Below, in pieces: positions 1 to 64,000 of a DNA stretch of 64,000 nt. The position numbers and the translations under genes were made by a program. Source of the DNA: Asticcacaulis excentricus (GTDB lineage: Bacteria; Pseudomonadota; Alphaproteobacteria; Caulobacterales; Caulobacteraceae). The notes beneath the pieces were generated by a model. The model did not search any database. It was given only the letters and a program-made list of their open reading frames with translations, and was not told the DNA's origin. The stretch is from positions 1-64,000 of the forward strand of contig NZ_AP018829.1 in the NCBI RefSeq assembly GCF_003966695.1, in the 5' to 3' direction. Every line of letters begins with the position of its first letter. Position 1 is the stretch's first letter.

Positions 1-1281
1 CGTAAAGCGCAGATTGGGCTCAAGCCGGTAATCGTGCGCCCCCATATCGACCAGCCGCGTCGCCCTGAACTTTTCAATCGTGATCAGGTTTTCATCATAG
101 GAGGGCAGGTCGGCATCAACGATGGTTTCGGCCTCCAGCAGCGAAATCCATTTGCCGTCCGGGGCATGGGCCACCATGTCGGCGTCGCCGCCGTCCGAGG
201 CAAAGGTTTTATTGTCGGGCGCGATGTTGAAGTGCACGCCCCAGTCGTTTTGGTCCAGCCGCTTCCACACGCGCTTGCCGGTGGCCAGCTCCAGACCCGC
301 CACCCAGAAGACCTGACCGCGCGGGGTTTGCAGGTCGTACCACAGCCATTTGCCATCGTGGCTGAAGAATTCGTGGCCCCAGATCTCCATATTCATGGTG
401 CGGGTATGTACGCTTTGCAGCCCTGTACCGTCGGATTTGATCAGTTTAATCCGATCCACGCGGTGCCACGGCCCTTCCATGCAGAAGCGGATCAGGGTCG
501 GGTCGGTCGGCGAAAACTGCGCGTGGCCGATCCACTCCTCGGTTTTAAACAGGACGCGACGCGCCTGGGTTTTCAGATCAATGGTGAACAGTTCCGCCGG
601 CACACGCGCCGCCCAGCGTTCCAGCATCCGCACGCCCTTGGCCTTGGCGAAGTTGAGCGGCCTACCGTCCGGGCCCAGCGCCGCGTATTCGGCCTGACCG
701 AACTTTTCCAGAGACGCCTTGTCCTTGGGTTGCAAGGGTTTGGCGCCATAGGCGACCTGCCCCAGCAACAGGGTGTCATCGGCATTGGAGCCGGTGATCC
801 GGCCCGCCGGAATGCCCGTCAGCTTGCGCACCTGTTTCGTGTCCACATGGATGGCGTACAGCGTCTTGGGGCGGTCCTCGGCCTCACCTTCGCCGGGATC
901 AGTGATGGCATAGACGGCCTCGCGCGTGGTGCGCATCATAAACAGAAGATCGTTTTCCTTGCCCTTGACGAGCAGGCTGGTCTTCCAGTCGCTCAAACGC
1001 ACGGCGACGATGCCCGACGGCGACTTGATCACCATGACATCGCCTTGCGGCGTATAGGCCGGGCGATAGAAGTAAAGCACGCCGGAGCCGTCTTCGTCGG
1101 ATATTCGTATCACGCGGCGGCCCGTCTTTGGATCGGTAAAGGCGCGCGGAGCCTGTCCGGGTGGTGCCGCTGCGGGCACTGCGGCGGCTTGCGCCTGCGC
1201 GGCCTGACCCACGATCAGAGGCAGCAGGGCCGAGGCCCCGCACAGGCCCTTCAACGCAGTACGGCGGGTCGAATCCGACAT
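1..1281 (-). CDS. Oligogalacturonate lyase, PL22 family (3' end outside window)
   Basis: Beta-elimination of short oligogalacturonides to unsaturated uronate, the last depolymerisation step of pectin breakdown. The minus-strand reading from the ATG at 1281 stays open to the window edge (427 codons, no stop). It starts with a Tat-like/Sec signal (MSDSTRRTALKG then a hydrophobic stretch ending AQAQA). The mature part has hallmarks of the seven-bladed propeller lyases: TGRRVIRISDEDGSG near residue 47, a GHAQFSPTDPTLIRFCMEGP segment, and GHEFFSHDGKWLWYD with the metal-site His. The signal peptide suggests a periplasmic enzyme, unlike the cytoplasmic OGL of enterobacteria. It lies 10 bp downstream of the GH105-DUF4861 gene and is surely co-transcribed. 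The plus-strand ORF covering the same bases (34-1308) is a GC-rich shadow. Family assignment is from remembered motifs and is firm; the true C-terminus is unseen. Confidence 0.88.
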   Translation of the reverse strand, partial: MSDSTRRTALKGLCGASALLPLIVGQAAQAQAAAVPAAAPPGQAPRAFTDPKTGRRVIRISDEDGSGVLYFYRPAYTPQGDVMVIKSPSGIVAVRLSDWKTSLLVKGKENDLLFMMRTTREAVYAITDPGEGEAEDRPKTLYAIHVDTKQVRKLTGIPAGRITGSNADDTLLLGQVAYGAKPLQPKDKASLEKFGQAEYAALGPDGRPLNFAKAKGVRMLERWAARVPAELFTIDLKTQARRVLFKTEEWIGHAQFSPTDPTLIRFCMEGPWHRVDRIKLIKSDGTGLQSVHTRTMNMEIWGHEFFSHDGKWLWYDLQTPRGQVFWVAGLELATGKRVWKRLDQNDWGVHFNIAPDNKTFASDGGDADMVAHAPDGKWISLLEAETIVDADLPSYDENLITIEKFRATRLVDMGAHDYRLEPNLRFT

Positions 1282-1291
1282 GGGGTGCTCC

Positions 1292-3541
1292 TTACGGGAC
1301 AGGTTTAAAGCTGAAGGTCTGCGTCTTGACGAAGGCGTCCCACGCCTCGCGTGACTTGAAGTCGAGCCCGCCGTCCCAGGCCGATCCCATGTAATAAACG
1401 AAGGGTGTACCCGGCGTGACGCGCACCAAAATCAGATAGTTTTCAGCGTCTTCAGCAAAGCCTGCGACCATGGCCGGATCAACGGCGATGGTGATGCCGA
1501 TGTGACCGTGATCGCCGACATCCGGCTCCCAAAAGCTTAAAATGCCCGCCTTGGCGTCCTTCGTCACTACGCCCGATCCGCCATCGCTCTTACGCTTGTT
1601 GATACCGATACCGACGATCAGCGGCTCTTGGGTATCCGAGCGCAGGGTCGAGGTCATGCGCGTGAAGTTCGACCCCAGCGGCAGGGAGAAGGTGCGCGTC
1701 TCCCATACCTTGCGCACCACATCGACAGGCCAGGGACGGTAATCGACGCTGAATTTCGCCTCATCGCCGCCGGTCTTGTCGATGCGGTAGGTCGTGAAGT
1801 TGCGCGAAGTCCACAGCTTGTTCTCGTACCAGATGCCAAGCCCGCCCGCGCCGCGTCCGCGTCCGACATCGTAATAGTCGAGCCCTTCGCCGCGGTCGGT
1901 GTGGTAGTTGGGGAACTTCAACTGCCGGTCCATATAGGGGTAGCGCACGCGCTTAGCCCACACGTCGATGCCGGAGCCGGACGGGGCTTCGCGCACTTCC
2001 AGCGCCGGGCCGTAGATGCGGTGCGCCACGCGGTCGTTTTCCCACAAAAGGTCGTCGAAACGATCCGGCGCAAAGCGGGCGACGGCGCGCGGCGTCTGAT
2101 CCGCCGGTGGCGTCAGCTTTTCAATGGGGGCCGGGCGTTTCAGCGTCGCCGGATCGTAGGCAAGGGCGCGCGTCGCCTTCATTTCGGCTTCGCGGCGCGC
2201 CTTTTCGGCGTCCCCGACCACGGTCACCGGCGCGATCGGCTGCGGCGTGGTGGCAAGGATGGCGTCGTCGCTATCGCGGGGCCGGGGCGCTTCGGGCAGG
2301 CTCTGCACCGGTTCATTGAGGTCCATCACCTCGATCCCGGCCAGCAGATAGGCCCCGGTGGCGTAGGGGCCGACATCGGTGGGTTTGGTCGGCACCGGGC
2401 GGTCGCCGGTCTTTTGTGCCGCGCCGATCAGGCCATTGGGCAGGATGTGGCGATTGAGCGCCGCCCAGCCCTGCGTCACCGCCGGCTGATAGGTGGCGCG
2501 GTCCAGCAGGCCGTGATTGATCCCCCACGCCAGCGCATAGACGAAGAAGGCCGACCCAGAGGTTTCGGCTTCGGGATAGCCCTTTGGGTCATTGAGGTCG
2601 CTGCGCCACAGGCCGTCGGCCTGCTGCAACTCGATCAGGCGGCTGGCCATTTTTTTGAAGATATCGACATAGAAGGCACGGCCTTCAAACTCGGCCGGCA
2701 TGGCCTCCAGCACGCGCACGAGGCCGCCCATCACCCAGCCATTGCCACGCGCCCAGTAGATCGGCTTGCCGTCGGTGCCCAGGTGGTTCTCGTCCTTGAA
2801 ACGCTCATCGCGCAGGAAGAGGCGATCCTGTTCGACCCACAGACGCGCCGCCGTGCGCCGCCATTCCTTGTCCATAGCCTTGAGGTATTTCGGGTCGCCG
2901 GTCAGGGCCGATTGTCGCGCCAGCACCGGCGGGGCCATGAACAGGGCGTCGCTCCACCACCAGATCAGGGCTTCGGTTTCCTGCGGACGGTTGAGGTGCG
3001 GCACCATGTAATCTAGGCGCTGTTGCAACGGCATCAGCACGCCCGGCTGCCCCCGGCGCGCATAGAGTTCCTGATAGAGGTCGCCAATGGCCAGTTCATC
3101 GGCATTGAGCATCAGGCGCTCGGCCCGCGCGCCGCGAAAGGCGTAATGATAATGCTCCGCCGTAGCGGTGAGAAAGCGCAGGGTGTCGGGATTGTCGCTG
3201 ATCCGTGCCAGTCGCGCCGCGCCGACATAGAAGGTGGCCGCCACCCAGTTGGACGAAATTTCAGAGAGGTTGGAGCCGGTCGAAAGCTGAATCGGGCGGC
3301 GGCTCATATCGGCGATCTGCGACGCAGCCACGTATTCCAGCACGGGCAGCACCGCCTGACGGCTCGGCACGCGGTCAGGGGCAAAGGTTGTGTTCGGGCG
3401 CGGCGGCGGGGTCAGCCAGCGCGCTTCGATTCCGGCCACGGGGGTCGTCTGCGGCGCATCGGCGGCCCCAACGGATGAGGCCAGAAGGGCGCTCATGACC
3501 AGCGAGAGGGTGGCGTGTTTCAGGCACGGGTGCGGGGTCAT
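1292..3541 (-). CDS. GH105 unsaturated rhamnogalacturonyl hydrolase fused to DUF4861
   Basis: Removes the unsaturated uronate left at the non-reducing end after pectin lyase action. 749 aa. Signal peptide about 1-26. The GH88/GH105 six-hairpin domain covers about 50-415, with the likely catalytic Asp in WSDALFMAPP (D198) and the family signature YWARGNGWVMGG. A Pro-rich linker (about 425-480) leads to a DUF4861 domain (about 490-749) containing DRFDDLLWENDRVAHRIYGP and GLDYYDVGRGRGAGG. DUF4861 has no role I know of but is often found in pectin loci. A weak SD, AAGGACG, precedes the ATG. It follows the TonB receptor gene at about 80 bp, with a hairpin plus T-run in the gap, and runs into PL22 after 10 bp. 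The fusion implies that both domains act on the same rhamnogalacturonan fragments (inference). Confidence 0.9.
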   Translation of the reverse strand: MTPHPCLKHATLSLVMSALLASSVGAADAPQTTPVAGIEARWLTPPPRPNTTFAPDRVPSRQAVLPVLEYVAASQIADMSRRPIQLSTGSNLSEISSNWVAATFYVGAARLARISDNPDTLRFLTATAEHYHYAFRGARAERLMLNADELAIGDLYQELYARRGQPGVLMPLQQRLDYMVPHLNRPQETEALIWWWSDALFMAPPVLARQSALTGDPKYLKAMDKEWRRTAARLWVEQDRLFLRDERFKDENHLGTDGKPIYWARGNGWVMGGLVRVLEAMPAEFEGRAFYVDIFKKMASRLIELQQADGLWRSDLNDPKGYPEAETSGSAFFVYALAWGINHGLLDRATYQPAVTQGWAALNRHILPNGLIGAAQKTGDRPVPTKPTDVGPYATGAYLLAGIEVMDLNEPVQSLPEAPRPRDSDDAILATTPQPIAPVTVVGDAEKARREAEMKATRALAYDPATLKRPAPIEKLTPPADQTPRAVARFAPDRFDDLLWENDRVAHRIYGPALEVREAPSGSGIDVWAKRVRYPYMDRQLKFPNYHTDRGEGLDYYDVGRGRGAGGLGIWYENKLWTSRNFTTYRIDKTGGDEAKFSVDYRPWPVDVVRKVWETRTFSLPLGSNFTRMTSTLRSDTQEPLIVGIGINKRKSDGGSGVVTKDAKAGILSFWEPDVGDHGHIGITIAVDPAMVAGFAEDAENYLILVRVTPGTPFVYYMGSAWDGGLDFKSREAWDAFVKTQTFSFKPVP

Positions 3542-3552
3542 GGGAAACGTCC

Positions 3553-3588
3553 TTAAAAAGGTCCGGCCCCGGATAAAGGGGGCCGGAC
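3553..3588 (-). terminator. Intra-operon hairpin terminator/attenuator
   Basis: Perfect 10-bp stem GTCCGGCCCC / GGGGCCGGAC (3561-3570 with 3579-3588), followed on the minus strand by CTTTTTAAGG. It sits between the receptor stop (3624) and the GH105 start (3541). It probably lowers expression of the enzymes relative to the receptor rather than ending the operon (inference). Confidence 0.7.
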
Positions 3589-3623
3589 TCAGTTACGGGC
3601 AAAGTTACGCGCACTGAAAGGGT

Positions 3624-6600
3624 TTAGAAGGTGGTGATGATGCCGACGTAGATGCGGCGGCCATTGAACACCTGATCGTACACATAGGGCGTATCGGAGT
3701 CGCTCAGATCAATATAGTCCTCCGGCGCGTAACGCGTGATAGTGTCATTGAGAAGGTTTTTACCCTCGATAAAAAATTGAAGTTTCGGGTTCAGCTTATA
3801 GGAGGCGCGAGCGTCCAGAAGTTGCGCGCCGGTCTTGAAAACAGGGTGAACCGTTTTGAAGTAAGCTGTTGTTGTGGTAGTGCCGTCTATACCATAGCCC
3901 GTTGGGATACGATTGACGCTCTGGGCCGAAATCTGGCTGTAGTAGTCGTCGCGCCACTGATAGGCGACACGGGCGTTGAGGCGGCCGTCATCGTACCAGA
4001 GATTGATATTGTAAACGGTCTTCGACTGACTTTTCGGAGGCATATATTTGCCAGAGAAATAGTCATAGTCGCTGGTCGCGCCGCTCGCTTCTGATGAGGT
4101 ATAGTTAAACCCGCCGCCAGTGTAGCGTAACAGGCCGGGTAGAAAGCTGAATGCCGTCCTACCGGCGATTTCGAGGCCGCTAAACTTCAGGCCGCCCTCA
4201 CCATCTTTATAGGTGGCGACGGTATATGTGTTACCTTCGAGTTCGTAACCGCTCAGGGTAACTTCTTCAGGACGTCCGGTTTTCACATCAATAGAATAGG
4301 CGGTGACGCTGAACTGGCTGTCCTTGTTGGGATACCATTCGACCGAAAGATTTTGCGTAATCGCTTCATATCCTTTTAGCTCCGGATTGCCGATCCGACC
4401 CGTACAGCGGTTAATGAACTGGTTGGCCAGAAAGTTGTCGTCAGAGGAACCGTCGTCTGTCGTTGAGTCACCGTCGTCAAATGCGCCGGGATTTTGAGCC
4501 AGAAACGCTTCCAGCGCTTCGCGGTCCGTCGGATCGACCTTATAGCAACTGGACGCAGAGGTGCCGGTCAGGTTCGTCATTGTCGGTCGTGCGCGTTGCT
4601 TGGCAATCGAGAAGCGCACAGCTAATTGGTCTTCGATGGGCCAAGCGGCGAGGTTCAGGCTCGGCAAGAAGTCTTCAGAGGTGCGGTCCACATTGCCGAC
4701 CCGACGAGACACAAAGGTATCCGCCAACTGATAGCCCTTGGTTGGCAAACCTGTCGTCGTATTGGTGCCTGTGATGGCGACGGCATCGCGATCATAGAAG
4801 ACGATCGATGGGGCCGCCTGCACACTGACCTTCTGGTACCGCACACCGACATTACCCAGAACCTCAACACCGAACAGACGGGTTTCAAAATCCGTCATCA
4901 GATAGGCTGAGGTTGTGCCTTCTTCTGTCGAATAGGTTGGACGTTCATAGACTTTACCATCCGACGCCAGACAACGGAACAGACAGTCCGAATTGTGACC
5001 ACTGAGATCGGCATACTGGCTTAGCAGGTTATAGAAAGTATCGAAGTTCGGGACCATCCAACTTTCCAACAGATTGCCACGATCTGCCACGCCGTTGAAA
5101 TAGGTTGCGCCCGGCAGTCGCACGACGGCGGAGTCGATAATGCTGTTGTACTGGGCCTGGGTGAGGGTGTGGTTCTTGTAAGGTACGTTCGTCAGGGTTG
5201 TCGTTGGGATCGGTGTCGTGCCGAACACACAGGGTGCACTGGCCGGTGCGGTCGCTGGATTGCACCAGCGAACCACATCAAGGCTGCGCGCGTGATAGAG
5301 GGTTACGCCCGGCTTGATCTGAAAACCGTCGTAACGCCACGTCTGGTTATGACGCTCGCGTTGTTGAATACCGAATTTCACAGTCTTGATCGGCCCGAAA
5401 TTATCGAAGTTGCGGGTGACGTCGAGCTGATAGTTCCACTCGCTGTTTTCGTCGTAGAAGGGCGTATATTCCATCGCCGATGTGGCGCTCAGGCCATTTG
5501 AGGCTGCGACCGGATAGTAGGAGGAAGGGCTGAAAATATTGACAGAAGCGGGTGCTTCGTACGTCCAAAGTCCGCTTTCTGGCACCATCTTGAAGGTAAC
5601 AGAGGGCAGTTGCGCGAAAATCTTGATCGTATCGTCCTGGCGGTCCGCCTTTGACGCCGCATACTGGATGCGGCCTTTGGCGATCCAGTTATTCCATTTC
5701 CAGTCGGCCCCTGCCTGCACATAGTGCTGCTCAGTGATGCGATGGAGATTGCGCACCTGAGAATCCCAGACAAGGCTGGAGACATTGCCCGCGGCCGTGC
5801 CCCGGATCATATCGTACTGGGTCACGAAATGGTTTTCGTTGACCTTGACGTTATTGACGTTGGCGCTGGTCAGGACGCCGCTTGTATTGGTTGTGCCCGT
5901 GGGCGAAGCGATCTGAAGATTATAGGCCGTGTTCTTGAAATCGCGGATATTCGGGTTGTAAGCAAAGAAAACGGTCAGATTGTCGTTGACGCGATAGTCG
6001 GCGCGTAATTGTAACGAGGTTGTGCGGTCATCCCGGTATTCGCGGCTAAATCGCGGCAATGAGGGGAAAAAATCTTCCCATTGCGCGTAGCAGTTCAGGC
6101 GGCTGTTGATGCCCTGAACCGTTGAAAGAGCCGCACAGCCTGACTTGGTTGTTACAGCGGCCGCAATCGGGTCAAAAGCCTGAGTGAAAGATTTTTCAGG
6201 TGAGTTATCGTAATCGCCAAGCGGGATATAGCCAGCCGAACTGTTTGAGACGCGGGCAATATCCGACACATTGACCTGTTGATCGTAGGTCAGATTGAAC
6301 AGAAGGCCCAGACGACCACCGAGAAACTTGCGGGTAGCGACGATATTCGCACGCGGCGACCAGCCCCCATCAAGGGAGGTTTGTTGATATTGCAGATTGA
6401 ATTTATACAGCGGCTTGGCGAAGTCGAGACCTGAGCGTTGCTCGATACGTACGGTGCCACCGACGCCACCGGGGGTCATGTCTGCGGTCTGACCCTTTAC
6501 AACATCGACGCTCTTGATCAGGTCAGAGGACATATCAGCGAGGCCCGTGACTGAACGACCGTCCTGACTGTTGGTGGCCAGCATAGACATGCCATCCACT

Positions 6601-6950
6601 TCAACGCGGATAAGATCAGCGGATTGCCCACGTATGGCAAATCCGCCGGGCTCACCTGAGTCGGACACATCAAGCGCCACCCCGGCGATACGGGCGATGG
6701 CGTCACCGATATTCTTGTCGGGGAAGTTGCCGACGTCATCGGCGACGATCGAGTCCTGTGTCGTGGCGGCTTTTTTCTTGCGGTTGATGGCCGACTGCTC
6801 GGCGCGGCGGGCCCCTACGACGATCACTTCCTGCACATCGTCGGCCTTGGCCGCCGGTTGTGCCGGTGCGTTTTGCGCCAGTGCCGCGCTGGCCGTGCTG
6901 AGCGCCAGCAAGGAGGCGCTGAACATAAGGGCGGTGCTCTTAAGTTTCAT
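3624..6950 (-). CDS. TonB-dependent receptor (pectin-oligosaccharide type)
   Basis: Outer-membrane active transporter for oligosaccharides, energised by TonB-ExbBD. About 1108 aa. The signal peptide ends ...ASAALAQ. The plug domain starts with DDVQEVIVVGARRAEQSAI (TonB-box-like) and contains IRGQSADLIRVEVDGMSM. A long beta-barrel follows, ending in the aromatic terminus GRRIYVGIITTF expected for BamA recognition. Two in-frame ATGs exist. The one at 6950 is preferred because GGGAAGGG lies 9 nt before it, whereas it abuts the ATG at 6959. The gene is preceded by PL10 (97 bp) and followed by GH105 and PL22, so pectin fragments are the likely cargo (inference). No SusD homologue accompanies it, as expected for Proteobacteria. 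Confidence 0.93.
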   Translation of the reverse strand: MKLKSTALMFSASLLALSTASAALAQNAPAQPAAKADDVQEVIVVGARRAEQSAINRKKKAATTQDSIVADDVGNFPDKNIGDAIARIAGVALDVSDSGEPGGFAIRGQSADLIRVEVDGMSMLATNSQDGRSVTGLADMSSDLIKSVDVVKGQTADMTPGGVGGTVRIEQRSGLDFAKPLYKFNLQYQQTSLDGGWSPRANIVATRKFLGGRLGLLFNLTYDQQVNVSDIARVSNSSAGYIPLGDYDNSPEKSFTQAFDPIAAAVTTKSGCAALSTVQGINSRLNCYAQWEDFFPSLPRFSREYRDDRTTSLQLRADYRVNDNLTVFFAYNPNIRDFKNTAYNLQIASPTGTTNTSGVLTSANVNNVKVNENHFVTQYDMIRGTAAGNVSSLVWDSQVRNLHRITEQHYVQAGADWKWNNWIAKGRIQYAASKADRQDDTIKIFAQLPSVTFKMVPESGLWTYEAPASVNIFSPSSYYPVAASNGLSATSAMEYTPFYDENSEWNYQLDVTRNFDNFGPIKTVKFGIQQRERHNQTWRYDGFQIKPGVTLYHARSLDVVRWCNPATAPASAPCVFGTTPIPTTTLTNVPYKNHTLTQAQYNSIIDSAVVRLPGATYFNGVADRGNLLESWMVPNFDTFYNLLSQYADLSGHNSDCLFRCLASDGKVYERPTYSTEEGTTSAYLMTDFETRLFGVEVLGNVGVRYQKVSVQAAPSIVFYDRDAVAITGTNTTTGLPTKGYQLADTFVSRRVGNVDRTSEDFLPSLNLAAWPIEDQLAVRFSIAKQRARPTMTNLTGTSASSCYKVDPTDREALEAFLAQNPGAFDDGDSTTDDGSSDDNFLANQFINRCTGRIGNPELKGYEAITQNLSVEWYPNKDSQFSVTAYSIDVKTGRPEEVTLSGYELEGNTYTVATYKDGEGGLKFSGLEIAGRTAFSFLPGLLRYTGGGFNYTSSEASGATSDYDYFSGKYMPPKSQSKTVYNINLWYDDGRLNARVAYQWRDDYYSQISAQSVNRIPTGYGIDGTTTTTAYFKTVHPVFKTGAQLLDARASYKLNPKLQFFIEGKNLLNDTITRYAPEDYIDLSDSDTPYVYDQVFNGRRIYVGIITTF

Positions 6951-7055
6951 GGTTTTCATCCCTTCCCATTTGTGGTCTCCCCGGATTGGCTTCCGGGTGG
7001 TGTGATTGGTTTTTGTGAGCTGCGGTTACCGGTGTCATTCGGTCGCCACAAAAAG

Positions 7056-8369
7056 TCATTTCGGGTATTTTTTCACCCAGTCGGCATAGGCATCTATGGC
7101 CTTTTTCGGCCCTGACCCGTACCAGGAATAGCCGTTGCGGCGGCCCTTGGAGATGTTATTGACATCGTCCTGAATCGACTTGTCCCAGTCGCCGAAGATC
7201 GGCTTGCCGGTCTGGATGTCATAGTTGCGTGACCAGATCGGACCGGCCCCCGGCTTGTCGATCAGCTTGCGGCCTTCCTCTTTGCTGACCTCAGTAAAGG
7301 CCTTGTCATAGATAGCGTGAGCTTTCAGCCACTCGACGCCCGCATGGATGGCGGCGCGCACCTCAGCCGACGGTTTGGGCTGGCGCATCAGGAACAGCAG
7401 CACATCCGTGCTCTCAGAACTGGCCAGCGAGCGCATCTCGTAATTGCGCGCTGAAATGGGGGCCAGCGTCAGGGCATCGACCTGCTGCGGCCAGATGGTC
7501 TTTTTGCCATTCACCACGATCTGAGAATCGAGGATGGGGCGTAAAGCGCGCGCGGCAGCTTCACCGGCCTTTCGGCGCAGATCGGCGGGCACGAAGGCGA
7601 AATCCGGCTTGCCTTCGGCGATGTCGGTCAAAAGCAGAGCGGCCTGCGCCACCGCATCGTCATTGAAGGTGATGCCGTCGTGGAAACCGCCTTCCAGCGG
7701 ATAGTTCTGCGGCCAGCCGCCATTGGGGTACTGCGCCATCAAAAGGTAATGGATGCCCTTGAGGATACTGGCGCGGTAGGTGTCGCCGTCCTTGCCGGGG
7801 GCTTGCGCCTGCACGCGGCCTAAAAAGCGCATCTCGGTCCACGTCGCGCCATTGTCCAGCGTGCCGACAAAGGTCCAGAAGCGGTCGTGAGGGGCATCAA
7901 AACTGCCCGTATTCAGCTCCATCGTTTCGGCATTATTGCCAAAGCGCTGACCGCGCAGACGTGGCGGCTTGGTGCGATCCTGATTCTTGCTCCAGCCGCC
8001 CGACGGGGTTTGAAAGCTGACAATGGTGTCGGCCATGGTACGCGCTTCGGGTGTGGCGTACCAGGCGGCGTCCTTATTGAGCACCATTTTACCGCTGCCG
8101 GCCACGGGCGGCGGGGGCGGGGTTTCGCCCGGCTGAAGCTCGGCGGCCAGCGTCGCCTTATCGAAGGCCATCTGCTTTTGCGAGCGCGCAATATAGTCGG
8201 CCCAGGCGGCGCGCTGCGCGGCGGGCAACTCGCCCAGGCGGTTCAGGCTTACCTCAGGCGCCGGCGTATTGGTGCCGATCACCGCCGCCCCGACCATCTG
8301 CGGCCCGGCGGCAATAGACACGGCAAGGCTCGTGGCGGAAATTAGGCCCACCCATCTCGCTGATGGCAT
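7056..8369 (-). CDS. Pectate lyase, PL10 family
   Basis: Ca-dependent endo-cleavage of polygalacturonate by beta-elimination. 437 aa with an N-terminal signal peptide (about 1-28). The PL10 (alpha/alpha)3 core is recognised by FQTPSGGWSKNQDRTKPP, YPNGGWPQNYPLEGGFHDG, TFNDDAVAQAALLL and the C-terminal WSRNYDIQTGKPIFGDWD with RRNGYSWYG. The length suits a single-domain member with an extra N-terminal linker (a run of Pro near residue 85). The SD AAGGGACG precedes the ATG. It is first in the minus-strand pectin operon and divergent from the glycosidase at 8747. It probably makes the oligogalacturonides that PL22 finishes. Confidence 0.9.
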   Translation of the reverse strand: MPSARWVGLISATSLAVSIAAGPQMVGAAVIGTNTPAPEVSLNRLGELPAAQRAAWADYIARSQKQMAFDKATLAAELQPGETPPPPPVAGSGKMVLNKDAAWYATPEARTMADTIVSFQTPSGGWSKNQDRTKPPRLRGQRFGNNAETMELNTGSFDAPHDRFWTFVGTLDNGATWTEMRFLGRVQAQAPGKDGDTYRASILKGIHYLLMAQYPNGGWPQNYPLEGGFHDGITFNDDAVAQAALLLTDIAEGKPDFAFVPADLRRKAGEAAARALRPILDSQIVVNGKKTIWPQQVDALTLAPISARNYEMRSLASSESTDVLLFLMRQPKPSAEVRAAIHAGVEWLKAHAIYDKAFTEVSKEEGRKLIDKPGAGPIWSRNYDIQTGKPIFGDWDKSIQDDVNNISKGRRNGYSWYGSGPKKAIDAYADWVKKYPK

Positions 8370-8746
8370 TTTCGTCCCTTTTATCGGAATGTATTTTTTA
8401 AAATAGATACTTGAAGCGAGTGGGGGTGTAAACGAAAATGCTCAATTCCGACACATTTTTTGAAATCTCTTTCACTTGCGAAATATTGCAACGCAGCAGA
8501 GCAATTACATGAAAAAAAGTGTGGCTTTCAGGTCATTTTTTGATTGAATATGCGTAATTGTGAAGAAAGAGCCGTGGTTCCTACGATTGCTATCGTGGGA
8601 TGCCGGTATTATGAAAAGGGGAAAATATCACGCCGGACACATTTTCCGACCTTCCCCGACGCGGATAAAGCCGCTCTCTGGTGATACAAGATTACAAATA
8701 AAGAGACTGCGGATATCGCCGCTTGCCCCTTACAGGAAGACCGCTC
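8370..8746. promoter_or_regulatory. Divergent intergenic region, pectin operon / 8747 gene
   Basis: 377 bp, AT-rich, between divergent genes, so it must hold both promoters. I see no confident -35/-10 pair. An imperfect inverted repeat ACGAT-N4-ATCGT lies at 8583-8596, and a TTGC-N8-GCAA motif lies near 8477-8492; either could bind a regulator. None of the ATTGG-N4-CCAAT palindromes found elsewhere in the window is present, so this operon may answer to another regulator. Confidence 0.4.
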
Positions 8747-11095
8747 ATGCCGATTTCGCTTTCCCGTCGTCATCTGCTGCTCACGGCGGCGGCCACGGGT
8801 GCCTCGGTCGCCTTACCCGCTGTGTCGGCTGAGATGGCGCCCATCGACCGTGAGGCGCTGGTCCGCCGCCACAATCCGACCCTGAGCATGGTCGATCCGC
8901 ACGCACCGCTGATGTTGGGCAACGGGAATATCGGTTTTACGGCGGATATTACTGGGCTTCAGACCTTTATAGAGCCCTATTCGAAAATCGCGCCGCTTCT
9001 GACCGAGGCGCAATGGGCCTGGCACAGCTTCCCCAATCCGCAGGGCTACACGGTACGCGATACGCAGATCGAGATCGACGTGCGCGGGCAAAAGCGCCGC
9101 TACGGCTATATCAAAGACTGGGCCGAGGCCGCGAAGAACCCGGCGGTGGCGTGGATTCGTGAAAACCCGCATCGCTTCTCGCTGGGACGGCTGTCGCTGG
9201 ACCTACGGGCGAAGGACGGGACGCCCGCGCGCTTTGCCGACATCAAGGATACGCGGCAGACGCTCGACCTGTGGACCGGCACGCTGACCAGCCGCTTTGT
9301 CTATGACGGGGAGGTTGTGACGGTCGTGACCCGCGTCCTGCCCGACAGCGACACGATCATGGCTGAGGTCACCTCGGCTCTGGTGGCGCAGGGCCGTCTG
9401 GGCGTCGCCGTGCGTTTTCCCGGCGTGTCGAAGACGCTCAATCCCGATCCGTCGGACTGGACCAATCCGTCCGCCCACACCACGATTGAGATGTCTCGCA
9501 AGGCCGGTGAAGTGCGCCTGAAACGCCAGATCGACGCGACCATCTATCATGCCGCCATTGTCGCACCGGAGAGCGCTATCGAGGCCAGCGCGCCGCACAG
9601 CTATCGGGTCAGGGCGACAACCCCGACCCTGACAGTCATGGCGTCCTTTTCGCCTGATCCCCTTGCGGTCTTGCCACAGCCCGTTGCGGCCAAGGCGGCA
9701 ACTGAAACGCACTGGATCGACTATTGGTCGCAGGGCGGCATGGTCGATTTCAGTGGTTCGACCGACCCGCGCGCGCCGGAGCTGGAACGCCGGGTCATCC
9801 TGTCGCAATATCTGATGGCGGTGAATGCGGCCGGGGTCTTCCCGCCGCAGGAGGAGGGGCTGTTCTCCAATAGCTGGAACGGCAAGTCGCACCTTGAGAT
9901 GCACCCCTGGCATTCGGCGCACTTCGCCCTGTGGGGCCGGCCGCACCTGCTGGAAAAGAGCCTCGGCTGGTATGTGACCTTCCTGCCCAGGGCAAAGGCG
10001 CGCGCCGCCGAACAGGGGTTAAAAGGCGCGTGGTGGCCCAAGATGATCGGGCCGGATGGCGTCGATAGCCCGTCCAAGGTCTCACCCTTCATCATGTGGC
10101 AGCAGCCGCACCCCATCTATATGTGCGAACTTTTGTATCGGGCAGGCGACAGCGGACGCATCCTCAAAGCCTATGGCGAACTGGTCGAACAGAGCGCCGA
10201 CCTGCTGGCGTCCTTCCCCTATCTCGACGCACAGACGGGCATGTACCGTCTGGGCCCGCCGATCATTCCGGTGCAGGAGAATTTCGATCCGCTGACCACC
10301 TATGATCCGGCCTTTGAGGTGGCCTATTATCGCTGGGGCATCGAGACGGCGCAGGCGTGGCGCGAGCGGGCGGGCAAGGGCCGTCGCGCCGACTGGGACG
10401 CGGTTCTGGCCAAATGGCCCGACCTGCCGCACAAGGACGGCCTTTATCTGCCTGTGCGTTCTGAACCCGATTTCTGGGACAAGGCGGCGGGGGCGTGTAG
10501 ATCGAATGCGGTTGAGCCCATCCCGAAAAGTGTGAAGCGGTTTTCGGATTCAGATGGGCGACCAAATACACATTCGGAGCTTGCTCCGAATGAGGCGTGT
10601 CAGAACCGCGACCATCCGTCCTTCCTGATGCCGCTGGGCTGGCTGCCGGGTCGGGACGTCGATAAGCCAACCATGCGCCGGACGCTGGACCGTATGAAAC
10701 GCGACTGGGATTTGCGCCAGACCTGGGGCTGGGACTACGCCATGATCGCACTGACCGCCGCGCGGCTGAAGGCGCCGGACGAGGCGATTGACTGGCTGTT
10801 TTTCGAGGCCAAAAACAACCATTATGGCCAAAGCGGTATGACGCCGCGCGTGCATCTCGATGCCCACGCCGCGGCCTTTGTCCCGACGGCGACCGGGGCG
10901 GGCGTGCAAGGGGACGCAGGGCCCGACGGACCGGGCTATCAGCGCGCGGCGGAGACCTATTTCCCCTCGAACGGCAGCCTGTTGCTGGCTGTCGCCCTGA
11001 TGGCCGGCGGCTGGGACGGGCAGGGCGGGGCGGCCCCCGGCTTCCCCGGAAACGGCTGGCGTGTGCGGGTTGAAGGTATCCATCCGTCGCTGTGA
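8747..11095 (+). CDS. Six-hairpin glycosidase-like protein with in-frame palindromic insertion
   Basis: Putative periplasmic glycosidase of unassigned family. The ATG at 8747 begins a Tat-like signal (SLSRRHLLLTAAATGAS); a TTG start 24 bp earlier is less likely. Residues about 35-300 look like an N-terminal beta-sandwich (PLMLGNGNIGFTADITGLQT). Residues about 330-770 look like an (alpha/alpha)6 toroid with NSWNGKSHLEMHPWHSAHFA, reminiscent of GH65/GH95-type enzymes with a conserved E-M-HPWHS segment. Between GACR and CQNRDHPSFLMPLG the gene carries 102 extra bases (34 codons) that form hairpins and are flanked by a 7-bp direct repeat (see separate entry). The reading frame is kept. Whether the protein still folds is unknown. 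An IS lies 44 bp after the stop. Confidence 0.75.
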   Translation: MPISLSRRHLLLTAAATGASVALPAVSAEMAPIDREALVRRHNPTLSMVDPHAPLMLGNGNIGFTADITGLQTFIEPYSKIAPLLTEAQWAWHSFPNPQGYTVRDTQIEIDVRGQKRRYGYIKDWAEAAKNPAVAWIRENPHRFSLGRLSLDLRAKDGTPARFADIKDTRQTLDLWTGTLTSRFVYDGEVVTVVTRVLPDSDTIMAEVTSALVAQGRLGVAVRFPGVSKTLNPDPSDWTNPSAHTTIEMSRKAGEVRLKRQIDATIYHAAIVAPESAIEASAPHSYRVRATTPTLTVMASFSPDPLAVLPQPVAAKAATETHWIDYWSQGGMVDFSGSTDPRAPELERRVILSQYLMAVNAAGVFPPQEEGLFSNSWNGKSHLEMHPWHSAHFALWGRPHLLEKSLGWYVTFLPRAKARAAEQGLKGAWWPKMIGPDGVDSPSKVSPFIMWQQPHPIYMCELLYRAGDSGRILKAYGELVEQSADLLASFPYLDAQTGMYRLGPPIIPVQENFDPLTTYDPAFEVAYYRWGIETAQAWRERAGKGRRADWDAVLAKWPDLPHKDGLYLPVRSEPDFWDKAAGACRSNAVEPIPKSVKRFSDSDGRPNTHSELAPNEACQNRDHPSFLMPLGWLPGRDVDKPTMRRTLDRMKRDWDLRQTWGWDYAMIALTAARLKAPDEAIDWLFFEAKNNHYGQSGMTPRVHLDAHAAAFVPTATGAGVQGDAGPDGPGYQRAAETYFPSNGSLLLAVALMAGGWDGQGGAAPGFPGNGWRVRVEGIHPSL
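10492..10600 (+). repeat. Palindromic element inserted in frame in a glycosidase gene
   Basis: The direct repeat GGCGTGT occurs at 10492-10498 and 10594-10600. The 95 bp between holds two hairpins: CCGAAAA with TTTTCGG inside a CCCATC/GATGGG stem (about 10517-10558), and the perfect arms CATTCGGAGC / GCTCCGAATG (about 10571-10592). Insert plus one repeat equals 102 bp, exactly 34 codons, with no stop. Removing it joins AGA to CQNRDHPSF seamlessly. The first hairpin matches the core of the family A elements elsewhere in the window. The pattern resembles Rickettsia palindromic elements in coding genes. Confidence 0.8.
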
Positions 11096-11102
11096 GCCCC
11101 TG

Positions 11103-11138
11103 TAGCCATCGTTAGCCATTCATGGCTATCGATGGCTA
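11103..11138 (+). terminator. Hairpin after glycosidase gene, cut off from its T-run by the IS
   Basis: Arms AGCCATCGTTAGCCAT and ATGGCTATCGATGGCT (one mismatch) start 8 bp after the stop of the 8747 gene. The IS427-group element is inserted at the CTAG at the foot of the stem. In the restored sequence the stem would be followed by TTTC, so it may once have been a convergent terminator shared with the VOC gene. Confidence 0.55.
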
Positions 11139-11155
11139 GGCTCAAGACTCATTGA

Positions 11156-11595
11156 TCAGAGCCAGAAGATGACGGTAGCGGCGATAAGTATGGCAGAGAA
11201 GAAGGTGTGGGCACAGCGGTCGTATCGAGTGTGTACGCGCCGCCAGTCTTTGAGTTTGGCGAACATGTTTTCGACCTTATGGCGTTGCTTATAGAGTATT
11301 TTGTCATGCTCGATCTGGACTTTTCGATTACGCTTTGAAGGGATGCAGGGGTTTATTCCTTTATCTTTCAGAGCATCACGGAACCAGTTGGCGTCATATC
11401 CCCGATCACCCAGCAAAGTTTTTGCTTTGGGCAGTGTATCCAGCAGCAAGGCTGCGCCCTTGAAGTCGCTGACGTGTCCAGCGGTCAGCAACAGGCAGAT
11501 AGGCCTGCCGTGCGGGTCGCTAACCGCATGAAGTTTGGAGTTCAGGCCACCTTTGGTGCGTCCGAGAAGGCGGGGAAATCCCCTTTTTTTAGCAG
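11156..11595 (-). CDS. IS427-group transposase, second frame (DDE C-terminal part)
   Basis: Supplies the second Asp and the Glu of the catalytic triad: LLGDRGYDANWF and KQRHKVENMFAKLKDWRR. The frame is open upstream of its first ATG (11491) back to the slippery site, reading GFPRLLGRTKGGLNSKLHAV before SDPHGRPICLLLTAGHVSD. It is therefore translated as a fusion after frameshifting at A7G4 (about 11580-11590), not from its own start. It ends 16 bp inside the left IS end. Confidence 0.85.
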
Positions 11596-11910
11596 GCTGG
11601 CTGCGGTGCGGTGGGCTTTGAGATGCGTGGCGTCGATAATCAGTTGCTCCGGATCACCGGCCTGCGAGGCCAGAGCGCTGAAAATCCGATTGAAAACGCC
11701 CATCCGGCTCCAGCGCATGAAGCGGTTATAAAGCGTCTTGTGCGGACCATAGCCCTTGGGGGCATCCTTCCACTGAAGACCATGTTTTATAACGTAAATA
11801 ATCCCGCTGACCACGCGCAGATCATCCACGCGAGGAACGCCATGCGACAACGGAAAATACCGGCGTATCCGGTTGAATTGCACATCAGACAGCAAAAACA
11901 CATCAGCCAT
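11542..11910 (-). CDS. IS427-group transposase, first frame (N-terminal part)
   Basis: 122 aa. An N-terminal DUF4096-type helix-turn-helix region (LLSDVQFNRIRRYFPLSHG, WKDAPKGYGPHKTLYNRFMRW) is followed by the first catalytic Asp in LIIDATHLKAHRTAASL. After the A7G4 slippery run this frame adds only about 13 residues and stops. The in-frame product alone lacks the second and third catalytic residues. A GGGGATTTCCCC palindrome directly follows the run and could stimulate frameshifting. Confidence 0.85.
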   Translation of the reverse strand: MADVFLLSDVQFNRIRRYFPLSHGVPRVDDLRVVSGIIYVIKHGLQWKDAPKGYGPHKTLYNRFMRWSRMGVFNRIFSALASQAGDPEQLIIDATHLKAHRTAASLLKKGDFPAFSDAPKVA

Positions 11911-11992
11911 GATCCACCTCCTTCCAAAAGTGAATCACATCAACCCCCCCTTGGGAATCCCTCGCGTTAATTAATAGGGCCTGAGCCTAGTT

Positions 11993-12466
11993 TCACCCTT
12001 TCACCGCGGCTTCGATGGCCGCCGCGTCGATCTTTCCCATGGTCATCATGGCTTGAAAGACGCGCTCCGCCACCGCACCGCCTTGCTTCATGGCGTCGCT
12101 CAAGGCACGCGGCGTGATCTGCCACGACAGGCCCCAGCGGTCCTTACACCAGCCGCACGCGCTCTCTTTGCCGCCATTGCCAACACTGGCGTCCCAATAG
12201 CGGTCGGTTTCGGTCTGATCTTCGGTAGCAATCTGGAACGAAAAGGCCTCGGTTTGCTGGAAGGCGTCGCCACCATTGAACCCTAGGCAGGGAATGCCAC
12301 ACACAGTGAATTCGACGGTCAGCACCTGACCCGCCTTGCCGCCCGGGAAGTCGGTCGGGGCCTTGTGCACGGCGGTCACCGCACAGTCCGGGAAGACGCT
12401 GGCGTAAAAGCGCGCCGCCTCTTCGGCCTCGCGCGCGTACCACAGGCAGATAGTGTTCTTGGACAT
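11993..12466 (-). CDS. VOC-superfamily PhnB-like protein
   Basis: 157 aa, about the usual length of PhnB/'3-demethylubiquinone-9 3-methyltransferase-like' proteins (PF06983). These are metal-independent relatives of glyoxalase, with no proven reaction for most members. Typical features are the start NTICLWYAREAEEAARFYASVFPD, GKAGQVLTVEFTVCG, and CGWCKDRWGLSWQITPRAL, followed by a helical tail (VFQAMMTMGKIDAAAIEAA). A near-perfect SD AAGGAGG lies 6 nt before the ATG. No link to glycan metabolism is evident. The IS boundary is 3 bp beyond its stop codon. Confidence 0.88.
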   Translation of the reverse strand: MSKNTICLWYAREAEEAARFYASVFPDCAVTAVHKAPTDFPGGKAGQVLTVEFTVCGIPCLGFNGGDAFQQTEAFSFQIATEDQTETDRYWDASVGNGGKESACGWCKDRWGLSWQITPRALSDAMKQGGAVAERVFQAMMTMGKIDAAAIEAAVKG

Positions 12467-12704
12467 GGTTATCCTCCTTTTTGCGGTCTGAATCTGTCGT
12501 TTGAACGGATGCTGTGCTAACCTAATCCGTCAGGATCACCGAGCGCGCGGCTCGACTTCTTTGAGTGAATTTTTAGCCACACATAAGTAATGCGACCCAC
12601 TCAATATTCCGTTATTTTAAATAATGTATCAAATTTCAATTTATTGAGGGGGTAATGGAGGAGTTTATTAAAAAATATATATATATGGATTTTATTTTAT
12701 CAAT

Positions 12705-13004
12705 ATGCATGAATACTTATTTGCATTTATTTTTGGTTTTTGTTTATCAATATTGTTAGATTGGAACTTAAAGTCAGGGGTTCAATATGCTTACTCATCT
12801 GCCAAGAGAGGGTTGAAATCAAATTATAAATTTTCTAATGGATTTCGACTTTTTCTAGTGTTATTTTATGTGACATATGGGTCATACTGTTATGTCAATG
12901 TTGTAGATTTTTTGGATTTTAGATTCTTAATTTTACTAATTTTGTTCGCAACATATACATGTTACAGCGTCTATATTTTTATTAAAGAGATGCACGGCGT
13001 TTAA
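12705..13004 (+). CDS. Small AT-rich hypothetical membrane protein
   Basis: 99 aa that I do not recognise. Three likely membrane segments: about 4-19 (FAFIFGFCLSILL), 46-64 (RLFLVLFYVTYGSYCYV) and 71-92 (FLILLILFATYTCYSVYIF), rich in Tyr and Phe. Codon use is strongly A/T-ending, quite unlike the GC-rich neighbours, and the whole stretch 12600-13010 is AT-rich. This points to recent acquisition or a mobile/prophage remnant. The start is uncertain because GGAGGAG is about 45 nt upstream. It is not obviously expressed with any neighbour. Confidence 0.5.
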   Translation: MHEYLFAFIFGFCLSILLDWNLKSGVQYAYSSAKRGLKSNYKFSNGFRLFLVLFYVTYGSYCYVNVVDFLDFRFLILLILFATYTCYSVYIFIKEMHGV

Positions 13005-13074
13005 GTCGTTTCGATACGAAGTCGTTGATGGTTTCACTCACAAAACCGGCTTTCGGCGAAATTCGCGATTGAAA

Positions 13075-13103
13075 TTGACAAATTGTAGTACTATTGCCAT
13101 TAT
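13075..13103 (+). promoter_or_regulatory. Sigma70-like promoter for candidate RNA
   Basis: TTGACA (13075-13080), 17-bp spacer, CATTAT (13098-13103). The -35 is perfect and the -10 matches at 4 of 6. A start near 13111 would give a transcript of about 297 nt ending at the strong terminator at 13380-13408. Confidence 0.45.
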
Positions 13104-13110
13104 TAAACCA

Positions 13111-13408
13111 AATTGAAATAATAATCGCTGGACAAGGCGTACATGCCGGGGAGATGATGGCTGAAAGCTTGGCCGTTTGACCCTGACGTGTCTGAGGCCC
13201 TGATCGCTTTCGGCCGATCCCACGCGGAATGGCCCCATAGCTCCGACGCCCCTTAAGGCCTGCTACGGTCCGGGGCGTATAGCGAGTACGTGAGTGTGTG
13301 TTTGATCACGTAGTTTACCCGGCTCCTAGTCTTGAGATTTCTTAGACGGGGTTCGGTTTTATTTCTCTCTCAGATCTTACCCACTGTCGCGCGACAGTGG
13401 GTTTTTTT
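13111..13408 (+). ncRNA. Candidate structured non-coding RNA
   Basis: A stretch without a convincing ORF, bounded by a sigma70-like promoter and a strong intrinsic terminator on the same strand. It has internal stem-forming pairs, among them ACGCCCC/GGGGCGT (about 13240-13280), TACGTGA/TCACGTA (about 13286-13312) and a GTCT/AGAC loop near 13330-13350. It lacks the hallmarks I would look for in RNase P RNA, SRP RNA or tmRNA. The class is unknown. It could also be a long 3' tail of the 99-aa gene. Confidence 0.4.
13380..13408 (+). terminator. Strong intrinsic terminator
   Basis: Perfect 11-bp palindromic arms CCCACTGTCGC (13380-13390) and GCGACAGTGGG (13391-13401) followed by seven T. It is directional on the plus strand only, yet the nearest plus-strand gene ends 375 bp upstream. 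This is the main reason to suspect an RNA gene before it. Confidence 0.85.
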
Positions 13409-13425
13409 GAGTGAGAGTCTCTGTG

Positions 13426-13531
13426 TTAGAGCAAATTTCGTTCAGGTTGAAACGAAATTCCGCTCTAATACTTTGTTTTGTCGCGCATTTGATTCCGAAA
13501 ACCGCTGCACACTTTTCGGAATGCGCTCTAA
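13426..13531 (+). repeat. Family A palindromic element, copy 1 (supplies a stop codon)
   Basis: 106 bp bounded by TTAGAGC and GCTCTAA. The first half is a hairpin (AAATTTCGTT / AACGAAATT). The second half carries TTTGTTTTGTCGCG and the core CCGAAAACCGCT...CACACTTTTCGG. The right end overlaps the GH2 gene: the TAG stop (13528-13530, minus strand) is part of the element's terminal repeat. Confidence 0.8.
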
Positions 13532-16239
13532 TGCGTCGCCAAAGTGAGCTGAGCGCCCGTTAAGCCCGAGGCCTGCGCGCGTAAGATCAGGCGGCCCTTT
13601 TGCCCCGGCTTTGCGCGCACAATGGCCAGAGCCAGTCCGTTGAAGGCTTTGCGCGCAGGCGACGGGAAGGCCGTAAAGTCGGTGGGATCGCCATTGTCAG
13701 TGGCGACGATCTCGCCCGGTCCCTCCAGCGTGAAGGTCACCTTATCTTTGGCGAAGGGTACGGTCTCGCCCTTGTCATCGACAATGCGCAGGGTCACAAA
13801 ACTCAGGTCCTTGCCATCGGCCTCAATCACGCTGCGGTCGGCCTCCAGCGCCAGCGCATGGGCGGCCCCCGTGGTCTGGCGACGCGCTTCGGCCCACGGC
13901 TTGCCGTCCTTATAGACGACGGCGCGGATTTCGCCCGGTTCGTAGGTGACGTAGTCCCAGCGCAGCCGATATTCAAACGGACGCTTTTTGATCCGCCCCT
14001 GCGACTTGCCATTGATGAACAGCTCGGCCTCATCGCCGTTGGTGAACAGGTGTACTGGCGTCACCTCGCCCTCACGGCCATTTTGAGTCCCATTGCCCCA
14101 GTTCCAGTGCGGCAGCAGATGTGCCACCGGCAGGTCGGGACGCCAGCGCGACTGATAGAGCCAGAAGCGGTCTTTCTTGAAGCCGGCCAGATCAATAATG
14201 CCGAAATAGGAACTGCGTGCTTCGTAATAGGGGGTGGGCTCGCCCAGATAGTCCCAGCCGGTCCACACGAACTCACCGGCCACGTAGGGGTTCTGATCCT
14301 GCGCCGCCCAGTTGCGGTCCGCCGACGAACCGAAGTCGGCAGCAAACAGTTCGTAGGCGCTGACCTGATGGGTTTTGGGGTCACCGCCGACACCGGGACG
14401 CACCGGCCCGCTGTTCGTGCCAGGCACCGGAAACTGATACTCGCCGCGGCTCGACAGGGCGGCTGAGCTTTCGCTGTGCAGGATGATCTTGTTGGGGAAT
14501 TTGGCGCGGAAGGCCGGGAACTTGCTGGGCAGGCTGCGGATGCCCGCCCCCTGATAGTTGAGGCTGATCACGTCCATCTCGGCGGGCAGGGGCATGTCGG
14601 CCTGCGCCCAGTTCATGGCATTGGTGACAGGACGGGTGGTGTCTTCCTCGCGAAGTATCTTCACCAGCCGCCGGGCGATCTGTGCCCCCGCTTCGCCGGA
14701 ATACTGTTCGCCCACCTCATTGCCGACGCTCCAGATGACGATCGAGGGGTGATTGCGGTCGCGCCTCAGCATGGCGCGCAGATCGGCCTCGTGCCAATCG
14801 GGGAAGATCAGGTGGAAGTCGAGGGGTGTTTTGCGCTTTTCCCAGCAGTCGAACACCTCATCCATGACGAGTATGCCCATGCGGTCGCATAGCTCAAGCA
14901 GTTCCGGGGCGGGTGGGTTGTGGCTCATGCGCAGGGCATTGCACCCCATCTCCATGAGCATTTCCAGTTGCCGCTCAGCGGCCCGCACATTGAACGCCGC
15001 CCCCAGCGCGCCGAGGTCATGGTGGTTATTGACGCCCTGAAGCGGCACAAACCGGTCATTGATAAACAGGCCTTTGTCCGCATCGAAGCGCAGGCTGCGG
15101 ATGCCGAAGGGGGTCTCATAGCGGTCGATTTCGCGCGTACCCTGCATAAGGCTCGTTACCGCAACATAGCGGTTGGGCACCTGCGCCGGTGGCGGTCCCC
15201 ACAGGCGGGGTTGCGACACGGTGGCCGAGGCTTTAATGACGCGGCTGGATTTGGCCGCCAACGGCACCGACTGACGCGCGGTTTCGCTGACGGCGCGACC
15301 GCTGGGTTTACCCTTTGCGTCCAGCGCATAAAGGCGCGTGACAAGCGTGATATCGGCCGCTTCGGCGCCGTCATTATCGATGCGGGTAACGATATCGACC
15401 GTGGCCTCGTTCTGAGAGACGTGCGGCGTGGTGATCTGCGTACCCCAGTGGGCCACGTGCACCCTGTCGGTCTTGACCAGCCAGACATTGCGGTAAAGCC
15501 CCGCCCCCGGATACCAGCGCGCCGACTCCGGCGGATTGTCGAGGCGGATGACGATGTGGTTGGCGCCGCCGTAATTCAGGTGCGGCGTCAGGTCGAGACG
15601 GAAGGAATTATAGCCGTAGGGCCAGCCACCGACGAGGCGCTCATTGCACCACACGGTGGCATAGGACATGGCCCCTTCGATATCGAGGAAGAGGCATCGC
15701 CCTTTATCCGAAGCCGGAACTTCCAGACGGCGGCGATACCAGGCCGCACCCCAGGTTTTCAGTCGGCCCATGCCGCCATAGGGACCGGTTTCCAGAAACG
15801 GCCCCTTGATGGCCCAGTCGTGGGGCAGGGTGACCGCCTCCCAGCCAGAGTCGTCAAAGGTGGATTTGACCCAACTGACCTGCGCCCCCGGATGACCTTC
15901 GGGGCGTGTGTGGCGTTTGTCGGGATCAGAGATAAACGGATTGGCCGTGGGCAGTATCCACGGTTTCAGCACAGGCCGCGTGGCGCTCACCTGCGTGGCA
16001 TCGACGGGACGCGCGTCCGCCTCCTTGCCATCTTCGCTCTTTTTGATCTCCGGGCGGATGTCGTAATCGAGCGCCCCATCGAGGCCCTCCGGGTCGCCCA
16101 GCCGGAAGCGCCAGTTGTCATTGAGTGACAGGCGTTCACGTCCGCTTCGCGTGCGGGCGACTGAGTCCTTTGGCAAGAGACTGGCGGCGGCGGCCGTTGT
16201 CAGCAAGGCACGGCGGGTGGTTGGAATGGCTGAGGTCAT
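13528..16239 (-). CDS. GH2 family glycosidase, beta-galactosidase-like, Tat-type signal
   Basis: Retaining exo-glycosidase, probably beta-galactosidase, in the periplasm. 903 aa. The N-terminus TTRRALLTTAAAASLL is Tat-like. A sugar-binding jelly roll (about 35-230), an Ig-like domain (about 235-350) and a TIM barrel (about 355-640) follow, then two C-terminal Ig-like domains (DUF4982/invasin-type). Acid/base Glu508 lies in WSVGNEVGE and nucleophile Glu590 in ILHSESSAAL. The SD AGGGAAAA precedes the ATG. It lies downstream of the TonB receptor gene with an intrinsic terminator between, so it is partly uncoupled. Its stop codon is formed by a family A repeat. Beta-galacturonidase or beta-glucuronidase activity cannot be excluded from sequence alone. 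Confidence 0.88.
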   Translation of the reverse strand: MTSAIPTTRRALLTTAAAASLLPKDSVARTRSGRERLSLNDNWRFRLGDPEGLDGALDYDIRPEIKKSEDGKEADARPVDATQVSATRPVLKPWILPTANPFISDPDKRHTRPEGHPGAQVSWVKSTFDDSGWEAVTLPHDWAIKGPFLETGPYGGMGRLKTWGAAWYRRRLEVPASDKGRCLFLDIEGAMSYATVWCNERLVGGWPYGYNSFRLDLTPHLNYGGANHIVIRLDNPPESARWYPGAGLYRNVWLVKTDRVHVAHWGTQITTPHVSQNEATVDIVTRIDNDGAEAADITLVTRLYALDAKGKPSGRAVSETARQSVPLAAKSSRVIKASATVSQPRLWGPPPAQVPNRYVAVTSLMQGTREIDRYETPFGIRSLRFDADKGLFINDRFVPLQGVNNHHDLGALGAAFNVRAAERQLEMLMEMGCNALRMSHNPPAPELLELCDRMGILVMDEVFDCWEKRKTPLDFHLIFPDWHEADLRAMLRRDRNHPSIVIWSVGNEVGEQYSGEAGAQIARRLVKILREEDTTRPVTNAMNWAQADMPLPAEMDVISLNYQGAGIRSLPSKFPAFRAKFPNKIILHSESSAALSSRGEYQFPVPGTNSGPVRPGVGGDPKTHQVSAYELFAADFGSSADRNWAAQDQNPYVAGEFVWTGWDYLGEPTPYYEARSSYFGIIDLAGFKKDRFWLYQSRWRPDLPVAHLLPHWNWGNGTQNGREGEVTPVHLFTNGDEAELFINGKSQGRIKKRPFEYRLRWDYVTYEPGEIRAVVYKDGKPWAEARRQTTGAAHALALEADRSVIEADGKDLSFVTLRIVDDKGETVPFAKDKVTFTLEGPGEIVATDNGDPTDFTAFPSPARKAFNGLALAIVRAKPGQKGRLILRAQASGLTGAQLTLATH

Positions 16240-16317
16240 GCACAGTTTTCCCTGACGCGATAAAAGTCGTCAGCTTATTTGTGAAGGGCCAAAGGGGCCG
16301 GGCAGGTATTGTAAAGG

Positions 16318-16351
16318 AAAAAGGCGGACAGGCCGTGAAAAACCTGTCCGC
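16318..16351 (-). terminator. Terminator after TonB receptor
   Basis: 9-bp stem GCGGACAGG / CCTGTCCGC with a 10-nt loop, followed on the minus strand by CTTTTTCC. It lies between the receptor stop (16377) and the GH2 start (16239). Confidence 0.75.
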
Positions 16352-16376
16352 TGAGGGGGGAGTCCGAGAAGTTAGA

Positions 16377-19235
16377 TCAGAACTTGCTGCGCCAGCCGAA
16401 GTGATAGGTGGCACCGGGGTTGAAGTGGCTATAGGCCGCGTTGGCGTAACCGAAATTGGTACGGAACGGCTCGTTGGTGATGTTGGTGGCTTCGAAGGTC
16501 AGTTGTCCCTTCTGGCCGAACCAATTGGCATTGTAGCTGGCCGACAGATCGACCTGACCGCGGTCGGTGGCGATCAGCGGCAGCATCAGGCCGTTTTGCG
16601 GGGCCCCGGCGGCGATGCGTTCGTCAAACCACACATAGCTGGCGCGCACCGAGAACAGGTCGTTTTCGTAGTAGGCGGTGGCATTGACCGTCTGCGGTGA
16701 TAGCTGGGCAGCGGTGCCATCCTTTTCGTCGTCCAGATGCGTGTAGTTGGCGCTGAAGCCCAAACCATCGACGATGAAGTCGAGCGGTTGCACCCAGCCC
16801 AGTTCGATGCCGGTCAGGTTGATCGTGTTCACATTGACCGGCTGGTTGACGAAGACATCAGCGGTGGCGGGGCCGCCGCGATCATTGATCGCCTGCTGCT
16901 GCTGGGCCGTTAGAGACGCAAAGCTGATGCCGAGATCGCTGAATTTGCGCGTCGATTGCTGCACGACGGTATAGCCAGTGACCGTCTTCTTGAACACGGC
17001 CACGCTGACATAACCGAGGCCGCCGGTATAGTATTCGGCCCCGAAGTCGAGGTTGTCCGAATAGTAGGGTTGCAGCGACGGGTTACCGGCCGAAGCCGTT
17101 TGCGCCGACGGATCGGAGAAGCTGACGCCGGGCAGCAGGTTGTTCGGGTTGGCGCGCGTCAGGGTCTTGGAGGCGGCGGCGCGCAGTTGCAGCTTGTCCG
17201 TCAGCATGGTGGTGACGTTTAGCGACGGCAGGTTGGCGCTGTAGTTTGTCTCCATGGTCACAAACTGGCGCACGCCGTTGATCGTCACCGGGCCGGTCAC
17301 GGTCTGATCCGTCACGGCGCGGCGGACACCGGCATTGACCTTGAAGACCAGATCACCGACGGGAATCTGGGTGTTGTATTCGATATAGACGCCCTTGTTC
17401 TTTTCATTGATGGCGCCCGATGGTGTGCCCAGAGCCGAGTTGTTGGTGAAGGGCGCCCCAGTGTTGAAGGCGGCGTAGTTGGTAGCGGCCTTCAGCTTGT
17501 TGAGATCGGGCAGGATGTACTGCGTAAAGCCCGGTGTGCCATCGAGGATGTGCGTGAAATCCGATGCGGGGCCGACGCCCAGATAGCTGGCAATGGCGCT
17601 TTGCGGCACGGCGGCGAAGGCCGCGGCCTGGTAGTTGGCTGAGTTGTCGAAGGCCGTGATCTTACGGTCGGCTTCGTCATAGGCCGCCCCGAACTTCAGC
17701 GACGATCCGTTTTCGAAGTCATAGGTCATGTCCGCATGGGCACCGGCCGTGTAGGTCGAACGCTTGACGTTCTGGATATTCACACGGTTCCAGGTCCAGC
17801 CGAGGTTGGGGTCGGCGATATTCTTGTTCGGCTTGATCGTCGGGATAATGCCGTCATTGGTGTACTGGATCGTCAGCCCGGAATTGAAGGGCGTATTGAA
17901 CAGGAAGCTAGGCGCTTCACGGAAGAAGACCGAGTGGGTGTAGTTGGCTGCGGCATCGAGGCGCAGCTTCGGCGTGATCTGCCAGCTCAGGCTGGGGTTG
18001 ACGTTGACGAAATCGAGACGCTCGTCAAACTTGCGCGCTTCGACGAACATGGCCGAGTTGGCGAAGGTGCCGGAGGTGACCACATTATTGGCATCCACCT
18101 TCAGATTGATCGGCACCATGCCGCCGGTGGCCGCCGTCGAAGAGTTACGTACAAACCAGTTGAAGCTCGACCGGTCGTAGTCACCCTTGGCCGACGCGGC
18201 CATGATGTCGAGCGCAAAGCGCAGGTCGTCCGAGGGGCGGTATTCGACAGCCGTGATCAGGGTCAGGCGATCGCGGTGGCCATCGACGTAGTTGAGACGG
18301 CCCAGACGCGGGATCATGGCGTTGGTGAGCTGATTGGCCGTCAGGCCGGGATTCAGCGCCAGAAGTGCGTTCAGGTCCAGTGTGGCACCGGTCGTCAGGC
18401 CGTTTCCGGCATTGGCCGGCACGACGGTGGCGAAGCTGAAATTGTTGCCCTGCGCGTTGCTGCACGCCGTGTCGGTCGTTGGGCAGGCGAGGTTGGCATT
18501 GCTCCAGCCCACCGAGTCAAACCCGTCCGAGCGCGTGCGCTGACGCGAACCGGCCAGACCGATCAGCACACCCCACTTATCCCAGGTCTTTGAGAAGGTG
18601 ACGGCCCCGCGCGGCGAAAAATCACCGGAGGCTTCACCATAGGAGGCCGAAGCCGAAACGGTCAGGTGCTGCCCCTTTTTGTCGAAGGGACGGGCGTTTT
18701 GCAGATTGACCAGCGACATGCCGCCTTCCAGCTGGCTGGCGGTCGGCGTCTTGGAGACGGTCAGGCGGGTGAAGAGTTCCGACGGGAAGAGGTCAAGGTC
18801 CACTTCGCGGTTGGAGGCCCCGCCGTCGATGCCGCCGTCAGAGGCCACGGCCACGCCGGCATTGTTCAGAACGATCTTGGTGAAGCTTGCGCCCAGGCCG
18901 CGCACGTTCACCTGCGTGCCTTCGCCCGTATAGCCGTTGCGCGAAATCTGCACGCCCGGCACCCGTTGCAGGGATTCCGCCAGGTTGAGGTCCGGGAACT
19001 TGCCGATGTCCTGAGCAAAGATCGAATCCGAGAAGTTGACCGAGTTGCGTTTGGCGCGGGTCGCGTCCTGAAGGCTCTTGCGGTAGCCAGTAATCACCAC
19101 TTCGGTGACATCGGTGCTGGCAGACGTGTCGGTGCTCTGGGCGTGTGCTGCGCCGTAGCCGAAACCTGCCAGAATGGTGGCAGACATCAGGGCAAGACGA
19201 GTCGCGCGCAGAACGCGCGGGTTTTGACGGACCAT
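16377..19235 (-). CDS. TonB-dependent receptor
   Basis: Outer-membrane oligosaccharide transporter, 952 aa. The signal peptide ends GAAHAQ. The TonB-box-like segment DVTEVVITGYRKSLQDATRAKRNS is followed by the plug (FPDLNLAESLQRVPGVQISR, VNVRGLGASFTKIVLNN). The barrel ends in YHFGWRSKF with terminal Phe. This plug start (ITGYRKSL, AKR, FPDLNLAESLQR) is the widespread proteobacterial carbohydrate-receptor type. A perfect SD AGGAGG precedes the ATG. A palindrome close to the ATTGG-N4-CCAAT operator lies about 110 bp upstream. The cargo is probably a galactose-containing oligosaccharide, because GH2 follows (inference). Confidence 0.93.
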   Translation of the reverse strand: MVRQNPRVLRATRLALMSATILAGFGYGAAHAQSTDTSASTDVTEVVITGYRKSLQDATRAKRNSVNFSDSIFAQDIGKFPDLNLAESLQRVPGVQISRNGYTGEGTQVNVRGLGASFTKIVLNNAGVAVASDGGIDGGASNREVDLDLFPSELFTRLTVSKTPTASQLEGGMSLVNLQNARPFDKKGQHLTVSASASYGEASGDFSPRGAVTFSKTWDKWGVLIGLAGSRQRTRSDGFDSVGWSNANLACPTTDTACSNAQGNNFSFATVVPANAGNGLTTGATLDLNALLALNPGLTANQLTNAMIPRLGRLNYVDGHRDRLTLITAVEYRPSDDLRFALDIMAASAKGDYDRSSFNWFVRNSSTAATGGMVPINLKVDANNVVTSGTFANSAMFVEARKFDERLDFVNVNPSLSWQITPKLRLDAAANYTHSVFFREAPSFLFNTPFNSGLTIQYTNDGIIPTIKPNKNIADPNLGWTWNRVNIQNVKRSTYTAGAHADMTYDFENGSSLKFGAAYDEADRKITAFDNSANYQAAAFAAVPQSAIASYLGVGPASDFTHILDGTPGFTQYILPDLNKLKAATNYAAFNTGAPFTNNSALGTPSGAINEKNKGVYIEYNTQIPVGDLVFKVNAGVRRAVTDQTVTGPVTINGVRQFVTMETNYSANLPSLNVTTMLTDKLQLRAAASKTLTRANPNNLLPGVSFSDPSAQTASAGNPSLQPYYSDNLDFGAEYYTGGLGYVSVAVFKKTVTGYTVVQQSTRKFSDLGISFASLTAQQQQAINDRGGPATADVFVNQPVNVNTINLTGIELGWVQPLDFIVDGLGFSANYTHLDDEKDGTAAQLSPQTVNATAYYENDLFSVRASYVWFDERIAAGAPQNGLMLPLIATDRGQVDLSASYNANWFGQKGQLTFEATNITNEPFRTNFGYANAAYSHFNPGATYHFGWRSKF

Positions 19236-19337
19236 GGGTTCCTCCTGTTGGACATTATGACGGTTTTGCAGGCCGCAGGCCGGTCCGTCTTTTTATGGTA
19301 ACGCTCACATTCATACAGGGGTCAGATTTATTATGTC

Positions 19338-19356
19338 AATTAGGTCAGTCCAATAT
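19338..19356. promoter_or_regulatory. Putative GntR (ExuR/UxuR-like) operator upstream of TonB receptor
   Basis: On the minus strand ATTGGACTGACCTAATT, an imperfect palindrome of the ATTGG-N4-CCAAT type found before the GntR genes. About 105 bp before the receptor start codon. Confidence 0.5.
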
Positions 19357-19639
19357 TTGTATAGCTGTCGCTTTTTGGTCAGGGTAAACCTGTTCGCACC
19401 CTGCTTTTCAATTAAAACAAGCGGATAAAGGGAAAGGTGATTGAGATTTGTTGCGAAAAAATATCTTTTTTAATCTTATAATCTTATAAATGGGGGAATA
19501 TATACGACAAATCTACACACTTTTGCTGAGTTGTGTTTGGTCGAAAGCGCGCGAGGGTTGAGACATCTGAGGGGCTGTGTCGCTTTAATTAAACTGACAA
19601 TATGAGTCGTTTTTTTCCGTCGATGTCTCGCTGTTCTAT

Positions 19640-19892
19640 AGCGGAATGATTTCTAGAGCGATGTGCGGAAACGAAGTTCGGCGAAGCCAAAAGTGTGAGC
19701 GGTTTTCCGCAAAAACATCGCGACAAAACAAAAATGTAGAGCGAAATGGCGTTTCCACCTAAAGTCATTTCGCTCTAGTGGAATCATTCCGCTCAAGCCG
19801 CCATTGAGGCGGCGGCCAAGGTGGCAAAGCCACCGCCCGGCGAGGGGCGAAAACAAAAAGCTAGATCATTATGATTCTACCAGAAATCATAA
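19640..19892 (+). repeat. Family B palindromic element interrupted by family A
   Basis: The outer parts (19640-19652 and 19779-19892) match the intact copy at 32902-33040: AGCGGAATGATTTC, then TGGAATCATTCCGCTCAAG, a GC-rich block (CCACCGCCCGGCGAGG) and a degraded hairpin CTAGATCATTATGATT/AATCATAAT. The family A copy at 19653-19778 splits its first hairpin. Confidence 0.75.
19653..19778 (-). repeat. Family A palindromic element, copy 2 (nested in family B)
   Basis: 126 bp with CTAG at both ends (19653-19656, 19775-19778) and inverted ends AGCG/CGCT. Internal CCAAAAGTGTGAGCGG and CGACAAAACAAAA mark it as the family A type in inverse orientation. Removing the element and one CTAG restores an uninterrupted family B hairpin. 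Confidence 0.8.
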
Positions 19893-19945
19893 TTATTTAA
19901 CGGCGTCAACGGGTTAAGACGGGCACCGTTCAGACCCTCGGGCGG

Positions 19946-22900
19946 TCAGCGCTCCAGACTGACCGCCATAAGGCCAATCACCACCTCATTGGCCACGGCG
20001 CGCACGGTGATGCTGTCCAGTGTCTTGTTAGGGTTGAGGTCGAGGCTGAGCACGCTTCCCGCGCCGCCGTCTATCTTTTCGCGGCTGGCGCGACCCTTCC
20101 AGTCGGGGCCCGGCGTCCACACCTTGCCCGTCTTGAGGTCCACGCGCACCGGGACTTCGCCGCACAGGCGGAACTGATAGTCGTCGATGAAATAGTCACG
20201 CTCGATCGGCCACCAGTTTTCCGGATTGCGCAGCGTCAGCACCTGCGTCGTGCCGTCCGTATAGGTGACGACGACCTCGCCATTGGTCAGGCGGCTTTGC
20301 ATGTGGTTGGTCGAACCGGCCATCAGCAGGAAGGCGCGCTTCGCCTGTCCGCTTAAAGGCACGCTCACCTCGTCCGGATAATTGTCCCACAGCGACGCGA
20401 AGGCGATGTTGTTGCCGTCGGCAGGCGTGCGGAAGCGCAGACCATTGACGGTCGTGACCTCGCCCCCCGCCTGACGCAAGGCCGCATCGTCAATAGTGGC
20501 CGTGGCATTAACGTGCCCCGCCCATGCGCCGATGCCCTGCGCCGGCATGGCCAGCGATACAAAGGGCGAGCGCGGTGAGCGGTATTTGCCCGGCTGGAAG
20601 ATGTTCGTCACCTTGTCATTGAAGACGGCGCTGATATCCACCGGCTCGGCGCGCACGGTCTGCGCTCCCGTTGCCCATACGGGTGCGGTTACGGGGCAGG
20701 ATGCAAACTCCGCTGTCTGGGCCTTGGGGGCCAGCCAGCTAAATTGTCCCTGATATATCGCCGTAAAGTGTGGGTCAGCCTCCGGCACCCGGCTCGCTTT
20801 GGTAGGGTCGATGGCCTGACCGGCCCAGACGATGCGCACCTCGGTGCGGCCTCGCAACGGTGTCTCTAGGCGCAGTTTGGGCGCGCCGACGCCTTCCGGA
20901 GCGTCCCATGTGACGGCCTTGCCGTTGACGGTCAGGCGGGCCACGCGGTCATGGCGCGCAGGCAGTTCCATAACGGCGTGGTTAAAGCGCTGATCCGAAG
21001 GCGTAACAGTCCAGATGTCGGTCTGACCCTCGCGCTTATAGGCAAGGCTGAGGTTGGGATGGATAAGCCGCGCATGGTCCCATTCTGGCGGCAGACCGGG
21101 CACCAGAGTCAGCGTGCGGCTGAGCGCATCCGGGCGCACGCCGAACAGGCCTTCGACCACGGTGCGCGCCATGACGCCCGTGCCATCGGCAAAGTCACGC
21201 TGCGACTCGCGGCGATAGACGTCGAGATAGTTCATGCTGCCGACATTGCCGGGCGCAATCCCCATATAAAAGCTGGCCAGCACGCTGCCGCGCGTAATCT
21301 CATAGGCGCTGTCCGGCCGCCCGGCCTGCCACAGGGCCAGCGCCGTGTGCAGGTTCTCGCCCATCACCACATTATTGATCGACCAGCTATAGGGCATCCA
21401 GTCGGACGAAGGCAGCATCCGATAAGGCCGCTCATTCGGCACGCCTTCACCGGTCACGGGCAGCGGCCGCAGGCGGCGTTCGAGGTCGGTCGCCATGCGC
21501 GCCGCCTGACGCGCATCGGGTGCGCCGGAATCGATGCTGTGATAGAAGCTCCACAGGCCATAGCTGGGGTGGAGCAACTGCTTGCCCAGATAGTCGCGGA
21601 ATTCTCCATAGGCCCCGCGATCTTCCATCCATAGATAGGTCTGCATCCCGCGTTCGATCAGAGCGGCCTCGGTCTGATACGGCGTCGAGTCCTTGCCGAT
21701 CAGGGCGGCGAGGCGCGCCATCATGCGGTTGTGATACAGGTTATAGGCCGTCGTATAGGCCACGCCGCCGCCGGAATATTGCATATCGTCTGAGGCCCAG
21801 ATGGCGGCATAGGCCTCATAGAGGGGCAGCTTGTCCGGGCCGTATTCGCGACGGAACAGGCGCTTTTCCCACGCCATATGCCGCTCGATCACCGGCCAGA
21901 CGCGCCTGGCGTATTCGAGATCGCCCGTCCACATGAGATGACGGAACATGGCGTCAAAGAAGCCGATATTCATGTCATAGTGGGTGTTGGACAGGTCGCC
22001 ATTGGTGTGCAGCCCATCCGGATTGCGTGCCAGATTGGTCTTTTCTTCGGGCGGGGCGACGAAGTCGGGAATGGGCTTGGTGTTCTGCTTGCGCGTCCAG
22101 CCGTTGAAATTCTGCCGCGCGCGGTCGTGCCAGCCCAGCGCATCCAGCGCATAGGGCCCGCGCCAGCCCAGAAGCCGCGCGCGCCAGGCGATGGCCCCGT
22201 GCATGATACCGCCGCCGTCGCGCTCATCCCACTGGCCGTCCGAGGCGATATTGAGCGCGCCTACAGCCGCATCGAGATAGGGGTCGGGGGTTTCGGTGCG
22301 CACGCGGGTGCGTATTTGCGCGAAATGCGCTCTGGCCGCTTCAAAACGCGCCGCCAGCTCGGAAGACGCATAGGCGGGGGAGGTCGAGAGGGTTTCTGAC
22401 CGGGCGCCTGTATTGCCCGCCGTCACATCGCGATAGGTGCCAAGTTCCTCTGCCGCGCCGCGCCGCGTGACCTGTATAGCCAGATAGACCGGACCGGTGC
22501 CCAGCGCCACATGGCCGGTGACCACCTGTATGGCGGCGTTATCGGAGGCCAGAAGCTGTGCCGCATCGCCCCATTTTGTCGCGTCGGACAGCTTAAGGGC
22601 TGCGGGGACGGATATCGTGCCGGTCAGACCCGCCGTGCGGCTGTCGGCATGGAAGACCTGCGCGCCCGTCTCATAGCGCGTGCCTTCGGCATAATCGGGC
22701 TTGAACTGGAAATACTGGCTGATCGGCACTTTTTCGGTGCCGATATCACCATCGCGATTGCCGCGTTGCCCGTTGCCGGCCCCATAGGCGAAGATGAGTT
22801 CCGTGCCCTTGGGCAGGGCGGTTCCGCTGGCGCGCAACAGCAGGCCTTCGCTGGCGTGGTCGGCAATGACTTCGATGACAAGGTGGCCCGTCGCACCGAT

Positions 22901-23311
22901 CAGCGGATCGCGGATGGTGTATAGCATCTCGCCGGGGCGATAGCGGCTCTCGGTGTCCTGCGCCTCATTGATCCACTTGATACCCGCGGCGGTGCGCAGC
23001 CCCAGACGCAGATTGCCGCCACGGCCGGGCAGGTAGAGCGAAAATTCCGGTCGGTCGCCCGCATCGACGCGAAAGGCCGTGTGCCCGCCATAGAGCGCGC
23101 GATTGAAATATTCCGCGCCATTGCGGATGACGAAATCACCCTTGTCCGGCCGGTAACGCAGCGGCGTTGAAATTTGGCCCTCAATATTGGGGCGCAGGCC
23201 GCCTGTGGCCGCCGGGGCCTGAGCGTGGGCCTGACAATAGGGAAGGGGGCTGATCAGAGCCGAAGACAACAGCAACAAGCAGGCGAGGGCTGTCGGTCGC
23301 AGACGAGGCAT
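19946..23311 (-). CDS. DUF4450 family protein, six-hairpin glycosidase-like
   Basis: About 1121 aa, secreted (signal about 1-31, ending CQAHAQA). The N-terminal region fits DUF4450: LRPNIEGQISTPLRYRPDKG, GDFVIRNGAEYFNRALYGG, FSLYLPGRGGNLRLG. The central region (about 350-750) has six-hairpin features (MHGAIAWRARLLGWRGPYAL, DMNIGFFDAMFRHLMWTGDL), followed by beta-sandwich domains. The activity is not known to me; the family occurs in loci for complex pectins. The start at 23311 is preferred over 23344 because AGGAG lies 6 nt before it. It stands alone on the minus strand behind a leader containing hairpins and a terminator (23433-23562). Its 3' side faces the nested repeats. Confidence 0.75.
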   Translation of the reverse strand: MPRLRPTALACLLLLSSALISPLPYCQAHAQAPAATGGLRPNIEGQISTPLRYRPDKGDFVIRNGAEYFNRALYGGHTAFRVDAGDRPEFSLYLPGRGGNLRLGLRTAAGIKWINEAQDTESRYRPGEMLYTIRDPLIGATGHLVIEVIADHASEGLLLRASGTALPKGTELIFAYGAGNGQRGNRDGDIGTEKVPISQYFQFKPDYAEGTRYETGAQVFHADSRTAGLTGTISVPAALKLSDATKWGDAAQLLASDNAAIQVVTGHVALGTGPVYLAIQVTRRGAAEELGTYRDVTAGNTGARSETLSTSPAYASSELAARFEAARAHFAQIRTRVRTETPDPYLDAAVGALNIASDGQWDERDGGGIMHGAIAWRARLLGWRGPYALDALGWHDRARQNFNGWTRKQNTKPIPDFVAPPEEKTNLARNPDGLHTNGDLSNTHYDMNIGFFDAMFRHLMWTGDLEYARRVWPVIERHMAWEKRLFRREYGPDKLPLYEAYAAIWASDDMQYSGGGVAYTTAYNLYHNRMMARLAALIGKDSTPYQTEAALIERGMQTYLWMEDRGAYGEFRDYLGKQLLHPSYGLWSFYHSIDSGAPDARQAARMATDLERRLRPLPVTGEGVPNERPYRMLPSSDWMPYSWSINNVVMGENLHTALALWQAGRPDSAYEITRGSVLASFYMGIAPGNVGSMNYLDVYRRESQRDFADGTGVMARTVVEGLFGVRPDALSRTLTLVPGLPPEWDHARLIHPNLSLAYKREGQTDIWTVTPSDQRFNHAVMELPARHDRVARLTVNGKAVTWDAPEGVGAPKLRLETPLRGRTEVRIVWAGQAIDPTKASRVPEADPHFTAIYQGQFSWLAPKAQTAEFASCPVTAPVWATGAQTVRAEPVDISAVFNDKVTNIFQPGKYRSPRSPFVSLAMPAQGIGAWAGHVNATATIDDAALRQAGGEVTTVNGLRFRTPADGNNIAFASLWDNYPDEVSVPLSGQAKRAFLLMAGSTNHMQSRLTNGEVVVTYTDGTTQVLTLRNPENWWPIERDYFIDDYQFRLCGEVPVRVDLKTGKVWTPGPDWKGRASREKIDGGAGSVLSLDLNPNKTLDSITVRAVANEVVIGLMAVSLER

Positions 23312-23432
23312 GAAAGCTCCTGATGGCGTGTCCCTGTGTGTCATTTTTATAAGGTTGTATTTTAAATATAGAGACGAGAAATCACCTTCAAGCCATATTT
23401 GTCAGGATCAAGCATAAACCGTTTTACAGATT

Positions 23433-23464
23433 AAAAAAAGAGCCCCTCCTTTTCGGGAGGGGCT
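23433..23464 (-). terminator. Intrinsic terminator in the leader of the DUF4450 gene
   Basis: Stem AGCCCCTCC / GGAGGGGCT (23441-23449 with 23456-23464) followed on the minus strand by seven T (23433-23439). It lies 120 bp upstream of the DUF4450 start codon, with no minus-strand gene before it. Confidence 0.85.
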
Positions 23465-23562
23465 TAAATGGGGTGTTCCGTATCAGGGAGTGAGAGGTCG
23501 GAACACGTTTCTGCCTCCGGACACGCCGAAAGGCGTTTGGGAGGCGAAATCAAAGCTCTCAT
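23433..23562 (-). ncRNA. Candidate small RNA or attenuator leader
   Basis: About 130 nt bounded by a promoter and a terminator on the minus strand. Three hairpins follow in order: GCCTCC...GGAGGC (23513-23545, with an inner GCC-GAAA-GGC), GTGTTCCG/CGGAACAC (23473-23506) and the terminator stem. The CCTCCC stretches could pair with Shine-Dalgarno sequences. It is either a free small RNA or an attenuator controlling the DUF4450 gene. No known riboswitch was recognised. Confidence 0.5.
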
Positions 23563-23568
23563 ATAGGG

Positions 23569-23597
23569 ACAATATTACACATATAGAAATGGTGCAA
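23569..23597 (-). promoter_or_regulatory. Sigma70-like promoter for the leader RNA
   Basis: On the minus strand TTGCAC (23597-23592), 17-bp spacer, TATTGT (23574-23569). Expected start near 23562. Confidence 0.5.
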
Positions 23598-23675
23598 GCC
23601 GGTTTGACACCCTATGACCCTTTGAGAGCGCCCAAAAGGCTTTGATGGACTTTTCAGGGAATGAGGCTTTCAAGT

Positions 23676-23804
23676 GATACCAATGGCCGAAGAGGCTGAC
23701 CGCCTCCGGCCGTTGAAAACTCGCGACTGTCTCATATCTGTCAGTGACATGAGACAGTCTCGAAAGGCATACCAAGAGTCATTTCAAATGCCTCTTGGTA
23801 TTAG
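23676..23804 (+). repeat. Family C palindromic element, copy 1
   Basis: About 129 bp bounded by ATACCAA and its inverse. It contains three hairpins: GGCCGAAGAGG/CCTCCGGCC, GACTGTCTCAT/ATGAGACAGTC and ACCAAGAG/CTCTTGGT. It is nearly identical, in inverse orientation, to 53731-53860. It lies between the divergent DUF4450 and GH92 genes. Confidence 0.8.
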
Positions 23805-23955
23805 GTCATACCAAATTCAGTTATGTCGGGCCGAAATTTGGCAACCATTGTGCGGTGCAAAAACACTTAAATTACCGGCGCAATGTAAAAATGCATTTAA
23901 AAACAAACTTTTAATTTTAGATTCTCGACGCCGGAGTCTTATTGTCAAGCGCATG

Positions 23956-23968
23956 AAATTGGTTTACC
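23956..23968 (+). promoter_or_regulatory. Putative ExuR/UxuR-like operator upstream of GH92 (site 1)
   Basis: AAATTGGTTTACC matches the left part of the remembered ExuR/UxuR consensus AAATTGGTATACCAATTT but lacks the right arm. A second site follows at 24017. Confidence 0.35.
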
Positions 23969-24016
23969 TTTCAATCAACAGAACAATGAAAACTCTTGCG
24001 GGGCTAAAAACTTAGC

Positions 24017-24033
24017 AATGGTCTGGCCAATTT
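24017..24033 (+). promoter_or_regulatory. Putative ExuR/UxuR-like operator upstream of GH92 (site 2)
   Basis: AATGGTCTGGCCAATTT, an imperfect palindrome of the TGG-N5-CCA type. It lies about 345 bp before GH92 and before the plus-strand terminator at 24225. Confidence 0.45.
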
Positions 24034-24224
24034 GGTTGTCCGATTTACCGAGCGCGCCGTAAGAGAATTAGGCTTCAGATGACAAGCTGAGGCCTTGAGA
24101 TTTCCTCCGGGGTTTCGGGGGTGTACGCATTGGGTTGCTTTAGTGGCATTTCGCGACCCGATAGCTGAGTAAGCGTAACGGCGGGACTCCCCCCTTCGGT
24201 CTCGCTGCACTCATCCTGACTGAG

Positions 24225-24256
24225 CGGACCAGCGAAGCGTAGCTGGTCCGTCTTTT
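24225..24256 (+). terminator. Intrinsic terminator in the GH92 leader
   Basis: 9-bp perfect stem CGGACCAGC / GCTGGTCCG (24225-24233 with 24242-24250) followed by TCTTTTT. It lies 120 bp before the GH92 start with no gene upstream on this strand. It therefore ends either a small RNA or an attenuated leader of the GH92-GH2-GH115 operon. Confidence 0.75.
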
Positions 24257-24377
24257 TCGTGAGTTCAGGCCTGAGACGGCGAAAGCTCAAAAAGGATGGC
24301 ACATAATAACGGCGCGGTCGCCCCGGTTTCGATAATCGGATCGACCGAAGTTCGCAGAAACAACAGGACGAGGCAAA

Positions 24378-30106
<5,729 letters not shown>

Positions 30107-30120
30107 ACAGAGGAAACCCC

Positions 30121-32883
30121 ATGTCACGAGTCTGGCTTTTTTCGACCCTGCTGCTGGCCTGTTCGGGCGCGGCCGCGGCGGCAGAGACCACCCTTTATGA
30201 CGGTACGCAGCCGCTCAGCATCGTGCACGACAAGAACGCAACCGTGTCTCTGGCGGCGCAGATGCTGTCGGACGATCTGAAGGCCCTGACGGGTCAGACG
30301 GCAAAGGTGTCGCAACGCCTCTCTGACTGTGCGCAGGTCTGCGTCGTTATCGGTCGTTTTGATGCGCCGGTCGTCACGCAACTGGCCAAGGCGGCGGGCG
30401 TTGATCCGCTCGCGCTGAAAGGTCAGTGGGAGCGCTATGGTCGGGTGGCCTTTGCGCATCAGGGCAAGACCTATGTGCTGATATATGGCTCCGACCGGCG
30501 CGGCACCGTCTATGGCGTGACCGACCTGTCGCGTGAGCTGGGCGTGTCGCCCTGGGAATGGTGGGCGGATGTCAAGCCACGCCGCGTCAGCCGCCTCGCC
30601 ATCGACGGCGCGCCGCGTCTGTCGAAGGCCCCATCGGTGCAGTATCGCGGCATCTTCCTCAATGACGAGGACTGGGGCCTTGAACCGTGGGCGGGCAAGA
30701 CGCTGGAGCCGGAAGTCGGCAATATCGGGCCCAAGACCTATAGGCGTGTTTTTGAGCTGATGTGGCGATTGAAGGCCAATACGCTGTGGCCGGCCATGCA
30801 CATCAACACCGTGCAGTTCTATGGTAATAAGGCCAATCCCAAGCTGGCCGACGACTACGCGATTGTCATGGGCACCTCGCACGCTGAGCCGATGGCGCGC
30901 AACAATCTGCGCGAATGGGATGAGGCGCGCAGCGGTCCCTTCAATTTTAAGGTCAACCGCGACAAGATCCTCGACTACTGGCGCACGCGCCTGAGGGAGA
31001 CGGCTCGCGACGAAAACATCTATACGGTCGGCTTACGTGGTATCCATGACGGCCCCATGCAGGGCGCGGATACGCTTGAGGCGCGCAAGGACGTGCTTCA
31101 GTCGGTCATCGGCCTGCAACGCGACCTGATCCGCTCGACCTTCGGCAAGGCGCCGGAAACGGTGCCGCAGGCCTATGTCCTCTATCATGAGCTTCAGGAG
31201 GCCTATGATGCCGGGCTGAAACTGCCCGACGACGTGACCCTGATGTGGGCAGACGACAATTATGGCTATGTGCGCCGCCTGAGCAATCCGGAGGAGCGCA
31301 AGCGGTCCGGCGGGTCCGGCGTCTATTACCACCTGTCCTACTGGGGACGTCCGCACGACTATCTGTGGCTGGGGACAACGCACCCGGCGCTGATCCATGC
31401 CGAAATGCAGAAATCCTATGCGCTGGACGCCCGGCGCATCTGGATCGTCAATGTCGGCGACATCAAGCCGATCGAGTATCTGACGGAATATTTCCTCGAT
31501 CTGGCCTTCGATGCGGACCGCTTTGCCGAGGCCCCGCGCGATCACCTGACGAAATGGGCGGCGGAGCAGTTTGGGGCCGACAAGGCCTCAGAGATTGCCG
31601 ACCTGATGATGGGTTATTACGACCTCGCCTTTGAACGGAAGCCCGAATATATGGGCTTTTCCGAAACCGAGCCGGTAACGCCGGTGACGGAGAGCGATTT
31701 CGTCAAGCCCGATGGCGAAAAGGCGCAAGCGCGGCTGAAGGCCTATGCTGATCTGGCGGCGCGCGCCGAGGCGGTGGCGAAGACTCTACCCGCTGACCGT
31801 CAGTCGGCCTTTTTCGAGATGATCCTCTATCCGGTGCGCGGCGCGGCCAATCTCAACAGCCGCAAACTGAATCTCGATCTGGCTAACCTCTATGCCCGTC
31901 AGGGCCGCGCCAGCGCCAACGCTTATGTGGCGAAAGCCAAGGCGGCGCATCAGGCGCTGGTCGCCGATACGGCTGCCTATAATGGGCTGGAAAACGGTAA
32001 GTGGAACCATATGATGGACATGGCCCCACGCAAGTTGCCGGTGTTCCTGGAACCCACCTGGCCGCAATGGTCGGTGTCGCCGGAAAAGGGCTGTGCGGCG
32101 GCGGTGTCCGGCGGCTGGTGGAACGACGAAAACGCTCTGACCTTTGTGACGGGTCAGCCGCGCAGCCGCGTCATCGAACTCTTCAGCCGCGATACAGAGG
32201 CCCGCGACTGGTCGTTGAAGGTCACGGGTGACAGCCTGAAGGTTTCCGATACGAGCGGGCGTCTGGCGACCGGCAACGGTTTTGAGCAACGCCTGACCGT
32301 CTCCTATGACGGCGGGGCGGCCACCGGACCCATCGACATCGCCTGTGGCGGCAAGACGGTGCGCGTCTATACCAAGCTGCTGCCCGCCCCGGCCCAGACG
32401 GCGTTTATCGAAAACGACCGCCGGGTGATCATTCCGCTGGCTACACAGAGCGGTGACGAATGGGAGCGGCTGGAGGGCCTTGGCCATTCCGGCAACAGCC
32501 TGCGCTCACGCCTGACCCTGCCCACGCGCGCGACGCCTGCGGGCACGCCCCTGACCTATAGTTTTACCACCTATAGCGCGGTAGGCGGCACTTTGAGCGT
32601 CGTGGCCCTGCCGGTCCATGCGCTGAACCCGAGCACAGGCCTTAAGGTCGCGGTGCAACTGGATGACGGCCCGGTGCAGGTGATGGACTTTGCGACCGTG
32701 GGCCGCAGCGATGTCTGGCGCGGCAATGTCCTGACCAACAAGGCCATTCAGACACAAGGCTTCAAAAAGCTGGAGGCTGGGGTGCATACACTGAAAGTCT
32801 GGCCGCTCGATCCCGGCGTGGTGCTCGACTATGCCGAGGTGAAGCTCGATGGGGCCGACAAATTCTATGGTGTTGTGCCGTAA
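30121..32883 (+). CDS. GH115 alpha-glucuronidase
   Basis: Removes alpha-1,2-linked (methyl)glucuronic acid from glucuronoxylan or related glycans. 920 aa with signal peptide (about 1-21). The N-terminal domain (about 30-150) is followed by the GH115 catalytic barrel with YRGIFLNDEDWGLEPWAGK, MWRLKANTLWPAMHI, GTSHAEPMARNN, VGLRGIHDGPM, LMWADDNYGYVRRL and YYHLSYWGRPHDYLWLGT. A helical region and a C-terminal GH115_C beta-sandwich follow, ending in the usual tail VLDYAEVKL. AGAGGAAA lies 6 nt before the ATG, 14 bp after the GH2 stop, so translation may be coupled. With GH2 it could debranch glucuronylated galactan side chains (inference). Confidence 0.93.
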   Translation: MSRVWLFSTLLLACSGAAAAAETTLYDGTQPLSIVHDKNATVSLAAQMLSDDLKALTGQTAKVSQRLSDCAQVCVVIGRFDAPVVTQLAKAAGVDPLALKGQWERYGRVAFAHQGKTYVLIYGSDRRGTVYGVTDLSRELGVSPWEWWADVKPRRVSRLAIDGAPRLSKAPSVQYRGIFLNDEDWGLEPWAGKTLEPEVGNIGPKTYRRVFELMWRLKANTLWPAMHINTVQFYGNKANPKLADDYAIVMGTSHAEPMARNNLREWDEARSGPFNFKVNRDKILDYWRTRLRETARDENIYTVGLRGIHDGPMQGADTLEARKDVLQSVIGLQRDLIRSTFGKAPETVPQAYVLYHELQEAYDAGLKLPDDVTLMWADDNYGYVRRLSNPEERKRSGGSGVYYHLSYWGRPHDYLWLGTTHPALIHAEMQKSYALDARRIWIVNVGDIKPIEYLTEYFLDLAFDADRFAEAPRDHLTKWAAEQFGADKASEIADLMMGYYDLAFERKPEYMGFSETEPVTPVTESDFVKPDGEKAQARLKAYADLAARAEAVAKTLPADRQSAFFEMILYPVRGAANLNSRKLNLDLANLYARQGRASANAYVAKAKAAHQALVADTAAYNGLENGKWNHMMDMAPRKLPVFLEPTWPQWSVSPEKGCAAAVSGGWWNDENALTFVTGQPRSRVIELFSRDTEARDWSLKVTGDSLKVSDTSGRLATGNGFEQRLTVSYDGGAATGPIDIACGGKTVRVYTKLLPAPAQTAFIENDRRVIIPLATQSGDEWERLEGLGHSGNSLRSRLTLPTRATPAGTPLTYSFTTYSAVGGTLSVVALPVHALNPSTGLKVAVQLDDGPVQVMDFATVGRSDVWRGNVLTNKAIQTQGFKKLEAGVHTLKVWPLDPGVVLDYAEVKLDGADKFYGVVP

Positions 32884-32901
32884 GCGCCCGAGCCTGCTCT
32901 G

Positions 32902-33040
32902 TTAGAGCGGTATGATTTCTGATGGAATCATTCCGCTCAAGCCGCCATTGCGGCGGCGGCCAAGGTGGCGGAGCCACCGCCCGGCGAGGGACTAAAAAAT
33001 CTAGGTCATTATGTTTCTGCCAAAAAACATAATGACCTAG
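32902..33040 (+). repeat. Family B palindromic element, intact copy
   Basis: 139 bp from TTAGAGCGG to CCTAG. Hairpin 1 is GCGGTATGATTTC/GGAATCATTCCGC. A GC-rich middle follows (GCCGCCATTGCGGCGGC, GGTGGCGGAGCCACC). Hairpin 3 is CTAGGTCATTATGTTT/AAAACATAATGACCTAG. It fills the gap between GH115 and the GH28-like gene. Confidence 0.8.
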
Positions 33041-33085
33041 AACCGGATTGTCCAAGCCACATCTTTTTCCAACGAAAAGCCAGCC

Positions 33086-34693
33086 ATGAATCAGACCCAT
33101 ATGAAACACTTGGGACGCAGGCAGTTTCTGACTACGCTGCCCGCCACGCTGGCCTGCCTGACCGTGCCTGATATCTCATGGGCCGGTCCCGCTGCTCCTG
33201 ATACGCCCTTTGGCCTGAATGTCCGCCATTGTGGCGCGCGGGGTGACGGCGTGACCATCGACAGTCCTGCCATCAATGCCGCCATTGAGCAACTTGCGGC
33301 CCAAGGTGGCGGAACCCTCTATTTTCCGGCGGGCACCTATGCGTGCTACACGATCCGCCTGAAAAGCCGCATTCGCCTGTATCTTGATGCCGGCGCGGTC
33401 ATTCTGGCCGCCCCCACACCAAAGGAGGGGTTGGCAACGGGCGGCTATGATCAGGACGTCGAACTGCCCGAAAGCTATCGTAACTATCAGGATCATGGGC
33501 ACAGCCACTGGCGCAACAGTCTGATCTGGGGGGAGGGTCTGAGCGATATTGCCATCGAAGGGCCCGGCCTGATCTGGGGGAAGGGGCTGGGACGCGGTCA
33601 CGACTACGACTTCGATATGCCGATTTCTGGCCGGCCCGGTGTCGGTGATAAATCCATTGCCCTGAAACTGTGCCGCAATGTCTTGCTGCGCGATTTTCGC
33701 ATGTTGCAAGCCGGGTGGTTTGCCCTGCTGGCGACGGGCGTGGACAATCTGACCATCGACAACCTGCTGATCGACACCAATCGCGACGGGCTGGACATTG
33801 ATTGCTGCCGCAACGTCAGGGTCAGTAACTGCACCATCAACGCGCCTTGGGATGATGCTATCTGTCCCAAATCGTCTTTTGCGCTGGGCTATGCGCGTGC
33901 AACCGAAAACGTGACGATTGATAACTGCTATGTGTCCGGCAGCTATGAAATCGGCTCGGTGCTGGACGGGACGTGGAAGGTCTATCCGTTTGCGCCACGC
34001 GGGTCGCACGGTCGCATCAAGTTCGGCACAGAGTCCAATGGCGGGTTCCGTAACATCACCATTACGAACTGCGTCTTCGACAAATGTCGCGGGCTGGCGC
34101 TGGAAACGGTGGATGGAGCGCGGCTGGAAGACATCACGATCAGCAATATCACCATGCGTGACGTCACGACCTCGCCGATCTTCCTGAGGCTTGGTCGGCG
34201 GATGCGCGGACCGGCCTCACTGCCTGTGGGGACCCTGCGCCGCGTTCTGATTACCAACATCACCTCATCGGGTGCCAATCGGATGCCGTCGATCATAGCT
34301 GGTGTTGAGGGGCACCCGGTGGAGGACGTGCAGATCAGTCAGTGCCATTTTGAACAAGAAGGCGGTGGCGACGAAGCTCTGGCTTCAATCGTGCCGCCGC
34401 AAAACGAAGCCGGGTATCCGGAGCCCACCATGTTCGGCCACCTGCCTGCCCACGGTTTCTTTGTGCGTAACGCGCGGCGACTGGTCTTCAGCAATCTCTC
34501 TTTTGATCTCCAGACTTCAGACGCCCGCCCCGCGTTTTGGATGCAAAATGTTGCGGGTGTGCACCTGAACGCGCTGCGACTTCCGGATCAGAAAACGCGG
34601 TTCGTCCTGAATAATGTCACTGATTTTGCAACAACAGGCAGCCTGACGGTGCCGGAAAAACGTCTGCGCAAGGTGGAACATGCGCACTTCTGA
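33086..34693 (+). CDS. GH28-like parallel beta-helix protein
   Basis: Polygalacturonase-related enzyme, 535 aa. Tat-like N-terminus (KHLGRRQFLTTLPATLACL). The pectate-lyase-3/GH28 start FGLNVRHCGARGDGVTIDS is typical, and a ladder of beta-helix repeats (VTIDNCYVSGS, ITITNCVFDKC, ITISNITMRDV) follows. The GH28 acid residues are recognisable as NRDG (D234) and WDDA (D256/D257), and the basic motif as GRIK (R310, K312). The conserved GHG His motif is replaced by GSYEIGS, so activity on galacturonan may differ. The start is uncertain (ATG at 33086 or 33101; no clear SD). A family B repeat precedes it. The SUMF1-fold gene follows at about 50 bp. Confidence 0.85.
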   Translation: MNQTHMKHLGRRQFLTTLPATLACLTVPDISWAGPAAPDTPFGLNVRHCGARGDGVTIDSPAINAAIEQLAAQGGGTLYFPAGTYACYTIRLKSRIRLYLDAGAVILAAPTPKEGLATGGYDQDVELPESYRNYQDHGHSHWRNSLIWGEGLSDIAIEGPGLIWGKGLGRGHDYDFDMPISGRPGVGDKSIALKLCRNVLLRDFRMLQAGWFALLATGVDNLTIDNLLIDTNRDGLDIDCCRNVRVSNCTINAPWDDAICPKSSFALGYARATENVTIDNCYVSGSYEIGSVLDGTWKVYPFAPRGSHGRIKFGTESNGGFRNITITNCVFDKCRGLALETVDGARLEDITISNITMRDVTTSPIFLRLGRRMRGPASLPVGTLRRVLITNITSSGANRMPSIIAGVEGHPVEDVQISQCHFEQEGGGDEALASIVPPQNEAGYPEPTMFGHLPAHGFFVRNARRLVFSNLSFDLQTSDARPAFWMQNVAGVHLNALRLPDQKTRFVLNNVTDFATTGSLTVPEKRLRKVEHAHF

Positions 34694-34742
34694 CCGCCCC
34701 GCAAGCCCTGAAGAAAACAGCCTAATCCAAGAGGAAACGCGT

Positions 34743-35576
34743 ATGTTCGACCTCCTTAAAGTGGTGGGTTTGTCAGCCTTGTTTTTTGCCTGCGCAGGCG
34801 GGGTAGGTATGACAGGTATGACGGTTGCGGTTGCGGCGACGGGGTCAGAAGGCCTGAAGCCCGGAGATGTGTTCAGTGATTGCGCCGATGTCTGCCCGCA
34901 AATGGTCGTGATCCCGGCCGGTCGGCTTACGCGCCAGGCTCCAAACGGCGACAAGAAACCGGCGCCCATAGAGGTCGAGATACAGTCTGTGGCGGTCGGG
35001 CGCTTTGAAATCACGTTTCGCGAATATGATGCGTGCGTAGCCGCCAGAGCCTGCACACGGATCAGCGATCTGGGGTGGGGACGTGAAAGGCGTCCGGTTA
35101 TCAATATTTCGTGGAACGATGCGCAAACCTATGTCCGCTGGTTGAGCGCCAGGACAGGTCACACCTATCGGCTGCTTAGCGACGCCGAATGGGAGTACGC
35201 AGCGCGTGCCGGTCAACCGGTCTCCGCTAAGCCAGCTAAAGATTTAGACGCGACGCAAGCGGTGTTTGCACCGCGCGAGAAGACCGAGCCCGTGGGGACA
35301 CGGCCGGCGAATGGCTTTGGGCTCTATGACATGTTCGGCAATGCTCTGGAATGGGTAGAGGATTGCTGGAGCGAGGCTGATACGGTTGTGAGAAAGGAAG
35401 GGACCTCACCCCGCCCGGAAGACTGTCGGCAACGCGTCCTGCGGGGTGGTTCCTGGGTCTATGGGGCAGTGTTTCTTCGCCCGCACGTGCGCTTTAAGGA
35501 TCGCCCCTCGGCTATCAATTTCGATCAGGGCATTCGAATCGCACGCGATTTGAAACAAAATGGTCATACCAATTAA
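34743..35576 (+). CDS. SUMF1/FGE-fold protein lacking the oxidase cysteines
   Basis: 277 aa with a signal peptide (MFDLLKVVGLSALFFACAGG). The fold is that of formylglycine-generating enzymes: MVVIPAGRLTRQ, VGRFEITFREYDACV, RRPVINISWNDAQTYVRWLS, YRLLSDAEWEYAARAG, ALEWVEDCW, RVLRGGSW and GIRIARD. The active-site pair seen in true FGE (GSxxCxxxxCxRYR) is absent; the sequence here is GSWVYGAVFLRPHVR. No sulfatase lies in the window either. It is therefore better seen as a SUMF1-type accessory or ligand-binding protein than a sulfatase activator. The start at 34743 is chosen over 34680 for AAGAGGA 8 nt upstream; the earlier ATG would overlap the GH28-like gene. Confidence 0.83.
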   Translation: MFDLLKVVGLSALFFACAGGVGMTGMTVAVAATGSEGLKPGDVFSDCADVCPQMVVIPAGRLTRQAPNGDKKPAPIEVEIQSVAVGRFEITFREYDACVAARACTRISDLGWGRERRPVINISWNDAQTYVRWLSARTGHTYRLLSDAEWEYAARAGQPVSAKPAKDLDATQAVFAPREKTEPVGTRPANGFGLYDMFGNALEWVEDCWSEADTVVRKEGTSPRPEDCRQRVLRGGSWVYGAVFLRPHVRFKDRPSAINFDQGIRIARDLKQNGHTN

Positions 35577-36069
35577 CCCGTGAAGCGCTTTTTTTGGAAA
35601 GAGTTTCGTGGTTTTTTGGTCACATTTTGCGTAAAATTTGTCAGGCCAAATTTCGGCTCGCACTTAATAAATAAAGCAAATTGGTTTAATTCTATAGGGT
35701 TGCGAAGCTTTAAGCGTCCTGGACCTCTACTCCGGGGCGCATTTTTAGAACAAAAATTCTATTACTGGAATTTCGCGGAATTGACATTCCGCAGCCGTGA
35801 TCTTACCCTTCCCGCAGTCTCAGGAAGTGGCAAGAAACAGATAGCAACTCTCCTTAGGCCAGAACAAACGGGCACAAGCCCAAACCCAGGAAAAAGATTT
35901 CAAGCTCATTTCGGGTCCGCGACGCTGATCATTAGCGTCGATCGGATAAGGCCATCCAGAGGTTAGGTGTCAATGCACCCATCTGCGAGGGATAGGCAAA
36001 GGGGTTTAAGCCCTCCGGGATCAACAGATATCAGCTTCCGGGTAAGGGCGGTAACAGGAGGAACGTAGA
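35577..36069 (+). promoter_or_regulatory. Upstream region of TonB receptor gene with operator-like palindromes
   Basis: 493 bp without a gene. An operator-like palindrome AAATTTGTCAGGCCAAATTT (35634-35653) resembles the inverse of the site before the 56661 receptor. A half-site AAATTGGTTTAATT lies near 35678-35691. The receptor SD AGGAGGAAC is at the right edge. No clear promoter boxes or terminator for the preceding gene were found. Confidence 0.45.
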
Positions 36070-39000
36070 ATGAAAGAGGGCGCGAAACTCAGGGGAACCG
36101 GGTTCCGGTCGGCGCTATTGGGCGCAACCGTCCTGATGAGCATGGGTGCAACGGCTTATGCGCAGGACGCCAAGCCGGCGGCCGGCGGCGACGTCACCGA
36201 GGTCGTCGTCACAGGCTTTAAGCGCAGCGTGGCCGACGCCGTGCGCGCCAAGCGCAACAATATTGAAATCAGCGATGGTATCTCCTCGGACGGTCTTGGG
36301 CGGTTCCCGGACCTGAACGTGGGTGAAGCCCTGCAACGCATTCCGGGCATTCAGATCAACCGGGAATCCGAAGGCCGTAACGCCAATATCGGTCTTCGCG
36401 GTATGCCGGGCTATTACGCGCGCACGACCCTGAACGGTCAGGCCTTTGCCGATCCGCCCTATCTCGAAACGACCGGTGGCGCCGACGGCACGCCGATGGG
36501 CGCGTTTAACTCGGATATTTTCTCAGCCTTCTCTGTCCAGAAGTCCCCGATGGCTAACAGCCAGTCGGGCGGCCTTTCGGGCAACATTGACATGCAGATC
36601 GCCCCGGCCCTGTCACGCAAGGACGGTGGCTTTGTAAAGGGCTCCTATGAGCGTAACTCGCTGGGTGGCCTTGGGGCCCCGTCGGCGACCTTCGGTTACA
36701 ACAAGCACATCAACAGCGACTTCGCGGTCTTTGGCGTTCTGGCGATCCGTAAGGAAAATTTCCGTCGTGATACCCTGCGCTTTAACGGTTACAGCCGTCT
36801 GGGGCTGCTGAACTCCGGCCTGACCAAGCAGCAGTTCGCGGACAAGTATGGTGCCTATTATTCATCTTCGGCGACGACCTGCGCCACGGACCAGACCTGC
36901 GGTCTGTCGGCCGTTTTGGGCACCGACGGATATACCGCGCCGTCTAACGTCGGTTCGCTGGCGCAGGGTGGGGTCTGGTCGCTGGGCCTGATGCGTCAAT
37001 ATACCCGCATGAACGTGGGAACGCTGATCACCGGTTCGGGTGGTGCGGAATGGCGCGTCAATGAGAACCTGAAAGTGGGTGTTGTTGGCTATTACAGCGA
37101 ACGCGACCTGCCCGATACGGTTCAATACTGGCAGTTGAATGAACCCTATATGCTGAATGCTACGGCAACCAGCAGCTCAACCCCCTATTCCATCGTTACC
37201 GGTCTGAGCACCCCCGTGGTCATGAGCAATGGCTATGCGGTGATGGAAAAAACGCAGGTGACGAACTTCGATGCCAAGGCCTCGACGCGTATGTTCTCGC
37301 AGCGTCAGGCAGCAGAAGGTATCGTAGCCAATGCCGATTGGACCAACGAGAAGTGGAAGCTCTCAACGGTTCTGACGCTGACCAAGTCATCTAACCGCTC
37401 GCTGGAAACCGAAGCCGACCTGAGAACCATCGGTAACACTAAAGAAGGTGGTGCAAACACCCTGACACGGACGCTGAATACAGGGTTCGGGGATCTGGAC
37501 GGCTATTCGCAGGTGGTTTCGCCGCAACCGCAGAATGCCATCTTTGCGATGCCCTTTTACCAGGCTCCGTCTGTTAATGACTATAAAGCAGGTTATTGGA
37601 ACTGGACCTCGAGCGCGCCCACGGACCTGTTCTCGGCCGACAGCCGTTACATCCTCCACGTGGCTGGCACGCACCGCTATGCGGACAAGACGGTTGAGTC
37701 CTTGCAATTCGACGTCGATCGTACGCTCGACTTTGGCCCGCTCTCGAACATAGCCGCCGGCGTGCGTAAGGAGAAAAACACCTATAAGATGTCGGGTGTG
37801 CGCAACATGGTCTATGGGATTCAGTCCCAGAACGTGACCTCTTCCATGCTGATCAAGTCACCCTCAGCCGACGACTTTATGGAAGGCAATGCCAACATCA
37901 ACAGCAACTGGTACGTGATCGACCCGAAACCCTTCCTGTCAGCCATCACCCCGGTCAAGCAATACGCGAACGGTGGCCTGTCTGAACTTGGTTTTAACAT
38001 CTTCTACGCCGATGGTGGCTTCAGCGGCAGCAACTTTGAAATCACCAATGAGTTGCTGGAGGCCTATGTGCAGGCCAAGTTCGACACCCAAGTGCTGGGT
38101 CGTCGTCTGCGCGGGAATATCGGTGTGCGCAGTGAAACCACGGACTACACCGCTCAGACGCTTGATCGCACTGCGCGTGTGACCAGCAATGGCGGTGTCG
38201 GTGCTCTGGCTGACTATACCTGGAACACCTACAAGAGCAGCTACGACCACCTTCTGCCGTCGGCGATTGCGGTCTATGACGTGCGTGACGACATGGTCGT
38301 GCGTGCGGCCTACTACAAGACCTACGTCCGTCCTGATCCGCGCACCAGCAGCCCGGTCCAGACCTATTCCTATGCGACAAACAACCAGTCGTCAGGAACG
38401 AACAGTATAATTGATGTAACGGTCAATTTTGCAGGCAATCGTCTGAAGCCGTACACGGCAGATTCCTACGACCTGTCGTGGGAATGGTATAACCGTCCGA
38501 ACGGTTTGATCTCGGTCGCCTACTTCCGCAAGAAGTTGTCCAACCGTATTGCTAGTATTGCTGATCTGTCGATCATCTGTCCGGCAGACGGCGGTGGCTG
38601 GGGTTTTGGTCCTCTGACGTGGGATGGTACACGTTGCAGTGCGCCGAGTGCATCGACCGTCGTTAATGGTGTGCCCACCAGCTATAACGTGATCGGATCG
38701 GGTCAGTACAATGTATCGGACCCCACCTATGTCAGTGGTCTGGAGTTCAACATCCAGCAAAACTTCGATTTCCTTCCGGGCTTCTGGAAGAATTTCGGGG
38801 GCTCTCTGAACTATGCCTTTACCCAGGCCAAGCAGAGGGGCAAAGGTGCAGCGGCAGTGCCGTTCCCCGGCATTTCGAAGTTCAACTACAATGCGATCCT
38901 CTACTATGAGACGCCGAAATTCGGGGTGCGCGCGGTTTACAACTGGCGTTCGGAGTACAATCTCGACGGTCAGGGCACCTATTACGGCGCTGCCCGTAAC

Positions 39001-39186
39001 GCGGCGGCCCGTGGTCAGCTCGATATGTCGGCGTCCTACAATGTCAGCGATCGCATAACGGTGTCGCTGGATGCGTACAACCTGACCAATTCCTACCGTA
39101 AGGAATACCAGGGTGACGAACGTATGATCCGTCAGATCGACTATGATGGCCGCACGATCACGGCAACGGTGCGTGCGACCTTCTAG
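36070..39186 (+). CDS. TonB-dependent receptor
   Basis: Outer-membrane oligosaccharide transporter, 1038 aa. The signal peptide ends ATAYAQ. The TonB-box-like DVTEVVVTGFKRSVADAVRAKR is followed by the plug (FPDLNVGEALQRIPGIQINR, IGLRGMPGYYARTTLNGQAF). The barrel ends RTITATVRATF. It is the first receptor on the plus strand, flanked by GH28-like/SUMF1 and GH29 genes. The stop codon TAG is part of a family A repeat inserted exactly at CTAG, and a strong terminator lies beyond the repeat. Cargo is unknown; fucosylated or galacturonate-containing fragments are plausible from the neighbours (inference). Confidence 0.93.
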   Translation: MKEGAKLRGTGFRSALLGATVLMSMGATAYAQDAKPAAGGDVTEVVVTGFKRSVADAVRAKRNNIEISDGISSDGLGRFPDLNVGEALQRIPGIQINRESEGRNANIGLRGMPGYYARTTLNGQAFADPPYLETTGGADGTPMGAFNSDIFSAFSVQKSPMANSQSGGLSGNIDMQIAPALSRKDGGFVKGSYERNSLGGLGAPSATFGYNKHINSDFAVFGVLAIRKENFRRDTLRFNGYSRLGLLNSGLTKQQFADKYGAYYSSSATTCATDQTCGLSAVLGTDGYTAPSNVGSLAQGGVWSLGLMRQYTRMNVGTLITGSGGAEWRVNENLKVGVVGYYSERDLPDTVQYWQLNEPYMLNATATSSSTPYSIVTGLSTPVVMSNGYAVMEKTQVTNFDAKASTRMFSQRQAAEGIVANADWTNEKWKLSTVLTLTKSSNRSLETEADLRTIGNTKEGGANTLTRTLNTGFGDLDGYSQVVSPQPQNAIFAMPFYQAPSVNDYKAGYWNWTSSAPTDLFSADSRYILHVAGTHRYADKTVESLQFDVDRTLDFGPLSNIAAGVRKEKNTYKMSGVRNMVYGIQSQNVTSSMLIKSPSADDFMEGNANINSNWYVIDPKPFLSAITPVKQYANGGLSELGFNIFYADGGFSGSNFEITNELLEAYVQAKFDTQVLGRRLRGNIGVRSETTDYTAQTLDRTARVTSNGGVGALADYTWNTYKSSYDHLLPSAIAVYDVRDDMVVRAAYYKTYVRPDPRTSSPVQTYSYATNNQSSGTNSIIDVTVNFAGNRLKPYTADSYDLSWEWYNRPNGLISVAYFRKKLSNRIASIADLSIICPADGGGWGFGPLTWDGTRCSAPSASTVVNGVPTSYNVIGSGQYNVSDPTYVSGLEFNIQQNFDFLPGFWKNFGGSLNYAFTQAKQRGKGAAAVPFPGISKFNYNAILYYETPKFGVRAVYNWRSEYNLDGQGTYYGAARNAAARGQLDMSASYNVSDRITVSLDAYNLTNSYRKEYQGDERMIRQIDYDGRTITATVRATF

Positions 39187-39287
39187 AGCGTAAGCCGATA
39201 AAGTGGGCACCACTTTTCGGAAAAATTGCGCGATAAAACAAAACCTAGAGCCATTCGGCGGCTCAACTTAACCGACGAATGCTCTAG
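39183..39287 (-). repeat. Family A palindromic element, copy 3 (supplies a stop codon)
   Basis: 105 bp with CTAG at both ends (39183-39186, 39284-39287). It contains AAAGTGGGCACCACTTTTCGG, ATAAAACAAAACC and an end hairpin AGAGC...GCTCT. The first CTAG contains the TAG stop of the TonB receptor gene; the same end of the element faces the stop codon as in copy 1. Confidence 0.8.
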
Positions 39288-39329
39288 GTTCACTCCCCTC
39301 CTATCGGTGCAATGTCTAACTGACTGTGC

Positions 39330-39363
39330 GCAGTGTGGTCCTCGGCCACACTGCTTTTTTTTT
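39330..39363 (+). terminator. Terminator of TonB receptor gene
   Basis: Perfect 9-bp stem GCAGTGTGG / CCACACTGC (39330-39338 with 39346-39354) followed by a run of nine T. A family A element has been inserted between the stop codon and this terminator. Confidence 0.9.
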
Positions 39364-39473
39364 ATGCGCAATGGACGTGTGTCGCCTGAGTTCGGGCTTG
39401 TCAAAAAAGTCCTACAAATTAGGGTTTGAATATAACCAACCATTTTCCAGATAAAACAAACCAGGGTGACGCT

Positions 39474-41117
39474 ATGAAGGTGACGAAACGCGAATGGTTC
39501 CGGGGTACGGCCGGTCTGGCGCTGGCCTCGGCCATGCCCGCCGGGGCGGCGGAGCTGGTCGAACCGGGCTTTGACACCCTTGCCGACGGGCCGTTCAAGC
39601 CGCAGTGGGCGTCTCTGGAAAGCCAGTATCAGGTGCCGGACTGGTTCCGCGACGCCAAGTTCGGCATCTGGGCGCACTGGGGGCCGCAGTGTGTGCCGGA
39701 AGCGGGCGACTGGTACGCCCATGAAATGTATCTTCAGGGCAGCGGGGCCAATAAGCACTTCCTGAAAACCTATGGTCACCCTGCGGATACAGGCTTTATG
39801 GACCTCCTGCCGCGTTGGAAGGCGGAAAACTGGAACCCGGATGAGCTGCTTGATCTCTATGTCAGCGCCGGGGCCAAATACTTCATGTCGATGGCCAACC
39901 ACCACGACAATTTCGACATGTATGCCTCGCGCTTCCATGACTGGAACTCGACGCGTATCGGCCCGCGCAAGGACATTGTCGGCATCTGGGAAAAGGCGGC
40001 GCGTAAGCGGGGCTTGCGCTTTGGTGTCTCCAACCACTCGGCCCACGCCTGGCACTGGTTCCAGACGGCCTATGGCTACGACCCGGAAGGCCCGCGTCGC
40101 GGCGAACGCTATGACGCCTATAAGCTCAACAAGCTGGACGGTAAGGGCAAGTGGTGGGAAGGCCTTGATCCGCAAGAGTTTTATGGCGGGGCGGTCATGC
40201 CGCTTCCTGATGGCTTCGACAGCATCACAACCGCCAATGCCTGGCACGAGCTGAATGACCGGGTGTGGGACGAAAAGCCGCCGCTGCGCAATCCGGCCTT
40301 TACGCGCCAATGGTATCTGCGCTGCAAGGACCTGATCGACAGCTATCGCCCGGACATGGTCTATTTCGACAATTTTGACCTGCCGCTGGGGCAGGCGGGG
40401 CTCGATATCACCGCCCACTACTACAATGCCTCAGCCAAATGGAATGGCGGCAAGGTCGAGGCCGTCGTCAACATGAAGCCGCACGGCCCCTTCAATGGCG
40501 GTATCGTCGCCGATGTCGAGCGCGGCTCGAAGTCCGGTATCGACGCACGGCCGTGGCAGACCTGCACCTGCATCGGGCAGTGGCACTATAACCGCCGCCT
40601 GTACGACGAAAAGAAGTACCGCCCGGCGGCGGATGTCATCCATCGTCTGTGTGACATCGTCTCCAAGAACGGCAATCTGCTGCTCAGTGTGCCGGTGCGC
40701 CCGGACGGCACGATTGATTCAGAGGAACGCAAGATCGTCGAAGGCATCGGGTCGTGGATGTCGCGCTTCTCTGAGGCCATTTACGGCACGCGTCCGTGGC
40801 GGGTGTTTGGCGAAGGGCCGACACAGGTCGGCGCGGGCATGTTCGGCGAAAGCGCCCAGAAGCCCTTTACCGCCGAAGACCTGCGCTTCACCACCAAGGA
40901 CAAGGCCCTCTATGCGATCACGCTGGGCCGTCCGGGGCAGGCGGTCACCATCCGCTCGTTGCAAGGCCGCGATCAGAAGCGCGTCAAGCGCGTGGAGGTG
41001 GTGGGCAGCCGCGATCCTCTGACCTTCCGTCAGAGCGCCGACGGTCTGGTCGTCGACATTCCGCCAGCGGCCAGCCATCAGTTTGGTGTGGCCCTGAAAA
41101 TCTACGGGGTGATCTGA
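39474..41117 (+). CDS. GH29 alpha-L-fucosidase
   Basis: Retaining exo-alpha-L-fucosidase, probably periplasmic. About 547 aa from the ATG at 39474 (the in-frame ATG 48 bp earlier would hide the signal sequence KREWFRGTAGLALASAMPAGA). GH29 landmarks: DWFRDAKFGIWAHWGP, ANHHDNFDMY, GLRFGVSNHSAHAWHWF, and the nucleophile Asp299 in DMVYFDNFDLP. The C-terminal part (about 440-547) is the usual beta-sandwich. It converges on GH31 and shares a bidirectional terminator with it. Fucose on xyloglucan, RG-II or glycoproteins could be the target. Confidence 0.92.
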   Translation: MKVTKREWFRGTAGLALASAMPAGAAELVEPGFDTLADGPFKPQWASLESQYQVPDWFRDAKFGIWAHWGPQCVPEAGDWYAHEMYLQGSGANKHFLKTYGHPADTGFMDLLPRWKAENWNPDELLDLYVSAGAKYFMSMANHHDNFDMYASRFHDWNSTRIGPRKDIVGIWEKAARKRGLRFGVSNHSAHAWHWFQTAYGYDPEGPRRGERYDAYKLNKLDGKGKWWEGLDPQEFYGGAVMPLPDGFDSITTANAWHELNDRVWDEKPPLRNPAFTRQWYLRCKDLIDSYRPDMVYFDNFDLPLGQAGLDITAHYYNASAKWNGGKVEAVVNMKPHGPFNGGIVADVERGSKSGIDARPWQTCTCIGQWHYNRRLYDEKKYRPAADVIHRLCDIVSKNGNLLLSVPVRPDGTIDSEERKIVEGIGSWMSRFSEAIYGTRPWRVFGEGPTQVGAGMFGESAQKPFTAEDLRFTTKDKALYAITLGRPGQAVTIRSLQGRDQKRVKRVEVVGSRDPLTFRQSADGLVVDIPPAASHQFGVALKIYGVI

Positions 41118-41145
41118 GAAAGGGGGCCTGTGCCCCCTTTCGTTT
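41118..41145. terminator. Bidirectional terminator between GH29 and GH31
   Basis: Perfect 10-bp stem GAAAGGGGGC / GCCCCCTTTC (41118-41127 with 41132-41141) in the 26-bp gap between convergent genes, followed by CGTTT on the plus strand and preceded by the GH29 stop. Confidence 0.8.
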
Positions 41146-44053
41146 AACCTTTAAAGCTCAAAACGGCCTTTTGCCCGTCATAAAAGTGGCTGCGGGTGCG
41201 CGGCGGGTTTTGGCCGTCGATCAGCACAAGGCGCAGCTCGCGTTTTTGCACCATGCCGGGGAAGCGGCCTTTGCGGGCACCGATGCTGAGGCTCTGCGTC
41301 GCGTGCGACCAGTTCAGCGCATAGGTGCTGTAGGCGCCTTTTTCATAGTCATAGGTTTCGTTGTCGTCTTCATAGAGCGTGAAGGTGGCATCGGCCCCGG
41401 CATAGATGCGGACTTCATAGGGTGCGTCAGGTTGCTCGGTGGCGTACTGCATGACCGGCCCCAGAGGCAGGATCGACCCTTCGCGGATGTAGAACGGAAA
41501 CACATTGAGCGGGGTTTCGCGCGTCACGCTCTGACCGCCCGCGACCTTTTCGCCGCTCCAAAAGTCGAACCAGCCGGTCGAAGCGGGCAGGTAGGTGCGC
41601 ATGGTGAGGTCCCGCACCTTGCGGCTTTCGGCTAGGGCGCGCAGATCGGCGGGCGTGCGCCACGCCAGACGCAGGGATCGGCCACCCGTCGCCTGATAAT
41701 ATTCAATCCTGACCGCGACGGCCTGTCCCTGTTTCAGGGTCAGTTTGGCCCCCTTATAGCGCGCCGCGCCATTCGCCCAGTCTTCGACCAGGAGCTTGCC
41801 GTCGATAAACAGGCGATACCCGTCATCACCTTCCAGCCCCAGTTCAAACGTGCCGTCTTCCGGGATGATGATCTGCCCTTCCCAGCGGGCGGAAAAGCTG
41901 TTGAGACCACTCAAGCCGCCCGGCGCTTCGGCCAGAGGCGGCCCCGGCCAGGTGTGATCCAGTTTGGCGTCGATGACCTTGCCCTTCGGCGTCTCGAAAT
42001 TCTCGCCTTCAAAATACTGTCCGGCCAGCCCCGGGCGGCCGTCGGGTGTGCGCAGTGCCGATGCGGGTATGGTGGTCGCCGGCGGGTCCTGAAGATTATA
42101 CATGGCGCGCGTCACCGGCTGCACCAGACAGGCCGGGCCGAACATGAAGGTGTCGTTGATGTCGTACACCTTCGGATCGTGCGGGAAGTCCATCGGCAGG
42201 GCGCGCATCAGCGTATAGTGCGAGGCGGTCACCTGCCAGCTCAGGCTATAGATATAGGGCAGCAGGCGGTAGCGCAGATGCACGGCCTCCAGAAGCGCCG
42301 CATAGACCGTGGGGTCCAGCGTCTTGAAGATATAGGGCTCGCGCTCGATACTGGTGCCGTGCACGCGCATCAGGGGGTTGAACACAGCAAACTGGAACCA
42401 GCGGGCGAACAGCTCTCTATAGGCCGGGTTCTTTTCGCCACCGGGGAATTCGGTAACAAAGAAACCGCCCGTATCCTGCGTCCAGTAGGGATTGCCGGTG
42501 ATGGTGACGTTGAGGCCTCCGGAAATCTGTTCGGCGAGGCTTTTCCAGTTTGAAAAAATATCACCGGACCATGAGGTCGCGGCGGTACGCTGCGCCCCGG
42601 CCCAGGCCGATCGGGTCAGCGTCAGGACGCGCTTGTTGCTGGTCGCACGCTGTCCGTCATAGGTCCCCTGCGTCGTCATCAGGGTGTAGGGGTTGAGGTA
42701 GCGCGTGAAGTCGCCCATGGCATTGACGCCAAGGCTCTTGATATCGGCTTCGACCTCCGCGGGGTTCCAGCAGGCCGTACCCACCTCGACCTCGGTGCCA
42801 TCCATCCACAAGGCATCGACGCCCTTGTCGAGCAAGCCATGCTTGATATACTTAAAATAGATCTGCCGGCCCTTAGCGCTGAAGGCGTCATAGATGCGCG
42901 CTTTTTTGGAGATCCAGTGCAGTGGCTTGAAGCGCAGGCCGTAGCTGTCGAGTTCTTTCGCGAGCGCCGTATCATTGCCGATGGATGGCCAGATGGAAAT
43001 CATCAGTTTCAGGTGCAGATCATGGATTTTTCGGATCATGCCGTCGGGATCGGGGAAGCGTTCCTTGTCCCAGATCATACCGCTCCAACTGCCGTCCTTG
43101 TCTGAGCCCCAGTATTGCCAGTCCTGCACGATATAATCGAGCGGGAAGCCCTCCTTGCGGAAGGTCTCGGCCACCTCGACCAGACGCTGCTGCGTTTTGT
43201 AGCGCTCCTTGCTCATGAACAGGCCAAAGGCCTGTTTCGGATACATGGGCGCGGCCCCGGTCAGGGTGCGGTAGGCGGCAATGACCTTATCGGCGCTGCC
43301 GCCGCCCATGAAGTAGTAATCCACCCCGCCCGGCGCGCTTTCGGCCCACAGCGTCGCGCCGTCTGCGCCGTCAGAAAAGCGCATCTTGGAATAGGTGTCC
43401 CACAGGATGCCGTAGCCTTCGGACGACACCATGACCGGGATGATGATGCCGGTATTGGTCTGCACCAGAAGCAGGTTCTGACCGCGGCGGTTCAGCATCG
43501 CTTCGTTGACATAGCCAAAGCCATAAATGCCTTCGCCGGGTTTCAGGGTGAAGCTGTTTTCAACCTCATAGCTGGGGGCGTCCTGCAAGGAGACCGGTCG
43601 AATGGCCTGCGGTGACGTGGCGCGTTCGCGCGTATAGAGGCGGCCATCGGCAGCGAGGAAGCTCAGCGCGCCCGACGCCTTGTCGATCTCGATGCTCAGG
43701 GCGGCACTTTTGAGGCGCAGCTTGGTCTTGCCGTCTTCGATCTGGAAGGCGACGGATTTGGGGTGGCCGAGGATGACGATATTTTTGTGGGTCCAGTGGT
43801 TTTTACCGAGATGCGCGTTCACGCGCACCGTGGCGGGGCCATAGAAGAGGACCGTCTTGGTGACGCCGTTCAGGTAAAACTGCACGCCTTCGCTCAGCCG
43901 CTGATAGTGAAAGCCCGGTGTATCTGGTGCGGGGAGGCGGATCACATGCCCGTTGGCGTCAAGCGCACTCAGACCCTTGGCGTGGGCGGCACTGGCCGCA
44001 GCCGCAAGGGAAGAACCGGTAAGGGCGGCAAAGGCCCGACGTGAGATGCGCAT
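41144..44053 (-). CDS. GH31 alpha-xylosidase-like enzyme with PA14 domain
   Basis: 969 aa; signal peptide about 1-25. The GH31 N-terminal beta-sandwich carries LKPGEGIYGFGYVNEAMLNRR. The catalytic barrel has the nucleophile Asp418 in ALWMDGTEVEVG and the likely acid/base Asp498 in ATSWSGDIFSNW. A PA14 module (about 670-815: FSARWEGQIIIPEDGTFELG, DGYRLFIDGKLLVEDW) is placed between the barrel and the C-terminal sheet. I recall PA14 modules in alpha-xylosidases acting on xyloglucan oligosaccharides, hence the call; alpha-glucosidase remains possible. A good SD GGAGG precedes the ATG. It is divergent from GH51, with one operator-like palindrome between them. Confidence 0.87.
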   Translation of the reverse strand: MRISRRAFAALTGSSLAAAASAAHAKGLSALDANGHVIRLPAPDTPGFHYQRLSEGVQFYLNGVTKTVLFYGPATVRVNAHLGKNHWTHKNIVILGHPKSVAFQIEDGKTKLRLKSAALSIEIDKASGALSFLAADGRLYTRERATSPQAIRPVSLQDAPSYEVENSFTLKPGEGIYGFGYVNEAMLNRRGQNLLLVQTNTGIIIPVMVSSEGYGILWDTYSKMRFSDGADGATLWAESAPGGVDYYFMGGGSADKVIAAYRTLTGAAPMYPKQAFGLFMSKERYKTQQRLVEVAETFRKEGFPLDYIVQDWQYWGSDKDGSWSGMIWDKERFPDPDGMIRKIHDLHLKLMISIWPSIGNDTALAKELDSYGLRFKPLHWISKKARIYDAFSAKGRQIYFKYIKHGLLDKGVDALWMDGTEVEVGTACWNPAEVEADIKSLGVNAMGDFTRYLNPYTLMTTQGTYDGQRATSNKRVLTLTRSAWAGAQRTAATSWSGDIFSNWKSLAEQISGGLNVTITGNPYWTQDTGGFFVTEFPGGEKNPAYRELFARWFQFAVFNPLMRVHGTSIEREPYIFKTLDPTVYAALLEAVHLRYRLLPYIYSLSWQVTASHYTLMRALPMDFPHDPKVYDINDTFMFGPACLVQPVTRAMYNLQDPPATTIPASALRTPDGRPGLAGQYFEGENFETPKGKVIDAKLDHTWPGPPLAEAPGGLSGLNSFSARWEGQIIIPEDGTFELGLEGDDGYRLFIDGKLLVEDWANGAARYKGAKLTLKQGQAVAVRIEYYQATGGRSLRLAWRTPADLRALAESRKVRDLTMRTYLPASTGWFDFWSGEKVAGGQSVTRETPLNVFPFYIREGSILPLGPVMQYATEQPDAPYEVRIYAGADATFTLYEDDNETYDYEKGAYSTYALNWSHATQSLSIGARKGRFPGMVQKRELRLVLIDGQNPPRTRSHFYDGQKAVLSFKG

Positions 44054-44201
44054 AATATCCTCCGAAAGCTTTGTTATTAGTCTGAGTATATTGGGGCGAG
44101 TTTTGACGCGCGCTCAAGCTTTGATTTGGTTCCAATACCGTTTTGTGAGCTGCGAGGGTGTCCGCAAATTGAATTGACAGACCACTTTCGGCAGGGCTAC
44201 C

Positions 44202-44219
44202 AAATTGGTTGGCCAAATT
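44202..44219. promoter_or_regulatory. Putative GntR operator between GH31 and GH51
   Basis: AAATTGGTTGGCCAAATT, containing the same core TTGGTTGGCCAA as the site before the second GntR gene and close to the ExuR/UxuR consensus. Located 30 bp before the GH51 ATG and 150 bp before GH31, so it could control both. Confidence 0.6.
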
Positions 44220-44249
44220 GGGCGTTACCGCTGCTTTCGGGATAGGGGC

Positions 44250-45830
44250 ATGAGACACGATCTGAGCGTAAGCGTGAACCCCTGGCGCTATCTGGCGGGC
44301 ATGGTCCTGAGTGGGTGCCTTCTGGCCGGGGCTGTGTTGGCCGAGCCACTGCGCGCCTCCGGTGTGCTAATGGCCGAACCGTCGGGCCCGGTCATCAGCC
44401 GCTACATCTTCGGCCAGTTTTCCGAGCATCTGGGGCGCGGCATCTATGAGGGCATCTGGGTCGGACCGGACAGCCGCATCCCCAATGTGCGCGGCATCCG
44501 TAGCGACGTGGTAGGCGCGCTGAAAGCCATTCATGTGCCGGTCGTGCGCTGGCCCGGCGGCTGCTTTGCCGATGAATATAACTGGCGCGACGGCATCGGC
44601 CCGCGGGCCAAACGCCCGGCGCGCAAGAACAATTGGTGGGCCGGATCGCCGGAAACCAATGCCTTTGGCACGCATGAATATTTCGACTTTGTCGAGCAGA
44701 TCGGGGCCGACGCCTATGTGTCGATGAATGTCGGGGCTTCCACCCCGACCGAGATGCGCCAGTGGGTCGAATATTTGACCTCGGACGGTGAGGACACGCT
44801 GGCGCAGGAGCGTCGGCGCAATGGCCGCGATAAGCCGTGGCCGGTCAGGTTCATCGGGATCGGCAATGAATACTGGGGCTGCGGGGGCAAGATGACGCCG
44901 CAGCAGTACGGGCGCGACTTCATGCGCTTCACTGCCTTCTACCATCCGCAGCCCGGTCAGGCGGCAACCCGCGTCGCCGTAGGGGCCAAGAACGGCCTGA
45001 CCGAATGGACCGACGCCGTGATGGCTGAGGCGCTGGAGAATATGGACGCCCTGTCTGTCCATTATTACACCTCGCCCACCGGCAATGTCGATGTGACAAA
45101 GCCCGCCACGGGTTTCGACGCGCAGGACTGGGCCGATACCTTCGTTCAGACTCTGAAAATGGACGACTATATTATCGCCCATTCCCGCGTGATGGACGCC
45201 CATGATCCGCAAAAACGGGTGGCGCTGTTTATCGACGAATGGGGCACCTGGTACACGGTTGAGCCGGGCACCGATCCCGGCCACCTCTATCAGCAGAACA
45301 GCCTGCGTGACGCTCTGGTGGCGGCGGTGAATTTCGACATCTTCATCCGTCACGCCGACCGCGTGCGCATGGCCAATATCGCCCAGACAGTCAATGTGCT
45401 GCAATCGCTCATTCTGACGCGCGGGCCGCAGATGGTGCTGACGCCGACCTATTACGCCTATCAGATGTACGTGCCGTTTCAGGAGGCTACCGCCCTGCCG
45501 TTGCGGCTGGCGGCCCCGGATATCAAGGTCGGTACCACCTGGATGCCATCGCTCAGCGGGGCGGCGGCGCGCGCGACCAACGGCGACTATCTGGTGGCGC
45601 TGAGCAATCTGTCACCACAGGAGGCCGTTGAGATGCGCCTTGATCTGCGCGACCTGCGGGTTCAGACGCTCAGCGCGCACATACTGACGGCGGGTGAGAT
45701 GGACGCCCACAATGATTTCGGACGCGCAGACACCGTAAAGCCGCACCCCTTTGACGGAGCGCGGCTCGAAAACGGGTATCTGGTGCTGACGCAGCCGGCC
45801 AGATCGCTGATCGTGCTTACCCTGAAGTAG
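44250..45830 (+). CDS. GH51 alpha-L-arabinofuranosidase
   Basis: Retaining exo-arabinofuranosidase for arabinan or arabinoxylan side chains. About 526 aa from the ATG at 44250, which gives a signal sequence (WRYLAGMVLSGCLLAGAVLA); a start 45 bp earlier would overlap the operator. GH51 landmarks: YIFGQFSEHLGRGIYEGIW, VRWPGGCFADEYNWRDGIGP, acid/base Glu207 in GIGNEYWGCGG and nucleophile Glu330 in ALFIDEWGTWY. Unlike many cytoplasmic GH51 enzymes it seems to be exported. It converges on GH43 with only 4 bp between the genes. Confidence 0.93.
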   Translation: MRHDLSVSVNPWRYLAGMVLSGCLLAGAVLAEPLRASGVLMAEPSGPVISRYIFGQFSEHLGRGIYEGIWVGPDSRIPNVRGIRSDVVGALKAIHVPVVRWPGGCFADEYNWRDGIGPRAKRPARKNNWWAGSPETNAFGTHEYFDFVEQIGADAYVSMNVGASTPTEMRQWVEYLTSDGEDTLAQERRRNGRDKPWPVRFIGIGNEYWGCGGKMTPQQYGRDFMRFTAFYHPQPGQAATRVAVGAKNGLTEWTDAVMAEALENMDALSVHYYTSPTGNVDVTKPATGFDAQDWADTFVQTLKMDDYIIAHSRVMDAHDPQKRVALFIDEWGTWYTVEPGTDPGHLYQQNSLRDALVAAVNFDIFIRHADRVRMANIAQTVNVLQSLILTRGPQMVLTPTYYAYQMYVPFQEATALPLRLAAPDIKVGTTWMPSLSGAAARATNGDYLVALSNLSPQEAVEMRLDLRDLRVQTLSAHILTAGEMDAHNDFGRADTVKPHPFDGARLENGYLVLTQPARSLIVLTLK

Positions 45831-45841
45831 GCCTTCAGGGC
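45822..45841. terminator. Small hairpin between convergent GH51 and GH43
   Basis: Arms CCTGAAG / CTTCAGG around the GH51 stop codon. There is no T-run on either side, so at best a weak terminator. Confidence 0.35.
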
Positions 45842-46752
45842 TTTACCTTGACCTCGCGGATGGTGCCATCGCGATTATAACGCAGCGGTTCGATGGCGAT
45901 GGAGCGCTTGTGATCACCGCCGCCGGGTAGCAGGTTGTCGTGATAGAAGAACCACGGCTTACCCTTGAAGGTGATAATCGCCTGATGGTTGGTCGAGATT
46001 TTCAGATAGTCGAAAATCACACCGCGATAGGTATAGGGCCCCATTGGCGTCTTTGAGGTGGCATAGACGATCTGCCCCGGCCAGCCTGTTGAAAAGCTGA
46101 AGTAATAGAGGCCCTTATGCTTGTGCAGGAAGGGGGCCTCGCCGTACTTCTTCTTGGGGTCATTTGCCGGAAAGCCCTCGATGACCAGATTTTCAATGGG
46201 GCCGGCCAGCGAGGTCATATCGGCATTGAGCTTGGCGATCTTGGGCACGCGCGTGCCAAAGGTCAGATAGGCCTGACCGTCATCGTCGATCAGCACCTGC
46301 GGGTCGATAGGCTCGTCCCCGGCATTGGCATCGCGCGCCTTGTCGATCAGGGCGTCGCTGCGCGCGTCCTTGAACGGTCCGGCCGGGCTGTCGGCCACGG
46401 CCACGCCAATCTTATCGCCGCCCACAGGGGCGTAGAAATAGTATTTGCCGTTGCGATAGGCGGCTTCGGGGGCCCAGGCCTTGGCATCGGGGCGCGCCCA
46501 TTTGAAAACGGTGACGCTGAGAAACGACCCGTCGTCGCGCCAGGTTTTCAGGTCGTTTGAGGTGTAGAGCCGCCAGCTTGTCGAATCCCAGTATTTGCCG
46601 GAGTTGGAAGCATCGTCCGTGGCGTAGAGATAGACCTTGCCATTGAAGACGTGCGGCGACGGGTCGGCATTAAAGCGCGTGCTGATCGGCTCACCGGCAA
46701 CGGCCTGCGTCGCTGAGAGCAGCAGGAGGGCGGTACTGAGTTTAAAGGTCAT
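45835..46752 (-). CDS. GH43 family glycosidase
   Basis: 305 aa single-domain five-bladed propeller with signal peptide (about 1-19). The three catalytic acids are visible: Asp30 in RFNADPSPHVF (base), Asp150 in GDEPIDPQVLIDDDG (pKa modulator) and Glu205 in KKYGEAPFLH (acid). Inverting alpha-L-arabinofuranosidase, beta-xylosidase or beta-galactosidase activities are all known in the family; the specificity cannot be read here. AGAGGAC precedes the ATG. It lies 8 bp downstream of the GH2 gene, so both are made from one transcript. Confidence 0.9.
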   Translation of the reverse strand: MTFKLSTALLLLSATQAVAGEPISTRFNADPSPHVFNGKVYLYATDDASNSGKYWDSTSWRLYTSNDLKTWRDDGSFLSVTVFKWARPDAKAWAPEAAYRNGKYYFYAPVGGDKIGVAVADSPAGPFKDARSDALIDKARDANAGDEPIDPQVLIDDDGQAYLTFGTRVPKIAKLNADMTSLAGPIENLVIEGFPANDPKKKYGEAPFLHKHKGLYYFSFSTGWPGQIVYATSKTPMGPYTYRGVIFDYLKISTNHQAIITFKGKPWFFYHDNLLPGGGDHKRSIAIEPLRYNRDGTIREVKVKP

Positions 46753-46760
46753 GGCGTCCT

Positions 46761-49214
46761 CTATCGCGAAGTAAAGGTGAGGGTGGCGGCGGTCAGGCCC
46801 TCGGCACGGGCCTCAAACGTGAAGCGTCCGCCGGTCCTGGTCGTCTGCACAATGGCCTGCGCATAGCCGTTGAACAAGCGGCGATAAGTGGCCTTGTCCG
46901 GTTCGTGGCTGTTGGGATTGCCGTTGCCAACGCCGATCAGGCGACCCGGACCGGTCAAAGCAAACTGGATCAGATCGTCAGCCGGCGGCACGGGCACACC
47001 AGCCTTGTCGACGGCGCTGACGCTGATCATGGCCACGTCCTGACCGTCGGCGCTCAGTTGCGTTCGGTCAGCGCTGAGGATCAGTCTATGGGGCGCACCG
47101 GCGGTCTTGCGCTCGGTCTTCATCACCACCTTGCCGCCCTTATAGCCATAGGCGGTGAGGGTGCCGGGCGTAAAAGGCACGGCCCATTCCAGATGCGAGT
47201 CGCGCCGCATCGTCTGACGGCCCAGTGACTGGCGATTGAGGAAGAGTTCAACCTCATCGCAGTTGGAATAGGCCCAGACTGAAACCGTCTCGCCTTCGGA
47301 CCAGTTCCAGTGCGGCAACAGGTGCAGCACGGGTTCGTCCTGCCACCAGGCGCGGTAATAGTGATAGATGTCCTTGGGGAAGCCGCAACTGTCGAAGACG
47401 CCGAAATTGGAGGCGACCGACGGCCACCAGTTAAAGGGCGTCGGTTCGCCGCGATAGTCGAACCCGGTCCAGATGAAACCGCCCAGCAGGTAAGGCTTTG
47501 AATTATAGAGGCTCCACCAGCTTTCCGCCGTCGCGCCCCAATAGGGGTGTTCGGTGTCGTAGGAGGCCACGACCTGTTTTTTGGCGTTGGTCTTGTATTC
47601 GCCACGGGTGGACACCGCGCTGGCCGTTTCGGTGCCGATGATCGGCATGTCAGGGAAGCGCGCGCGGAAGGGCTCAATCTGGGCTTCGTGATAGTTGAAG
47701 CCGATGACGTCCAGCGCCGTCGTAATGCCGTCGCCAAAGCCCTTGTTCATGGCCGCATTGACCTTGCGCGTCGGGTCAAGCTCACGGATGCGCCGCGCCA
47801 TGCTTCTGGCGACCTTCAGGCCGCGCGGCGTCATCTGCTGCGGTTCCTCATTGCCGATGGACCACAGGATGACGCTGGGGTGGTTACGGTCGCGGCGGAT
47901 CAGGGCCTCAAGCTCGCTCAGGCCCTGACGGCTGGAGGTCATCTGCCGCACCTCATCAATGACCAGCAGGCCCAGTTCATCGCAGGCATCGAGCAGTTCC
48001 GGCGTCGGCGGATTGTGCGAGGTGCGATAGGCGTTGGAGCCCAGACTCTTAAGCTGTTTCAGACGCCACACCTGAAGCGCATCGGGAATGGCCGCGCCTA
48101 CCCCGGCATGGTCCTGATGGTTGTTGGTGCCCTTGATCTTGACCGGTTTGCCATTGAGGAAGAAGCCTTCCCTGGCATCAAAACGCAGGTCGCGCAGACC
48201 GAAACGCAGCGTATAGAGATCGCGGGTTCCCTCCGTCGTCACCTCCACCCGCAGGGTGTAGAGGTAGGGGCTTTCGATGGACCACAGGCGCGGCTGTGGC
48301 AGGGTCAGGCGCATCTCGCGGGTCGCCGGGGATTGCGCGGTCAGCTTGACCGTCTGGCGCGTCGTGGCGACCGCTGTGCCATCCCTGTCCAGTGCTGTGA
48401 CATCGAGCGTGGCGACGCGCGGCGTGTCGCTGCGGTTGACGAGATCGACCGTGGCTTCGACCGTGCCGTTGGTCTGCGGCCGCACAAACACACCCCATTG
48501 CGGCACGTGCACGGGGTCGGCCTTGACCAGCCACACATGGCGATAGATGCCGGCGCCTTCGTAGAACCAGCCTTCGCCGTAAGAGGCATCAACGCGCACC
48601 AGCAGCACATTGGGCGTGTCGTCCGTATTGATAAAATCTGTAATATCAACGCGGAAAGAGGTATAGCCGCTGTCGTGACGCTCAAGGACATAGCCGTTGA
48701 AGATGATGGTGGCGTCGCGGAACACGCCGTCGAACTCCAGCCACAGGCAGCGGCCCGCATCGGCCTTATCCAGTGTGATCAGGCGGCGATACCAGCCGAC
48801 CGAGGTTTCCGGAAACTTGCGCCCGATGGGCTTGTAGCCGTGCGCCGCGGCGTAGTCCTCGTCGTCCTTATCCGCCGGGTTGCGGCGATAGTCTTCGTTA
48901 TTGACGAAGGGCAGCTCGACCGCCCAGTCGTGCGGCAGGATGATGGACCGCCAGGTCGAATCGTCGTAATCGGCCGTGTCGGGCTTGGCACCGCTGCGGC
49001 CTTGCTTGGCGAGGGTGCGTTGATTGGCTCCGAAGCCGAAATCGCGCTCCAGATCTTCGGCATGGCCGAAATGAAAGCGCCAGCCGTCATCAAGGCGCAG
49101 ACGCTGACGCGGGCTGTTTGGTGCCGGGGTGGCGGCGACGACCGGGGCCGCCAGAGTGCTGGCCATGCCGATAACGGGGAGGCTGGCCATTACGGTGCGT
49201 CGGTTGGGTGTCAT
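46761..49214 (-). CDS. GH2 family beta-galactosidase-like enzyme
   Basis: 817 aa. N-terminal Tat-like signal (TPNRRTVMASLPVIGMAS). Jelly roll (about 35-225), Ig-like (about 230-330), TIM barrel (about 335-590), then C-terminal Ig-like modules (SVWAYSNCDEVELFLNRQS, an invasin-type LSADRTQLSADGQDVA). Acid/base Glu456 in WSIGNEEPQQ; nucleophile Glu529 in IGTETASAVSTRGEY. It is the same architecture as the GH2 at 13528, although the two differ substantially. No good SD is visible. It precedes GH43 by 8 bp. A terminator separates it from the GlcNAc kinase gene upstream. Confidence 0.88.
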   Translation of the reverse strand: MTPNRRTVMASLPVIGMASTLAAPVVAATPAPNSPRQRLRLDDGWRFHFGHAEDLERDFGFGANQRTLAKQGRSGAKPDTADYDDSTWRSIILPHDWAVELPFVNNEDYRRNPADKDDEDYAAAHGYKPIGRKFPETSVGWYRRLITLDKADAGRCLWLEFDGVFRDATIIFNGYVLERHDSGYTSFRVDITDFINTDDTPNVLLVRVDASYGEGWFYEGAGIYRHVWLVKADPVHVPQWGVFVRPQTNGTVEATVDLVNRSDTPRVATLDVTALDRDGTAVATTRQTVKLTAQSPATREMRLTLPQPRLWSIESPYLYTLRVEVTTEGTRDLYTLRFGLRDLRFDAREGFFLNGKPVKIKGTNNHQDHAGVGAAIPDALQVWRLKQLKSLGSNAYRTSHNPPTPELLDACDELGLLVIDEVRQMTSSRQGLSELEALIRRDRNHPSVILWSIGNEEPQQMTPRGLKVARSMARRIRELDPTRKVNAAMNKGFGDGITTALDVIGFNYHEAQIEPFRARFPDMPIIGTETASAVSTRGEYKTNAKKQVVASYDTEHPYWGATAESWWSLYNSKPYLLGGFIWTGFDYRGEPTPFNWWPSVASNFGVFDSCGFPKDIYHYYRAWWQDEPVLHLLPHWNWSEGETVSVWAYSNCDEVELFLNRQSLGRQTMRRDSHLEWAVPFTPGTLTAYGYKGGKVVMKTERKTAGAPHRLILSADRTQLSADGQDVAMISVSAVDKAGVPVPPADDLIQFALTGPGRLIGVGNGNPNSHEPDKATYRRLFNGYAQAIVQTTRTGGRFTFEARAEGLTAATLTFTSR

Positions 49215-49225
49215 CGGTCACGCAA

Positions 49226-49275
49226 TCATAAAAGAGGCGCATCCTCTCAAAAGTCCGGAATTTGGAGAGGATGCG
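49226..49275 (-). terminator. Terminator after the GlcNAc kinase gene
   Basis: A perfect stem GGCGCATCCTCTC / GAGAGGATGCGCC, about 13 bp, followed on the minus strand by TCTTTTATG. It closes the receptor-GH89-acetyltransferase-kinase unit before the GH2-GH43 pair. Confidence 0.8.
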
Positions 49276-49335
49276 CCCAGTTGCCGAAGCCGGCACACGC
49301 TTTGTCCGGCGTTTCGGGGAGGACGATAAATCGGG

Positions 49336-50247
49336 TTAGACGAGGAGCTTGCCGGGCGAGGCCAGTCCATTGCTGGCCCCTCTGGCCAGCAGGATCGCCC
49401 CTTCGACGGCGTCCTGTTCCGGCTCGCTGAGGAGGGCGGCGTCGCGTGTCGAAAGCCAGGGGCGGATCGGCTCACCCAGACCGCCGACAAGCGCGATGCG
49501 TTTGGCCCCCAGATGGTGCAGGCGGCGCAGATAGAGCCCGATATCTTCGGCCACCGCGCGCACCAGAGCCGTGGCGACCAGATCACCCTTTTCGGCATAG
49601 GCCATGATGGTGGGGGCCATCGCGCCGTAATCACTGGGCGTGGCCGTGGTGACGAAGGCGATCACATCGGCGGGCTGCCCGCCAAAGGAGGCGATCATTT
49701 CGCGCGTGAAGTCGGTCGCCGGGGCGATCTTGTCAAAGCCGCGCAGCGCCGCCCGCAGCGCCGCCCGGCCAAGCCCCGCCGCCGAGCCGTCATCACCGAC
49801 TTCGAAGCCCCAGCCGCCGATCCCGTGACCCACGCCGTCGCTGAGTATATAGCCCGCGCTGCCCGTGCCGCAGATCTGAATGGCCCCGTCCTTGCCCGAA
49901 AACGCCCCCAGACAGGCGGCGTGCGCGTCGCTGGCCACCGAGATCGCGCCGAAATCCGGCCCGGCATCGACGGTCACCTGCGCACTGGTGGCCGAGGTGA
50001 CCCCGGCCAGCCCCAGCCCGATATGGATGTCGGGCAGGTCGGCATGGGTGAGCTGCGCCTGTGACAGGGCCTCATCGACGGCGGCCATGATGTTGCGCCA
50101 TACAAGCCCCAGCCCTAGCCGGATATTGCCCGCCCCGCCAAAGCCTTCGCCCAGCACCTGACCGGCGCGGTTGCGCAGGCGCGCCCGACAGCGCGTGCCG
50201 CCGCCATCAACGCCGATATAGTAGAGGGGAGGGATGATGTCGCTCAT
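49336..50247 (-). CDS. BadF/BcrA-type ATPase, probable N-acetylglucosamine kinase
   Basis: Cytoplasmic sugar kinase of the ASKHA fold that would convert GlcNAc to GlcNAc-6-phosphate. About 303 aa; the ATG at 50247 is preferred over the GTG at 50256. Phosphate-1 loop YYIGVDGGGTRCRARL, a central GLGLAGVTS, phosphate-2 CGTGSAGYIL, GWGFEVGDDGSAAGLGRAAL, and adenosine motif IALVGGLGEP. It is last in the unit with GH89 and the acetyltransferase, consistent with phosphorylating the GlcNAc they release. No nagA or nagB is in the window, so later steps lie elsewhere. Confidence 0.88.
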   Translation of the reverse strand: MSDIIPPLYYIGVDGGGTRCRARLRNRAGQVLGEGFGGAGNIRLGLGLVWRNIMAAVDEALSQAQLTHADLPDIHIGLGLAGVTSATSAQVTVDAGPDFGAISVASDAHAACLGAFSGKDGAIQICGTGSAGYILSDGVGHGIGGWGFEVGDDGSAAGLGRAALRAALRGFDKIAPATDFTREMIASFGGQPADVIAFVTTATPSDYGAMAPTIMAYAEKGDLVATALVRAVAEDIGLYLRRLHHLGAKRIALVGGLGEPIRPWLSTRDAALLSEPEQDAVEGAILLARGASNGLASPGKLLV

Positions 50248-50292
50248 GATAGTCACGCTTATAACAGAAACAGGACGGTCCGGTTATCCAGA

Positions 50293-51411
50293 TCACAGTT
50301 TGATAATGAGGTGTTTGCGGTCCATCCACCAGCCCAGAGCCCAGCAGACCAGCATGTAACAGAGGGCGCAGGCCAGCACGCCCCACGAACCGGTCAGCGG
50401 CGTCTGGAACACGTGCAGGCCGATCAGGTCGTAAAGCCCATGGCCGTCGGCGTTTTTAAAGGTTTGCAGGACGGTGACCAGAAGTTCTGAGAACAGATAG
50501 ATGACCAGCGGATTGCGCCCGAAAGTCTCAAAGAAGCCCAGACCCTCGCGTCGTTTGGCCAGATCGACATAGGCGATAATGCCGGACAGGATCAGGCAAT
50601 CGAGCCCGATGGTCAGCACCGCAAAGGACGAGGTCCACAGGCGCTTGGAGAAGGGGAAGCCAAAATTCCACACCAGAGCCGCCGCGACCAGCGCCAGCCC
50701 GGCCCCGCTGAGGATCATTACGGTGCGCCGACGGTCCTCGCTGTCGAGGATCAGACGGCCACACAGATAGCCGGCCAGCACATTGACAATGGCGGGCAGG
50801 GTCGAGAGCAGGCCTTCGGGCTCATAGCCCTTTGCGCCACCTCGGTACATGTGATCGAGCCCCAGCACGAACTGGTCGATCTTCGCCCCCAGATTACCGG
50901 TCATGGTGAGCGCGTCGGCGGCGGGTGTGAAGGCGTAGAGCAGCCCCCAGTAACCGAACAGCAGCACCGCGCTCAGGATCATCAGACCGCGCACCGACAG
51001 ATAGCGCGCCGCCAAAGACGCAAACAGGTAACAGAGCGCGATACGCTGAAGCACGCCCATGATGCGCGTATGGCCAATGTCGTTGAAGGCCCAGGCCCCG
51101 TCCGGCGTTTGATGCACGAAGGGGAACCAGTACATCAGATAGCCCAGCAGGAAGATCAGGGCTGAGCGTTTCAGCACCTTCAGCAGAAACTCTTTCTGCG
51201 GCAGAGGCTTGCGGAAGGCGAAGACCATCGAATTGCCGATGGCAAACAGAAACGACGGGAAGACCAGATCGGTCAGGGTAAAGCCAAACCACTGCGCGTG
51301 CTGAAGCTGCGCGAACGGCTCGGCCCCGGCGGGCGAGGTGTTGACCACGATCATGACGCAGACCGTCAGGCCGCGAAACACATCCAGGGCGGTGTAGCGG
51401 GCGGCACTCAT
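50293..51411 (-). CDS. HGSNAT/NagX-like membrane acetyltransferase
   Basis: Multi-pass inner-membrane protein, 372 aa, about 10 helices. It is related to human heparan-alpha-glucosaminide N-acetyltransferase and to NagX of proteobacterial GlcNAc pathways. It starts MSAARYTALDVFRGLTVCVM. The key motif LQHAQWFGFTLTDLVFPSFL holds His38, matching the active-site His in the human HASWNGLTVADLVFP segment (from memory). The ATG at 51411 overlaps the GH89 stop (ATGA), so the two are translationally coupled; a longer upstream start would reach deep into GH89. Likely role: transmembrane acetylation of glucosamine ends or handling of GlcNAc (inference). Confidence 0.87.
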   Translation of the reverse strand: MSAARYTALDVFRGLTVCVMIVVNTSPAGAEPFAQLQHAQWFGFTLTDLVFPSFLFAIGNSMVFAFRKPLPQKEFLLKVLKRSALIFLLGYLMYWFPFVHQTPDGAWAFNDIGHTRIMGVLQRIALCYLFASLAARYLSVRGLMILSAVLLFGYWGLLYAFTPAADALTMTGNLGAKIDQFVLGLDHMYRGGAKGYEPEGLLSTLPAIVNVLAGYLCGRLILDSEDRRRTVMILSGAGLALVAAALVWNFGFPFSKRLWTSSFAVLTIGLDCLILSGIIAYVDLAKRREGLGFFETFGRNPLVIYLFSELLVTVLQTFKNADGHGLYDLIGLHVFQTPLTGSWGVLACALCYMLVCWALGWWMDRKHLIIKL

Positions 51412-53696
51412 GCCTTGGTCCCCAGTTGCGCCACCAGAGCGCGGGCGGCGTTGAGCGGCTGTTTCGGTGCATGGCGCTTGAAGGCGATATCCGCCCTGAC
51501 CCACGCCTGCTCCCAGCCGATCAGGTCGCGGGTAAAGGCCTTCTGATCGAAGGGTGCGCCCCCGCTTGCCGAGGCGCGCAAGGCGGCCAGCAGCTTCATC
51601 CAGCGCGGCAGATAGAAGTCCTTATAGAGCCCCTGCCACGCCTTTGAGGCATAGTCGTTGAGATTGCCCTTACCACCCCAGACCGTCACCTGCGCCTTGG
51701 CATTCAGGACATAGTAGGCCTTTTCTTCGGGTGTATCGCCATAGGCGCGCGCTTCATCGATCCAACTCGCCAGCGTGTCGGGCTGCGTCCCCATCAGCGT
51801 GTCGATCTGCGTGACCAGCGCGCGGATTTCTTCGCGCAGGGCGTCGCCGGTTTTCACATCGCCGGCCTTATAGGCCTTCATGGCAGCGATCAGGCGGTCG
51901 TCGATCTCTTCGGAGACCAGATGGCGCACGGCATCAATCACGTCGTGGCGATAAAGCGCCGAGCCTTCAAAGCCTTTCAGCGACAGGAAGGCCGTGACGG
52001 CTGAGCGCAGCTTTTTACGGTCGCCCGGATGGCCTTCGAACTCGACCATATCCGCCGTCGGGCGTTTGCACAGGAGATAGGCGCCGGCCTTGCTGCGCCA
52101 CCAGCGCGGCGTCCAGTAGCGCGTCGAAAACGCTGCCTCGACATAGGTGCTCCACGCGGCCACGAGCTCGGGCGTCACCTGACCATAGCGGCTTTTCAGA
52201 TAGGTGCTGAGCCATTCGGCCACCGCCTGATCGGTCTGACCCCAGGCCAGATCATAGGCGTATTCATAGACGATCGAGTTGTTGTGCAGGCCTTCGGGGA
52301 ACAGGCCGAACCCCTTCAGATTGCCCGTATCCTTGCGCGCCAGAAGGCCCCTGATGTCGTCGCGGTAGAAGCCGAGATCGCCATAGACGGGGTTGGACGC
52401 GCCGTAATTGTGCACATAGCCGTAAATCCAGGGCTTGCCCTGAAAGGCGTTGCTCGATTGCCAGACGCCGGGATAGCGGTCATTGCCGATATCGAGGATC
52501 ATCAGCCTATCCTGCGGCACGTCGCGCAGGAAGGCCCCGATGGCGTCCGGCGTCCAGAAGTGCTTGTCAGCCCCGAACAGCCAGCCCTGCATGGTCCACA
52601 CGGCGTCGGGCCGGGCCTGACGTATGGAATCATAGATGGCCTTACCATAGGCGGCGAGGCGCTCAGCCTTCACCGCCGGATCGACGACGGTCTCCGTTTC
52701 CTTCGTATTGGCGGTCGAGTCGCCGTACTTGGCGGCCTTGACGTCCGAACCGTCGTGCGAAATGGGCGGTAGCATCTCATTGAAGGAATCGGCCAGATAG
52801 TAGCGGCCTTCGCCATAGGTATCAGTGTAGAGCGCAATGAAACGTGCGGCGATCTTGGCAAACAGCGGATCGGCCGGATCGAGCCAGTAGGTTTCATGGA
52901 AGCCTTCCCATGGGCGCATGGGATAGATGCGCGCCTCGGGGTGCTTCTGCGCAAAGGCCTTGGGCACATAGCCACCAAAGGCCGGCAGGATGGGCGTCAT
53001 GCCCAGCTCTTTCATGCGGCCCAGAATCTGCACCTGGAGTTTGTGCTTCTTCTCAATCCACGCCTGCGGCAAGGGGGCCAGATAGCCTTCGATATTGCCC
53101 ATCCGGTGCCAGGGCGTGAAGGCGGGCCCGGAGAAGTAGTCAGCCAATTCGGCGTCGCTGAGACCCAGCTCGCGCCACAGGGCCTGCCAGACATATTCCT
53201 GCCCCTCCATGGCCAGCGGCATGTCGATGCCGTGCAACGCCATCCAGTCCAGTTCGCGCTCCCAGCGCGCCCAGTCCCAGAAGGGCGTCGTGTACCCAAA
53301 GGTGCACGTATTCATATAGACGCGGTGGGCGAACGGGCTCTCGACCTTTGCGCCCTTAGCGGTCGGTAGCCGCGCGGGCAGGGCGACGCGGTGGCCTTCC
53401 CAGCTCAGATTGGCCGCGCCTACGCTCTTGAGGTAGCTATAGGCCCCGTGCGTCAAAGCCACCGGTGAATTGCCTGAAATGGTCAGTCGCTCACCAGACG
53501 CCTGAGCTGAGTACCACGGTAAAGCGCCGGAGGTATCAAGCCTGAGTTGGATGCGCGCAGCGTCCTTGCCTAAAAGTCGTTTCAGGACGGCGCCGGCGGC
53601 GTTCGGGACGGCGGCCTCTGCCTGCCTGTAAAGGGCCGCGCCCACTACAAGTGTACATGATGACGTGATCAGGTGTCTTCGCGTGAGGTGGGTCAT
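51408..53696 (-). CDS. GH89 alpha-N-acetylglucosaminidase (NAGLU-like)
   Basis: Retaining exo-alpha-GlcNAc hydrolase, about 762 aa. The ATG at 53696 gives a Tat-like signal (THLTRRHLITSSCTLVVGAAL). An ORF start at 53819 would add 41 residues, about half encoded by a family C repeat, and is rejected. N-terminal domain about 35-120; the TIM barrel starts RVYMNTCTFGYTTPFWDW. Catalytic Glu307 in LADSFNEMLPP and Glu468 in GFGLFPEGLHNN correspond to human Glu316 and Glu446. An all-helical C-terminal domain carries RYWTPRWWRSKAGAYLL. It overlaps the acetyltransferase gene by 4 bp. It is separated from the TonB receptor gene by a terminator, so it probably has its own promoter near the repeat. Confidence 0.92.
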   Translation of the reverse strand: MTHLTRRHLITSSCTLVVGAALYRQAEAAVPNAAGAVLKRLLGKDAARIQLRLDTSGALPWYSAQASGERLTISGNSPVALTHGAYSYLKSVGAANLSWEGHRVALPARLPTAKGAKVESPFAHRVYMNTCTFGYTTPFWDWARWERELDWMALHGIDMPLAMEGQEYVWQALWRELGLSDAELADYFSGPAFTPWHRMGNIEGYLAPLPQAWIEKKHKLQVQILGRMKELGMTPILPAFGGYVPKAFAQKHPEARIYPMRPWEGFHETYWLDPADPLFAKIAARFIALYTDTYGEGRYYLADSFNEMLPPISHDGSDVKAAKYGDSTANTKETETVVDPAVKAERLAAYGKAIYDSIRQARPDAVWTMQGWLFGADKHFWTPDAIGAFLRDVPQDRLMILDIGNDRYPGVWQSSNAFQGKPWIYGYVHNYGASNPVYGDLGFYRDDIRGLLARKDTGNLKGFGLFPEGLHNNSIVYEYAYDLAWGQTDQAVAEWLSTYLKSRYGQVTPELVAAWSTYVEAAFSTRYWTPRWWRSKAGAYLLCKRPTADMVEFEGHPGDRKKLRSAVTAFLSLKGFEGSALYRHDVIDAVRHLVSEEIDDRLIAAMKAYKAGDVKTGDALREEIRALVTQIDTLMGTQPDTLASWIDEARAYGDTPEEKAYYVLNAKAQVTVWGGKGNLNDYASKAWQGLYKDFYLPRWMKLLAALRASASGGAPFDQKAFTRDLIGWEQAWVRADIAFKRHAPKQPLNAARALVAQLGTKA

Positions 53697-53730
53697 GAAA
53701 CTCGGCATAACAGATTTCGAGAGGCGACTT

Positions 53731-53860
53731 ATATCAAGGGTCATTGGAAATGACTCTTGGTACTCCGTTCGAGAATGTCTCATGTAGTTGATACATATGA
53801 GAAATTCTCGAATTTTCAACGGCCGGATGCGGTCAGCATCTTCGGCCGTTGGTATTATAT
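53731..53860 (-). repeat. Family C palindromic element, copy 2
   Basis: About 130 bp, nearly identical in inverse orientation to 23676-23804. It shares GACTCTTGGTA, the TCTCATGTAGTTGATACATATGAGA-type hairpin, TTTTCAACGGCCGG and TTCGGCCGTTGGTAT. It lies about 35 bp upstream of the GH89 start, as copy 1 lies upstream of GH92. In both copies a frame encodes a similar peptide (MRxSRxxYQESF), probably fortuitous. Confidence 0.8.
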
Positions 53861-53884
53861 CAGGAGCAACCCTGTTCCGCAGGA

Positions 53885-53932
53885 TAGAAAAGCAGGTCCG
53901 GAGGAGACCGACGGTCTTTCCTCCGAACCTGT
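53885..53932 (-). terminator. Terminator of the TonB receptor gene
   Basis: On the minus strand CAGGTTCGGAGGA pairs with TCCTCCGGACCTG, followed by CTTTTCT. A second hairpin, CAGAAAGCC/GGCTTTCTG, precedes it at about 53935-53970, directly after the receptor stop codon at 53992. Confidence 0.75.
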
Positions 53933-53991
53933 TGAACAGAAAGCCAGTTAAGGGGGAGGGCTTTCTGCGGGTAGAACATTTTTTTCAGGTT

Positions 53992-56661
53992 CTACATCTT
54001 GTAAGTGAAGGCAAGTTGATAACTTGGGCCAAACACGCCCGTTTCCTGCCACACGTTTTCATTGTTTTTGTAGGCTTCTTCCTTTTTATTGAAGATGTTT
54101 GACCCCGTCACAGTGAAGCTAACGTGCGGATTAAGCGTGTAGCCGACCGAGAAATCGACCTGCGTGCCAGCCTTGATCGTGTGACCTTCACGAGCGAAGA
54201 AGCTGTCAACGCTGGTTTGTTCATAGGCGCTGCGATAATTCGCAGAAACACGGGCGCTGATCTTTTCGTTTTCCCAGTAACCGGTCAGGTTGCCTGAGTA
54301 CTTGGAAAGGTTGCGCAATGAGAAACCGGTGTTGGAGTATTTCGGATCAACATAGGTGTAGTTCGCCAGGAATCCAAAGCCATCAATAGGCAGAAGACCG
54401 TCGAGAGACTGCTGCCAGTTGATTTCTGCGCCGCGCAGCTTGATCACCGAGGGATCATTCTGAGTGACCTTGATCTCGTATTCCTTATTATTCGTCCCAA
54501 TACAGTCATTGGTCGAGGCGTCGAGCCTGAGGCTTACGCCACCCCACGTCGCCGGGCATATCAGAGCGGTGTAGGTCCCGTTTTTTACGTCCTTGGCAAA
54601 GGCACCCAGGCTAAAGCCCGCGCTCTTGCTGTAATACCACTCCAGGCTGACATCGTAGTTATTGGCTGTCAGTGGTTTGAGATAGGGGCTGCCCTGATCA
54701 ACAAACACCGTGGTAACGCCGGTTGAAGAATCTTTCACTTCAAACTGAGTGGTGTTCAGTTTGGAACTGGAGTCGAGGATCGGGCGCACAAGGGTTTTGG
54801 CCGCCGCTACCCGCAGAACCAGCCTGTCGGTCAGGTCGAAAACGACGTTCATGCTGGGCAGGGTGTTGTTGTACTTGAAGTTGCTGCGCAGCTCACCAAT
54901 CTTGTTCTGGATGTCACAATCGCATCCGTCCGTGAGGTTCGATATCACAGTCTGATCCGTTGACTCATATCGAACACCAGCATTGGCGCGGAACGGGATG
55001 GGGCCCAGGTCTCCGGAGAACTCTGCAAGAGCGTAGGCCGAGTTGATGGTCCGTTCAAGCGAGTAAGAGCTTTGCGGATTATAGAGGGCCGGAACCGTTA
55101 CGCCTGCGGCGGCCAGCTTTGCACGATAGGCGTCTACATCGGGTGTCAGCCAGGTATTCACGCCCGAAACGCCGCCATTGAGGAAGTTGGTCACCGTGGG
55201 CGTTTCGGTTGTATAGGGCGGGATGTATTTGAAGTTGTCGTCAAAGAAGTCCCGACGGGTGACATAGCGGTCAAACGTTTCTGTCTTGGTCTTGGCGCCG
55301 AACTTGAGGCTTTGCCATATGCCCATGTCGGCCTGATACTTCAGGTCGAGCTGAGCTGAACTGGAATCGGTGACCTGATGGTTTTGCGCACCGTTCGGAT
55401 AGCTGGACCAGGTCAGGTTTGACAACACATACTGGCTGGGGCTGGCGGGGTTACCGGACACAGTGAACTTGATGTTGTCCGGGTCAGTTGTATCCAGTGT
55501 ACCTGAAGCTTCGCTGGCCCCGGTGATGGCGGCCTCTTCGGTGAGATAGCCGTCGCCCTTGGTGTAGTGTAACGTGGCATTCAGCAGCCATTTGGGCGAG
55601 AGGCTCCAACGCGCATAGGCGGTGTAGGCCTCTGTGGACAGGTTGCGGACTTCCAGTTGCCGATTGTTGTCATAGCTGAAATTGGCGAGGTTCACGACCT
55701 TGGCTACGCCATCAGCGATGGTCACAGGCGTGATCGAGCTCTTGGCAAAGTTCCCAAAAACGAGCTGATTGACGTTGTATTTCGTCTCGTCCTTCGAATA
55801 GACCCCTGTAAAGCCGAGCTTCAGGTCGTCGGTTGCACGGTATTCGGCACCGAAATTGAACTGGGTCCGGTCAGATGTGCGGTCGATCCGGCGGTAACGG
55901 AACCGGCGCGGCAAAAGGGTGCCAGCCGGGGTTGCCACCGACCCCTTGAACTCGTTCGCGGCGCCTGACGCCGTGTACCAGCGGTCCATAAACAGATAGT
56001 CGGCGCGATCATCAAGTTGTTGATAATTCAGCCCGGCATAGATGCCGAGTTTGCCACCAAAATATTGATTGGCGTAGGTCAGGCCGGCGGCCGGATTGAT
56101 CCCCGCATCGGCGAGGGTAGATTGCTGGGCCTTGGCCGAGAAAATCAGCTTTTCACCATTGATGTCGAGCGGTTTGGCCGTGGAAATGTCAATGGTGCCG
56201 GCAAGGCCGCCCATGTCCATATCAGCCGTAGGCGACTTGTAGACGTTCACCGCACTGGCCAGCTCCGTCTGGATGATGTCGAAACGGAAGCCGTCGATAA
56301 AGTTGGGGTTCGCAAAGTCCTGGCCGTTGATTGTCACCTTGGCATACTGCGGGCCAAGGCCACGCACGCTGATCGTAGCCCCGCGGCCGTTGACGTTTTG
56401 GATCTGAACGCCGGGAATGCGCTGAATGGCTTCGGCGATGTTGTCGCTCGGAAATTTGCCAAGGTCTTCTGCGGAAATACCATCCGAAACCCGGATGTCC
56501 CTGCGCTTTGCTTGCAAGGCGGTCGCCAGACTGGCCCGGAAGCCGCGAACGACGACTTCTTCGACCTGATCCTTGGCCGGTGCTTCCTGAGCAGAGGCCG
56601 ATATGCCAATGGACAGGCTCATAAGAGACGTCGTTATTAATGCGAAACGTTTGAACGCCAT
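53992..56661 (-). CDS. TonB-dependent receptor
   Basis: Outer-membrane transporter, 889 aa. The signal peptide ends IGISASAQ. The TonB-box-like VEEVVVRGFRASLATALQAKRRD is followed by the plug (FPSDNIAEAIQRIPGVQIQN, ISVRGLGPQYAKVTINGQDF). The barrel ends FGPSYQLAFTYKM. The SD AGGGGAT precedes the ATG. Two operator-like palindromes lie 140-280 bp upstream, in the region shared with the first GntR gene. Downstream come GH89, the acetyltransferase and the kinase, so an alpha-GlcNAc-containing oligosaccharide is a reasonable cargo (inference). Confidence 0.93.
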   Translation of the reverse strand: MAFKRFALITTSLMSLSIGISASAQEAPAKDQVEEVVVRGFRASLATALQAKRRDIRVSDGISAEDLGKFPSDNIAEAIQRIPGVQIQNVNGRGATISVRGLGPQYAKVTINGQDFANPNFIDGFRFDIIQTELASAVNVYKSPTADMDMGGLAGTIDISTAKPLDINGEKLIFSAKAQQSTLADAGINPAAGLTYANQYFGGKLGIYAGLNYQQLDDRADYLFMDRWYTASGAANEFKGSVATPAGTLLPRRFRYRRIDRTSDRTQFNFGAEYRATDDLKLGFTGVYSKDETKYNVNQLVFGNFAKSSITPVTIADGVAKVVNLANFSYDNNRQLEVRNLSTEAYTAYARWSLSPKWLLNATLHYTKGDGYLTEEAAITGASEASGTLDTTDPDNIKFTVSGNPASPSQYVLSNLTWSSYPNGAQNHQVTDSSSAQLDLKYQADMGIWQSLKFGAKTKTETFDRYVTRRDFFDDNFKYIPPYTTETPTVTNFLNGGVSGVNTWLTPDVDAYRAKLAAAGVTVPALYNPQSSYSLERTINSAYALAEFSGDLGPIPFRANAGVRYESTDQTVISNLTDGCDCDIQNKIGELRSNFKYNNTLPSMNVVFDLTDRLVLRVAAAKTLVRPILDSSSKLNTTQFEVKDSSTGVTTVFVDQGSPYLKPLTANNYDVSLEWYYSKSAGFSLGAFAKDVKNGTYTALICPATWGGVSLRLDASTNDCIGTNNKEYEIKVTQNDPSVIKLRGAEINWQQSLDGLLPIDGFGFLANYTYVDPKYSNTGFSLRNLSKYSGNLTGYWENEKISARVSANYRSAYEQTSVDSFFAREGHTIKAGTQVDFSVGYTLNPHVSFTVTGSNIFNKKEEAYKNNENVWQETGVFGPSYQLAFTYKM

Positions 56662-56802
56662 ATTCGATCCCCTGAATTCAGACGCGGTGGTGCATTGAGT
56701 GACGGGAGGTCACACCCAATACGAAAATTGTGTGGGAGCGCAGACGCCTTGGTGTCGTGCAGTTGCCTGATGTGCCTGTGCCAAGAGTGACTATGCTCTG
56801 AT

Positions 56803-56820
56803 AAATTGGCCTGTCAATTT
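56803..56820. promoter_or_regulatory. Putative GntR operator upstream of TonB receptor
   Basis: AAATTGGCCTGTCAATTT, with both outer arms of the ExuR/UxuR consensus AAATTGGTATACCAATTT (as remembered). About 140 bp before the receptor start codon. Confidence 0.6.
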
Positions 56821-56931
56821 AAACTTCATAAAGCCGTTATTTTTTGTTGGCCAATGTTTCACATTTCTTTTGTTTTGGCGAGGGGGTTAATTTTAAATTA
56901 TTGAAAATATTAACAAAATATCATTACTTAG

Positions 56932-56941
56932 TGGTAAACCA
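56932..56941. promoter_or_regulatory. Putative GntR operator (second site)
   Basis: TGGTAAACCA, continuing into ATTTT on the right; a shorter version of the same palindrome. Confidence 0.4.
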
Positions 56942-57030
56942 ATTTTGAGGATTGTCAAAAACTGTTGCGATTTTGCCGCGCTCGGAGTGCCCGCAGCGTG
57001 TTAGTAGCGGCTTTATTGCTTATTTTTTGT

Positions 57031-57044
57031 ATTGGTTCGCCAAT
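57031..57044. promoter_or_regulatory. Putative operator of the first gntR gene
   Basis: ATTGGTTCGCCAAT, a perfect 5-bp inverted repeat with a 4-bp spacer. The same form appears before the second gntR gene, suggesting auto- and cross-regulation. Confidence 0.6.
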
Positions 57045-57308
57045 CTTTTTGAAGACATGGTCTGACAAATTCCTGTTGACGATTTTTTCTGCATCACGGA
57101 AAGGGGGGCTTGCCCTGACTCTAAGGTGGGTGGCGGTGAGGCTGGAAGTTCAGTCGGAAGGGCTCCCCATTGAGCACGTGAGTTTAGGTCCGGTGCCAGT
57201 GAGGCCAGGTCATCGGGTAGTGTGTCCGATCAAATGCGCGCGGGCGCATTGACCCGGCGGTCAAGTGCGGGCTATCCAAGACGTTCAACAGCCGTGCGGC
57301 GGAACGTG

Positions 57309-58070
57309 ATGTCAAACGAAGAGATGGCCTCGGAGGCGCTACGCACCCAGCGCGATCTGCGGGCGTATCAGGTTATCGGGCAATCCCTGCTGCAACGTAT
57401 CCGCTCCGGTGAGTTCCATGCCACGGGCAAACTGCCGACCGAGCGCGAACTGGCCGAGGTCTATAGCGTCGGCCGCGCGGTCATCCGTGACGCGCTGGTG
57501 ATGCTCGAAGTCAAGGGTCTGGTGCAATCGCGTCAGGGATCAGGCATCTACATCACCAAAACCGCCTATGCCGAGGGTTGGCCTGAGCGCAAGGAGGAGT
57601 TTGCCGACCGGCCTTTGAGTGAAGCCCCGGCGCCGAAATGGCTCGACATCCTGCACGCCCAGCAATGCCTGGAAAGCCATATTGCCAAGCAGGCGACGCT
57701 GGCGGGCACCGACGGCCTGCGGCTGGAGGATATGGTCGAGCGTTTGCACCTAACGCTCTCCATGCCGGAATTGAACCACCTGAGTGTTCAGTGGCACAGC
57801 GCTCTGGCGCAGGCGTCGCGCAACACAGAACTGATGTGGCTGTCGCAACAGATGTGGGAACGCCGGGCTCAGGCTTCAGCGGCGCATCTGGCGAACGATT
57901 CACCCCCTTTCGTGACCCTGCGTAATCTGTGCGTTGGCGACCACAAACGGACGCTGGAGGCGGTCAGAAAAGGCGATAGCGACCGCGCCTATTACGCCAT
58001 GTGGCACCACTTTGAGAACTTGAAGACCTTGTACAAGTCCGAAACCATCGCGCTGAGTTCGCAGCGCTGA
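57309..58070 (+). CDS. GntR-family regulator, FadR/FCD subfamily (paralogue 1)
   Basis: DNA-binding regulator of about 253 aa. Winged HTH at about 20-85 (LLQRIRSGEFHATGKLPTER, ELAEVYSVGRAVIRDALVML, QSRQGSGIYI), then an FCD-type all-helical effector domain (about 115-245) with WHSALAQASRNTELM and DHKRTLEAVRKGDSDRAYYAMWHH. FCD domains usually bind a metal and a carboxylate such as a hexuronate. The start at 57309 follows GCGGAA; the longer frame from 57222 is low-complexity. It is divergent from the TonB receptor, with palindromes ATTGG-N4-CCAAT in between. Its HTH is almost the same as that of the next gene, so both should read the same operator. Confidence 0.88.
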   Translation: MSNEEMASEALRTQRDLRAYQVIGQSLLQRIRSGEFHATGKLPTERELAEVYSVGRAVIRDALVMLEVKGLVQSRQGSGIYITKTAYAEGWPERKEEFADRPLSEAPAPKWLDILHAQQCLESHIAKQATLAGTDGLRLEDMVERLHLTLSMPELNHLSVQWHSALAQASRNTELMWLSQQMWERRAQASAAHLANDSPPFVTLRNLCVGDHKRTLEAVRKGDSDRAYYAMWHHFENLKTLYKSETIALSSQR

Positions 58071-58074
58071 CGCA

Positions 58075-58088
58075 ATTGGCCGGTCAAT
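58075..58088. promoter_or_regulatory. Putative operator between the gntR paralogues (site 1)
   Basis: ATTGGCCGGTCAAT, 4 bp after the stop of the first gntR gene. Outer ATTG/CAAT arms. Confidence 0.5.
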
Positions 58089-58172
58089 CAAAGCCAATGA
58101 ACCTTGTTGACTAATAAAACTTACAGCCCTTTTTTTGTTCCTTTTGTGGGTCTGAACGCTCAAAATTTTTAT

Positions 58173-58186
58173 ATTGGTTGGCCAAT
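58173..58186. promoter_or_regulatory. Putative operator of the second gntR gene (site 2)
   Basis: ATTGGTTGGCCAAT, perfect ATTGG/CCAAT arms, identical in core to the GH31/GH51 intergenic site. Confidence 0.6.
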
Positions 58187-58257
58187 AAAATGTGTATGGT
58201 CTGAGTGGCGAGCGCAATACCTTCACCACGGCAGACCGCAAGAATTTGAGAGCCCAG

Positions 58258-59067
58258 ATGAACCCCAAAGTGGCATCCCGACACAGCCGTGAAGGTCTCC
58301 CCGACACAGAGCCGGCGGCCGCCGAAGAGACGTGGAGCGAGAAAGACCTTCGCGCCTATCAGGTGATCGGCAAGTCGCTGCTGGAGCGCATCCGTTCCGG
58401 AGAATTCCGCAGTAGCGGCAAACTGCCGACCGAACGTGATCTGGCGGAAATCTATGGGGTAGGGCGCGCGGTCATCCGCGATGCGCTGGTTATGCTCGAA
58501 GTCAAGGGCGCGGTGCAATCGCGTCAGGGCTCTGGCATCTACATCATGCCGCAGGCCTATGCGCAGGGCGTCAATGTCGAGGCGCCCGATGGTTTTGCGA
58601 CGGGCGAACTGGCGGTGGCCCAGCTTAACCCCCAGCATCTGATTGACGCGCATCAATGGCTGGATTGTCAAATCGCGCGCATCACGGCTGCCCGCCACAG
58701 CGAAGACGACATGGCGGCCATGGAGAAGGCCTTGCAGATGCTGGTCAATACCAGTGCAGATGAGGAATACGAGCCGCGCAACCACCAGTTCCACCGTCAG
58801 ATCGCGCAGGCCACGCACAATTACGAATTTGTCTTCATGTCGGAACAGGCCTGGCAGCGGCGTCAGCAAAGCCCGGCGCTGCGCAATCTGAGCGTTCTCC
58901 TGTACGGTGACCGCTTCCGCAGCGTGGTATTTGCCGACCATCAGCGCACGCTCGACTTCCTGCATCGCGGCGACGGAGACGGGGCCTTCTATTCGATGTG
59001 GCACCACTACGAAAATTTGAAGACGGCCCTGACCTTAAGCGAGTCATTGCCCGCCATTCAGCGCTGA
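58258..59067 (+). CDS. GntR-family regulator, FadR/FCD subfamily (paralogue 2)
   Basis: About 269 aa. Winged HTH with LLERIRSGEFRSSGKLPTER, DLAEIYGVGRAVIRDALVML, VQSRQGSGIYI, then an FCD domain with HQFHRQIAQATHNYEFVFMS and DHQRTLDFLHRGDGDGAFYSMWHH. The HTH is nearly identical to that of the preceding gene, while the effector domain has drifted. This suggests tandem duplication followed by change of ligand (inference). The start at 58258 is chosen because the ATG at 58192 is only 5 nt after the operator palindrome, leaving no room for a promoter; GAGAG precedes 58258. Confidence 0.88.
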   Translation: MNPKVASRHSREGLPDTEPAAAEETWSEKDLRAYQVIGKSLLERIRSGEFRSSGKLPTERDLAEIYGVGRAVIRDALVMLEVKGAVQSRQGSGIYIMPQAYAQGVNVEAPDGFATGELAVAQLNPQHLIDAHQWLDCQIARITAARHSEDDMAAMEKALQMLVNTSADEEYEPRNHQFHRQIAQATHNYEFVFMSEQAWQRRQQSPALRNLSVLLYGDRFRSVVFADHQRTLDFLHRGDGDGAFYSMWHHYENLKTALTLSESLPAIQR

Positions 59068-59427
59068 GTCTTCGGTTGCAAACAGGACTTGCGACCGGCA
59101 AAAACAATGTTCGGATTATTTTTCACAGGCGATGTCGAATCCGCCTGCCTTTGCGCGTCAGTCAGCCGAAGATGTATGGGTCTTCGTTTCTGGTCGAGCC
59201 TGAGACGGCCACCGTCCGACAAGGGCTGACCTTTTCAGACAAGTGGGGCGTCTAATCGAGGCCGCAAGCGCCTATGATCTGACCACTGGTCTTTCGGATG
59301 ACGCGGCGGTGCGTCAGTATCTGATCGGACGTAAGGCGGGTGTTACCAACAGAGATTCGCGAAAACCTTTCAGCGGGTTTTGCTGTATACATCATGTCTC
59401 AGACCGCATTCGGAGAGGATCATAACC
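59068..59427 (+). other. Gap between gntR paralogue 2 and SDR gene
   Basis: 360 bp. A 60-codon frame (59243-59425) reads VRQYLIGRKAGVTNRDSRKP but has no SD and no family I recognise; it may be the tail of a decayed gene. The right edge holds the SD GGAGAGG for the SDR gene. No terminator or operator palindrome was found. Confidence 0.35.
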
Positions 59428-60429
59428 ATGACGGACACCGTTCTGGTCACGGGTATAGGTGGCTTTATCGCCAAGCATCTGACGGCGCAGCTTCTGGCCG
59501 CGGGCTATGCTGTGCGTGGCACAGTGCGTAGCCCGTCACGCGCCGAAGAGGTGCGGCTGGCCATGCAGGCGCACGGTCTTTCGACCGAGCGCCTGAGCTT
59601 CGTCACGCTCGATCTGGAAAGCGACGAGGGTTGGGAAGAGACGGCTCGCGATTGCCGCTTTGTGCACCATGTGGCCGCACCCTTTCCGCTGGTGCAGCCC
59701 GCTGATCGTGAGGCACTCGTGCCCGCCGCGCGCGATGGTGCCTTGCGCGTGCTGAAGGCGGCCGCAGGGGCCGAGCGCATCCTCATGACCTCTTCAATCG
59801 CCGCCATGATGTATGCGCCGCGCGCTGAAAGCCGCTTTACCTTCGGCCCCCAAGACTGGTCCGATCCCGAATGGTCGCCGAACACCCCCTATGTCGTCGC
59901 CAAGACGCGCGCCGAGCGGGCGGCCTGGGCTTACATGGACGAAATCGGTCGCCGCGAGGCGCTGACCGCCATCAATCCTGGTCTCGTGCTGGGCCCGCCG
60001 CTGGATGCGCACTGGGGGACGTCGCTCGACGTTGTGTCGATGCTCATTCAGGGTAAGTACCCGGCGGTGCCGCCTGTGGCCTTTCCCATCGTCGATGTGC
60101 GTGATGTCGCGGCCTTGCACGTCAAGGCCATGACCGCGCCGGTCGGCGGGCAGCGTCTGCTGGCCGCGGCGGATACGCTCTCGCTGTCCGAAATGGGTCA
60201 TCTGTTGCGCACTATCCTGCCGCAGAACGCCAGACGCATCCCAACGCAACAATTGCCACTTGCCCTGACGCGCTTTTTGTCACTGTTCGACAAATCGCTC
60301 GCTACGCTCAAGCCCGATCTGGGCCGCTATCCCGTGGCCGACAGTCGCCTGACCACGGAGCTGACCGGCCTTTCGCTCCGTCCCGCCGCAGAGGCGGTGA
60401 AGGCAGCGGCCTTGGCCTTGTATCTTTAA
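59428..60429 (+). CDS. Extended SDR NAD(P)-dependent reductase (dihydroflavonol-reductase-like)
   Basis: 333 aa from the ATG at 59428, which follows GGAGAGG; an in-frame ATG 48 bp earlier has none. Rossmann start DTVLVTGIGGFIAKHLTAQLL (GxxGFIA), Arg-containing cofactor segment RGTVRSPSRAEEV, FVHHVAAPF, RILMTSSIAAMMY and the active-site Tyr-Lys pair in PYVVAKTRAERAAW. It is similar to aldehyde/dihydroflavonol reductases and cinnamoyl-CoA-type SDRs. The substrate is unknown. It follows the gntR genes on the same strand; a link to uronate or plant phenolic metabolism would be guesswork. Confidence 0.85.
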   Translation: MTDTVLVTGIGGFIAKHLTAQLLAAGYAVRGTVRSPSRAEEVRLAMQAHGLSTERLSFVTLDLESDEGWEETARDCRFVHHVAAPFPLVQPADREALVPAARDGALRVLKAAAGAERILMTSSIAAMMYAPRAESRFTFGPQDWSDPEWSPNTPYVVAKTRAERAAWAYMDEIGRREALTAINPGLVLGPPLDAHWGTSLDVVSMLIQGKYPAVPPVAFPIVDVRDVAALHVKAMTAPVGGQRLLAAADTLSLSEMGHLLRTILPQNARRIPTQQLPLALTRFLSLFDKSLATLKPDLGRYPVADSRLTTELTGLSLRPAAEAVKAAALALYL

Positions 60430-60541
60430 CGAAGGACAGGCTGTTTCAGTAAATAGAAGAAGGGCAGGGCGACGAGGGTGTGGATAGCTCGGAGCCAAGC
60501 CCATGACTCTCTCCAGAATTGTCAGTGCCAAAGGCGGCATG

Positions 60542-60647
60542 CTAGAGCGGGATGATTTTAAATGGAAGCATCATCCCGCTCTAAATTTTTGTTTTATCGT
60601 GATATTTTTGTCGAAAATCGCTCACACTTTTCGACATAACGCTCTAG
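60542..60647 (+). repeat. Family A palindromic element, copy 4
   Basis: 106 bp with CTAG at both ends (60542-60545, 60644-60647). Hairpin 1 is AGCGGGATGAT/ATCATCCCGCT, followed by TTTTTGTTTTATCG and the core TCGAAAATCGCTCACACTTTTCGA. It marks the exact 5' edge of the IS481 transposase remnant. Confidence 0.85.
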
Positions 60648-60648
60648 G

Positions 60649-60949
60649 TGTCTGCGGCGAGCACGGCATCGCGCACCGCCTGACCAAGATTAAACACCCG
60701 TGGACGAATGGACAGGTCGAACGCATGAACCGCACCATCAAGGAGGCCACCGTCAAACGCTATCATTATGACAGCCACGATCAGTTCAAGACCCACCTGA
60801 CTGACTTCATCAACGCCTACAATTTCGCCAAGCGCCTCAAGACACTCAAAGGCCTCACTCCCTATGAATACATCTGCAAACGATGGACAATCGAACCCGA
60901 AACGTTCAGACTCGACCCAAGCCATCAATCACCGGGACTAAACAGCTAA
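60649..60949 (+). pseudogene. IS481-family transposase, C-terminal remnant
   Basis: About 99 codons: GEHGIAHRLTKIKHPWTNGQ, VERMNRTIKEATVKRYHY, RLKTLKGLTPYEYICKRW, ending DPSHQSPGLNS. This is the last third of the rve integrase core with its Glu (in VERMN), typical of IS481 members. The N-terminal HTH and the first two catalytic Asp residues are missing. Upstream sequence is the family A element and then unrelated DNA. A frame from 60503 reads through the element but is not a real gene. Confidence 0.85.
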
Positions 60950-61071
60950 ATCCGATCTCCGTTCCCATAATATTTATTATGCGTATTTCATATGTAGCCG
61001 CCATTTAGTAATGTCGCACTCGTGCCAGTTAGAGATGGCACCCTCCTGCAAGGTTGTGGGAGGCCCTCTAA

Positions 61072-61550
61072 ATGGTGCTACATATCATGAGCGACAAAGA
61101 ACTTTCGCGGCTCGAAGTTCTGCGTGATCTATCGGCTGGACGGCTCACGGTTTCAGCAGCGGCTGAACTTATAGGACTGAAGCGCGGTCAGCCCAGCAAT
61201 CGCAAGACGCCACACGATGTGCGGCTGGCTGTTATGGATGTCGTCAGGGCCAACTATGCGGTTTTTGGGCCGACATTCGCATTTGAGAAGTTACATGAAC
61301 TGCACGATATCAGCGTTTCGCGTGAGACGCTGCGCGCCTGGATGGTCGAGGATGGCCTGTGGTAGCCTCGCAAAAAGCGCCGCGGCCGTGTCCATCAACC
61401 CCGATATCGTCGTGACTGCGTCGGCGAACTGATCCAGATCGACGGCTCGGATCACCGCTGGTTTGAGGGCCGCGGCCCGAAGTGCACCCTGCTCGTCTTC
61501 ATCGATGACGCCACCAACCGATTGATGCATTTGCAGTTCGTCCAAGGTTT
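61072..61550 (+). pseudogene. ISNCY-type transposase remnant with internal stop
   Basis: It begins MSDKELSRLEVLRDLSAGRL with TVSAAAELIGL, then jumps to GQPSNRKTPHDVRLAVMDVV, so about 25 residues of the HTH region seem deleted. YAVFGPTFAFEKLHE, SRETLRAWMVEDGLW lead into a TAG codon (61363-61365). The same frame continues PRKKRRGRVHQPRYRRDCVG, ELIQIDGSDHRWFEGRGPKC, FIDDATNRLMHLQFV, and then similarity ends. Thus three lesions: internal deletion, nonsense codon and 3' truncation. Confidence 0.82.
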
Positions 61551-61646
61551 AACAATAAGTTGTTTGTGTTTCCGTTAGCGGGTTGACATATGAAAGGTGA
61601 CCGCGAACCGGCGGTTTTACCAAACTCAATCCTGTGTGTCGTTTGA

Positions 61647-62525
61647 ATGCCCGCCTCCCGATCTGCGTCAGCCCCCGCCCCCATACCTAATTTTTTGTCG
61701 CGCTTGAGTGCCGCCCGCAGCAATCTGGGGCCCAGTGCCCGGCTGGTGGCTGACTATATCCTGCAGAATGCCGGCACCGTTGTGGGAATGTCCGTAACGG
61801 AACTTGCGGAAAAGACGGGGGTGAGCGAGGGTACGGTGATCAACCTGTGTCAGCAGTTGGGGGCCAAAGGGTTTCAGCAGCTCAAACTCTCGCTGGCGCA
61901 AGAACTGGTGCAACCGGTGCATTTCATTCACGAGGACCTTGAGCCCACGGATGATATCGAAACCACTTGCCGTAAAATCTTTCATTCCGGCGCTCAGGCG
62001 CTAAGCGATACCCTCTCGGTGCTGGACCCCGTTGCCATGGCGGAGGCTGTGCGCCTCATGACGCAGGCCAAACGCATCGAAGTGTATGGTATCGGCTCGT
62101 CGGCACCTGTGGCCGAAGACGCCAATTATCGCCTGTTACGTATCGGGCTGGAGTCAAAGGTGGTCATCGACTCGCACGTTCAGGCCATCAGTGCGTCACG
62201 AACCGGCCCCGACGTAGCGGTTCTGACCATCTCGCATTCGGGCGCCACCCATGAGACCCTGACCTCAACGCGTCTGGCGCATGAGGCCGGGGCCAGGACC
62301 ATCGTCATAACCAACTTCACCCGCTCGCCCATCTTTGCGCACGCGGATGTCCGCCTTCTGACCATGGCGCGCGAAACCCTGTTTCGAACCGAAGCCATGA
62401 CCAGTCGTATAGCCCAGCTTTGTGTCGTCGATGCGCTGATTGCTGCTCTTGCGCTGAATGATTTTAACCGCGCCAGTCAGACGCTTCAGGAAACCTTCGA
62501 CGTCCTGTCACTCAAGCGGTTCTGA
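61647..62525 (+). CDS. RpiR-family transcriptional regulator (HTH + SIS domain)
   Basis: 292 aa. N-terminal HTH_6 (about 15-90: LSAARSNLGPSARLVADYIL, GMSVTELAEKTGVSEGTVIN, GFQQLKLSLA), then a SIS sugar-isomerase domain (about 125-260: RIEVYGIGSSAPVAEDANYR, VAVLTISHSGATHETL, ARTIVITNFTRSP). Such proteins sense phosphorylated sugars, for example GlcNAc-6-P, KDPG or glucosamine-6-P. It lies 165 bp before a TonB receptor gene on the same strand and may control it. The SD is weak. It is set apart from the gntR cluster by IS remnants, so its regulon may differ. Confidence 0.9.
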   Translation: MPASRSASAPAPIPNFLSRLSAARSNLGPSARLVADYILQNAGTVVGMSVTELAEKTGVSEGTVINLCQQLGAKGFQQLKLSLAQELVQPVHFIHEDLEPTDDIETTCRKIFHSGAQALSDTLSVLDPVAMAEAVRLMTQAKRIEVYGIGSSAPVAEDANYRLLRIGLESKVVIDSHVQAISASRTGPDVAVLTISHSGATHETLTSTRLAHEAGARTIVITNFTRSPIFAHADVRLLTMARETLFRTEAMTSRIAQLCVVDALIAALALNDFNRASQTLQETFDVLSLKRF

Positions 62526-62690
62526 CGGCCTCTGTCCGCACTTTGAGACAAGTTCATTTTTAATGAATTTTTGGTTGAGTTTTTTTCATCAATTCGTCAC
62601 GGATTTGCCGCTGAGGATTAACAATCAGTGAATACTTCCCTGTGTCACGCGGTCCGCCTCCCGACCGCCTGACCTACTGGGGACAATTCG

Positions 62691-64000
62691 ATGAAACGCC
62701 ATTTTTTTAGCGCGGGCACAAGCGTGCTCGCCTTGCTGGCCGCTGGCACAGCCATGGCCGCTGGCCCGGCCGATACGGGTAAAGACGCGCCGGCTGATCA
62801 GACCGTTCAGGAAATCACCGTCAAAGGTGAAAAGAACCGCACGTCGTTATTGGCCAAAGAGGCCGAGGCCTATGGCACCGAAGTTCAGGTGGTCGGCGCA
62901 AAGGCCATTGAGGACTCTGGCGCGATCAACCTCGCCGAAGCCATGCAGTTCCTCGTCAAGGGCGTCAACATCGGCTATTCGCCGGATGAGGGCGAATTTA
63001 CCATCCGCCTTGATGGCGGCGGCGACCGCGATACCCTGGTCGCAATCGACGGCGTGCCCACCTATGACCGCGGCCCGGCCCTCGAAAACATCTGGGGCGC
63101 GACGGCCATCGACCCGCACATGATCGACCGTATCGAGGTCTATCGCGGCGGCAACAGCCTCTATTTTGGCTCCAATGGCGGCATTGGGGTGGTCAATGTG
63201 ATCACCAAAAAGCCCGATGGGTCAAAGAAAGGTGAATTTGGCGTCTCTTACGGCTCGTTCGAAACGCGGGAGATCTGGGGCAACTATGCCTTCCCGCTCG
63301 ATAAAGACGGCAAGCACAGCCTGATGGTCTACGGCACCATGCTGGCCACCGACAGCCCGCGCATCTTCGATCCTGAAAAATTCACCGATAACGTCAAGCT
63401 GTCGGGCGGGGTTCAGGACTACCCCTATAACCGCAACAATATCGGCGCGAAATATCTTTGGAAGATCGACGACAATACCGAATTCCGCGCCAATGCCATC
63501 TATGTCGAAAGCTGGTTCCAGGACCCGTTCCCGTCGGGCGAGTCCTACTCTCCGAACACGCTGCGCTATCCGATCCTCGACGCCGCCTTCACCAAGCGCG
63601 TTTCAGACAAACTTTTGTTCGAGGCCTCGGCCTATTACTCCAATCCGAAGCTGTGGAACGCGGAACTCTACCCCGAAATCTGCCGTATCGCTGCGGGATG
63701 TGTTGATCCGAACAACCCGTCAAGAACAATACCGCGCGGCGACTGGACCGGTGCCGTTGAACCCGCCTTCGCTCACGGTTTCGGGACGACCAACCAGTTC
63801 AAATCGGGTTACAAGGAAATGGGGGCCACTGTGCGGGCCACCTGGCAGGCGCACCGCCTGCTCGAAGTGATCGGCGGGTTGCAGTACGTAACCTATAAGG
63901 ACGACTCTTCGGAAGCGTTCGCCACCCCGAACAATGATTTTGCGACCACGGGCGTCTTTGTGGACCTGCACCCGAAACTGGCCTTCAGCCCGGATACCAA
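62691..64000 (+). CDS. TonB-dependent receptor, shorter-plug type (3' end outside window)
   Basis: 436 codons in the window, still open. The SD GGGGA lies 8 nt before the ATG at 62691. Signal peptide KRHFFSAGTSVLALLAAGTA. The TonB-box-like QEITVKGEKNRTSLLAKEAE is followed by the plug with EDSGAINLAEAMQFLVKGVN, TLVAIDGVPTYDRGP, IDRIEVYRGGNSLYFGSNGG and VVNVITKKP. The plug resembles siderophore/cobalamin-type receptors (BtuB/CirA-like) rather than the FPDLN..ALQR carbohydrate type of the other four receptors. Cargo is unknown; RpiR upstream argues for a sugar-linked role (inference). The plus-strand ORFs listed inside (62827 and after) are shadows. Confidence 0.9.
   Translation, partial: MKRHFFSAGTSVLALLAAGTAMAAGPADTGKDAPADQTVQEITVKGEKNRTSLLAKEAEAYGTEVQVVGAKAIEDSGAINLAEAMQFLVKGVNIGYSPDEGEFTIRLDGGGDRDTLVAIDGVPTYDRGPALENIWGATAIDPHMIDRIEVYRGGNSLYFGSNGGIGVVNVITKKPDGSKKGEFGVSYGSFETREIWGNYAFPLDKDGKHSLMVYGTMLATDSPRIFDPEKFTDNVKLSGGVQDYPYNRNNIGAKYLWKIDDNTEFRANAIYVESWFQDPFPSGESYSPNTLRYPILDAAFTKRVSDKLLFEASAYYSNPKLWNAELYPEICRIAAGCVDPNNPSRTIPRGDWTGAVEPAFAHGFGTTNQFKSGYKEMGATVRATWQAHRLLEVIGGLQYVTYKDDSSEAFATPNNDFATTGVFVDLHPKLAFSPDT

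Follow-up and report, generated by a model that had tools for sequence, protein, structure and literature searches.

In-frame palindromes inside working genes have been known above all from Rickettsia, with its reduced genomes, where they are described as RPEs (PMC10969869, PMC2229807; both consulted in part). REPs occur inside ORFs of several species, DNA-repair genes among them, according to the sections consulted of PMC3733652, and the available portions of PMC2229807 also place ERIC and other MITEs in ORFs. Thus, on the precedent of the RPEs and of REPs in ORFs, in-frame palindromes are already known. CIR elements are reported in the consulted sections of PMC10969869 to be strictly intergenic, and an unpublished remark by the author in the part seen of PMC2229807 states that they have stops in all six frames. 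In a literature search that covered mainly open-access papers, we found no report of in-frame elements of the CIR/RIME-like class in Caulobacterales genes. Here, an element probably of this class, described as strictly intergenic, reads through genes for core enzymes: HisF and HisH (two subunits of one enzyme), the DNA-repair proteins RuvC and probably AddA, and MetE.

The DNA analyzed (the window) comprises the first 64,000 nucleotides of the 291-kb contig C3. The genome has 3.79 Mb, and homologues of the window assign it to Asticcacaulis. This source genome is labeled G000; other G numbers are related genomes and L numbers are loci. The features in and around the insertion are the following.

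8747-11095, + strand: host gene for a glycoside-hydrolase-65-like protein of 782 aa (named from the source titles of relatives)
10492-10498, + strand: GGCGTGT, host sequence and no insertion boundary by comparison with L035
10514-10588, + strand: insertion of 75 bp (25 codons), preceded by a GTT codon and followed by the native AAT GAG codons
10514-10566, + strand: palindrome 1 (P1), a 53-position core with a two-part bulged stem, frame 0 reading EPIPKSVKRFSDSDGRP(N), covariance-model score 78.1 bits
10571-10592, + strand: second hairpin, CATTCGGAGC-TT-GCTCCGAATG, whose final 4 bases (AATG, 10589-10592) are host sequence
10594-10600, + strand: GGCGTGT, host sequence and no insertion boundary by comparison with L035

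A sequence-only reading of this gene had proposed a 95-bp insert of 34 codons bordered by the two GGCGTGT direct repeats. Sequence and homologue comparison confirm that the gene contains an extra in-frame, stop-free stretch, but the true gain is the 75 bp (25 codons) listed above. In a blastn comparison of the window with the insert-free locus L035, the unaligned part is exactly 10514-10588, and L035 positions 5767/5768 are adjacent. Both repeats are host sequence, with their places present in L035 as GGCGTGC and GACGTGC. Removing 34 codons to obtain the proposed seamless enzyme (AGA-CQNRDHPSF) would delete nine native residues. The empty site in fact holds nine residues in the closer homologues (AGxC[RKQ]SxAxxExCQNRDH or nearly so) and also in more distant ones (CRxHA..QCKNRDH). 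Duplication of a TGAG target at this insert was rejected, since the ancestral gene would then have had one codon fewer than the homologues have. No Pfam domain was found in the 782-aa product.

Alignment with homologues gives the clean insertion that had been anticipated, with a length of 25 rather than 34 residues. The extra segment occurs in 2 of 16 aligned proteins, the window product and P0002 (MAG Asticcacaulis sp., 95% identical); apart from P0002, the 25 residues are absent from the homologues aligned (14 of 15). Of 81 homologous loci examined, a motif search located the site in 38, and 37 of these lack the insert, the filled one being L034 (MAG W46). Among 17 matching sequences from 15 Asticcacaulis genomes the window-gene insert was found in G000 and G014 only, and among the orthologues compared it is common only to the window gene and G014/MAG W46. 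A native 34-residue loop of the enzyme family, or an assembly error, can be given next to no credence. Nine of the 34 residues are indeed native and are carried by homologues, but the homologues do not have the other 25, and MAG W46, a separately made assembly, is filled and has its own substitutions in the insert.

The two hairpins that had been described hold up, with a fold of -42.3 kcal/mol (z -3.32) that none of 200 shuffles equaled in stability. The AATG that completes the second hairpin is present at the L035 empty site. P1 of the window gene contains a GANTC (CcrM-type) site at 10547-10551, and no Rfam family reached its gathering score within the window.

The first hairpin is, as had been supposed, a genome-wide repeat, with 42 matches at the blastn level and at least 136 by a covariance model. 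Built from 26 copies, this model has 53 positions and a bulged stem whose two helices contribute 7 and 10 of its 17 pairs. The 136 copies in G000 are a lower bound because 150 of 2337 candidates were scored. All 25 Asticcacaulis genomes contain model matches, from 29 to at least 150 each. Among 113 distinct aligned copies (rows counted from 133 matches at 89 loci, some overlapping), 97.8% of cells are paired and 12 of the 17 pairs have changed on both sides, whereas sliding the pairing partners lowers pairing to at most 50.4%. The arms vary yet pair; therefore, several self-complementary stem subfamilies coexist. Three further copies were scored in the window.

13424-13528, - strand: complete intergenic copy of 105 bp, P1 plus a AAAACAAAGTA A-rich linker plus P2 (palindrome 2), with GAGC...GCTC ends and flanked by TA
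39186-39238, + strand: diverged P1 copy, 39.4 bits, not called intragenic
60592-60644, - strand: diverged P1 copy, 28.3 bits, not called intragenic

A. excentricus pASTEX01 (L031) lacks the 105-bp copy at the orthologous position. The filled sequence (CATTA, then GAGC...GCTC, then TAAC) compared with the empty one (CATTAAGTC) fits a TA duplication and GAGC/GCTC ends at this one intergenic site, and full copies end in ..GCTCTAA-type sequence. The second hairpin of the window gene is probably a shortened P2 that has kept GAGC..GCTC. TA lies directly 5' of 68 of the 136 copies, compared with 2.4% TA in the flanks. With two registers allowed, TA precedes 74 of 128 other copies and none of the eight intragenic ones (Fisher p 0.0014), so intragenic copies may have entered by another route or lost their ends. 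GANTC is found in 30 of the 136 cores, and within the GGTTTTCGG subset in 19 of 34; the composition of the flanks predicts 0.077 per core. Each of the core frames is open in 74-122 of 125 copies, an analysis that took 125 of the 136 cores and left out the longer ones.

As far as a comparison by description goes, the family resembles the RPEs in being a palindrome of similar size order, in frame in unrelated working genes, whose presence varies between species. It differs from those Rickettsia elements in its genus, in a 3.8-Mb genome and in that 128 of 136 copies are not called intragenic. The likeness to RPEs drawn by the sequence-only reading was apt for the in-frame palindromic insertion, which is moreover recurrent, and wrong for its borders. 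With CIR as described, the family shares an alphaproteobacterial setting, inverted-repeat hairpins and TA at the ends, and perhaps also GANTC in a subset; unlike CIR, the Asticcacaulis family has mostly open core frames, and 8 of 136 copies are coding. The family may also resemble the RIME elements of rhizobia. Plasmids of Rhizobium, Agrobacterium and relatives contain an identical copy of 26-27 bases of the P1 core, and those of Ochrobactrum and Bartonella have the complete P1+P2 arrangement at ~76-77% identity. Among six named Caulobacteraceae outside Asticcacaulis, C. vibrioides OR37 (the L071 genome) has 53 weaker matches and Caulobacter Root343 has 3; the element model found no match in C. 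segnis FS, in Phenylobacterium deserti or in two Brevundimonas genomes.

The CGTC/GTAG REPs are also small palindromes found in frame in ORFs (PMC3733652, in the part consulted). They measure 20-40 bp, with one stem (8-9 bp in the CGTC types) and a CGTC/GTAG tag, and the GTAG type is tied to a RAYT. P1, by contrast, spans 53 positions, its bulged stem has 7+10 pairs, and G000 is without a RAYT-type transposase. The GAGC/GCTC ends and the TA on both sides relative to the L031 empty site recall TA-targeting MITEs, a likeness seen at one site and not for the intragenic copies.

We consider it likely (a probability of roughly 0.85) that the insert is a copy of a non-autonomous palindromic mobile element, made of P1 and P2 hairpins and of an alphaproteobacterial CIR/RIME-like kind, that is spreading in Asticcacaulis and is retained where its peptide is tolerated. 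This accounts for presence and absence relative to orthologues, in-frame status, family membership and paired arms, all of which are observed. The element would spread mostly into intergenic DNA, often at TA dinucleotides. As the core is stop-free in most frames, an in-frame landing in a tolerant loop would add a short peptide. Where the protein keeps working, the tolerated copy would be retained, and other copies would be purged. The insert peptide would be translated as part of the enzyme, and host proteins presumably contain the element's translation as an extra loop.

The element also lies inside other CDSs. G000 has eight in-frame intragenic copies in seven genes (the glycosidase-like gene, hisF, hisH, a 3-hydroxyisobutyryl-CoA hydrolase gene with two copies, addA, a DUF58 gene and the 3' end of ruvC), and related genomes add further host genes. 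Copies were assessed by a six-frame codon score on both flanks of all 136, with an open frame required, and by reading the proteins. The automatic test flagged seven, of which one was dropped and to which two were added. The copy dropped (C1:2116478) is antisense and lies 15 codons past the upstream stop of its frame, and the start may follow the element. The copy in addA was added since its right-flank score is just under the threshold and orthologues confirm it, and that at the ruvC 3' end has a stop 6 codons past the element. The names addA and dnaE2 (below) come from domains and reading, and the ruvC family match was scanned in the G012 copy rather than in that of G000.

All eight intragenic copies are in sense orientation, where the open frames of 125 cores predict 46% sense (p ~0.002, with two copies sharing a gene); keeping C1:2116478 would make this 8 of 9. 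Frame 0 (PKSxxRFS or close) is used by five of the eight and frame 2 (EKWEPVFG or close) by three. The mean hydropathy (GRAVY) is -1.37 for sense frame 0, the most hydrophilic, and -0.38 for frame 2; the unused sense frame 1 and antisense frame 0 have -1.15 and -0.41. Since frame 2 is used and frame 1 is not, hydrophilicity accounts for frame use in part only.

Hairpin byps of yeast mitochondria are inserts that are skipped. Ribosome bypassing or RNA removal could likewise keep the insert out of the protein here, and the strong hairpins in several genes would suit such skipping. We regard it as very improbable: all seven measured gains are free of stops and have lengths divisible by three, a regularity for which skipping gives no need. 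In addition, none of the six same-strand-flanked copies without an open frame splits a gene. Among these six alone could frame-breaking copies appear, given the open-frame requirement; inspection by eye placed one at the ruvC end and five between gene ends. The ruvCAB region of G000 (C1:1153876-1154673; L010, L113) has three copies, one coding for the RuvC end and a tandem pair separating ruvA from ruvB.

Empty-site orthologues exist in the genus for seven of the eight intragenic copies. The hisH gain of 81 bp is present in 1 of 24 genomes, and the close relative G014 has the site empty. In hisF it is 54 bp (G000, G004, G006) or 60 bp (G014 and the distant G003), that is 18 or 20 codons, in 5 of 24 genomes. 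The hydrolase gene has gained 54 bp at site 1 (G000, G014 and G012; 3 of 22) and 57 bp at site 2 (G000, G014 and G018; 3 of 22). The addA insert (54 bp) is filled in G000 and G014 among 25 genomes, and that of the DUF58 gene (60 bp) in G000, G004 and G015 among 8. The seven measured gains add 18-27 residues. Presence is patchy, with the DUF58 site filled in G000, G004 and G015 and not in G014, and hisF filled also in distant G003, and we count this against the element reading. A tree of hisH+hisA+hisF did not resolve G000, G004, G006, G014 and G018, so that the pattern among these five may reflect gains or losses; it places G003 in another, well supported clade. Such filled and empty alleles, in sister species of a genus with cultured members, make it possible to ask directly if mobile palindromes are a source of new protein loops or just persist in genes. 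They also call for caution, as core-gene insertions in Asticcacaulis can be element-derived.

Further host genes came from a search with the frame-0 peptide model, which says nothing on frame usage. They are genes for an amine-oxidase-type FAD protein, a DNA polymerase III alpha-type protein (probably dnaE2), panE and a GST-like protein in G001, ubiD in G004 and metE in G017. Among the matches listed, 26 candidates were tested, 20 chosen for long open frames and 6 at loci already in the dataset. Four are coding on both sides, five on the left only (three ruvC, two accepted as internal on account of protein family matches to the left and right) and 17 were not accepted. In panE and the GST-like gene, reading continues through P2. 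Of the six genes, metE alone was compared with an insert-free relative, and in an alignment of MetE with a solved structure the insert coincides with a gap; in most other hosts, the insert would lie in a surface loop. Junction cases are the ruvC end (G000, G004, G006, G012) and the rsmG start (G014). Just before or at the rsmG start, a copy in G000 (C1:1898364, L177) and in G014 (L354) may encode an N-terminal extension of RsmG.

Sequence change within the inserts bears on whether the peptide matters. Between G000 and G006 the hisF insert has 4 changes in 12.7 synonymous sites and none in 38.3 replacement sites, and this synonymous-only change supports translation. It could also suggest that the inserted peptide has been recruited and improves or regulates the enzyme, as could the fact that separate lineages have the same loops filled (for hisF, G003 and the G000 group; for hydrolase site 1, G012 and G000/G014) and the presence of other inserts at both loops in G019. 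Recruitment nevertheless seems improbable. The hisF insert shows 2 synonymous changes and 1 replacement between G000 and G004, and 7.5 replacement versus 5.5 synonymous changes between G003 and G000, where the loop part differs freely; the inserts of hisH, addA and the window gene are too recent to allow a judgment, and the host genes have no obvious function in common. The G019 inserts at the HisF loop and the hydrolase loop (L222, L254) are unrelated or decayed, that of L254 giving a weak element-model match (25 bits).

Alternatively, the hairpin could have a job as DNA or RNA in the gene or its mRNA (processing, translation pausing or GANTC methylation), so that coding copies are selected and not merely tolerated. 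The arms stay complementary while the sequence varies, coding copies included, and in hisF the arms CCCCTC/GAGGGG are identical between G000 and G003 and the loop is different. Two inserts are more conserved than their flanks: that of the DUF58 gene between G000 and G015 (48/48 identical, flanks 133/150 and 118/150) and hydrolase site 2 between G000 and G018 (56/57, flanks 126/150 and 131/150). Plain neutrality does not predict this; at some sites the hairpin may have a role, or the insert may have spread laterally in recent times. Against a DNA or RNA job, the hisF insert between G000 and G006 changes at about the flank rate (47/51, flanks 139/150 and 134/150), and between G000 and G014 the addA insert (46/48) and the window-gene insert (73/75) are close to their flanks; hisF left-flank identities with G014 and G003 were ignored, being out of register by the 2-codon length difference. 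In addition, GANTC is restricted to the minority of cores counted above, presence is patchy, and matching arms may merely reflect origin from different intact subfamilies. On balance we hold such a job to be unlikely. Equally unlikely is the combined proposal that coding copies are doubly coded, their arms staying complementary in working genes because the hairpin acts in DNA or mRNA, and that insertion is directed to the same HisF and hydrolase loops in separate lineages. A tolerated mobile element, whose coding copies would be nearly neutral, remains our preferred reading.

The element would be mobilized by a transposase acting in trans. A RAYT was rejected as the mover, as G000 has no Y1/RAYT transposase (no PF01797). 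Two DDE_3 (IS630-type) ORFs lie at C1:2139927-2143035 of G000 (L361, L362). Inspection of the IS630-type ORFs in G000 demonstrated neither matching ends nor a link to the element. Around one DDE_3 ORF there is a 51-nt inverted-repeat pair with GGGCTCT/TTAGAGCCC, reminiscent of the element ends. Some copies of the family carry a palindrome within the palindrome, a nested hairpin of ~20 nt (GGCTTCGCCGAACTCCGTTTCGG type) in the P1 loop, seen in the G000 copies L027-L029, L112, L115, L119 and L192 and at the end of L034.
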